Below are positions 1 to 37,208 of a stretch of DNA of 37,208 nt, piece after piece. The translations under genes and the position numbers were made by a program. Location of the stretch: positions 1 to 37,208 of the forward strand of contig CANDJC010000038.1 in NCBI GenBank assembly GCA_947384955.1, in the 5' to 3' direction. The stretch is from an uncultured Eubacterium sp. GTDB lineage: Bacteria > Bacillota > Clostridia > Lachnospirales > Lachnospiraceae. Within the stretch, counting starts at the first letter, position 1. The number at the start of each line of letters is the position of its first letter. The notes beneath the pieces are model-generated. The model saw nothing but the letters and a program-made list of their open reading frames with translations, did no database searches and had not been told where the DNA came from.

Positions 1-58
1 TGTGGGAGTGACCGAAGACGGGGATTGTCTGTTTCTGGATGTGAATGATTATCAGTAA
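1..58 (+). CDS. 3' end of an unknown gene, truncated by the window edge
   Basis: The reading frame is open from the first bases to a TAA at 56-58 and encodes the tail GVTEDGDCLFLDVNDYQ. That is too little for a family call. It is the only plus-strand gene end at this side of the window and converges on the dipeptidase gene with only about 27 bp between the two stops. The frame is short enough to occur by chance, so its reality rests on the position and the protein-like composition. Confidence 0.4.
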   Translation, partial: VGVTEDGDCLFLDVNDYQ

Positions 59-85
59 AGGCCTTAATCAGGGCACACAATGCCT

Positions 86-1009
86 TCACTGCAGATTCTC
101 TTTAAGAAACCTCTCTGCATTTCTCCAGCAGATTTTCTCAGCCGTATCCCTGCCAAACTGCTCCTTTTCCAGAATCTTTCGAAACTCCGGGATAGACTGC
201 ACGCCCTGGATTCCCTTTGGAAACGCATCCCCGCAGCCGTCGAAGTCGCTTCCAAGCGCCAGAATCTCTTCCCCGCCCAGTTCTAATACGGCATCGATAT
301 GCCGCAGCAAATCCGGGATTTCTTTTTTCCCGCCCGTAAATTCATCGTAAAAATTAATTCCCATCAGTCCGTTTCTTCGAATCAGTTCCTTTATCTGCCC
401 GTTATTCAGGTTGCGCGGATGACGGCATATTTCCCGGACATTCGAATGGGAAGCGATTACCGGGCGGTCTGTCAGCTGAAAAACATCTTCTGCCCCGCGG
501 TCAGATAAATGCGAAATATCGATGATAATCCCCTGCGCTGTCAGCCGCTTTGCAAGCGCATGCCCCCTCTTTGTCAGCCCTTTTGCCTGAGATGCCACAG
601 CTCCGCAGGCATATTCGTTTTCATAATTCCATGCCAGCAGCGCAAAACGAAATCCAAACTCCGCCGCCCGTTCCGCCAGATTCCCCATAATGGAAATATC
701 CTCGACAGACAGAAATGCCGCCGCTTTCCCCGCCGCATGGGCTTTTCGCATGTCAGAGGCATTCTGGCACAAATCAATGTACGCCTCCTGCTGCGCCAGA
801 AGCTGGCAGGCCCTTTGATAGAGCCGTATAAATTCATCTTCCGGGTGATTCGCCATTGTGCTGCGGTCCTGGAAGACGGCAAAAATCTGTGTGTATCTGC
901 CTGCAAATGCCTGTACCCTCGCTAAATCCAGGCAGCCGCTGTTGTGCATAAGGTTTTCAGACTGCGGGATTTCTGTCAGAGTGTCCGCGTGAGCGTCAAA
1001 ATAATGCAT
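86..1009 (-). CDS. Membrane dipeptidase, peptidase family M19
   Basis: This 307-residue protein matches the zinc dipeptidase family M19 (renal dipeptidase type), which cleaves dipeptides, including those with a D-residue at the second position. The metal ligands expected for the family are visible: HAD at residues 7-9, the bridging Glu in SVEDIS near 103, His167 in DISHLSD, His188 in ASHSN and Asp255 in GSDFDG. Length is normal for a bacterial member. There is no signal peptide, so a cytoplasmic role is likely. The start is the ATG at 1009, preceded by AAGGAA about nine bases upstream. It lies downstream of the toxin gene but behind that gene's terminator, so it is probably its own unit. Confidence 0.88.
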   Translation of the reverse strand: MHYFDAHADTLTEIPQSENLMHNSGCLDLARVQAFAGRYTQIFAVFQDRSTMANHPEDEFIRLYQRACQLLAQQEAYIDLCQNASDMRKAHAAGKAAAFLSVEDISIMGNLAERAAEFGFRFALLAWNYENEYACGAVASQAKGLTKRGHALAKRLTAQGIIIDISHLSDRGAEDVFQLTDRPVIASHSNVREICRHPRNLNNGQIKELIRRNGLMGINFYDEFTGGKKEIPDLLRHIDAVLELGGEEILALGSDFDGCGDAFPKGIQGVQSIPEFRKILEKEQFGRDTAEKICWRNAERFLKENLQ

Positions 1010-1102
1010 AATTGGATTCCTTTCTTCCTGCTGCTATTTAGATTTATTGAAATCATTCTACCACATATACAGCGCTGCGATATGCAGAATTTGTCTGTAA
1101 AA

Positions 1103-1144
1103 TAAAAAAAACAGGCTGACAATGAATGTGCACTTGTCTGCCTG
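1103..1144 (-). terminator. Rho-independent terminator behind the toxin gene
   Basis: On the minus strand a stem with CAGGC...GCCTG ends and inner ACAA/TTGT pairing is followed by a run of eight T. It starts ten bases after the yoeB stop codon, so it closes the toxin-antitoxin operon. Confidence 0.75.
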
Positions 1145-1153
1145 CCCATAAAC

Positions 1154-1411
1154 TCAGTCATAATGCCCCTTACAGGATACAATAATGATACCGCCATATT
1201 TTTCGTAATAAACTATCCGGTTGAATTCATCAATACGTCTGCTCCACATGCCGCTTAGATTTTCCTTTAATGGCTCCGGCTTCCCTATTCCTTCATATGG
1301 ATTTCTCTGAATATCTTTTATCAGTAAGTTAATACGTTTCAAAATCTTTCTGTCCTGTCCCTGCCAGTAAAGATAATCTTCCCATGCTTCATCATCCCAT
1401 AATATCCGCAT
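1154..1411 (-). CDS. yoeB: YoeB-type mRNA interferase toxin
   Basis: The 85-residue product fits the YoeB/RelE superfamily, ribosome-dependent endoribonucleases that cut mRNA in the A site. Residues that align with the E. coli YoeB catalytic set are at the same numbers: Glu46 (KPEPLK), Arg65 (EFNRIVY), His83 and Tyr84 (GHYD at the C terminus). The ATG overlaps the antitoxin stop by one base (TGATG), giving translational coupling as usual for these modules. Family and pairing are firm; the actual toxicity is inferred. Confidence 0.93.
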   Translation of the reverse strand: MRILWDDEAWEDYLYWQGQDRKILKRINLLIKDIQRNPYEGIGKPEPLKENLSGMWSRRIDEFNRIVYYEKYGGIIIVSCKGHYD

Positions 1412-1680
1412 CAGTCATCTGCCTCTATCAAATCATGTTCTGCAAAATGCGCTCTTCCCTCATCAATCTCCCTCTTTTTCTTTTCCAGATAGCGGATATT
1501 ACTTTCAGAGTAAAACGGATCAGCGGAAACCTCAAACGGAATACGGCACTCCCTGCCGACTTTCTTCGCAAAAATTGTAAACGCTGCACTCATGGAAAGG
1601 CCCAGTTCAGAACAAACCCATTCCATTCTCTTTTTCACATCTGCGTCCAGCTTAAAATTTACATTCACTGTCTGAGCCAT
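1411..1680 (-). CDS. RelB/DinJ-family antitoxin
   Basis: The 89-residue protein has the ribbon-helix-helix start typical of RelB/DinJ antitoxins (VNVNFKLDADVKKRMEWVC, then LGLSMSAAFTIFAKK), which forms the DNA-binding dimer. The acidic C-terminal half (EKKKREIDEGRAHF) would wrap the toxin. I use the ATG at 1680 because AAAGGGG lies about nine bases upstream; a GTG six codons earlier has no such site. RelB-type antitoxins paired with YoeB are common in Firmicutes. The dimer is expected to repress the promoter just upstream. Confidence 0.9.
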   Translation of the reverse strand: MAQTVNVNFKLDADVKKRMEWVCSELGLSMSAAFTIFAKKVGRECRIPFEVSADPFYSESNIRYLEKKKREIDEGRAHFAEHDLIEADD

Positions 1681-1750
1681 ATACAACACCCCTTTCACCC
1701 CATATCATACGCCAGAATAAAGAAAAAATCAAGAATATTTCTTTCTATAT

Positions 1751-1779
1751 ACTATCATAATAACAGAAAATATTGTCAA
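1751..1779 (-). promoter_or_regulatory. Promoter of the toxin-antitoxin operon
   Basis: A consensus -35 TTGACA (1774-1779), a 17-bp spacer and a GATAGT -10 (1751-1756) point at the antitoxin gene. The -35 box overlaps the stop codon of the O-acyltransferase gene. No terminator is visible between the two, so readthrough from the acyltransferase unit is possible. Confidence 0.6.
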
Positions 1780-3236
1780 AAATCAAAATACAAAAATACA
1801 GAAATCCCAGCCAGCGACATCACCGACCACACCATGCAGACCACTACGGCCAGAGCGCTGCCAGCCGTTGGCCGAAATTCCTTTTCTTTCAGATTGCGGC
1901 AGTTTAGCACGACAAAGAAAGCTCCCAGCAAAAACAGCCACAAATGCAACCCCGTCACCCGCGCCGGCAGATAATTCAGCACCGGCAGTTTTTCTAAATA
2001 GGTCAGTTCCGTCAGCTGAAAGCATGCATACAGCTCCTCGCGGATGGCAAAGCCTGAAAGACTGCCCAGCTTCAAAAGAAACAGCTTTGCGGATACTATA
2101 TCCGGGGCCCTGAAAAGTATCCAGAGCACATTCACCGTTATAAACGTCACAGCCCATCTCGTTACTTCTCCAAGCCTGTTCCATGTCTTTTGAAACATCC
2201 GGTTCAGACAGCTTAATATTCCATGCAGCACACCCCAGAGTACAAAAGTCCAGTTCGCCCCGTGCCAGATACCGCTGACAAGATAGACTGCCATAATATT
2301 CAGATAAGTCCTGATTTTGCCTTTCCGGTTTCCTCCAAGCGGAATATAGATATAAGTCCGCAGAAATCTGGTCAGTGACATATGCCATCTTTCCCAGAAC
2401 TCCGTAATGGACAGTGCTTTATATGGCGAATTAAAATTCTGCGGCAGTTCTATATGAAAAAGATACCCGATACCGGATGCCATATCACAGTAACCACTGA
2501 AGTCAAAATACAGCTGGAACGTATAGGATAAAGAAACAATCAATGCTTCCATAGAGCTGAGTGTTTCTATGGTACCAAACCCAAATGTTACGGCTTTTCC
2601 AAAAGTATCTGCGATTAGCACCTTTTTAAAGAGCCCTATCGCAAAAATATAAAGTCCCTTTGATAAATTCTGCGCGTTCATGCGCCGTTTCTGCCTGTCC
2701 CGAAACTGCGGAATGATTTCATTATGAAGTACAATCGGACCTGCCACCAGCTGCGGGAAAAAGGATACAAACAGCGCATATTCATCAGCCGTATACTCCT
2801 TTGTTTCCCCTCTGTAAGAATCTGCCAGATAAGAAATCTGCTGGAATGTAAAAAAGCTGATGCCAAGCGGAAGCACAATATGTTTTAATTCGAACGATTT
2901 TCCGAATACCTGATTGACATTCTCAAGAAAGAAATCATAGTATTTAAAATAAAATATCACGGCAATATCTGCACATATCCCGAGGGCAAGCAGCAGCTTT
3001 TTCATTCCCGGCCGCTGTCCGGCACGCTCCATTGCCTTTGACACCAGATAATTCCCGGCAATGCTGCCGCAGATAATCCAAAGATAGGAAGGATTAAAAT
3101 AACCGTAAAACCAGAGAGACATTCCGGTTAAAAATAAATTTGCCGCCCGGTAAAATTTCAAATAATTCAGCACATAATATCCCGCCAGCGCTGCCGGCAG
3201 AAACAGAAAGATAAATATATATGAATTAAATAACAC
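1776..3236 (-). CDS. MBOAT-family membrane O-acyltransferase (AlgI/DltB-like)
   Basis: The 486-residue, strongly hydrophobic protein has about ten membrane segments and the hallmarks of membrane-bound O-acyltransferases: the LPLGISFFTFQQISYL segment near 122-137, QLYFDFSGYCDMA near 241-252, WERWHMSL near 281-288 and the invariant His325 in SGIWHGANWT. AlgI-type members carry acyl (usually acetyl) groups across the membrane and pass them to a surface polysaccharide with the help of a secreted SGNH partner, which here is encoded immediately upstream. The likely substrate is the polysaccharide made by the neighbouring locus; that link is inferred from position and from the shared promoter-switch sequences. 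Confidence 0.92.
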   Translation of the reverse strand: MLFNSYIFIFLFLPAALAGYYVLNYLKFYRAANLFLTGMSLWFYGYFNPSYLWIICGSIAGNYLVSKAMERAGQRPGMKKLLLALGICADIAVIFYFKYYDFFLENVNQVFGKSFELKHIVLPLGISFFTFQQISYLADSYRGETKEYTADEYALFVSFFPQLVAGPIVLHNEIIPQFRDRQKRRMNAQNLSKGLYIFAIGLFKKVLIADTFGKAVTFGFGTIETLSSMEALIVSLSYTFQLYFDFSGYCDMASGIGYLFHIELPQNFNSPYKALSITEFWERWHMSLTRFLRTYIYIPLGGNRKGKIRTYLNIMAVYLVSGIWHGANWTFVLWGVLHGILSCLNRMFQKTWNRLGEVTRWAVTFITVNVLWILFRAPDIVSAKLFLLKLGSLSGFAIREELYACFQLTELTYLEKLPVLNYLPARVTGLHLWLFLLGAFFVVLNCRNLKEKEFRPTAGSALAVVVCMVWSVMSLAGISVFLYFDF

Positions 3237-3254
3237 AGCTTTTCTCCTTCCTGT

Positions 3255-4337
3255 CTATTGCCCGGATTCTCTCAGGGAATCATAATCATAGGTCTTATAA
3301 AATTTACGGACAGACCTGATGTATTCCCTGTAATTGTCTTTGGTCAGCAGATATTTTCCTTCTTTCATCCATTTCAGCATCCAGGAATTAATCCACTCCC
3401 GATAGTGAGCCTGGTCTTTATAATTATCCAGATTGCAGATAAGCTTAAAATTGTTTGTAAAAGAATACAGTCTGATATTCGAATGCTTTAAAATCTCCTC
3501 AATGGCTGTCTTTTCTATCTCTATCTGCCAGTCCGTCAGTCCTTCGTTATTCTGGCTGTCCCAGTAACAGATGCTGTATGGCGGAAAGAAATAATAAAAG
3601 ACTGTCTCAGGATGCTCATCTGCTAAATCTGTCACATTCTGGCGGACATTGCCGAGAACCCGCTCCTTTTCCTCTGCCGTTATTACCCTGGCAGTCTCTG
3701 CCTTCTCTCCCAGCGCATACGTGCCAAGCACCGTCTCCGCCCCAAATGTATAAAATGCATTCCAGTTTGCATAACTGTCAAAAGGAGTGGTTTTATTTCC
3801 GGCTTTCGTGTAATCCATCACAGCGATTGTATGATTCATCAGTATGGATTTATTCAGTACATAGTTTAAGTCATCAAAGATACTGTCATTATACAGGTAT
3901 TTCGGATAGTCCGTATCTTGCCGGTAAGAGTCCTTGTCTTCGGCCAGCAGACTGTAATCCAGACAGCGAATCACATAACGGATATTTTTTCCGGCAGCAT
4001 AGGCTCTTTTTAAATTATCATTGATTTCTTTGTATCTTCCTCCTGAAAACGGGACTTTGATAAAATCAGCCCCGAATATTTTATCAGCCTCTGTTGTCTT
4101 AAAATTTTCTGTCATGGATGTTCCTGTAATAATACTGTCATAGTCAAAGTGACGCGTGATGCCGTCGTTTTGGTATCTTTCGTTATTAATCGGGTATTCG
4201 TAATTTTTCAGCGGGGCGTGGTAATGAAATAACGGGTCAATATAGACTGTAACAGAAGCAAACAGCGCAAGCGCGGCAATTACAGCTGCAAGCGTGGCTG
4301 CCAGCCAGATTCTATAGGGTTTGGTATTTTCTGTCAT
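3255..4337 (-). CDS. SGNH-hydrolase-like membrane-anchored protein, partner of the O-acyltransferase
   Basis: The 360-residue product has one N-terminal membrane segment (about residues 9-33) and a large extracellular domain. An SGNH-type block I lies at GTSMTE with candidate nucleophile Ser74, and a DxxH near the C terminus (DQAH, Asp308/His311) would complete a Ser-Asp-His triad. Such proteins (AlgX/AlgJ and DltD-like) work with MBOAT transporters to place acetyl groups on extracellular glycans. The start ATG at 4337 is preceded by AAGGAG seven to eight bases upstream. It is the first gene of a two-gene unit whose 75-bp leader begins at the left site of the putative invertible segment. Confidence 0.75.
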   Translation of the reverse strand: MTENTKPYRIWLAATLAAVIAALALFASVTVYIDPLFHYHAPLKNYEYPINNERYQNDGITRHFDYDSIITGTSMTENFKTTEADKIFGADFIKVPFSGGRYKEINDNLKRAYAAGKNIRYVIRCLDYSLLAEDKDSYRQDTDYPKYLYNDSIFDDLNYVLNKSILMNHTIAVMDYTKAGNKTTPFDSYANWNAFYTFGAETVLGTYALGEKAETARVITAEEKERVLGNVRQNVTDLADEHPETVFYYFFPPYSICYWDSQNNEGLTDWQIEIEKTAIEEILKHSNIRLYSFTNNFKLICNLDNYKDQAHYREWINSWMLKWMKEGKYLLTKDNYREYIRSVRKFYKTYDYDSLRESGQ

Positions 4338-4412
4338 TGTTTTTATCTCCTTGTACTGCAGAATTCAGGTGATTCGGATAAGCAGTTTAGCATTTCCCGG
4401 TACCTGGCAGAG

Positions 4413-4439
4413 CATAACATTCTATAACAAAATGTTATG
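4413..4439 (+). repeat. Inverted recombination-type site L1
   Basis: The site has 9-bp arms CATAACATT and AATGTTATG around CTATAACAA. It is the exact reverse complement of site R1 over 26 of 27 positions. The central seven bases are TATAACA. Confidence 0.85.
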
Positions 4440-4672
4440 TTTTAAAATGCAGAAAATTATCGGAAAATCCTTTATTTATGCGGCTTTAGGACTAACTGAC
4501 AATGAACAGACAAATTTCATTTTTCTAAAACACACAGGAATTCATTCAGAGCGGGTATTTTTAGATATGTAATTTTAATTCACGATAATTTATGGATTAT
4601 AGACAAAAAATCTGAATTTATAAATCATTTCTTGTAAATAGAAACGGAAATCAAAACAATATTTCTTTTAAG

Positions 4673-4701
4673 TTGCAAATATAGGTGAGTTGATATAGAA
4701 T
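4673..4701 (+). promoter_or_regulatory. Promoter inside segment 1, facing right
   Basis: The -35 box is TTGCAA (4673-4678), the spacer 17 bp and the -10 box TAGAAT (4696-4701). The predicted transcription start falls at the edge of site R1, 8 bp downstream. The same boxes, spacing and distance occur in segment 2, which supports conservation by function. Confidence 0.7.
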
Positions 4702-4708
4702 ATTTCAA

Positions 4709-4735
4709 GATAACATTTTGTTATAGAATGTTATG
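4709..4735 (-). repeat. Inverted recombination-type site R1
   Basis: It is the partner of L1, identical to its reverse complement except for the outermost base at 4709. The flanking sequence beyond it (TATAAGAATT) is similar to that beyond R2 (TATAGGAATT). Confidence 0.85.
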
Positions 4736-4806
4736 TATAAGAATTGTTTTCCGCATTATCCGTTTCAGTCAGATAAACATTCCAGAAGGCTTCATAAATA
4801 TATACT

Positions 4807-4848
4807 AAAACCGCCTGCCAGCGCATCAGCCTGGAGCAGACGGTTTCT
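4807..4848. terminator. Bidirectional terminator at the end of the glycan operon
   Basis: An 11-bp stem (AAACCGCCTGC against GCAGACGGTTT, one mismatch) is followed leftward by TTTTAG and an AT-rich tract and rightward by TTTCTTCC. It would end the epimerase transcript on the minus strand. It would also end any RNA started at the segment 1 promoter, giving a product of about 140 nt. Confidence 0.65.
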
Positions 4849-4917
4849 TCCTTAACGACCGAAAATATAAAACTTATTCATCCATGTTTTGAATTAACCA
4901 GATGTTTTTAGACCAGG

Positions 4918-6057
4918 TCATTGAAAACTTCCATATTCAATAATATCCGCTATGCGTTCACTCGCATGACCGTCGCCATACGGGTTAGAAGCACGCGCCA
5001 TCGCATCATAAACCGATTTATCATCAAGCAGCATTGTAAAAGAACGGTATATGGCATCCTCATCTGTCCCTACAAGTTTCAGCGTTCCTGCTTTTATTCC
5101 TTCTGGCCGTTCCGTCGTGTCCCGCATAACTAATACAGGCTTGCCAAGGCTGGGAGCTTCCTCCTGAATCCCGCCAGAATCCGTAAGCACAAGATAGCTT
5201 CGTGCCAAAAAATTATGAAAATCCAGCACATCTAACGGCTCTATCAAATGGATTCTCTTTTCATATCCATCCAATCCAGGCCTGCCGAATACGTCTTCAG
5301 CTGTCTGGCGGACAGCCGGATTACAGTGGATGGGATAAACTGCTTTTACATCTTCGTGCTCCTCTAATACACGGCGGATTGCCCGAAACATATTATACAT
5401 CGGCATTCCAAGATTCTCGCGCCGGTGTGCAGTTATCAGTATCAGCCGGCTGTCCTTTGCCCACTCCAGTTCAGGATGCGCATAACTATCTCTTACCGTC
5501 GTACGCAGTGCGTCAATTGCCGTATTGCCCGTAACAAACACTGCTCTGCCTTTCTTTTTTTCCTGAATGAGGTTCGCTTTACTCATCTCAGTCGGAGCAA
5601 AATGCAAAGAAGCCGCTGCCCCTACCGCCTGTCTGTTAAATTCCTCCGGATAGGGAGAATGAATATCATATGTCCGAAGCCCGGCCTCCACATGACCTAC
5701 CGGAATCTGCAGATAAAAAGCTGCAAGAGCCGTTGCAAAGGTTGTAGATGTATCGCCATGTACAAGGACCAGATCCGGTTTTACCGATAAAAATATATTT
5801 TTCATGCCATTCAGCACGTCTGCTGTAATATCAAACAGCGTCTGTCTGTCTTTCATAATCGACAAATCGTAATCCGGCTGAACCCCAAATGCCTGCAGCA
5901 CCTGGTCGAGCATAGACCGATGCTGTCCGGTAACGGCAACCAATGTCTTCAGCTTTTTTCGTTTTTTCAGTTCTAATACCAGCGGGCACATCTTAACTGC
6001 CTCCGGCCTTGTTCCAAAAACAAGCATAACTGTTTTTACTTTTCCTAAATGTTCCAA
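4918..6057 (-). CDS. wecB: UDP-N-acetylglucosamine 2-epimerase, non-hydrolysing
   Basis: The 379-residue protein matches WecB/MnaA enzymes, which interconvert UDP-GlcNAc and UDP-ManNAc in the cytoplasm. Family motifs are intact: GTRPEAVKMCPL at about 15-26, HGDTSTTFATALAAFY, GHVEAGLRT with its conserved Glu, and DSGGIQEEAP near residue 290. Length is standard. It is the last gene of the operon, just before a terminator. With the UDP-ManNAc dehydrogenase at 18590-19801 it gives the two-step route to UDP-ManNAcA, a teichuronic- and capsule-type precursor. Confidence 0.95.
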   Translation of the reverse strand: MEHLGKVKTVMLVFGTRPEAVKMCPLVLELKKRKKLKTLVAVTGQHRSMLDQVLQAFGVQPDYDLSIMKDRQTLFDITADVLNGMKNIFLSVKPDLVLVHGDTSTTFATALAAFYLQIPVGHVEAGLRTYDIHSPYPEEFNRQAVGAAASLHFAPTEMSKANLIQEKKKGRAVFVTGNTAIDALRTTVRDSYAHPELEWAKDSRLILITAHRRENLGMPMYNMFRAIRRVLEEHEDVKAVYPIHCNPAVRQTAEDVFGRPGLDGYEKRIHLIEPLDVLDFHNFLARSYLVLTDSGGIQEEAPSLGKPVLVMRDTTERPEGIKAGTLKLVGTDEDAIYRSFTMLLDDKSVYDAMARASNPYGDGHASERIADIIEYGSFQ

Positions 6058-6088
6058 TTTTTAGCTCCTATTCATCTTTCGCTCTGAT

Positions 6089-7978
6089 TCAGCTGCACCA
6101 GTATTCATACCACTGCTGAAACAAGAAAAAATTCCAGCATATATTCTGGTAATTTTTTCCCGTATAATTTCCAGCATTGCCATTTTTAAGATAGGAATGA
6201 ATGATTTTATTACAAAAAGACGGACGAAAAATTCCCTGCTTTTTCAAATATGCCGTATCTGCATAACTGCTTATCTGCTCATTTAAAAAACTTCGCATCC
6301 ATTTATCCAAAGGTATATTAAATCCCATTTTAGGTCTGTCCATGATTTCTTTTGGGATATATTCATGCGTAATATCTTTCAGAATCATCTTCTGCTTTTT
6401 ACCCCCCCCCTTGCATTTAAAACAATGTTTTAGGCGGAAAGAATATTCCATGACATTTTTATCCAGTATCGGGCATCTGCATTCCAAGGAATATTTCATA
6501 GAAGCCCGGTCTACTTTCGCAAGAATATCCCCAGGAAGATAAGTATCCATATCCAGCAGCATTCTGCGAACCTGCCAGTCAGATATCCTGTAATTTTCCT
6601 CATTATATTTTAATGGAATCATCCCGTTTTCTTCTAAAAGCATGTGTTCTGCACAGTTCGCATATGTCTGCGAGCGTATCTGCGTTTTTGTTTTCCTATT
6701 TCTGTTTTGTGAAATAATTCTGACAGGCATGGGATATCTTTCTTCTACAGACGCTGCATTTCCCAGTATATGCATGACCGCTCCCGGTATATCCAGCCGC
6801 TGTGCCCATTTTACCTGCTGGTAATATCCATATCCGCAAAAAAATTCATCTCCTCCGTCACCAGTAAGACATACCGTAACATCCTGCTTTGCAAATTTTG
6901 AAACTGCCATGGTCGGAATAAGAGACGGGTCTGCAAAAGGCTCATCAAAAAATTTCGGACTGTCCGCCAGCAGTTTTACCAAATCTGTCTGTGTGCAAAT
7001 CATTTGTGCATGGTCTGTGCCTAGATAACGGGCAACTGCCTTTGCATATTCCGACTCATCAGTCTGGCTTTCCATAAATCCAACCGAAAAAGTTTTCACA
7101 GGCACAGTTCCCGCTATTTCCTGTGCAATCGCTGTCACCAGAGAACTATCGTATCCTCCTGACAACAGAGTCCCAATCGGTACATCCGCCTCCATTCTCA
7201 GTTTCACAGCCTCTATTAATAAAGTTTTCAGTTCCTCCTTCGCAGCAGCATAATCACACACAGACATGTTCTGGCATTTATAATATTCCTTCGCAATATC
7301 CCAGTATTTCAGTTTCTTCGTCTTGCCATTTGAAAAGCAAAGGATACTGCCTGGTTCCAGCTTATAAACATCCTTAAAAATCGTATCCGGCGCATGAATA
7401 TACTGCTGATACAAATACCTCGGAATGACCTTCGTGTTTATCCTTTTTGTAAAACCCGGACAAAGCATAATCGGCTTAAGTTCGGAAGCAAACACAAGCG
7501 AATCCGCACCATGATATTTGTCGGTCCAGTAATACAGCGGCTTTTTCCCTATTCTGTCACGTGCAAGAAACATTTCATTTTTCTTCCTGTCAAAAATACA
7601 AAGAGCAAACATTCCATTGAAATGCCTGATACATGCAATTCCCCATTTCATATAGGCTGCCAGTATCACCTCTGTATCGCATGACGTATGAAAAGGATAA
7701 TCCGCCAGCTGCAGCCTTAATTCTCGAAAATTGTAAATTTCCCCGTTAAACACAACACTGACCCTGCCATCTGCAGACCACATTGGCTGATGCCCTGAAT
7801 CAGACAAATCAAGAATCGAGAGCCTTCGATGCGCCATACCTATCAGGTACCCTTCTGTTCCCGGGTATATTTCCTCACCATGATCATCCGGCCCCCTGTG
7901 TCTGAGGCTGTCGTTCATCATCCTTAAATGTTCTTTTGTTATATTTCTTTTACTATAAAATCCACAAATACCACACAT
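6089..7978 (-). CDS. Asparagine synthetase B-like amidotransferase, copy 1
   Basis: The 629-residue protein has the two AsnB parts: an N-terminal class II glutaminase (MCGICGF, RHRGPDD, then NGEIYN) and an ATP-pyrophosphatase synthetase domain with SGGYDSS near 270. I place the start at the ATG at 7978 so that Cys2 becomes the N-terminal nucleophile; a start three codons upstream would bury it. Within glycan loci, AsnB-like proteins (for example WbpS in Pseudomonas O-antigen loci) are thought to amidate uronic acids rather than make asparagine. The second copy at 16105 and the ManNAcA genes make that reading plausible here. A run of nine G interrupts the codons for KGGGKK in the C-terminal third. 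Confidence 0.9.
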   Translation of the reverse strand: MCGICGFYSKRNITKEHLRMMNDSLRHRGPDDHGEEIYPGTEGYLIGMAHRRLSILDLSDSGHQPMWSADGRVSVVFNGEIYNFRELRLQLADYPFHTSCDTEVILAAYMKWGIACIRHFNGMFALCIFDRKKNEMFLARDRIGKKPLYYWTDKYHGADSLVFASELKPIMLCPGFTKRINTKVIPRYLYQQYIHAPDTIFKDVYKLEPGSILCFSNGKTKKLKYWDIAKEYYKCQNMSVCDYAAAKEELKTLLIEAVKLRMEADVPIGTLLSGGYDSSLVTAIAQEIAGTVPVKTFSVGFMESQTDESEYAKAVARYLGTDHAQMICTQTDLVKLLADSPKFFDEPFADPSLIPTMAVSKFAKQDVTVCLTGDGGDEFFCGYGYYQQVKWAQRLDIPGAVMHILGNAASVEERYPMPVRIISQNRNRKTKTQIRSQTYANCAEHMLLEENGMIPLKYNEENYRISDWQVRRMLLDMDTYLPGDILAKVDRASMKYSLECRCPILDKNVMEYSFRLKHCFKCKGGGKKQKMILKDITHEYIPKEIMDRPKMGFNIPLDKWMRSFLNEQISSYADTAYLKKQGIFRPSFCNKIIHSYLKNGNAGNYTGKNYQNICWNFFLFQQWYEYWCS

Positions 7979-8005
7979 ATATATCATTTTCCATTCTTAG
8001 TGTTT

Positions 8006-9436
8006 TCATCTGTTTTTGTTTGTCACGAATCCTGCCATCTCCAGGAACACATCAATCTGAAACAGCCAGGACAAAAAAATATAAGATACAGCTCCTGTAA
8101 CAATCTGAATAAAGAGTTTCGCACGATAATCCCCGACAGCCATGCCGGATAAATATACAGCTATGCCCATCAGCAGAGAAAGTCCAAAACCAGGCATAAA
8201 ATCCCTAATCTGCTCCTGATATGTATAACCTAATATTTTCACATTCGGCCTGATATTGATGATTGTTCCGATTACAGAGGCTGCCAGAGCTCCCAGCGTC
8301 ATTTCCCAGACCCCTATCCTGATTGTCAGAAACAGAATTGTTAACTCAACAGCTTTTCTTTTTATGTCCAGTTTTAATATAACATCACTTTTCCCAAGTG
8401 CGCTGACCGCCTGCAGATTCATCGTAGTAACTGGCAGCAGAAGATAAATCAGGCACTGTATCCTCATATACGGGACACAGGCCGTCCATTTCTCTGTCAA
8501 TATGAGCCTGACCAGCGGCTCACATACAAGCATAAGCCCCGTCATCATCGGTGCTGTCAGATAGATACACGTCCGCATGGATTTCCTGACCATATTTTTC
8601 ACTTTTTTTATATTTTCCTGTTCCGAACTGTAAGCAGAGAGCATAACAGGCTGTATGGCCGAACTTACATTCCCTAATATAATCTCCGGGAACTGCTTTC
8701 CTCTTTCATAATAGGCCAGCATAGAAGGTGTATAAATTCTTCCTATCAAAAGGCTGCGTAAATTTAAAAAAAATGCGGTAAGAAAATTGGAGGCCAGTAT
8801 TTTCCATCCAAAAGATATCAGCGCCCGCAGCCTGCTCTTTGAAAAATCAAGTGTCGGCCTCCACTTTACTGTAAAAAACATTACAACAGCTGATACGAAA
8901 CTATTCGTTAACTGCTGACCCGCCAAAGCCCAGACCCCGTACCCCTGATATGCCATAATTACCCCGACACACCCGGAAACTGCTATTGCACTCAGACTGC
9001 TGTACAGAAGCTGTCTGTAGCGCATATGCTTTTCCACATAAGCAGTCTGAATAGAATTAACGGACCCAGTCACAATAGTCAGTCCCAATACGCGCACAAC
9101 AGGCGTAAGCACAGGCTCCTGATACAGCTCTGCCAATACCGGAGCCAGCAAAAACAAAGCAGCATACATGACACCGGATACCGCCAGGCTGAAATAGAAG
9201 ACTGTAGAATAATCCGTCCTGTCCGGATTTTTTTTTTGAATCAGGGCTGTATTGAATCCGCCCTGTACCATTACATTTGCCAGTGTAATAAAAACTGTAA
9301 TAAGAGCTATTGCACCATAATCCTCCGGCTGCAGCAGCCTTGCTAAAAGAATACTGACGAAAAACTGTACGCCCTGTACGCCAATACGTTCTAAAAATTT
9401 CCAGATAATTGAAGAAACAACTTGATTTTTTTCCAT
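8006..9436 (-). CDS. Wzx-type polysaccharide flippase
   Basis: The 476-residue protein has about 12-14 membrane segments and a start typical of the Wzx/RfbX group of the MOP transporter superfamily (SIIWKFLERIGVQGVQFFVS, then ARLLQPEDYGAIALI). It would flip the lipid-linked repeat unit to the outer face of the membrane, next to the Wzy-like polymerase encoded further upstream. A run of ten A lies in the codons for IQKKN near residue 68. Family assignment is firm; the substrate is inferred. Confidence 0.9.
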   Translation of the reverse strand: MEKNQVVSSIIWKFLERIGVQGVQFFVSILLARLLQPEDYGAIALITVFITLANVMVQGGFNTALIQKKNPDRTDYSTVFYFSLAVSGVMYAALFLLAPVLAELYQEPVLTPVVRVLGLTIVTGSVNSIQTAYVEKHMRYRQLLYSSLSAIAVSGCVGVIMAYQGYGVWALAGQQLTNSFVSAVVMFFTVKWRPTLDFSKSRLRALISFGWKILASNFLTAFFLNLRSLLIGRIYTPSMLAYYERGKQFPEIILGNVSSAIQPVMLSAYSSEQENIKKVKNMVRKSMRTCIYLTAPMMTGLMLVCEPLVRLILTEKWTACVPYMRIQCLIYLLLPVTTMNLQAVSALGKSDVILKLDIKRKAVELTILFLTIRIGVWEMTLGALAASVIGTIINIRPNVKILGYTYQEQIRDFMPGFGLSLLMGIAVYLSGMAVGDYRAKLFIQIVTGAVSYIFLSWLFQIDVFLEMAGFVTNKNR

Positions 9437-9457
9437 TTCAATACTGCTTTCTCTGCT

Positions 9458-9568
9458 TTACAGACGCATATTGTTCAACAGCAGCCTCCGCAGCGCCTGC
9501 GGCAGCACATCAAACATTTTTCCCTTTATGCTTCTCCTATAAACGACTGCCGGCCTTGTATATTTCAT
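9458..9568 (-). CDS. Possible 36-residue small ORF between glycan genes
   Basis: An ATG at 9568 lies 7 bp after the stop of the upstream glycosyltransferase and opens a 36-codon frame (MKYTRPAVVYRRSIKGKMF...), basic in character. There is no ribosome site of its own, so translation would rely on coupling. It may equally be the remnant of a deleted gene, since neighbouring genes in this operon are packed much more tightly. Confidence 0.25.
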   Translation of the reverse strand: MKYTRPAVVYRRSIKGKMFDVLPQALRRLLLNNMRL

Positions 9569-9575
9569 TATCGTT

Positions 9576-10682
9576 TCATTTTTCAAGACACCCCTTCAAT
9601 ACATCCTTCCATCTCTCCTTCCAAATCTCATAAGAAAAGGATGTTTCAGCCGTCATTCTTGCATGTTCCGCCAGTTTCTGGCGATACGCCCTGTCTTCTG
9701 TTAACTGCTTCATGGCACGGTATAAACCATCCGTATCACCTGCCCTGACAATCAGCCCGTTAAACCTGTCAAGCACCACATTCACCATTCCGCCAACATC
9801 CGTGCATATCACCGCACAGCCAGACGCCATTGCCTCAAGCAGAGAAAGAGACGTTCCTTCCGAACCGACTGTTGGAATCACTGCAATATGTTTATCTTTA
9901 TGCATTTCAAGTGTCTGCTCATAATCATACTTTGTAATATGTACGTTTTTATATTGCTGCAGCCGTTTTCTCATATACTGCTCATCCGGCCCTCTCCCGG
10001 CAATGGTTACATCAATGCTGTTACATTCCTTTAAAAGCTTCTCGATAGCATCTGTAAATACTCTGCTCCCGCGGAAAATTTCAAATCTTCTGGCAAATAT
10101 GATTTTTACAGTTCCTTCCTCTTTCTGCTTATTATTAAGCGGAGGAATTTTCGTATAATTCGGTATTGCTGTCAGATTCATTTCTGGATGCGATACATGC
10201 GACCTGTACCAGTTAATAAAATTGTAATCGACACACACAACAGTATCTGCATGGCTCATCTGACGTATTTTCGTAAATGCCATAACTGCCCTTTGAAAAA
10301 CAACGGCTTGATTTCGCAGTCCGGTCCGTTCAAAATGACCTGGCCTGTCCCAGTCAATCCCATGCTGCAAGCAAATCGAATATCCTTTATATGCACAGAC
10401 TACCTGTTCGGATGCAAAGATGACAATCTCATTTTCCGGTATTGTCTGCTGGATTTTTTTTCTAAGTCCGGCCCTGCTGCAGGGTATCCCTCTGACTTTG
10501 ATGCCTTTGTATTTCGTTACAAATGATTTCCTATGAAACTGAAACTGATAGATGACAGGTTCAAATCCCAGTTCTAAAATAATTTCCGAAAGTCCTGTAA
10601 TATAGGATTGTATACCCCCGATTTCAGGCGCTGTCAGTTCTTCGTTTAAATAGAATGTGTTGACTATATATATCCGTTTCAT
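9576..10682 (-). CDS. Glycosyltransferase family 4
   Basis: The 368-residue GT-B fold protein shows an N-terminal acceptor domain beginning MKRIYIVNTFY with GGIQSY, and a C-terminal nucleotide-sugar domain with IIFARRFEIFRGS and the retaining-GT signature EGTSLSLLEAMASGCAVI. Such enzymes add one sugar to a lipid-linked repeat unit on the cytoplasmic face. Donor and linkage cannot be told from sequence. It lies between the polymerase-like and flippase genes. Confidence 0.9.
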   Translation of the reverse strand: MKRIYIVNTFYLNEELTAPEIGGIQSYITGLSEIILELGFEPVIYQFQFHRKSFVTKYKGIKVRGIPCSRAGLRKKIQQTIPENEIVIFASEQVVCAYKGYSICLQHGIDWDRPGHFERTGLRNQAVVFQRAVMAFTKIRQMSHADTVVCVDYNFINWYRSHVSHPEMNLTAIPNYTKIPPLNNKQKEEGTVKIIFARRFEIFRGSRVFTDAIEKLLKECNSIDVTIAGRGPDEQYMRKRLQQYKNVHITKYDYEQTLEMHKDKHIAVIPTVGSEGTSLSLLEAMASGCAVICTDVGGMVNVVLDRFNGLIVRAGDTDGLYRAMKQLTEDRAYRQKLAEHARMTAETSFSYEIWKERWKDVLKGCLEK

Positions 10683-10728
10683 GCTCCCTCTTTCCTTTTT
10701 CTGTTGTCAGACAGCTTAAGCGGTACTC

Positions 10729-12009
10729 TTATACGATATATCTTTGTACTCTAAATAAACCATGTCCATTTTCGAATACAGCCGATTTGTATATATAAAG
10801 CATATATACCAGCATCAAAAAAGAATTATAAGTAACTGCACTAAAATTACTCACTAAAATGACAAAACCAGCTGCCACAGCTACAGAAATACCTGGATTA
10901 CGCACTGTTTTCATTTTAAGCAGCTGCATCCATGAAAAAATAAATAACGAATAAAAAACCAGCGTGCCAGCCAGACCTGTTCCAAATAATAATTCTACAT
11001 AATCACAGTGAGAATACATGCCGTAACCCGCCAGGTCACTAAATGTTCCGATGCCCCAGCCAAAGAACGGTTTTTCAAGCCACAATGCCAGCCCATTCCA
11101 TATCATTTCAAAACGAATATTCAGGCTTATTTCCCTGATGCTTCTGCCTGTTGCAAAAAAATGGAACAAATTTTCAAATGATGTTTTATATAATACCTGA
11201 AACATTTCTGTCTGGGACAGCCGCCAGAAAACTGCAATGCAAAATACGGTTCCTCCTAAAATATAAAAAGGTTTTCTGCGTGTTTCCATATACAGAAAAA
11301 CAGCTGACGCAGCACCTGTGACTACCATAATCATACCTGTACGGGAACCTGTCCTTAATACAATGCAAAAAAGAAATGCTTCGATTACCGTATAAAAAAG
11401 CAGCCACACTTTCTTTCTATTCGAGAATGATTCCATTATATTGTATAAATTAAGTATCATAGCAAATGCAGACATATGGGATAACAGATTCACAATATTT
11501 CCGATTTCATCATGATACCCCAGCCTCCCATAACTGCCATTGCTGTCAAATCCTGAACGGCTCAAAACATACACCCCCGCTAAAACAGCTCCTGTCACAA
11601 CAGAGCGAAGTATTTGTTTTAATTCTGCCCGGTCCTTTACTTTATAGTCCAAAATTAATATAAAAAAGAAATTTAGCGAAATCCGAATCAGATTGCGTAA
11701 CGATGCTCCCGGCTCCTGTGAGTCAATACTGGATAAAAAACTCAAAAAAAGGAATCCGGCTGCCCATAAAAACAGATACCTTATTTTTAAAAGAGCCTTT
11801 CTATTGTATATCGCCTGCCCAGTCATCAATAGCGAAACAGCAAGGTAAGCAGCCGTGCACATACGCCTTGCCAATGCATAATCTGCATTCCATCCAAGCG
11901 CTGTATGTGAAAAAATATAAAGCGATAAAACAACGCCATACAGTCTGTCCGTTATAGATGATAAATACATCTTAGGTACAGTCAGCCTTCTTTTCTTTAT
12001 CATCAGCAT
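10729..12009 (-). CDS. O-antigen ligase/polymerase family protein (Wzy-like)
   Basis: The 426-residue protein has about 11-12 membrane segments and a large outer loop. The Wzy_C-type stretch FGWGIGTFSDLAGYGMYSHCDYVELLFGTG is seen in two parts around residues 320-350, with the conserved GxG and the His/Asp pair. In a Wzx/Wzy pathway it would join repeat units on the outer face. It overlaps no neighbour and starts one base beyond the stop of the upstream glycosyltransferase. The ATG at 12009 or the internal ATG at 12003 could be used. Confidence 0.85.
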   Translation of the reverse strand: MLMIKKRRLTVPKMYLSSITDRLYGVVLSLYIFSHTALGWNADYALARRMCTAAYLAVSLLMTGQAIYNRKALLKIRYLFLWAAGFLFLSFLSSIDSQEPGASLRNLIRISLNFFFILILDYKVKDRAELKQILRSVVTGAVLAGVYVLSRSGFDSNGSYGRLGYHDEIGNIVNLLSHMSAFAMILNLYNIMESFSNRKKVWLLFYTVIEAFLFCIVLRTGSRTGMIMVVTGAASAVFLYMETRRKPFYILGGTVFCIAVFWRLSQTEMFQVLYKTSFENLFHFFATGRSIREISLNIRFEMIWNGLALWLEKPFFGWGIGTFSDLAGYGMYSHCDYVELLFGTGLAGTLVFYSLFIFSWMQLLKMKTVRNPGISVAVAAGFVILVSNFSAVTYNSFLMLVYMLYIYKSAVFENGHGLFRVQRYIV

Positions 12010-12010
12010 T

Positions 12011-13117
12011 TTATCCCCTTTTCTGCAGCAATGCCTTTTCCCATCTGTCTAAAATATGATGAAACTCATATGCTTTTCTTACCTCCATAGCCCGTTCACC
12101 CATCCGGTTTGCCAAATCCTTATCCTCTATCAGCCTTTCTATTCTGTCATGCATCTTTTTATAATCTCCAACCGGAACTAAAAGTCCATTCTTTCCGTCA
12201 TCAATCAGAAACCTTGCCCCTCCGGCAGGCGCATCCGTACACACGCACGGCATTCCCATCGCCATAGCTTCAAGGATAGAGTTTGAAATTCCATCGTATG
12301 CAGAACTGGAAATAAAAATCTCTGCATCCCGAATTTTATCATGAACATTTTCTGTATATCCCGGCAGACAGACCTTATCCCTTAACCGCTTATGCCTGCT
12401 GATATATTTTTCTATGTATGTCCGTTCAGGCCCGTCTCCATAAATAATCAGCTGATATTCCGAATGTTTCTTCAAAACCAGTTCAAATGCCCTTACTGCT
12501 GTCATCCAGTCTTTCTGCTCCGACAGTGCTCCCATGCCCACAATTTTTTTCTTTCGCCTTTCCCCTATTGATACAGGTATATCCTGCATCACTGCATTTG
12601 GTATTATAACTCCTTTATTCTGGATACTCTTATGAAAATATGCCATTGCACTTTCTGTCTGAAATATAACCGCTTTCGGAAACCGATATAAATAATTCCT
12701 GCATGCTGCTGCCGCCCACCCTCGCGGATGCCTGGACGGATCGGTTCTTTCTGAAACAACAAGCTCTATATTTTTAAACCCTCTGGCTATAATCGTCAGC
12801 ATATTGGGAACCGCCGAAAGAGACAAAATAAAATCCGGCTTGAAATCTAATATATTTTTCCGAATTTCCCTGATGCGGTATAAAGTACGAAGCAAAGATA
12901 TTTTCTGCCGCGCATCTATCGGCATATATTCAATCTCTTCTCTTATTCTATAGATACTGCTGCCTGATGATGTTGTCACAATGCGTACCTGATACCCTTT
13001 GTCAGAGAATCCATTGGACAGCATAGCTGTAACTCTCTGTGCGCCTCCACCCCCAATTCCATGAGAAACCACCAGCAGGCGCTTTGCTTTTTTACTTTTT
13101 TTGCAATATTGCTTCAT
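12011..13117 (-). CDS. Glycosyltransferase family 4
   Basis: The 368-residue product has the N-terminal pattern LLVVSHGIGGGGAQRVTAML of GT4 enzymes and the C-terminal signature ISNSILEAMAMGMPCVCTDAPAGG, with GMGALSEQKDW beginning the donor domain. I chose the ATG at 13117, preceded by GGGAGG four bases upstream, over an upstream start that would run 125 bp into the previous gene. With this start it still overlaps the upstream GT2 gene by 26 bp, which suggests coupling. Confidence 0.9.
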   Translation of the reverse strand: MKQYCKKSKKAKRLLVVSHGIGGGGAQRVTAMLSNGFSDKGYQVRIVTTSSGSSIYRIREEIEYMPIDARQKISLLRTLYRIREIRKNILDFKPDFILSLSAVPNMLTIIARGFKNIELVVSERTDPSRHPRGWAAAACRNYLYRFPKAVIFQTESAMAYFHKSIQNKGVIIPNAVMQDIPVSIGERRKKKIVGMGALSEQKDWMTAVRAFELVLKKHSEYQLIIYGDGPERTYIEKYISRHKRLRDKVCLPGYTENVHDKIRDAEIFISSSAYDGISNSILEAMAMGMPCVCTDAPAGGARFLIDDGKNGLLVPVGDYKKMHDRIERLIEDKDLANRMGERAMEVRKAYEFHHILDRWEKALLQKRG

Positions 13118-14063
13118 TTGCCCTCCCAAATTCCCCTCTGCATATAGCCCTGTATATATGAAAAAGCCTGCGCACATACTTCCTGGCTTCCTTTTCTTTG
13201 ATAGAAAACAGCACAAACCAGACCATATTCAGTATAAATATACAGGCCTTTTGTATAATCCCTGCCTTTGCATACTTACATAGCAGCAAAAATTCACTAA
13301 TCCTGTAATGATAATATATAAATGCACTGCCTTTCTTTTTTGTAACTGCTGCATGGTCATGGTATACCAATGCATCAGGAACTATCATACTTTTTTTTCC
13401 AATTTCCCTCAGCTTATAAGCAATTACATCTTCCTCGTTATATAAGAAAAAATCTTCATCAAATAATCCTATTTTACAAAAGTCAGCTGCCCGCAAAGCA
13501 AAAAAGCAGCCTGCCACCATTCCATTAAATTTAAACTGTCCTTTTCCATGCCATTGCAAATCACGCTGCATCATCTTACCTGGAGGCATAAAAAAGCAAA
13601 AAGGTTTTTTAGAAAAAACTGCCTTAGAAAATGTATAATAAGTCCGCGCAATCTGCCCGTTTCCATCCGGCTGTACCAGTTTTGGACCCACAGCCCCGGT
13701 ATCCGGGTTCTCCGCTAATGCATGAACCATATGTGATACTGCATCATTTATCAGGCAGGTATCGGGATTCACGATGAAAATATATTCTGCCCCGTCATGT
13801 ACCGCACATCGAATCCCTATATTGTTGCCATAAGAATATCCTCCGTTTTGTTTCGATTTTAAAACCCTGACATCCTTAGCACCTGCATAGTTATCCCTCA
13901 GCCTTATAAAGGAACCGTCCGTAGAAGCATTATCCACTATATAAATAATGCTTTTACAGGTATTTGATTTTTCAAGAATTGACTTTACACATTTTATGGT
14001 GTATTCGTAAGAATTATAATTTAATATAACAATTCCGGCTTTTATCTTCATCATTTCAGTCAT
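13092..14063 (-). CDS. Glycosyltransferase family 2 (rhamnosyltransferase-like)
   Basis: The 323-residue GT-A protein opens with AGIVILNYNSYEYTIKCVKS, has VDNASTDGS and the donor-binding variant NPDT in place of DxD. A later FDEDFFLYNEEDVIAYKLR holds the ED acceptor motif, and a C-terminal hydrophobic stretch is likely membrane-associated. This pattern is common for WbbL-like rhamnosyltransferases, but the donor is not proven. The start overlaps the end of the preceding gene by 8 bp. Confidence 0.9.
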   Translation of the reverse strand: MTEMMKIKAGIVILNYNSYEYTIKCVKSILEKSNTCKSIIYIVDNASTDGSFIRLRDNYAGAKDVRVLKSKQNGGYSYGNNIGIRCAVHDGAEYIFIVNPDTCLINDAVSHMVHALAENPDTGAVGPKLVQPDGNGQIARTYYTFSKAVFSKKPFCFFMPPGKMMQRDLQWHGKGQFKFNGMVAGCFFALRAADFCKIGLFDEDFFLYNEEDVIAYKLREIGKKSMIVPDALVYHDHAAVTKKKGSAFIYYHYRISEFLLLCKYAKAGIIQKACIFILNMVWFVLFSIKEKEARKYVRRLFHIYRAICRGEFGRANEAILQKK

Positions 14064-14988
14064 CGCTTTTCCAGTTCAAATATTTTATCAAATCAATTGC
14101 TCTGCATAATCTGTTTTTCATCAGGAAAACCTGTGACGGCGGTTTTCTTATCTCTCTTGGCAGAATATCTCTGATATCCGACAGATTATTTGTCATATCG
14201 TTAAACCGCGCATATACAGTTTTTTCAGGATCAAAATCTTCACTCAGCACAAATTTCCGTTTTTGAAAATGAACGTATGCATATTCTGTTTCCTGTCCCC
14301 CGTCTGTCCCGGCCCCGAACACACTCCCTGAACAGATTTTGATATACCTGATATCCCCTGACAAAGGTGCTGCCAGCTGAAATTTATTCCCATACGGGCA
14401 GATATCTGCAATCGCATTTTTTGACGCATACACCTTTATGTCCGGATGCTGTCTGCATATCTGCGTTATGGATATCCTTCCCTCTTCATCAAATCCATAA
14501 TTATATTTACTTCGAAATACAGCCTTATAAACTGCATTCCCGCCAGCAGGCAGCATAAACAGTTCATTTATTTCCCGCTTATTTCTGTAAAACTGTATAT
14601 GCCCGTTTATAAGAAAACGATCATATTTCTCTATCAGCTTATCCGGATAAAATCTGTTCAGATTTCCCCATATAAGGTCCATATCGCAAAACCCCCAGTA
14701 ATCATAACCAGCTATGATATCTGGAAAAATATACCCGGCAGCTATTTTATAATCGCACCATTTATACGGCGTGCTTAATTCAATCTGGAAATTAAATCTG
14801 CTTTGCACTCTGGCAGCAAACTCAGGAAACGTATAGATAATTACTGTTATATTATCTGCAGCAGTATTTATCTGATTATCTGTGATAATATACCAGTCTA
14901 TGTTCCCGTTTCTTTCACACGACATCATAAAAAGTTCAAAATAATCTGGCAGTTTCCCAAAATAGCAGGTAATAACACATTTTTTCAC
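14056..14988 (-). CDS. DUF6625-like putative glycosyltransferase
   Basis: The 310-residue protein resembles the DUF6625 group found in capsule loci: a start VKKCVITCYFGKLPDYF, then TPYKWCDYKIAAG and a likely sugar-nucleotide/metal motif DYWGFCDMDLIWG near 120, which has the DxD shape of GT-A enzymes. I use the GTG at 14988, preceded by AAGAGG five bases upstream; the longer frame from 15060 adds a cysteine-rich leader without a ribosome site. Function as a glycosyltransferase is inferred from the fold-like motif and context. Confidence 0.7.
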   Translation of the reverse strand: MKKCVITCYFGKLPDYFELFMMSCERNGNIDWYIITDNQINTAADNITVIIYTFPEFAARVQSRFNFQIELSTPYKWCDYKIAAGYIFPDIIAGYDYWGFCDMDLIWGNLNRFYPDKLIEKYDRFLINGHIQFYRNKREINELFMLPAGGNAVYKAVFRSKYNYGFDEEGRISITQICRQHPDIKVYASKNAIADICPYGNKFQLAAPLSGDIRYIKICSGSVFGAGTDGGQETEYAYVHFQKRKFVLSEDFDPEKTVYARFNDMTNNLSDIRDILPREIRKPPSQVFLMKNRLCRAIDLIKYLNWKSDD

Positions 14989-15076
14989 GCAATCCTCTTT
15001 CCTTATATCTCCTATTCCAGCAGTGCATCTGATTTTGAAGCTGAACCTGACTGCTTGCAAATCAGTTTTTACCTGC

Positions 15077-16081
15077 TTAGGAACAAATTTCTATCATTTT
15101 TTGATTAAAAACATTTACTGCATTGCTGATGTCATATTTACGCGCTTCTTTCACACAATTCTGTCTCATTTCTATAACAGGTTTCATATTTTGAGCCATT
15201 TCTAACAGTTTCTTTTCCAGTTCATCTTCTGCTTTTAAGATATATCCTGTCTCCCCGTCTTTGACAATGTCTTTCATATAGCTTATATCATTAGCAATTA
15301 CAGGCAGTCCTGCTTCAAAAGCATCTACAACTGCTCCAGGAACCCCCTCCTGAGGATGTCTCGTTAGAAAAAGCATAACAAAATATTGGGACAATACAGA
15401 TGCCGCCTCTCCCCGTTTTATCATATTTTTAAAGCTGACATAGCTCCTCTTTAGATAAGTTTCCATTTCTGCTTTATCATCACCAAAATACCCATATACA
15501 TCTAATTCATAAATCTTTTTTTCTTTATTCACTCTGTCTAGTATCTGAATTACCGTGTCAAATCCCTTTCTCTTCGAAATTTCTGAATAATAGCAGATTC
15601 TTATCGGTTTTTCGTCCATATGATAATTTCTATAAAAAGTATTTATACTTTTACAGTTTGTCAGACATCCCGTGCAGCCCGGAAGGATTTTCTTCATATC
15701 CGCTGCCATGCGCTCTGTTTCAAAAAATGCTATATCAATATCGTTTAACAAATTTTTATTTACAGACTGTAATACCTTATTTGGATTTCCAACCGCAACA
15801 AAGATACTGGGTTTATACGTAATCTTTTTTAATATATGTAATACATTAATCAGAAGCCTGGTACCATTTTCTGAAGTAAGAAACACAACCGCATCGGAAG
15901 AAAAATATCTTAATATGATACGTAACAATATCTGACTTTTCTTTTCAGCAAACATATTTATAAAATGAACATCATAATACTTTACCGAACACAATGCCTG
16001 ATAGAATATTCTCGTTTTTTCTAATTGTCCTCCAACAGTTTTTCCAGATAAGTCTGCGCTGCCAACCAACAGTATTTTCAT
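15077..16081 (-). CDS. Glycosyltransferase family 4
   Basis: The 334-residue protein starts MKILLVGSADLSGKTVGGQ and has ICYYSEISKRKGFDTVIQIL at the donor-domain boundary. The retaining-GT motif is EGVPGAVVDAFEAGLPVIA, with Glu in the expected place. The ATG at 16081 follows GGAGG at five bases. The sequence is AT-richer than that of the neighbouring AsnB gene, as often seen for serotype-specific transferases. Donor sugar unknown. Confidence 0.88.
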   Translation of the reverse strand: MKILLVGSADLSGKTVGGQLEKTRIFYQALCSVKYYDVHFINMFAEKKSQILLRIILRYFSSDAVVFLTSENGTRLLINVLHILKKITYKPSIFVAVGNPNKVLQSVNKNLLNDIDIAFFETERMAADMKKILPGCTGCLTNCKSINTFYRNYHMDEKPIRICYYSEISKRKGFDTVIQILDRVNKEKKIYELDVYGYFGDDKAEMETYLKRSYVSFKNMIKRGEAASVLSQYFVMLFLTRHPQEGVPGAVVDAFEAGLPVIANDISYMKDIVKDGETGYILKAEDELEKKLLEMAQNMKPVIEMRQNCVKEARKYDISNAVNVFNQKMIEICS

Positions 16082-16104
16082 AAACCCCTCCCGTATTTCT
16101 ACCG

Positions 16105-18021
16105 TCATTGTCCTACACTTTTTATGATATGTGTCTGATACCACAAAGCCAGATTAAAAAGATACCATATTTTCTTTGCGTTCACCTGACTGCTGAAAAG
16201 TTCATTGATATAACGCTTATTGAAATACCCTGTATCATCAGCAAATGCCATAATCGTTTTGTGCATTTTTCTGCCAAGCCTGCCAAGGAACCAGTCATAC
16301 ACAGGAGCCGTAAATCCCTGTTTTTTTCTATAAACCAGTTCATCCGGCACAAGGCCTTTGACAGCCCGCTTCAGCACCGCCTTATTCATGCCTCCCGCTG
16401 TTTTCTGCTTTTGGGATATACTCATAGCAAGCTCTGCAAATTTATGATCTAAAAACGGTACTCTGCACTCCAGACTGTTAGCCATGCTCATTTTATCCAC
16501 ACGCATCAGAAGCAGTTCCGGAAGCCTGTGGTTTAAGTCTGCATATCCCATCCAGTTAACATATGACTTTTCCCATGCTTTATCCATGAATCTCAGATAA
16601 GCCGGCTTCACCGCCTCAAAAGATGTATATCCCAAAAAGCGCGCCCTCCATACATCCGTTAACATCCTTCTTTTGTCATACTCATGGAATCCTTCGGCTC
16701 CGCTCCAAAAAACAGGCTCTCTGTATATACTGCGGCGCAAAAGCTCTGTATAATCCCGTCCTCCTTTTCCAGCAGTGCAAAGCAGCCCTAGTCCGGCATA
16801 TTTTAACACTTTCGGAAAAGGAATCTGATTTAACTGTGACAGCCGAAGATATGCTTTCCAGCGCCGGTATCCCCAGAACAGTTCATCCGCTCCTTCCCCG
16901 GCCTGTGCAACCGTTACACCATGCTCCCTTGCAAGTCTGGATACATAATAAGCCGGAAAACAGGTTGGGTCAGCAACCGGCTCATCCATAAGCTTTGCCA
17001 TAACCGGAAGGAAATCGAATAAATCCTCTTCTTTTAATAATTTTTCGTAATATTCAGCATGGCAGCGCTCTGCCATCTGCTTTGCGAAATGATTCTCGTT
17101 CTGATAAGAACTGTAATTTCTGTCATACCCGATGCAGAAAGCCTTAACCTGTCCTTCTTCTCCTTCTGAAAACAAAGCCATATTTGCTGATGAGTCTACT
17201 CCGCCTGAAAGAAAAACACCCACTGGCACATCTGCCCGTTTTCTGTAGTTCACGGATTCCCGAAATTCTGCAAGAACCATCTGCGATAACGTATCTGCAT
17301 CTGCCTTTTTTACATCTGTTCTATAATGGTCCAGTACATCCCAATACCTGACTTTTTTAGCCAGTCCTTTTTTTGTATAGACAAGATATGTGGCTGGCGG
17401 CAGTTTGTGTATCCCTTCTATCAGAGTTTCTTCACCGGGCGCAGACAGAAACGAAAGATAATCGTACATTGCCTTTTCATTTATCCGTTCCGTCTGTTTC
17501 CTGACTCTTAAAAGCGCTTTGATTTCGGAAGCAAAGACAAGCCGCCCGCTGTCTTCCATATAATAAAGCGGCTTAATGCCCATCCTGTCCCTGACTAAAA
17601 TGCAGCTTTCGCTCCGTGCATCCCACAATACAAATGCGAACATTCCGCGAAATTCAGACAGACAGCCGATTCCCCACTCTTCATATGCATGCAGAAGAAC
17701 TTCAGTATCAGAATTGTCCGTTTTCCAATGATACTTTCCAGTTTTTTCCAGTTTTTTGCGTATTTCCTGATAATTATAGATTTCACCATTATAGGTAAGG
17801 ACAATTCTGCCATCCTGATTCAGCATAGGCTGGCCTGCCGCATCTGTTAAATCAAGAATAGAAAGCCTCCTGTGCCCAAAACCGCACCTGTTTTGGATGT
17901 CTGTCCAGATACCTCCGTCATCAGGTCCTCTCAGAAACATTTCCTCATTCATTACTGCTATCTGGCGTCGGTCTACAGCCCCGTTATTCTCCAGATTCAT
18001 AATTCCGCATATCGCACACAT
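16105..18021 (-). CDS. Asparagine synthetase B-like amidotransferase, copy 2
   Basis: The 638-residue protein has Cys2 of the class II glutaminase (MCAICGIMN), RGPDDGG, YNGEIYNYQ, the PPi-loop FLSGGVDSSANM near 260, and the later AGEGADELFWGYRRWK. It is complete and diverged from copy 1, so this is not a recent tandem duplication. A sugar-amidating role in the pathway is a reasonable guess because two such enzymes sit in an operon with UDP-ManNAcA genes; plain asparagine synthesis cannot be excluded. Confidence 0.9.
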   Translation of the reverse strand: MCAICGIMNLENNGAVDRRQIAVMNEEMFLRGPDDGGIWTDIQNRCGFGHRRLSILDLTDAAGQPMLNQDGRIVLTYNGEIYNYQEIRKKLEKTGKYHWKTDNSDTEVLLHAYEEWGIGCLSEFRGMFAFVLWDARSESCILVRDRMGIKPLYYMEDSGRLVFASEIKALLRVRKQTERINEKAMYDYLSFLSAPGEETLIEGIHKLPPATYLVYTKKGLAKKVRYWDVLDHYRTDVKKADADTLSQMVLAEFRESVNYRKRADVPVGVFLSGGVDSSANMALFSEGEEGQVKAFCIGYDRNYSSYQNENHFAKQMAERCHAEYYEKLLKEEDLFDFLPVMAKLMDEPVADPTCFPAYYVSRLAREHGVTVAQAGEGADELFWGYRRWKAYLRLSQLNQIPFPKVLKYAGLGLLCTAGKGGRDYTELLRRSIYREPVFWSGAEGFHEYDKRRMLTDVWRARFLGYTSFEAVKPAYLRFMDKAWEKSYVNWMGYADLNHRLPELLLMRVDKMSMANSLECRVPFLDHKFAELAMSISQKQKTAGGMNKAVLKRAVKGLVPDELVYRKKQGFTAPVYDWFLGRLGRKMHKTIMAFADDTGYFNKRYINELFSSQVNAKKIWYLFNLALWYQTHIIKSVGQ

Positions 18022-18082
18022 ACTCTTCCCTGCTTTATCTGTCTGCTGTTATGCTGCCAATCCTTCAGCTTCCAGACCCTTT

Positions 18083-18568
18083 CTATCCCATTTCTTTATC
18101 CGAACGAATACGCAGGACTTTTGCCGGCACCCCTCCCACAACCGTTTTGGCCGGTACATCATGAATCACCACCGCATTCGCCCCGATAATCACATCATCA
18201 CCTACAACAATATCTCCAATTACTTTCGCCCCAGTACAGATATGGACTCTGTCTCCTATAACCGGCACATCACCACGAACTGAATCATAAACAGAAAGTG
18301 CCTTCCTGCTTTTTGCCGCGCCGCCTCCTATCGTCACATTTGTCCCTATCAGGCAGTCTCTCCCTATTTTTGCATCAGAGTGTATTACGACTCCAATTCC
18401 TTTATAGCCAAATTCAGTACCGCTCCCTATTTCACATTTATAAGGGATAAACGAATTATGAATCAAATAAATCCAGCTGCGCACAAACCATGCCAGCAGT
18501 TCGCAATGATGCAGATACAGCCATCTTTCCACACGGTATTTACGAATCGCACTCATCTTATTTCCCAT
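18083..18568 (-). CDS. Left-handed beta-helix acetyltransferase, serine O-acetyltransferase-like
   Basis: The 161-residue protein has the hexapeptide-repeat series of CysE-related enzymes (IGSGTEFGYKG, VIHSDAKIGRDCLIGTNVTI, then VIGDIVVGDDVIIGANAVV) and ends in VVGGVPAKVLR. The catalytic His candidates are in VIHSD and RVHICTG. Within a capsule operon it more likely acetylates a sugar than serine. The ATG at 18568 has AAGGAG six bases upstream; an ATG two codons earlier abuts that site directly. Confidence 0.85.
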   Translation of the reverse strand: MGNKMSAIRKYRVERWLYLHHCELLAWFVRSWIYLIHNSFIPYKCEIGSGTEFGYKGIGVVIHSDAKIGRDCLIGTNVTIGGGAAKSRKALSVYDSVRGDVPVIGDRVHICTGAKVIGDIVVGDDVIIGANAVVIHDVPAKTVVGGVPAKVLRIRSDKEMG

Positions 18569-18589
18569 AAACATCTCCTTCCCCGCAGT

Positions 18590-19801
18590 TTATAAATGAT
18601 AGACTCCTTCCAGACTGCATATATGCCGTGTATCAAGAATGACTTTGCCATCCAGCTTATCCATGTTCTGTTTAATCTCGTCGTGCCCCACCATAATTAC
18701 AACAAAGTCAACTGCCTTCAGGAATTTTTCAAAATCATGCACCTGTCCCGGTACCAAATCCTGTGTAACAAACGGGTCGTAAACAAGAAGCGCCCTGCCA
18801 AGATGTTTTTCCTGGCTCTCTAACAGCTGCAGCGTCGGCGATTCTCTGCAGTCATCTACATTTTCCTTATATGTCAGTCCATAAAGCCCGACACGGCTGA
18901 TATCATCCATTCCCTTTTCTTTCATGATGTCATATATGCGATGCAGCACAAAAGCAGGCATTGCATCATTTGTCTGCATCGATTCGTCAATGACTTTTGC
19001 AAGAGACGGATAATCACCAACTAAAAACCACGGGTCGACAGAAATACAGTGGCCGCCTACTCCCGGACCGGGCTGCAGGATACTGACTCTTGGATGCATA
19101 TTGCAGATGCGGATGATTTCATAGACATCCATACCGTCATGGCGGCATATCTTTGCCAGTTCATTTGCAAAAGCAATGTTTACTGCCCTGTATGTATTCT
19201 CGACAACCTTTGTCATCTCCGCTGTCCGAATATCTGTCACAACAATTTCACCCTTGCAGAAAGTCTGATACAGCCTCTTTACCTCCATTCCTGCCGTCTG
19301 TTCATCCGCACCTATGGTACGGTTATTATGGATTAACTCGTACAGCATGTTTCCCGGTATAATCCGTTCCGGGGCATGCACAAGATGCAGGTCGCCTCTT
19401 TTTGCTCTCTCAATCACCGGTCTGACTGACTTATCGATAGTTCCGGGAGAAATGGTTGACTCAATGACCAGCACTGCTCCCTGCGGAGCTTTTTTTATCA
19501 CATCTTCAATTGCAGATACTACATACTGCGCATCAACCTTTTTGCTGAATTTATCATAAGGCGTAGGCACAGACACAATATACGTATCTGAAACCTGATA
19601 TACATTTGTAAACCGTATTCCGTTCTTTAATGCATCCTGAAAGAGCCTGTCCAGGCCTTCTTCCTTAAAAACACTTTTCCCCGCCTGTAATGTCTGCACC
19701 AGGTCCGTGTCACAGTCTGTTCCGATTACTTCTTCGCCATGAGCCGCAAGCATCAGAGCTGTTGGAAGTCCGATATACCCAAGCCCTATTACATTTACCA
19801 A
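18590..19801 (-). CDS. wecC: UDP-N-acetyl-D-mannosamine dehydrogenase
   Basis: The 403-residue NAD-dependent nucleotide-sugar dehydrogenase has the Rossmann motif GLGYIGLPTA at the N terminus, Lys198 (EMTKVVENTYRAVNIAF) and catalytic Cys252 in GPGVGGHCISVDPWFL. The SVDPWFL form separates the WecC/ManNAc group from UDP-glucose dehydrogenases (which have CxPKD). It would oxidise UDP-ManNAc to UDP-ManNAcA using the product of the epimerase gene at the operon's end. The pair being split to opposite ends suggests they bracket strain-specific genes. Confidence 0.92.
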   Translation of the reverse strand: MVNVIGLGYIGLPTALMLAAHGEEVIGTDCDTDLVQTLQAGKSVFKEEGLDRLFQDALKNGIRFTNVYQVSDTYIVSVPTPYDKFSKKVDAQYVVSAIEDVIKKAPQGAVLVIESTISPGTIDKSVRPVIERAKRGDLHLVHAPERIIPGNMLYELIHNNRTIGADEQTAGMEVKRLYQTFCKGEIVVTDIRTAEMTKVVENTYRAVNIAFANELAKICRHDGMDVYEIIRICNMHPRVSILQPGPGVGGHCISVDPWFLVGDYPSLAKVIDESMQTNDAMPAFVLHRIYDIMKEKGMDDISRVGLYGLTYKENVDDCRESPTLQLLESQEKHLGRALLVYDPFVTQDLVPGQVHDFEKFLKAVDFVVIMVGHDEIKQNMDKLDGKVILDTRHICSLEGVYHL

Positions 19802-19816
19802 GTGTAAGCCTCCTTT

Positions 19817-21505
19817 TTATGCCTCTGCTATTTTTATCGCTGCATACAGCCTGATACTTCTTTCAAACTGTATAGCTGTTTCCAAAACTTCTTTTTTTTC
19901 ATATTTTCCAAATTCCCCGGCAAAGGCAGTCAGAGCACCTTCTGTATGGATTTTAATCTCCATGTTTCGCGGAACCGCTATTTCAGCCACAATCCCGCTG
20001 TCGCTGTGCACTGCAATTACATGCCCTTTCTTCTGATAATGATATCCCGGAGCCAGATGAAAAAACTGCCTCGCTGTGCAGATACCCTTTTTACAGCTCC
20101 GAACATAATCCGTAATCTGCAGTTCACTGCCTGCCCACGCCATTCTCCTTTGAAAAAAATCTCCTTCATAACTATAAAACTGACCGGATACCTCTTTTTC
20201 TCTGACAAAAGCCCTGGTATTCAAAAGCCGTCTTCCCGCACGGTGCTCTCCCCATAGCTCTGACTGTTCTCTGTTATCTATCATGACCGTATTATGGGCC
20301 GGCGTGCTGCGAAAAAACTGCCGTCTGCTTCCCTGATACTGCCCCGTGCCTGAATTTGTGAAAACACTCCTGCCTTTAACTGCCAGTTCAAAACTCAGGC
20401 AGTCATTATGGCTGTGCCCGCTCATATATGCCGGCCCGATTTCTCCGCAGTCAAACAGCAGCGAAATACTTCCATTGTCCAGACGGTAATAACCGGCATA
20501 CGGAAATGCTGTCTCTGCTCTGCCTTTCTTCCAGCCGCCGTATTTTTTCGAAGCAAAAAGCAGCTGCTCTGCGCGCTTGCTTATGTTATCCCCTGCATCA
20601 TTAAACAGCGGCGTTTTCTCAAATCCGTGTTCCAGTCCGTACAGCGCATCTGCCATTGCCCGCACCGCCGGCAACAGTCTCCCGGCGTCCGCCCTGTATC
20701 CCGAATTCCGCAATGTCACAGTCACGCGCAGAATACCCTCTAAAATTATCTTATGGTACATTATACTGCGTTCAAAATGCATGCCGTCCGGCAGTATCTG
20801 TTCATAAATTTGTCTCACAAATAATCGAAAATATTTATGGTATACACGCGGTTCATCAAAGACAACACTGCATATTACAATCGTTTTCAGGTTTTCAAAA
20901 TAATGATTAGCCAGTAATGCAAGTTCCTGGTTATGAAGCAGATACCGGTACTGCTGATATATGGATGCATAAATATCGTTTTCCAGCCCAGAACCGATAT
21001 CTTCACCTAATAATTCCAGGCAGATTAGCAGACTGGGTATGCGCAGAGATATCGTGTAAGGCTCGAATGCATCCGGTGCCTTACTCCCATTCCGCAGCCA
21101 TGAGGATACAATCCCGCGCCATTTTTTCAGATACCTCATATCATGGCTTTGCTTATACTTTACGGCAAGCGGAATCAAAAATTCTAAATAATGCAGATTA
21201 TAATTCCATAAATGAGACGCTTCGCAGACTTCCCAGTGCAGTGCATGTTTTTCATGCAGCAGCATGACTTCTCCAGAGAAAAGTGTATCGGGATGGAATC
21301 TTTTGACATACTCATCCGTTTCATCCAGTTCTGGAATCAGAATCTGAATTCTGCGGTGCTCAGGAACAGGCCGGTGCTGTAAGGCAGCCCTCATAACTGC
21401 TTTCCAGCTTCCGGCAATACGGCTTTTAATCTGATATAGAATCTGGAGCGTTTTTAAGTATCTGATTGTACTCACATAAAGCCTTATCCGAGCCAGCTGT
21501 TTCAT
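19817..21505 (-). CDS. Heparinase II/III-like protein
   Basis: The 562-residue protein has the two-part layout of the heparinase II/III group: an N-terminal alpha-toroid (WNYNLHYLEFLIPLA, LLANHYFENL) and a C-terminal beta-sandwich with the SGHSHNDCLSFEL segment and STPAHNTVMIDN. Related polysaccharide lyases cleave uronic-acid glycans by beta-elimination. No signal peptide is evident. In capsule operons such proteins usually sit, as here, beside a WbuB-like transferase; there the role is unsettled and may be trimming or assembly of a uronate-containing polymer. Confidence 0.87.
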   Translation of the reverse strand: MKQLARIRLYVSTIRYLKTLQILYQIKSRIAGSWKAVMRAALQHRPVPEHRRIQILIPELDETDEYVKRFHPDTLFSGEVMLLHEKHALHWEVCEASHLWNYNLHYLEFLIPLAVKYKQSHDMRYLKKWRGIVSSWLRNGSKAPDAFEPYTISLRIPSLLICLELLGEDIGSGLENDIYASIYQQYRYLLHNQELALLANHYFENLKTIVICSVVFDEPRVYHKYFRLFVRQIYEQILPDGMHFERSIMYHKIILEGILRVTVTLRNSGYRADAGRLLPAVRAMADALYGLEHGFEKTPLFNDAGDNISKRAEQLLFASKKYGGWKKGRAETAFPYAGYYRLDNGSISLLFDCGEIGPAYMSGHSHNDCLSFELAVKGRSVFTNSGTGQYQGSRRQFFRSTPAHNTVMIDNREQSELWGEHRAGRRLLNTRAFVREKEVSGQFYSYEGDFFQRRMAWAGSELQITDYVRSCKKGICTARQFFHLAPGYHYQKKGHVIAVHSDSGIVAEIAVPRNMEIKIHTEGALTAFAGEFGKYEKKEVLETAIQFERSIRLYAAIKIAEA

Positions 21506-22782
21506 CCGAATAATACCTCCTCCATCTTATCTGTCAAAACCTCCACGCTATGGCTGGATTTTATATACGCACGTCCATTTCTGCCAAACTGGATACGTTC
21601 TGCAGGCTGCATTCTATACACTTTCTCGATTTTATCTGCTAAATCCTCTGCGTTATAAGGCTCAAATATCATACCCGCACCGCTTGCAGCAGTCTCATCA
21701 TCCTGATATAAAAATCCATACAGTGTACAGGCTCCTGAATATAAATATTCATTCACTTTATTTTTGGAAACTCCGTATTTATATACTTCCTTATGTCCCT
21801 GAATCTCCAAATGGGCCATGCAGATATCAGAATGGGTTAACAGCACGGGTACAGCCTCCTTTGGTATCCGGTCACAGACAAGGGCATTTTTCAGATGATT
21901 TTTCTTTATATACCTCTCCATCCCCTCTTTCTCCTGTCCAGAGCCAGCAAATATCATTCTAACCGGCAGGTCTTTTGCTTCCAGCAGCTTTAATGCTTCC
22001 AGCATTACATATACCCCTTCATATACCATATAATATCCCGCAAACGCACAGATAAACGGTCTGGCAGCACTGTCATCGTTTTCCAGACAAATGAATTCCC
22101 GCATCTCTTCTGGCAGCATCGCAGTATTGAGGGCATTTTTATCAAATCTCCTGCAATCCATCGGCTGTCCAATTAAATATACCTTATCCGGGGATATACC
22201 CAGTTCACCGCATAGATATTTATCTCCGTGATACATCGAATAAATAATTTTATCCGCTTTCTGAAATGCCCAGTTTTGTAACATATTAAATAATATAACC
22301 ACAGGGTCTGTTTTCTTTTTATCGCCTCCCGCAACCCAGATTCTCGGCCAGAAATCACGTACTTCAGCAATAAAACGAGCCTTATATTTATGAGCAGCCT
22401 GATAAGCAGCCACCCATGTAAACGGATGCACGGAACATCCGGTCACTACATCCGGTTTCCCATATTTCGCAGCAATCGCCGGCCCGTATTTCATAACACT
22501 TATCATAAAGCTCAGCATATTCCGCGCCCGCCCCATGCCGCTGTTTGATTCGTAACCGGGTGTTTTCAGGTATATATAACGAACGTGCCTGGCTGGCTTA
22601 GAAACTTTTATATGCTGTGTTTCTTCTGTTATATATGTATGTGTAAAATGCGAAAATCCAGAAGCTATTACAATTACACGATAACCGCGCTTCCCCAGTT
22701 CTAACGCAAAATCGTACTGACGGGAAATACCGCCGTACACCGGTTCAGACGAATAGTGATCCATAATCCATATCGTTTTCAA
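21502..22782 (-). CDS. Glycosyltransferase family 4, WbuB-like
   Basis: The 426-residue protein begins MKTIWIMDHYSSEPVYGGISRQYDFA and has ARFIAEVRDFWPRI and the donor-domain start FICAFAGYYMVYEGVYVM. The layout resembles WbuB-type GlcNAc/FucNAc transferases. The stop overlaps the heparinase-like start by 4 bp (ATGA), so the two are translationally coupled and probably act on the same glycan. Confidence 0.87.
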   Translation of the reverse strand: MKTIWIMDHYSSEPVYGGISRQYDFALELGKRGYRVIVIASGFSHFTHTYITEETQHIKVSKPARHVRYIYLKTPGYESNSGMGRARNMLSFMISVMKYGPAIAAKYGKPDVVTGCSVHPFTWVAAYQAAHKYKARFIAEVRDFWPRIWVAGGDKKKTDPVVILFNMLQNWAFQKADKIIYSMYHGDKYLCGELGISPDKVYLIGQPMDCRRFDKNALNTAMLPEEMREFICLENDDSAARPFICAFAGYYMVYEGVYVMLEALKLLEAKDLPVRMIFAGSGQEKEGMERYIKKNHLKNALVCDRIPKEAVPVLLTHSDICMAHLEIQGHKEVYKYGVSKNKVNEYLYSGACTLYGFLYQDDETAASGAGMIFEPYNAEDLADKIEKVYRMQPAERIQFGRNGRAYIKSSHSVEVLTDKMEEVLFG

Positions 22783-22824
22783 TTTACCATCCTCTTTAGC
22801 AGATTCCGTCTGCTCGATTTTCTC

Positions 22825-24264
22825 CTAAACATCAAATACTACCGCACCCGCTGTTTCAATTCCGTTTTCTGTATAAAACTCCATCTCTTCATCAATCCGG
22901 CGATGTGTTGTCGTACCAGTCTTGCACACCAGTAAAACACATCCGGTTTCTGCCAGTGTATCCCAGACAGCAGCATCACTGCAGGCATTTTCTGCCGCAA
23001 ATACATCTATTCCCCATCCGTTTAACTGCTGCACAATACCCTCCAGGCATTCTTTCTCTTTTTCCTTACATACGAAGTCTGTGGCAGCACACATTTTTTT
23101 TATTCCACGTTTTTTACATGAAAGCCGGATTCTGTTCAAAGTCTGCATCATTTTTCCGTTCTCTGGAGAAATGTCTCCATAAACAGGAAATAAATACAAA
23201 CGCCTCATTTCTTCTATACTCTTAATTGTATCTTTTATCAGATACAGGCTCACATATAGGAAACAGTATAAAAGTGCCCCAGCTATAAAACCCAGCACTG
23301 CATATTTTTTGGGGAAGCCGGATTTTCCGGCAGACGGTTTTTTATCTGCGATTTCCTGTGTATCCTCTAACCCTGCTGCATCTTTATACACAATCATCTG
23401 CTCTTCATGAAAAGCTGCTGTCATTGCCTGTAGGCTGCTCAGACTGGAAGTAAGAAGCGTACGTTTATCATGCTGCTGTATCTGCAGGTTATTATCCGCA
23501 GTCACACTCTTCTCACTGCTTATAAGAGTCAGCTTATGATGCCCCGCCCTGGCTTTCACATCAGATACATATTTTTCCAGCTCGGAGCGCACATCCAGAG
23601 CAAGCTGTCTGGCCATCCTTTCATCTTTTCCAGTTACTTCTATATAGAAAAGCGTTTCTAAAGGAAAGTTTTTTTCTGCCGTATCAGTTATCATAGTCTG
23701 ATAAGGCATCGTATAAGTTCTTTGATATGCAGTAACCAGTTCTGCCAGATAACTCTTGTCTATATCCCATTGCTTTTCATCCGCTTTTGCCAAAGCATCT
23801 ATCATCCCTCCGTTTGTCACATAATTCATATAACTCCCCAGGATTTTCTGCAGATTATGATAGGCTGCCCCTTCGATGCAGTACAGCATAGCAATTCTGT
23901 TTTTATGATATGCATCTATCTGCATAAGCACGGAATGCTCCAAATATTCCTCTAATGCTCTGACTTCTTCATACATCTGTATCGCAGCTGTTACTTTCTG
24001 CTGCTCCTCTTCTTCCAGCTCAATGTCCTGCGCTGTATCCGCCCCGTCTGAATCTGTGCTGCCCGCATTTTTAAAATATCCGAATCCGGTTAAAATCAGC
24101 GCAAATACAGCTGCACAGATAACAGCCTGTTTCCACCTGACACAAAGCCTGCGGAACAAATCTGCCAGATCAATTTCTATATCCTGCGTTCTTTTCCAAG
24201 AATGTTGCTGATTCATCTTATTCCTAATCCCTTCAATCATCGTTTTCCTATTTTTATGCCCCAT
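22825..24264 (-). CDS. Wzz/CpsC-like chain-length protein with a degenerate kinase-like tail
   Basis: The protein (479 residues from the first ATG) has an N-terminal cytoplasmic stretch with the Wzz motif (IEIDLADLFRRLCVRWKQ), a membrane helix near 50-65, a coiled periplasmic-side region to about 310 and a second helix near 320-345. The final 130 residues resemble the C-terminal half of bacterial tyrosine kinases (TGCVLLVCKTGTTTHRRIDEE and GIETAGAVVFDV) but have no Walker A. The first ATG overlaps the regulator stop; ATGs at 24240 and 24216 each have AGGA five bases upstream and may be the true start. It would control polymer length. Confidence 0.85.
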   Translation of the reverse strand: MGHKNRKTMIEGIRNKMNQQHSWKRTQDIEIDLADLFRRLCVRWKQAVICAAVFALILTGFGYFKNAGSTDSDGADTAQDIELEEEEQQKVTAAIQMYEEVRALEEYLEHSVLMQIDAYHKNRIAMLYCIEGAAYHNLQKILGSYMNYVTNGGMIDALAKADEKQWDIDKSYLAELVTAYQRTYTMPYQTMITDTAEKNFPLETLFYIEVTGKDERMARQLALDVRSELEKYVSDVKARAGHHKLTLISSEKSVTADNNLQIQQHDKRTLLTSSLSSLQAMTAAFHEEQMIVYKDAAGLEDTQEIADKKPSAGKSGFPKKYAVLGFIAGALLYCFLYVSLYLIKDTIKSIEEMRRLYLFPVYGDISPENGKMMQTLNRIRLSCKKRGIKKMCAATDFVCKEKEKECLEGIVQQLNGWGIDVFAAENACSDAAVWDTLAETGCVLLVCKTGTTTHRRIDEEMEFYTENGIETAGAVVFDV

Positions 24265-24616
24265 TCATAATCTCAGCCACTGATTTCATAATCCGTACAT
24301 ACATCGCATAACTGTCTGACTGCCCGCTTCCCGCTGTTTTGCCTCCAGTCTTCCTTTTATCCGGCAGATTCCACATATCCAGCACCGCATCTGACGGATT
24401 CGCCACACCCCATAACAATTCATCTGCACCGGCGTCCAGCGCTTCACAAATGCTGACAAAAGTCTCCATACTCATAATTCTTGTCCCACGTTCAATATGG
24501 CCTAAAAAAGACATGCTGATTCCACATTTTTTTGCCAGTTCATTCTGGGACAGTCCTTTTGCTTTCCTTACCTGACGGATTCTCATTCCCATTTTTTCAT
24601 AATCCAGTTCCCGCAT
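24254..24616 (-). CDS. XRE-family transcriptional regulator heading the glycan operon
   Basis: The 120-residue protein has a Cro/C1-type helix-turn-helix at about residues 11-67 (IRQVRKAKGLSQNELAKKCG, ISMSFLGHIERGTRI) and a short tail ending in MNGA. I use the ATG at 24616, preceded by GGGAGGG six bases upstream; the longer frame from 24676 lacks a ribosome site. It is first in the operon and lies 75 bp from the left site of invertible segment 2. It could bind the palindromic sites or the CAAAGCCTT direct repeats there, so autoregulation is likely but unproven. Confidence 0.85.
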   Translation of the reverse strand: MRELDYEKMGMRIRQVRKAKGLSQNELAKKCGISMSFLGHIERGTRIMSMETFVSICEALDAGADELLWGVANPSDAVLDMWNLPDKRKTGGKTAGSGQSDSYAMYVRIMKSVAEIMNGA

Positions 24617-24690
24617 AAATTTCCCTCCCGTTATCTCTGCTGCAAAGAAGCACCGACAGCATTTCCAACAAAACACCTATCATTGTTTTG

Positions 24691-24717
24691 CATAACATTT
24701 TATAAGAAAATGTTATG
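24691..24717 (+). repeat. Inverted recombination-type site L2
   Basis: Arms CATAACATT and AATGTTATG surround TTATAAGAA, and 11 bp pair perfectly around the 5-bp centre. The central seven bases are TATAAGA, one base different from locus 1. Confidence 0.85.
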
Positions 24718-24735
24718 TGCAAAATAAATGAATAA

Positions 24736-24764
24736 ATCCTTCAAAGCCTTTATTTACAAAGCCT
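24736..24764 (+). repeat. Direct repeat, two CAAAGCCTT copies
   Basis: Two CAAAGCCTT copies, separated by TATTTA (15-bp period), lie inside segment 2 close to site L2. The corresponding place in segment 1 keeps only a partial match (TCCTTTATTTA). A period near one and a half helix turns could suit a dimeric regulator. Confidence 0.4.
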
Positions 24765-24949
24765 TAGGCATTAAAACAAAAAAACAGCCTGTTTTCTTTG
24801 CTGTTTTTTTTTCATATTTACGCATTTGTATTCTAAACTATTCTTATAATTTTAACCTATGAATTATTGTAAAAAGTGAACAAAAAAACACAATAAAAAT
24901 AGAAATACAAGACCTGTTATAGGAAATTTAGACAATTTTTTCTTTAGGG

Positions 24950-24978
24950 TTGCAAAACGAAAAGAATTGATATAGAAT
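24950..24978 (+). promoter_or_regulatory. Promoter inside segment 2, facing right
   Basis: The -35 box is TTGCAA (24950-24955), the spacer 17 bp and the -10 box TAGAAT (24973-24978), the same boxes as in segment 1. In this orientation it would read toward the small ORF at 25231. Confidence 0.7.
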
Positions 24979-24985
24979 ACTTAAG

Positions 24986-25012
24986 GACAACATTTTCTTA
25001 TATAATGTTATG
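24986..25012 (-). repeat. Inverted recombination-type site R2
   Basis: It is the partner of L2 in inverted orientation with three mismatches of 27, all in the arms. The 7-bp core is identical. Confidence 0.8.
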
Positions 25013-25230
25013 TATAGGAATTATTTCCAGTCTTTCCCCTGAATTGTTCTATTGAATCATTTTGTAAATTTATCCCGATTCCCCCTCCAAAGACTTTACA
25101 CTCCAGGCAGCATACGTTATAATATCTACATAAAGTTTCAGCATCAAAACTGAAAGCATAACAGCAGCCCGGCAGCTGCAGCACGATTGCATTTATGAAA
25201 AAGGCGGTGGAACGTATGGAGGTAACGGGA

Positions 25231-25326
25231 ATGTCAAAAGAAGAATTGATTACAACAACGATTGACAGATATGCAGAATTGCAGCGAATCAAGAAAAACA
25301 ATGGCAGTCAGAAACCCACAAAATAA
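25231..25326 (+). CDS. Putative 31-residue small protein downstream of the switch
   Basis: GGAGG lies eight bases before the ATG at 25231, and the frame MSKEELITTTIDRYAELQRI... ends at TAA 25324-25326. An upstream in-frame ATG at 25195 lacks a ribosome site. The product is a charged, probably helical peptide of unknown function. A strong terminator follows at once, which supports a real transcription unit. In the orientation seen here the segment 2 promoter, 250 bp upstream, could drive it, so it may be expressed when the capsule operon is off. I do not recognise a family. Confidence 0.5.
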   Translation: MSKEELITTTIDRYAELQRIKKNNGSQKPTK

Positions 25327-25327
25327 G

Positions 25328-25367
25328 AGTGTAAAGCCGCTCTGTCATCCGCTTTACACTTTTTATT
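25328..25367. terminator. Terminator between the small ORF and the next gene
   Basis: A 10-bp perfect stem (AGTGTAAAGC against GCTTTACACT) is followed by TTTTATTT on the plus strand. It lies between two convergent genes and may serve both. Confidence 0.8.
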
Positions 25368-25382
25368 TGCCGGGGTTACTGT

Positions 25383-25616
25383 CTATTTTTCAAATACTAC
25401 TGACAGTTTTTCAATTTTGTCTGATGAAAGGCATCCTACAGCCAGTCCCAGCAGATAAGACAGTTTTTCCAGTTCCAGACTGCTGCCTCTTATTTCATAA
25501 ACCGCGCCGTCCTCCCTGCATTTTGCATCCGCATCTGCCTCCGCAGCCGCCTGAAACAGGACTCCTTTCTTTTTTTCATCCACAGGTAATTTTACAGTCA
25601 TTCTAATTGCATACAT
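25383..25616 (-). CDS. Conserved-looking hypothetical protein, 77 residues
   Basis: The product (MYAIRMTVKLPVDEKKKG...) is a small alpha/beta-like protein without membrane segments or a motif I can name. It starts at an ATG with AGGAG nine bases upstream and has a perfect TATAAT box on the minus strand at 25674-25679. It stands alone between the glycan locus and glnN. Its alternating hydrophobic strands and the helix near LSYLLGLAVG give a compact domain, but I assign no function. Confidence 0.6.
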   Translation of the reverse strand: MYAIRMTVKLPVDEKKKGVLFQAAAEADADAKCREDGAVYEIRGSSLELEKLSYLLGLAVGCLSSDKIEKLSVVFEK

Positions 25617-25776
25617 CCGGCAAGTCTCCTTTTATGTTAAGTATTTACTAAAGTATTCCCTTAATTTTAACATATTATACCTGACAGTAAACATGCAAAT
25701 TGCTTTGTCAGAGAAAAGAAAAGCCGGAATAAGCCCTTGCGTGCACTTTATTCGCACCGCGTTCTCACAATATACA

Positions 25777-25841
25777 ATGAAGACATAAAAAACAGGAAAT
25801 CACCCGTTTTTAATGGAGTATTTCCTGTTTTTATGCTTCAT
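25777..25841. terminator. Terminator downstream of glnN
   Basis: A long stem (ATAAAAAACAGGAAAT against ATTTCCTGTTTTTAT, extended by ATGAAG/CTTCAT) has T tracts on both sides. It lies 19 bp after the glnN stop on the minus strand. Confidence 0.8.
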
Positions 25842-25859
25842 TTATATTAACCGGAGTGG

Positions 25860-27974
25860 TTACACTTCGAATATCAGGTCTCCGTAAGAAGGCATCGGCC
25901 ACATATCCTTATCCACCATCATCTCCAGTTTATCTACCGGTGCACGCAGCGCTTCCATTGCCTCTTTAATCACATCCCGGTAATAAACTGCCCTGTCGCG
26001 GCCGTCTTCCATTTTAGAGCCGACAGCATCCGCTTCAGTCAGTTTTTTCAGTGCTGCCTTTGTTTCTGCTAACAGTGCTGATACATCCTTTAGCAGCTCT
26101 GTCTGCACGCTGACATCTGCATCGCAGGCCGCCCTCACCCCGTTAATCGAAGCTGCCAGCGCTGTCGTATATTTAATTACCGCCGGAATAATCTGTTTGC
26201 CTGCAATATCAATCATTGCTTTCGCTTCAATGTTAATCATCTTTGCATAAGTCTCGTATTCAATTTCCACACGCGACTCTAATTCTGCCCTCGTAAATAC
26301 ATTAAATTTCTCAAACACAGCAACCGATTTATCTGCTGTATATGCCGGAATTGCATCAACCATAGATTTAATGTTCGGCAGTCCGCGTTTTTCGGCTTCT
26401 GCTACCCACTCGTCCGAATAGCCGTTGCCGTTGAATATGATTTTCTGATGTTCGACAGCGTACTTCTTAATCAAATCATGTACTGCTGTATTGAAATCAT
26501 CCGCTTTTTCTAACACATCGCAGGCCTCTGCAAATGCTTCTGCCACAATTGTATTTAACACTACATTGGACTGGGCAACGGAATCCTGGGAGCCTACCAT
26601 ACGGAATTCAAATTTATTGCCGGTAAACGCAAACGGCGAAGTACGGTTGCGGTCGGTCGCATCCTTGCGGAAATCAGGCAGTGTTTTTACACCCGTTTCT
26701 AACATCTGTCTCTTGATAGAATGCGTAGCCATGCCTGTGCTGACCAGCTGGGAGAATACGTCTTCTAACTGCTCGCCTAAAAATACTGACAGAATTGCCG
26801 GCGGAGCCTCATTCGCACCCAGCCTGTGGTCATTGCCTACATCGGCTGCAGAAGCGCGCAGCAGCTGCGAATGTTCATCTACTGCTTTTACAATACAGGT
26901 CAGTACAAGCAGGAACTGGATATTTTCATGCGGAGTCACTCCCGGGTCTAACAGGTTAATCCCGTCATTGGTTACCAGTGACCAGTTATTATGCTTGCCG
27001 GAACCATTGACTCCAGCAAATGGTTTTTCATGAAGCAGGCACTGCAGTCCGTGGCGCCCTGCTACTTTTTTGAGCGTTTCCATAATCAGATGGTTATCGT
27101 CTACGGCAATGTTGCACTCTGCATAAATCGGAGCCAGCTCGTGCTGCGCCGGAGCCACCTCATTATGCTGTGTTTTTGCAGATACTCCGAGCTTCCACAG
27201 TTCTTTATTGACATCCTTCATATATGCCGCAATGCGCTCGCGGATTGCTCCAAAATAATGGTCATCCATTTCCTGGCCCTTCGGCGGCATTGCCCCAAAT
27301 AATGTGCGTCCTGTAAAGATAAGGTCTTTCCTTTGCAGATATTTCTCCCGGTCTACGATAAAATACTCCTGCTCCGGCCCTACAGACGGAATGACTTTTT
27401 TCGAAGCCGTATTGCCGAATAAACGAATCAGTCTGACTGCCTGCTCGTTAATGGCTTCCATAGAACGCAAAAGAGGCGTTTTCTGGTCGAGCGCTTCTCC
27501 TGTATAAGAACAGAATGCGGTTGGAATACAAAGCGTCGCGCCTGCCGCATCCTGGCGCACAAATGCCGGGGAAGTGCAGTCCCACGCTGTATATCCTCTT
27601 GCCTCAAAGGTTGCGCGTAATCCGCCGGACGGGAAAGAAGAAGCATCCGGTTCCCCTTTAATCAGTTCTTTGCCGGAAAAGCTCATCAATACTTTGCCTG
27701 TCGGCATCGGAGCTGTAATAAAGGAATCGTGTTTTTCAGCAGTTACTCCCGTCAGCGGCTGAAACCAGTGCGTATAATGCGTTGCGCCCTTTTCAATCGC
27801 CCATTCTTTCATTTCATGAGCAACAACGTCAGCGGTTGCAAGGTCTAACTCCGCACCGTTTTCTATAATTTCCCTCATTTTTTTGTAAACTTTTTTCGGT
27901 AACCGTGCCTGCATAACAGAATCATTAAACACATTTTCACCAAAAATATCTGCTACATTGAAATATTCGCTCAT
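25860..27974 (-). CDS. glnN: Glutamine synthetase type III
   Basis: The 704-residue protein is a GSIII (GlnN) enzyme, making glutamine from glutamate, ammonia and ATP. Length, the start [43 protein letters not shown] and [11 protein letters not shown] are characteristic of the type III family of Bacteroides and Clostridia; types I and II are much shorter. The ATG at 27974 follows AAAGGAA seven bases upstream and is preferred over one seven codons earlier. A promoter followed by a terminator-like hairpin lies upstream, so expression may be controlled by attenuation. Enzymes of this type supply glutamine, which is also the amide donor for the two AsnB-like proteins. Confidence 0.96.
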
Positions 27975-28026
27975 TCTTATTTCCTTTCTTTCCAATCCTT
28001 AGGAATATGTATGTACGTTTGTCTTA

Positions 28027-28066
28027 TGAAAAAAAACAAGGATGCCCCGTCTGGAACATCCTCGTT
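28027..28066 (-). terminator. Terminator-like hairpin in the glnN leader
   Basis: A 14-bp stem with few mismatches (AACGAGGATG.../...CATCCTTGTT) and a tetraloop AGAC is followed by eight T. It sits between the candidate glnN promoter and the glnN start, and 140 bp after the end of the MBL gene. It could end the MBL transcript or act as an attenuator. Confidence 0.75.
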
Positions 28067-28085
28067 CGTTTTCTTAACTGATATT

Positions 28086-28114
28086 AACATACACTACTTT
28101 TGCTGAAATTACAA
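28086..28114 (-). promoter_or_regulatory. Candidate glnN promoter
   Basis: TTGTAA (28109-28114), a 17-bp spacer and TATGTT (28086-28091), each matching four of six consensus bases. The predicted start would be about 13 bases before the hairpin. Confidence 0.45.
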
Positions 28115-28205
28115 GACTTTATTTCATTTTCAGTAATCATTTGCATTTCTTTTCTCTTATTTAACCGATTTTGGGCAAATTTGCTAAATCCAAATCTCAA
28201 AATAA

Positions 28206-29003
28206 TTAAGCACAAATCATCTGCGAAGCCTCACTCCTTTTTGCCACATAAATCGGAAAATCATCCCCTTTATACGGATTCTCCCCCATTGACACCTCCA
28301 GCCGCACGGTTTCATAAGCCAGCTCCGCATAGTTATTCTCCTTGCTTAAATGCCCTAAGACAACCGCTTTAAAACGGTCATGCAAAAGCCGTCCCAACAG
28401 CTGGCCGGAGAGGACATTCGATAAATGCCCTCTGTCGCCCAGTATGCGCTGCTTGAGCGGATAAGGATAACTCCCTGTCTGGAGCATGCGCACATCATGA
28501 TTTGCCTCTAACAGCAGAATATCCAGGTTCTGCAGTTCACTTATCATAGAATCGTCGTATTTTCCAAGGTCCGTAATCACGCCGATTTTCTGGCTGTCTG
28601 TTTTCATAATATATGCTACCGGGTCTGCTGCATCATGAGAAATGGAAATCGGATGCACCGTCATATCCCCAATCTGAAAATCCTGGCCCGGAATGACCGG
28701 ATTCAGTAAAGATTCATCAATTTTTCCAACTGATTTTACCGAAAGCACAGCGTCGAGCGTTGCTTTTGTGCCATAAATCGGAAGGCCGTAGCGTCTTGCT
28801 ATGACGCCAAGTCCCGCAATATGGTCAATATGTTCATGGGTCACCAGTACAGCTTTCATCTCACTGGTTTTGAGTCCCGCAGAATTTAATCCCGTTTCAA
28901 TGCGCTTTCCGCTGATTCCTGCATCCACCAGCAGATGGGAATCCGCTGTTCCTACGCAGATACAGTTCCCGCTGCTGCCGCTTGCTATGCTGCATAATTC
29001 CAT
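28206..29003 (-). CDS. MBL-fold metallohydrolase, WalJ/YycJ-like
   Basis: The 265-residue protein has the start MELCSIASGSSGNCICVG typical of the YycJ/WalJ group and the metallo-beta-lactamase motif THEHIDH (His56, His58, Asp60, His61). YycJ-type proteins are thought to be nucleases linked to DNA repair or cell-wall regulation in Firmicutes. The ATG lies one base after the stop of the FtsA-like gene, so it is coupled to it. No secretion signal. Confidence 0.9.
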   Translation of the reverse strand: MELCSIASGSSGNCICVGTADSHLLVDAGISGKRIETGLNSAGLKTSEMKAVLVTHEHIDHIAGLGVIARRYGLPIYGTKATLDAVLSVKSVGKIDESLLNPVIPGQDFQIGDMTVHPISISHDAADPVAYIMKTDSQKIGVITDLGKYDDSMISELQNLDILLLEANHDVRMLQTGSYPYPLKQRILGDRGHLSNVLSGQLLGRLLHDRFKAVVLGHLSKENNYAELAYETVRLEVSMGENPYKGDDFPIYVAKRSEASQMICA

Positions 29004-29004
29004 A

Positions 29005-32000
29005 TTAGCTTTCCTTCCAATAAATATTTATTTTATCTCCCGGATGCAGCAGCTGGGTATACTGTGCATCCACGCCGTTTACTTCTGTTTTCAGCATGCG
29101 TCCCTTAGCCTGCGACAAATCAAACTGAATGTGTTCAAAAATATCTATAAATATAAACTCTTTTTTATTTTTTAAAGTAACGGTTTCGCCATTAATTATA
29201 ACCTGGAACGGCCTGTCTGCCTCCGGCTGCTGCGCCGATTCCTGTGTCCCGGCCTCTGCGGCTGCTGCTTCCTTCCCAGATACAGACTGCGGCGCCGCTC
29301 CTGATGACGACAGACTCTGCTGCGATACTGATACCGTGACCGCCGGTGCTGGCTGCTGTGCCTGTGCGGAGTCTGCATTTCTTCCTGATGCTGGCTGCGC
29401 TGCAGTATCTGCTCCTGACAAATGCTGTACCGCAGTGCCTGCTCCGGCTGGCTGCTGTGCCTGTACGGAGTCTGTATTTCTTCCTGATGCTGGCTGCGCT
29501 GCAGTATCTGCTCCTGACAAATGCTGTACTGCAGAGTCTGTTTCTGACGGCTGCTGTGCCTGTGCGGAGTCTGTATTTCTTCCTGATACTGGCTGCACTG
29601 CAGAATCTGCTCCTGACAAATGCTGTATCTGTGCAGATTTCATGCTGCTTCCAGATACACGCTGTACCGCGGAATCTGTTTCTGACGGCTGCTGTACCTG
29701 TGCAGATTTAACACTGCTTTCTGATATATGCTGTGCTGCAGAATCTGATGACGGCTCTGGCTGACGCTGTACTGCTGCAGAATCTGATGCCAGATTCTCT
29801 GACGGCTGCGCACTGTCTGCTGTCATTTTCATACCGCCTCCTGATGACGGCTGTACTGCTGGAACTGACTCTGCATTACTCTCACTGTGCTGTGCGCTCT
29901 CTGCTGCGACTGTTTCTGCGCTGCTGTCCGGCACTTGTGCTGCTCCGGCTCTGTTTTGCGATTCCGCTGGCTGGCTCCCGCCATCTCCTCTTTCTGTTAT
30001 ATGCGCAGACAGTTTTACTGCTCCGGCTTTATCATCCTGTCTCTCCGATGCCTGTTTCGGAACCGCTGGCGAAATCTGTACTGCTCCTGTACCACCGCTT
30101 CCTGATTCTGCCAGAACTGCCTGGCCGCTTCCGGCTCCATTCATTGAATTCTCCAGAGAGGCCTGTCCGCTATCGGCTCCGTTCATCGAATTCTCCAGAA
30201 CTGCCTGGCTGCCTGCAGCTCCATTCATTGAATTCTCCATGACTGACTGGCCGCTTCCAGCTGCGTTCGCTGGTTTTCCCATGACTGACTGGCCGTTTGC
30301 AGCTGCGTTTAGCGCTTCAGCCTGAGAAGCCTGTCCCATTCCAGTCCCGGCTCCCTGCACACCCGGTTTCGTTTCAGCCGTATCTGCACGTTTTTCGGAT
30401 ACCGTTTCAGCTGCCGCTCTTTCCGGCTGGTTCGGCGCTGCAGATGGTTCGGCAGATACACGCTGCGGCGTATTCACCATATCGGTAAACGCCTTGCCAA
30501 ACACATCCTGCCCTGGCTGTGCCGGAACCGGAATATCCCTTACGGCTGCCTGAGAAGCCTGCAGCTGCGGCAGTGAAAGGATGGCTGACTGGCCTTCGGC
30601 TTTTTTCGTTGTCTTTTTTGTCTCTAAATCCGGCACTCTTTTTGGCGGAGCATCTGGATAGACATCCTGCGGCGTGGAACGGTAGGAAAGCACCTTCCAG
30701 TCTACGCTGAAGTTTTCGTATACAAGCGCCTGCAGGTCTTCGACCCGGTTATTGACTAAAATATCCGCATCCGTATCCAGCTCTACGTCCATAAATTCCG
30801 CCAGCTGCTCTACCGTATAAAAGCTTCTTGTAACAATTGCGTCATTTTCTTTTATTTCATAAGTCGGAGGCTCTAAAATCCCGTTTACTTCTACATACCG
30901 CGGGCACGTTATCAGCTTGCCGTTTACTTCAAATGTAATCGTAGAGCTGTGATATTCTTCCAGCTGTCCGACCATATAATGAGCCTCCCTGCCTGCAGTA
31001 GACGGCTCGATGGTAATATCACAGTTTGGCTCAATTGGCGTATTAATCGAAGCCGGACGGTCATTCATGCGGATAATGGCTGCTTCTCCGGCATCTCCGC
31101 GCACAATTCTCGGCCTGCCATTGACCGTAAAATTAATCTCCCGCCCGCGCTTTGGAAACAGCTGGTCATTCGGAAATCCGGCCTGAATCGCAGCGTCTAC
31201 AATGGTCAGTTTGTTGTTGTCATACAGTTTTAACCGTTCGCCGTTAAAACGCACCATAATAAAGTTATTTTTCTGCTCATAATAGTTCAGGCAGATACCA
31301 ATCGGTGTGACGAGCAGCGGGTCTTTGACGATTTCTTCCTGCAAAAAAGTAACTTCTTTTAATACTTCCGCACCGCGCAGGGCTACGCGTTCCTGAGGCA
31401 GCTCGAGCTTTTTGGCCAGCATTTCATCAAAGCCGTGTATCTTTCCGCCGCCGCCTACGATAAAGGTCGCGCTGACGCTCTGCTCGCCGTTTAATTCCCT
31501 GATTTTTTCTGCTACATCCGTAGACATTTTATCCACTAACGGCTCAGTCAGCTTCCATACCTCTTCTGCGGTAATGGTATGCTTTAAGCTCATGATATCT
31601 TCAAATTCGATTTCCTCATCTGTAGCTGCTGAGAGCTTGATATGCTCTGCCATTTTAAAATCAACCAGATAATGCTGCACAATCATTTCTGTCAGTTCGT
31701 CTCCGGCAAACGGTATCATGCCGTACGCTATAATGCTTCCGTCTCTGGTCAGGGAAATATCGGACGTACCCGCGCCCACATCCACCAGCGCAATATTCAG
31801 CATACGGAAATTTTCCGGAATCGCAACATCAATGGCTGCAATCGGCTCCAGCGTCATATTTGCAACTGTAAGCCCCGCAAATCCGACTGCCATATACAGC
31901 CCGTCCACAACGTCTTCCGGCAGAAATGTTACAATAATTTTGGCTGAAATCTTATCTGCTTTGTGGCTTTCGATATTCGAAAAAATCTCGTCATTGATAT

Positions 32001-32463
32001 AGTATTTCATGACAGAATAGCCTACACAGTAAAATTTATACTTGGTATCGTTTTCTTCTTTTAATTCCTGAGCCGCCTTATCTACGCCCAGAAGCTCCAG
32101 CGTGTGGATATGCTCGCCTGTCACGACGGTTTCTTCCGGGAACTCATATTCCACATAGGTTGTCACGGTCTTTAATACACGTCCGGCAGCTGCGATGCAG
32201 ACCTCTGTCAGCTCCTGCCCAATCTGGTCTTCCAGCTTTTCTTTGATAACCGAAATCGTGCGGCCGACACGCCCGATATCATGAATCTGGCCGTCGAGCA
32301 TAGCCCTTGTCTCGTGCTCCATGGCGTACTGTGCGACTACGATAAATTCCTTGTCTTCTTTATAACCTACTGTGCCTACTACATTGCGCGTACCGATATC
32401 CAGTCCGAATACATATTCAATCTTCTTTTGTGTGTCTTCTTCCTGTCCGCGTACTCTTTGCAT
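29005..32463 (-). CDS. FtsA-like actin-fold protein with long repetitive tail
   Basis: From the ATG at 32463 the product has 1152 residues. The actin-like ATPase part shows FGLDIGTRNVVG near 20, VDVGAGTSDISL near 220 and IVGGGGKIHGF near 330, as in FtsA/PilM-type proteins, with no transmembrane helix. Next comes a region of beta-grasp-like segments (to about 600), then about 470 residues of low complexity rich in S, A, Q, G, and a C-terminal ubiquitin-like segment (IINGETVTLKNKKEF... LLHPGDKINIYW). AAAGGAGA lies seven bases before the ATG. The frame is continuous with coaE upstream without a stop. A role in cell division or shape is inferred from the family. Confidence 0.85.
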   Translation of the reverse strand: MQRVRGQEEDTQKKIEYVFGLDIGTRNVVGTVGYKEDKEFIVVAQYAMEHETRAMLDGQIHDIGRVGRTISVIKEKLEDQIGQELTEVCIAAAGRVLKTVTTYVEYEFPEETVVTGEHIHTLELLGVDKAAQELKEENDTKYKFYCVGYSVMKYYINDEIFSNIESHKADKISAKIIVTFLPEDVVDGLYMAVGFAGLTVANMTLEPIAAIDVAIPENFRMLNIALVDVGAGTSDISLTRDGSIIAYGMIPFAGDELTEMIVQHYLVDFKMAEHIKLSAATDEEIEFEDIMSLKHTITAEEVWKLTEPLVDKMSTDVAEKIRELNGEQSVSATFIVGGGGKIHGFDEMLAKKLELPQERVALRGAEVLKEVTFLQEEIVKDPLLVTPIGICLNYYEQKNNFIMVRFNGERLKLYDNNKLTIVDAAIQAGFPNDQLFPKRGREINFTVNGRPRIVRGDAGEAAIIRMNDRPASINTPIEPNCDITIEPSTAGREAHYMVGQLEEYHSSTITFEVNGKLITCPRYVEVNGILEPPTYEIKENDAIVTRSFYTVEQLAEFMDVELDTDADILVNNRVEDLQALVYENFSVDWKVLSYRSTPQDVYPDAPPKRVPDLETKKTTKKAEGQSAILSLPQLQASQAAVRDIPVPAQPGQDVFGKAFTDMVNTPQRVSAEPSAAPNQPERAAAETVSEKRADTAETKPGVQGAGTGMGQASQAEALNAAANGQSVMGKPANAAGSGQSVMENSMNGAAGSQAVLENSMNGADSGQASLENSMNGAGSGQAVLAESGSGGTGAVQISPAVPKQASERQDDKAGAVKLSAHITERGDGGSQPAESQNRAGAAQVPDSSAETVAAESAQHSESNAESVPAVQPSSGGGMKMTADSAQPSENLASDSAAVQRQPEPSSDSAAQHISESSVKSAQVQQPSETDSAVQRVSGSSMKSAQIQHLSGADSAVQPVSGRNTDSAQAQQPSETDSAVQHLSGADTAAQPASGRNTDSVQAQQPAGAGTAVQHLSGADTAAQPASGRNADSAQAQQPAPAVTVSVSQQSLSSSGAAPQSVSGKEAAAAEAGTQESAQQPEADRPFQVIINGETVTLKNKKEFIFIDIFEHIQFDLSQAKGRMLKTEVNGVDAQYTQLLHPGDKINIYWKES
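29351..29647 (-). repeat. Three 99-bp in-frame tandem repeats
   Basis: Copies begin at 29351, 29450 and 29549 with the shared block GGCTGCTGTGCCTGT (plus strand) and encode a 33-residue unit around TDSAQAQQP, TAVQHLSGAD and TAAQPASGRN. A diverged further copy starts near 29687. Confidence 0.8.
30118..30285 (-). repeat. 42-bp in-frame tandem repeats
   Basis: GAATTCTCC recurs at 30146, 30188 and 30230 with a 42-bp period, giving 14-residue units of the type AGSGQAVLENSMNG in the FtsA-like protein. Confidence 0.8.
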
Positions 32464-33069
32464 TTTTCTGTCTCCTTTATCATTTAACAGCTGCGCCAGC
32501 TGCAGATAAACCTGCGAAATCGGCCCGTTATTGTCGATAATGACCTGGCAGTGCCTGCGGTATTCGCCTTCCGGCAGCTGTGCCGCAAACATCTGGGCAA
32601 TCTTTTCATCCGAATAGCCGCGGTTTTCAATCAGCCTCTTCCTGCGGTTTTCCTCGGTCACATAGACATACCATAATTCATCACAGATTTTATCATATCC
32701 ATCTTCGATTAAAAGAGCTGCTTCCAGCACAACATAATCTGTCGAGCCGCTGCGGCGCTCCTTTTCTACTTCTTTTAGAATATATTCCTTTACTGCAGGG
32801 TGGACGATGCTGTTTAATTTTTCCCGCTTTTCATCGTCCGCAAAAATAATCTCTGCCAGACGCTGCCTGTTGAATCTGCCATTGTGAAGCCAGATTTTCT
32901 CCTGGGCAAATTCTTTCTGCAGCCTCACATAGCAGTCAAACCCCGGTTCCATGATTTCATGGGCTGTTTCATCCGCAATCAGCGTCCTGACCCTGTAATT
33001 TTTCCTCAGATAGGCAAGTATCGTGGATTTGCCAGAACCGACACCGCCCGTAATCCCTATAAACTTCAT
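32464..33069 (-). CDS. coaE: Dephospho-CoA kinase, without its own stop codon
   Basis: The 202 codons from the ATG at 33069 encode a complete CoaE: P-loop GITGGVGSGKST at residues 5-16, ADETAHEI, VLEAALLIEDGYDKI and VYVTEENRRKRLIENRGYS. The enzyme phosphorylates dephospho-CoA in the last step of CoA synthesis. AAGGGTG lies upstream of this ATG; an in-frame ATG twelve codons earlier has no ribosome site. No stop codon occurs before the FtsA-like ATG at 32463, so translation would run on into a fusion of about 1354 residues. The end I give is the last codon before that ATG. Confidence 0.85.
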
Positions 33070-33108
33070 TCCGTTCACCCTTCCGGCAGTACGCCGCTTT
33101 TCCATTGA

Positions 33109-35958
33109 TTACTTGGCCTCATACCAGTTTGTACCGGCATGCATGTCAATCTCTAATGCAACCGCAAGCTCTGCCGCATGCTGCATCTCCTCTTCCAGAA
33201 TTTTTGATACCTGAGCCTGCTCGTCCTTCGCAGTTTCCACAAGCAGCTCGTCATGCACCTGTAAAATCAGCCGGGACTTCAGCCCCTGCGCTGACAGCCT
33301 GTCATGCACACGGTTCATCGCTATTTTAATAATATCCGCAGCCGTGCCCTGGATTGGCGAATTCATCGCGACGCGTTCTCCAAACGAACGCTGCATAAAA
33401 TTGCTCGACTTCAGCTCCGGGACCGGACGGATTCTGCCAAACATCGAAGCTGCTTTTCCGGTTTCCTTTGCATCAGCCACCATTTTATCCAAAAATGCCT
33501 TGACTCCCGGATAGGTCTTAAAATACTGTTCGATATAGTCCTGCGCTTCTTTTTTGGATATGCTCAAATCCTGGCTTAAGCCAAACGAGCTGATTCCGTA
33601 TACAATCCCGAAATTCACGGCCTTCGCATTTCTGCGCTGCAGGTCCGTCACCTCGTCAAACGGGATATGAAACACCTGGGATGCTGTTATCCGGTGAATA
33701 TCCTGAGCTTCTTTGTACGCCTGAATCAGATTTTCATCCGCAGACATATGTGCTAACACACGCAGCTCAATCTGAGAATAATCCGCATCCAGAAAAATAT
33801 ATCCTTCCTCAGGCAGAAATACCTTCCGTATCAGCCGCCCGAGCTCCATCCGTATCGGGATATTCTGCAGATTCGGCTCTGTGCTGCTTAACCGCCCGGT
33901 TGCCGTAATCGTCTGGTTAAACGTGGTATGAATCCGGCTGTCCGGCCCGATAAATGCTGCCAGTCCGTCTGCATAGGTGGATTTTAATTTTGCCAGCTGG
34001 CGGTATTCCAGAATCTGCGCTACAAACGGATATTCCGGCGCCAGCTTGTCTAACACATCCGCAGCGGTAGAATAGCCTGTTTTCGTTTTCTTGCCATAAG
34101 GCATTTTCAGCTTTTCAAATAAAATAACACCCAGCTGCTTTGGTGAATTGATATTAAATGTTTCTCCTGCGCCTTCATAAATCTGCTGCTCGAGCTCTTC
34201 GATACGCTCTTTTAGCTTGTCCCCGTAGGCTTCCAGCTCTCCTGCCTCAATGCGGATGCCCGCTTTTTCCATATCGGAAAGTGTATACACAAGCGGCATT
34301 TCAATCGAATCAAACAGGCTGCGCATCCCTGCCTCATCTAACTGCTGCATCAGAATATCCGCTGCCTGATACGCCGTCAGCGCCGGATAGCAGACTGCCT
34401 CTAAAAACTGCCGCGGCTGCTGTCTGACAGCTCCCTGCAAGGACGTTTTGCCAAGCAGCGTGCTTTTAGACGGATACATCTGTCCGAGATAATCTTTGGC
34501 AATGTCTTCATATGGATATTCATTTTTCAGAGGATTTAGCAGATAGGCTGCAATCATCACGTCAAACAGCTGTTTCTGCGGCGGGATATCAATATGCTTT
34601 AATTCCTGCTTGATATCAAACGAAGCCACACGGTTTCCAGCTGTCAGAATCTGCGCAAAATGCCGCAGCAAAACCGGTGCTTCTAAAAATTGTCCGTCTT
34701 CTTGCGCTTTTCCTGATACCGCTTCACTGCTCACCGCCGCCTGCCCGCCTGCTGCCGATGCCGTCTGTCCGCTGCCCACTGGTACTGCCTGTCCGTTATC
34801 TGCCGCCTGTCCGCTGCCTGCGGATGCCGCCTCACTGCTTTTGACAGCATCCGCCCTGTTTTCAGCCATTCCGCCTGCCAATGTATATTCATATGGACTG
34901 CATGGTATAAAATAGACTTCCTCCTCAGAAAGCACCGCCGCAAGCCCGTATAAAATACCCCTGTCTTCTGCAAGCTGCACCGCTGATTTTTCGGATTTTT
35001 TTAACTGTTCCAGTATTTTTTCTGCTTTAGCAGCATCTGTCACCAGCTGAAACGCATCTGCTGCCTTGTTTTTATCTGCTGTCTGTGCCTGTCCCTGAAA
35101 CTTAGAAAGCATGTTTTTAAATTCCAGCCTCCTGCAGATTTCATACGCTTCCTGTGTATACAGGCTGCCCAGCTTTGCATCCGCCAGGTCATACGCAATA
35201 TCGGCATGAATGTCTATGGTAACCAGTTTTTTAGAAAACTGCGCCTTCTCGTAATTATCCCGAAACGACTCCCGGACTTTCGATTTTGACATTTCATCTA
35301 TGTGCGCATATGCGTTTTCGATGCTTCCATACTGGCTGATTATTTTAACAGCCGTCTTTTCCCCGATACCCGGCACACCCGGCACATTGTCTGAGGAATC
35401 ACCCATAAGCGCTTTGACATCGATAAACGCATCCGGCGTTACACCGTATTTTTCCATTACCTGCGCTGCATGATAATCTTCTACTTCCGTTCCCGTTTTT
35501 TTTGTCTTTGGAATTCTGATTTTGATATGCTCAGAAGCAAGCTGCAGAAGGTCCCGGTCACCCGATACAACAGACACCAAAAGTCCCATAGCCTCACAGC
35601 GCTTTGCAATCGTCCCTAACAGGTCATCTGCTTCATAACCCGCCTTTTCTACCATCGTAACGCCCATGGCTTTCAGCATTTCTTTCATAACCGGAACCTG
35701 TTCGCGAAGCTCCGGCGCCATTGGTTTTCTTGTCCCTTTATAATCCGCATACATTTTATGGCGGAATGTCGGGGCGCTTACATCAAAGGCAACCGTCAGA
35801 TAGTCCGGCTGCTCTTCATCTAAGATACGAAATAAAATATTTAAAAATCCATAGACTGCATTTGTATGCAGACCTTCGGAATTCGACAGCTCCGGAATGC
35901 CGAAAAAAGCCCTGTTCAGTATGCTGTGCCCGTCGATTAATACCAGCTTTTCGCTCAT
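33109..35958 (-). CDS. polA: DNA polymerase I
   Basis: The 949-residue protein has an N-terminal 5'-3' exonuclease (LIDGHSILNRAFFG, GVPGIGEKTA), a degenerate 3'-5' exonuclease region and a full polymerase domain: DADYSQIELR (motif A), RRNAKAVNFGIVYG (motif B) and QVHDELL (motif C). The first DxE pair of the proofreading site is missing, as in many Firmicutes Pol I, so proofreading is unlikely. A low-complexity stretch with repeated GSGQ-like units (about residues 370-430) is inserted in the middle region. The ATG at 35958 has AAGGAG six bases upstream. Confidence 0.96.
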   Translation of the reverse strand: MSEKLVLIDGHSILNRAFFGIPELSNSEGLHTNAVYGFLNILFRILDEEQPDYLTVAFDVSAPTFRHKMYADYKGTRKPMAPELREQVPVMKEMLKAMGVTMVEKAGYEADDLLGTIAKRCEAMGLLVSVVSGDRDLLQLASEHIKIRIPKTKKTGTEVEDYHAAQVMEKYGVTPDAFIDVKALMGDSSDNVPGVPGIGEKTAVKIISQYGSIENAYAHIDEMSKSKVRESFRDNYEKAQFSKKLVTIDIHADIAYDLADAKLGSLYTQEAYEICRRLEFKNMLSKFQGQAQTADKNKAADAFQLVTDAAKAEKILEQLKKSEKSAVQLAEDRGILYGLAAVLSEEEVYFIPCSPYEYTLAGGMAENRADAVKSSEAASAGSGQAADNGQAVPVGSGQTASAAGGQAAVSSEAVSGKAQEDGQFLEAPVLLRHFAQILTAGNRVASFDIKQELKHIDIPPQKQLFDVMIAAYLLNPLKNEYPYEDIAKDYLGQMYPSKSTLLGKTSLQGAVRQQPRQFLEAVCYPALTAYQAADILMQQLDEAGMRSLFDSIEMPLVYTLSDMEKAGIRIEAGELEAYGDKLKERIEELEQQIYEGAGETFNINSPKQLGVILFEKLKMPYGKKTKTGYSTAADVLDKLAPEYPFVAQILEYRQLAKLKSTYADGLAAFIGPDSRIHTTFNQTITATGRLSSTEPNLQNIPIRMELGRLIRKVFLPEEGYIFLDADYSQIELRVLAHMSADENLIQAYKEAQDIHRITASQVFHIPFDEVTDLQRRNAKAVNFGIVYGISSFGLSQDLSISKKEAQDYIEQYFKTYPGVKAFLDKMVADAKETGKAASMFGRIRPVPELKSSNFMQRSFGERVAMNSPIQGTAADIIKIAMNRVHDRLSAQGLKSRLILQVHDELLVETAKDEQAQVSKILEEEMQHAAELAVALEIDMHAGTNWYEAK
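34700..34865 (-). repeat. Low-complexity insertion in polA
   Basis: This part encodes Ala/Gly/Ser/Gln-rich units (AGSGQAADNGQ, VGSGQTASAAGGQ) unlike the rest of Pol I and very like the GSGQ units of the FtsA-like protein two genes downstream. Confidence 0.7.
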
Positions 35959-35980
35959 GAATAACTCCTTTGACTGCTTA

Positions 35981-36466
35981 TTACTCTGTAATCTCTTCCC
36001 CGTCTTCATCATAAAGGGTAAAGAACTTTGTATCGATTTCCGGATAAGAACGTTTTAAGGAAATCGGCTTGCCGCTGTTGCTTAAAAAGCAGTGCTCGCT
36101 TTCCGCTAAGGCACGCAGCTCTCCGGTTTCTTTATCCGTCATGCGGTAAACGACTTTCATTTTTACGCTGTTGTAATCAATGATGCGCGCTTCAATCACT
36201 ACGGTATCATGAAAATGCACCATGCTTTTATATTCACATTTTACAGAAAGCACCGGACTGATAATTTCCATCTCTTCCATTGCCTTGTAGCTGAAGCCCA
36301 TCTGGTCCATCAGGTTCATCCGCGCTTCTTCCATCCATCTGATAAAATTAGAGTGATGAATGATTCCCATCTGGTCGGTTTCGTAATACTGCGCTGTATG
36401 CTCGTAGGGGCGGATTTTGATTTTTTCTCCTGTGTATGGCTTGATTCTTGTATCTTTTACTGACAT
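35981..36466 (-). CDS. Acyl-CoA thioesterase, 4HBT/YbgC-like hotdog protein
   Basis: The 161-residue protein has the hotdog-fold signature YYETDQMGIIHHSNFIRWMEEAR in two halves at about 27-49, with catalytic Asp31, and belongs with YbgC/FadM-type thioesterases that release acids from acyl-CoA. A C-terminal extension rich in acidic residues follows the domain. AAGGTG lies five bases before the ATG. It heads the run of genes leading into polA, separated by 22 bp from the Pol I start, so co-transcription is likely. Confidence 0.88.
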   Translation of the reverse strand: MSVKDTRIKPYTGEKIKIRPYEHTAQYYETDQMGIIHHSNFIRWMEEARMNLMDQMGFSYKAMEEMEIISPVLSVKCEYKSMVHFHDTVVIEARIIDYNSVKMKVVYRMTDKETGELRALAESEHCFLSNSGKPISLKRSYPEIDTKFFTLYDEDGEEITE

Positions 36467-36682
36467 GCAATCACCTTCCTGTATTGTTTTTTTGACGATT
36501 CTATTTTTCTTATGTTTTTTGTTTTTTATTTTTTTGAGGATGTTTTTATTGTGAAATACTGCTGGGTATTTTGTACATACTTGTTATTATGCCACAGAGG
36601 GGAGGCAATTTCAAGATGCAAGGGAGGGGAAGAGGGGATTTTTCTTTGAAATTGTGTGGGGGAGGGGGGTGGCCTCTCGGAC
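36467..36682. other. Non-coding tract, T-rich then G-rich
   Basis: No credible ORF. The plus strand is dominated by T runs to about 36540, then a purine-rich G tract (36605-36672). The A-rich minus strand just upstream of the thioesterase probably holds its promoter, but I cannot fix the boxes. Confidence 0.5.
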
Positions 36683-36922
36683 GCCGGGTGGCGGGAAGAT
36701 GCCCTGGATTCCTGTTCCGGCTCCGGAATGTTAAGAAGCCCTAAGCATTCTGCGTTTACGCTGTGGTACCGGACGGGACGCGGCACCTATTCGCCCTGGC
36801 TGAATGCCAGCAGCTACCGGTGCCGCTGCGGCTTCGCCGCCTGGTTTTCAGGCAGAATGCTAAGGGCTTCTAAACATTCCTCCAATGTCGCAGGAATCCA
36901 GGGCATCTTCCCGTCACCCGGC
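36683..36922. repeat. Large imperfect inverted repeat with nested hairpin
   Basis: Arms of 71 bp at 36683-36753 and 36852-36922 match at 59 positions; most mismatches form one 10-bp block in the middle. The 98-bp centre has its own stem (GCGGCACC 36780-36787 with GGTGCCGC 36819-36826). There is no protein-coding signal; it may be a miniature inverted-repeat element or a structured RNA. Confidence 0.8.
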
Positions 36923-37001
36923 TGGTTTTTGGCTGGCTTTACATGAAGAGCCAGGGGTGCTTTGATGTATTTTTATTATGGCAGCGTTTTGCAAGAAGAC
37001 A

Positions 37002-37051
37002 CTGGAAAGCCAGCCATACTGTATCCAGAATGCTGTATGTTACGCTTGCCA
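37002..37051 (+). repeat. Direct repeat copy A
   Basis: The unit runs from CTGGAAAGCCAG to TACGCTTGCCA and is repeated 95 bp further on. Confidence 0.75.
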
Positions 37052-37096
37052 CTGACAGAACTGCTTTACGTCACCTGGATGTTTTCACTAACTTTG

Positions 37097-37154
37097 CTGG
37101 AAAACCAGTTATACTGTAATGCTGTATCCAGAATGCTGCACGTAACGCTTGCCA
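37097..37154 (+). repeat. Direct repeat copy B
   Basis: The same unit as copy A with a 9-bp internal duplication (AATGCTGTA) and a few substitutions; ends at AACGCTTGCCA. Confidence 0.75.
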
Positions 37155-37208
37155 AAAACAGCCGGGAGAGGGGATTTGCCCGGTCTTCCAGCGGCATTGG
37201 AAGAATGT

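Follow-up and report, generated by a model that had tools for sequence, protein, structure and literature searches.

Closest described systems

Switching among many capsules by global promoter inversion is best known from Bacteroides. In Bacteroides fragilis, as presented in the excerpted text of PMC12632263, many polysaccharide loci per genome carry short invertible promoters, the targets of Mpi, and the regulatory genes UpxY and UpxZ head many of these loci; the system described here likewise comprises many polysaccharide loci per genome with short, putatively invertible promoters and with regulators at the operon head. Mpi, however, is a serine recombinase from another phylum, whereas the sites here share a matched 7-bp core of the kind expected of tyrosine recombinases, and the head genes (in the window and at 12 other loci of the same genome) encode an XRE-family regulator and a Wzz-like protein, unlike the antiterminator UpxY and the inhibitor UpxZ. 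Also in Clostridia, the tyrosine recombinase RecV of Clostridioides difficile acts on more than one distant switch; the targets named in the excerpts of PMC5903667 are cwpV and the flagellar switch, whereas those here are paralogous glycan operons, and the two are likened by description rather than by sequence kinship. Among the hCom2 invertons, inverton group 139 with invertase group 35, from gut Clostridia, holds 33 invertons, 32 of them in Clostridia, linked to tyrosine recombinases (PMC11892184, excerpts); nearly all have a recombinase nearby under a 5-kb rule, unlike the segments here. The terms "Eubacterium", "lachno", "XRE" and "glycosyl" are absent from the main text of that paper. These three papers, with PMC4747536 on B. 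fragilis, form the nearest literature, as judged from their excerpts. Among titles and the openings of abstracts, a scope outside which most subscription papers and preprints fall, we found no description of invertible glycan promoters in Eubacterium plexicaudatum or its genus.

The loci described below look like a clostridial parallel to the Mpi system, with promoter inversion at many surface-polysaccharide loci and with a different site chemistry and different head-of-operon regulators. We put the probability at about 0.86 that they are genome-wide phase-variable promoter switches for surface polysaccharides, inverted by a tyrosine-family recombinase. This reading is built on the observed architecture, its repetition, the matching of cores within pairs, a one-sided orientation and the occurrence of both orientations at a locus of a relative. 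The genus includes E. plexicaudatum ASF492, which belongs to the Altered Schaedler Flora of gnotobiotic mice. The site pairs, their OFF/ON reading and the candidate enzymes given below make coat switching of a Gram-positive commensal directly testable.

A predicted promoter switch in front of a glycan operon

The window, meaning the whole 37,208-nt stretch analysed, is contig C38 of a 5.06-Mb genome in 271 contigs (G000). It carries two 25-bp sites, 295 bp apart from start to start, whose 7-bp cores are identical in inverted order, with a long operon to their left:

24692..24716, no strand: putative left recombination site, operon-proximal, ATAACATTT-TATAAGA-AAATGTTAT, core TATAAGA identical to its partner's (7/7)
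24717..24986, no strand: interior of the putative invertible segment, 270 bp
24867..24884, no strand: weak palindrome TTGT..ACAAA, about 83 nt upstream of the -35 box, a speculative candidate for a shared operator
24950..24978, plus strand: promoter TTGCAA-17-TAGAAT, directed outward and away from the operon as assembled (OFF), with the segment end 33 nt beyond it
24987..25011, no strand: putative right recombination site, promoter-proximal, core inverted
24254..24616, minus strand: XRE-family regulator, first gene of the operon (HTH_3, 2e-14; ATG start picked via paralogue alignment)
22825..24264, minus strand: second gene, membrane protein of Wzz-like layout, 39-49% identical to 12 second genes of other loci of this genome
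4918..22782, minus strand: glycan operon, from the family matches of its genes

The -35 box of the promoter occupies 24950-24955 and the -10 box 24973-24978, with a 17-nt spacer between them and the right site 8 nt beyond. Taken alone this promoter is unconvincing, because a generic scan of 24600-25300 returned 4 promoter-like sites where 3.3 were expected, indistinct from shuffles; its support comes from the identical position taken in 13/13 segments of the genome. On the leftward strand of the segment the sole match of the scan was a poor one (TTTACA-16-AATTAT, 9/12, 24873-24846), in keeping, as a reading of the sequence, with an earlier remark that no good leftward promoter is visible here. 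The preliminary description that made this remark had also proposed inverted sites 295 bp apart and a layout shared, in its boxes and its 8-bp gap to the right site, with a first segment in the same window, and the sites at 24692-24716 and 24987-25011 and those of segment 1, below, agree with both.

To the right of the segment, the next long ORF (25860-27995) is glutamine synthetase III and runs toward the segment; only short rightward ORFs (e.g. 25262-25606) lie between the two, with a promoter-like site of their own upstream (25095-25123). The operon to the left contains genes for glycosyltransferases, a heparinase II/III-like protein, a UDP-sugar dehydrogenase, a hexapeptide transferase, two Asn-synthase-like proteins, DUF6625, Wzy-like and Wzx-like proteins and Epimerase_2. 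Judged from this gene content the product would be a capsule; it may alternatively be an exopolysaccharide or a cell-wall glycan. The second gene's protein has no family match above cut-off, and Wzz-like is our reading of its layout.

We propose that a tyrosine-family recombinase would recognise the two 25-bp sites, in each of which inverted 9-bp arms enclose an asymmetric 7-bp core, and invert the ~270-bp segment between them. In the assembled orientation the promoter would fire away from the operon (OFF); after inversion (ON), transcription would pass through the left site into the XRE gene, the gene for the Wzz-like protein and then the ~18-kb glycan operon.

The other pair in the window, segment 1, has no XRE gene and adjoins a different set of genes:

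4414..4734, no strand: segment 1, sites at 4414-4438 and 4710-4734, promoter at 4673-4701 (plus strand), pointing away from the MBOAT module at left
3255-4337, minus strand: 360-aa partner of the acyltransferase, with a GTS motif and no family match
1776-3236, minus strand: MBOAT/DltB-like acyltransferase, DltB model below its cut-off

The module that segment 1 would switch spans 1776..4337 on the minus strand. Because segment 1 lacks an XRE gene and faces an MBOAT acyltransferase module, it may switch glycan modification separately. Beside this module we also observed a RelB/DinJ-family antitoxin gene (1411-1698) and an adjoining short ORF (1154-1411), and 1154-1698 is likely a toxin-antitoxin pair.

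Recurrence of the element in the window genome

Over the window genome the site pattern gave 24 forward and 26 reverse matches, counts in which palindromic sites score on both strands, against 1 and 0 for the reversed control. Across 18 regions of the genome and the window we found 13 pairs with sites 285-308 bp apart; in 13/13 exactly 33 nt separate the promoter from the segment end, and the promoter points out across one of the inverted repeats, the arrangement of an inverton. The earlier judgement that two such layouts are unlikely by chance gains force from these 13 pairs of one geometry and from the reversed control, and the system exceeds what was then seen: this genome alone has no fewer than 13 intact pairs, and the system is genus-wide.

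All but one of the pairs (12/13) precede an XRE gene, after which comes a gene for a protein of ~470-540 aa, as in the window, the exception being segment 1. Contigs C71 and C42, which both begin at or in a site, each start with a further XRE gene, and matching inverted cores for their flanks were found at the ends of contigs C107 and C204: in C107/C71 the contigs end at the inner edge of the site, with cores inverted, and in C204/C42 the contig break falls within the site, with the core matching. The element or its trace is present at all 14 XRE matches of the genome. Contigs C33 and C8 hold single sites with no convincing partner. Among 17 proteins sampled from the genes after XRE at 12 loci besides the window (11 intact pairs and C71), glycosyltransferases were found at 9 loci, and a heparinase-like protein, an NAD-dependent epimerase and an aldo/keto reductase at single loci (L009, L023 and L013, respectively).

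Distribution in the genus and family

Our genus sample comprised 13 species, 11 of which bear XRE loci, the window's included. The promoter-site pattern was present in 8/13 of these species, and the site pattern together with the -10 box in 2/397 genomes drawn from the family, both of the window's genus, of which the draw held three members. An exact-pattern scan of named genomes returned 26 stretches, all from E. plexicaudatum ASF492, uncultured Eubacterium or Eubacteriaceae bacterium. XRE paralogues were found in 11/13 genus genomes, with 3-21 matches each and 146 in total, and outside the genus in five other-genus genomes of the 397, with one match each (E 4e-21 to 7e-16).

Upstream regions numbered 131, namely those of 130 of the 146 XRE matches plus L120; 11 matches of G002, 3 of G001 and the second matches within L091 and L080 were not included. 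Pairs were called where at least 600 bp of upstream sequence was available (111/131) and two sites 200-420 bp apart matched at 6/7 or more core positions. Such a pair stood at 94 of the 111 XRE loci (11 species), compared with 10/2662 random windows of the same loci, unscreened for other elements, and 0/1110 shuffled upstreams; at the other 17/111 loci no pair was found under this rule. By genome, pairs were present at 12/12 XRE loci in G000, 10/13 in G001, 9/9 in G002, 12/12 in G003, 15/18 in G004, 9/10 in G005, 0/2 in G006, 7/9 in G008, 6/8 in G009, 6/10 in G011 and 8/8 in G012.

Contig ends cut short the upstream region (<400 bp) at 19/131 loci. Six of these short regions end 0-6 nt from the inner edge of a site (L019, L176, L193, L195, L200, L209) and in another four the distance to a site edge is 30-32 nt (L109, L114 and L194, and L113 at the far site). 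The remaining 9 are less informative, with a partial site in L151 and L174, distances of 26, 36, 59 and 84 nt in L207, L199, L192 and L197, no site in L205 and L222, and a site-like stretch 3 nt in at L230.

Site cores and the probable class of recombinase

Despite 30 distinct cores, the 7-bp cores were identical in 51/55 promoter-anchored candidate pairs (from G000, G001, G002, G004, G005, G008 and G009; 12 other promoter matches, lying at a contig edge or lacking a second site, were excluded), and when partners were dealt at random in 2000 trials the core matches averaged 2.8 and never exceeded 9. Partner sites mismatched at 1/364 core positions versus 95/936 arm positions, a figure conditional on the choice of the 52 pairs whose cores agree at 6 or 7 positions. 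Three candidates with 4, 4 and 2 core matches were dropped from this map, and for one of them, L117, an alternative partner with a 7/7 core exists. Since many loci differ in their cores, the partner sites of one locus would be expected to recombine with each other more readily than with sites elsewhere.

Tyrosine recombinases require 6-8 bp of homology for strand exchange, while serine invertases have a 2-bp crossover. Partner sites here are identical over a region of the former size, and we favour a tyrosine-type system because core identity over 7 bp fits the 6-8 bp of tyrosine enzymes and not the 2 bp of serine enzymes. A small Hin/Mpi-type serine recombinase, like that of the B. fragilis capsules, could instead be the invertase, but odd-length sites whose identity spans 7 bp between mismatched arms speak against this; with the distribution of such enzymes (below) also considered, we judge it unlikely.

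The inverted repeats might also be operators of the regulators, or transcript hairpins, bound by XRE proteins, rather than recombination sites. Each site is near-palindromic, XRE proteins often bind palindromes, and the DNA-binding segment is nearly invariant in the 13 aligned XRE paralogues of the window genome. Operators, however, have no need of a locus-specific 7-bp core that is inverted at a partner ~290 bp away, and inversion accounts for the ON segments L018 and L191 and the C85/C111 junctions described in the next section, so that binding by XRE as the whole explanation seems highly improbable and recombination sites remain our preferred reading.

Orientation of the segments

Orientation was called from the -35/-10 score at both segment ends. 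Among the 94 pairs, 82 were OFF (promoter pointing away), 2 were ON (facing the operon; L018 in the window genome and L191 in G005) and 10 were unclear, 8 of the latter having sites 313-324 bp apart and an unplaced promoter. Two contig-end loci outside the 94, L109 in G005 and L114 in G006, also had a promoter facing XRE. Inversion may be rare, because 82/84 decidable segments are OFF.

Contigs C85 and C111 of G005 have exactly 55 nt in common, comprising the promoter end and the site, and then different flanks, C111 running into XRE and C85 into non-XRE sequence; both orientations are therefore present in the reads of G005. A shared end of this kind is what an assembly graph that encountered both molecules would produce. 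This picture may have come from a mixture of strains in the metagenome, but inversion would still need to have happened. Within the family of elements both orientations are observed, at C85/C111 and through the ON loci L018 and L191. Contigs C3 and C73 of G004, considered as a second case of both orientations, were rejected because their ends fail to match.

That 82/84 decidable segments lie in one orientation, and that four XRE-bearing genomes are without candidate recombinases, is also what would be expected of former switches now frozen, with the operons expressed, if at all, from other promoters. The sites of frozen switches should lose core identity, yet cores are identical while partner arms differ, and ON loci occur in G000 and G005, with both junctions at one G005 locus; we consider freezing decidedly unlikely. 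For working switches, the comparative evidence, including both orientations at a relative's locus, supports the initial proposal of an invertible promoter upstream of the XRE gene and glycan operon, OFF as assembled. We infer that the window segment itself flips, that its promoter is used for transcription and that the XRE/glycan operon is silent in the present orientation, and these cells can probably change their coat by DNA flipping.

On the "away" side of the 11 OFF XRE loci of the window genome, the nearest listed ORF is co-directional at 6 (L009, L010, L011, L016, L023 and the window, three of the six ORFs measuring 60-114 aa) and convergent at 5, with no constant gene. Since the nearest ORF is co-directional in 6/11, the "OFF" orientation may have some use. 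We also observed a LoaP antiterminator gene (3944-4537 of L018; 145.5 bits, cut-off 125) in the only ON locus of the window genome, with a further match to UpxY below cut-off. In contrast to UpxY in B. fragilis, a LoaP/NusG-like gene occurs here only at L018, tblastn having found none in the other loci of this genome that were fetched.

XRE paralogues and possible exclusive expression

The window XRE protein is 60-87% identical to 12 paralogues of its own genome, with a nearly invariant DNA-binding segment across the 13 aligned, and the second-gene proteins next to XRE diverge more, at 39-49% identity across the same genome's loci. This difference in conservation suggests that the XRE paralogues have a common DNA target. 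On such a target rests the reading that the coat is largely exclusive, in which more than a dozen glycan operons would belong to a single regulatory circuit and the XRE protein of the ON operon would act in trans on shared segment DNA or on the recombinase and keep the others OFF. Intact decidable pairs include at most one ON locus per genome (G000 1/12, G005 1/9, none in eight other genomes). Strict exclusivity is harder to reconcile with the ON junctions at contig ends, found in G005 at a second locus (L109, mixed) and in G006 at L114. We hold exclusive expression only tentatively and think it somewhat unlikely. A shared operator TTTGT..ACAAA was set aside as weak, a similar element standing at a similar offset in some segments and being absent from others.

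Candidate recombinases

The window genome has 14 tyrosine-recombinase matches, three of which are small and mutually related: C97 (191 aa), C18 (74% identical to C97) and C9 (43%). Against NCBIfam, C97 and C9 matched XerA and tyrosine-type DNA invertases, all below curated cut-offs, and C97 is above the Pfam Phage_integrase cut-off. The best candidates for the enzyme would be C97 and C18, small tyrosine recombinases whose "FimB-like" label rests on size and sub-cut-off matches. C97 relatives with at least 70% identity are present in 7/11 XRE-bearing genomes (G000, G001, G002, G004, G005, G008, G009) and in 0/2 genomes without XRE loci (G007, G010). None was found at E<=1e-20 in the XRE-bearing G003, G006, G011 and G012, so the same candidate enzyme accompanies the sites in 7/11 genomes rather than in all; G003, G011 and G012 yet have core-matched pairs at 12/12, 6/10 and 8/8 loci, and either another recombinase acts there or their 88-92% complete drafts miss a C97-type gene. 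An apparently clean recombinase profile, with the recombinase in 7/8 genomes that bear the promoter-site pattern and in 0/5 that lack it, broke down once loci were sought by XRE. The host Xer recombinase was set aside as uninformative, being present in all seven genomes compared, and the symmetry of the sites argues for a single enzyme rather than a two-enzyme Xer pair.

Related serine recombinases of ~200 aa are found in six genomes (G000, G006, G007, G010, G011 and G012), three of them XRE-bearing and without tyrosine candidates, which would suit a serine invertase; these enzymes occur with and without XRE loci, however, G007 and G010 having none. We conclude that the enzyme class is likely tyrosine, and that the C97 and C18 genes are candidates only, at about even odds.

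A site in front of the C97 gene, considered as conserved autoregulation, was rejected, since by eye none stands upstream of orthologues of 83-86% identity. The C9 gene lies between inverted GCAACA-type sites ~760 bp apart with matching inner bases (L033, ~1318-2107, contig C9; by eye), and may perhaps itself be invertible, with a site family of its own. C18, as read from the sequence of L032 (contig C18), stands between 3-dehydroquinate-synthase-like and sugar-nucleotidyltransferase-like genes and is perhaps located in a glycan cluster. Nested inverted repeats (32 nt, 97% complementary, and 29 nt, 93%) occur at 36683-36922 of the window and at 2190-2392 of L035, with similar sequence next to the candidate recombinase where contig C97 ends, and this element is probably an interspersed repeat. 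Elsewhere in the window, a 1366-aa ORF (29005-33105) matches dephospho-CoA kinase at its N-terminus and, further on, FtsA/PilM-like proteins below cut-off, and is possibly an unusual fusion.
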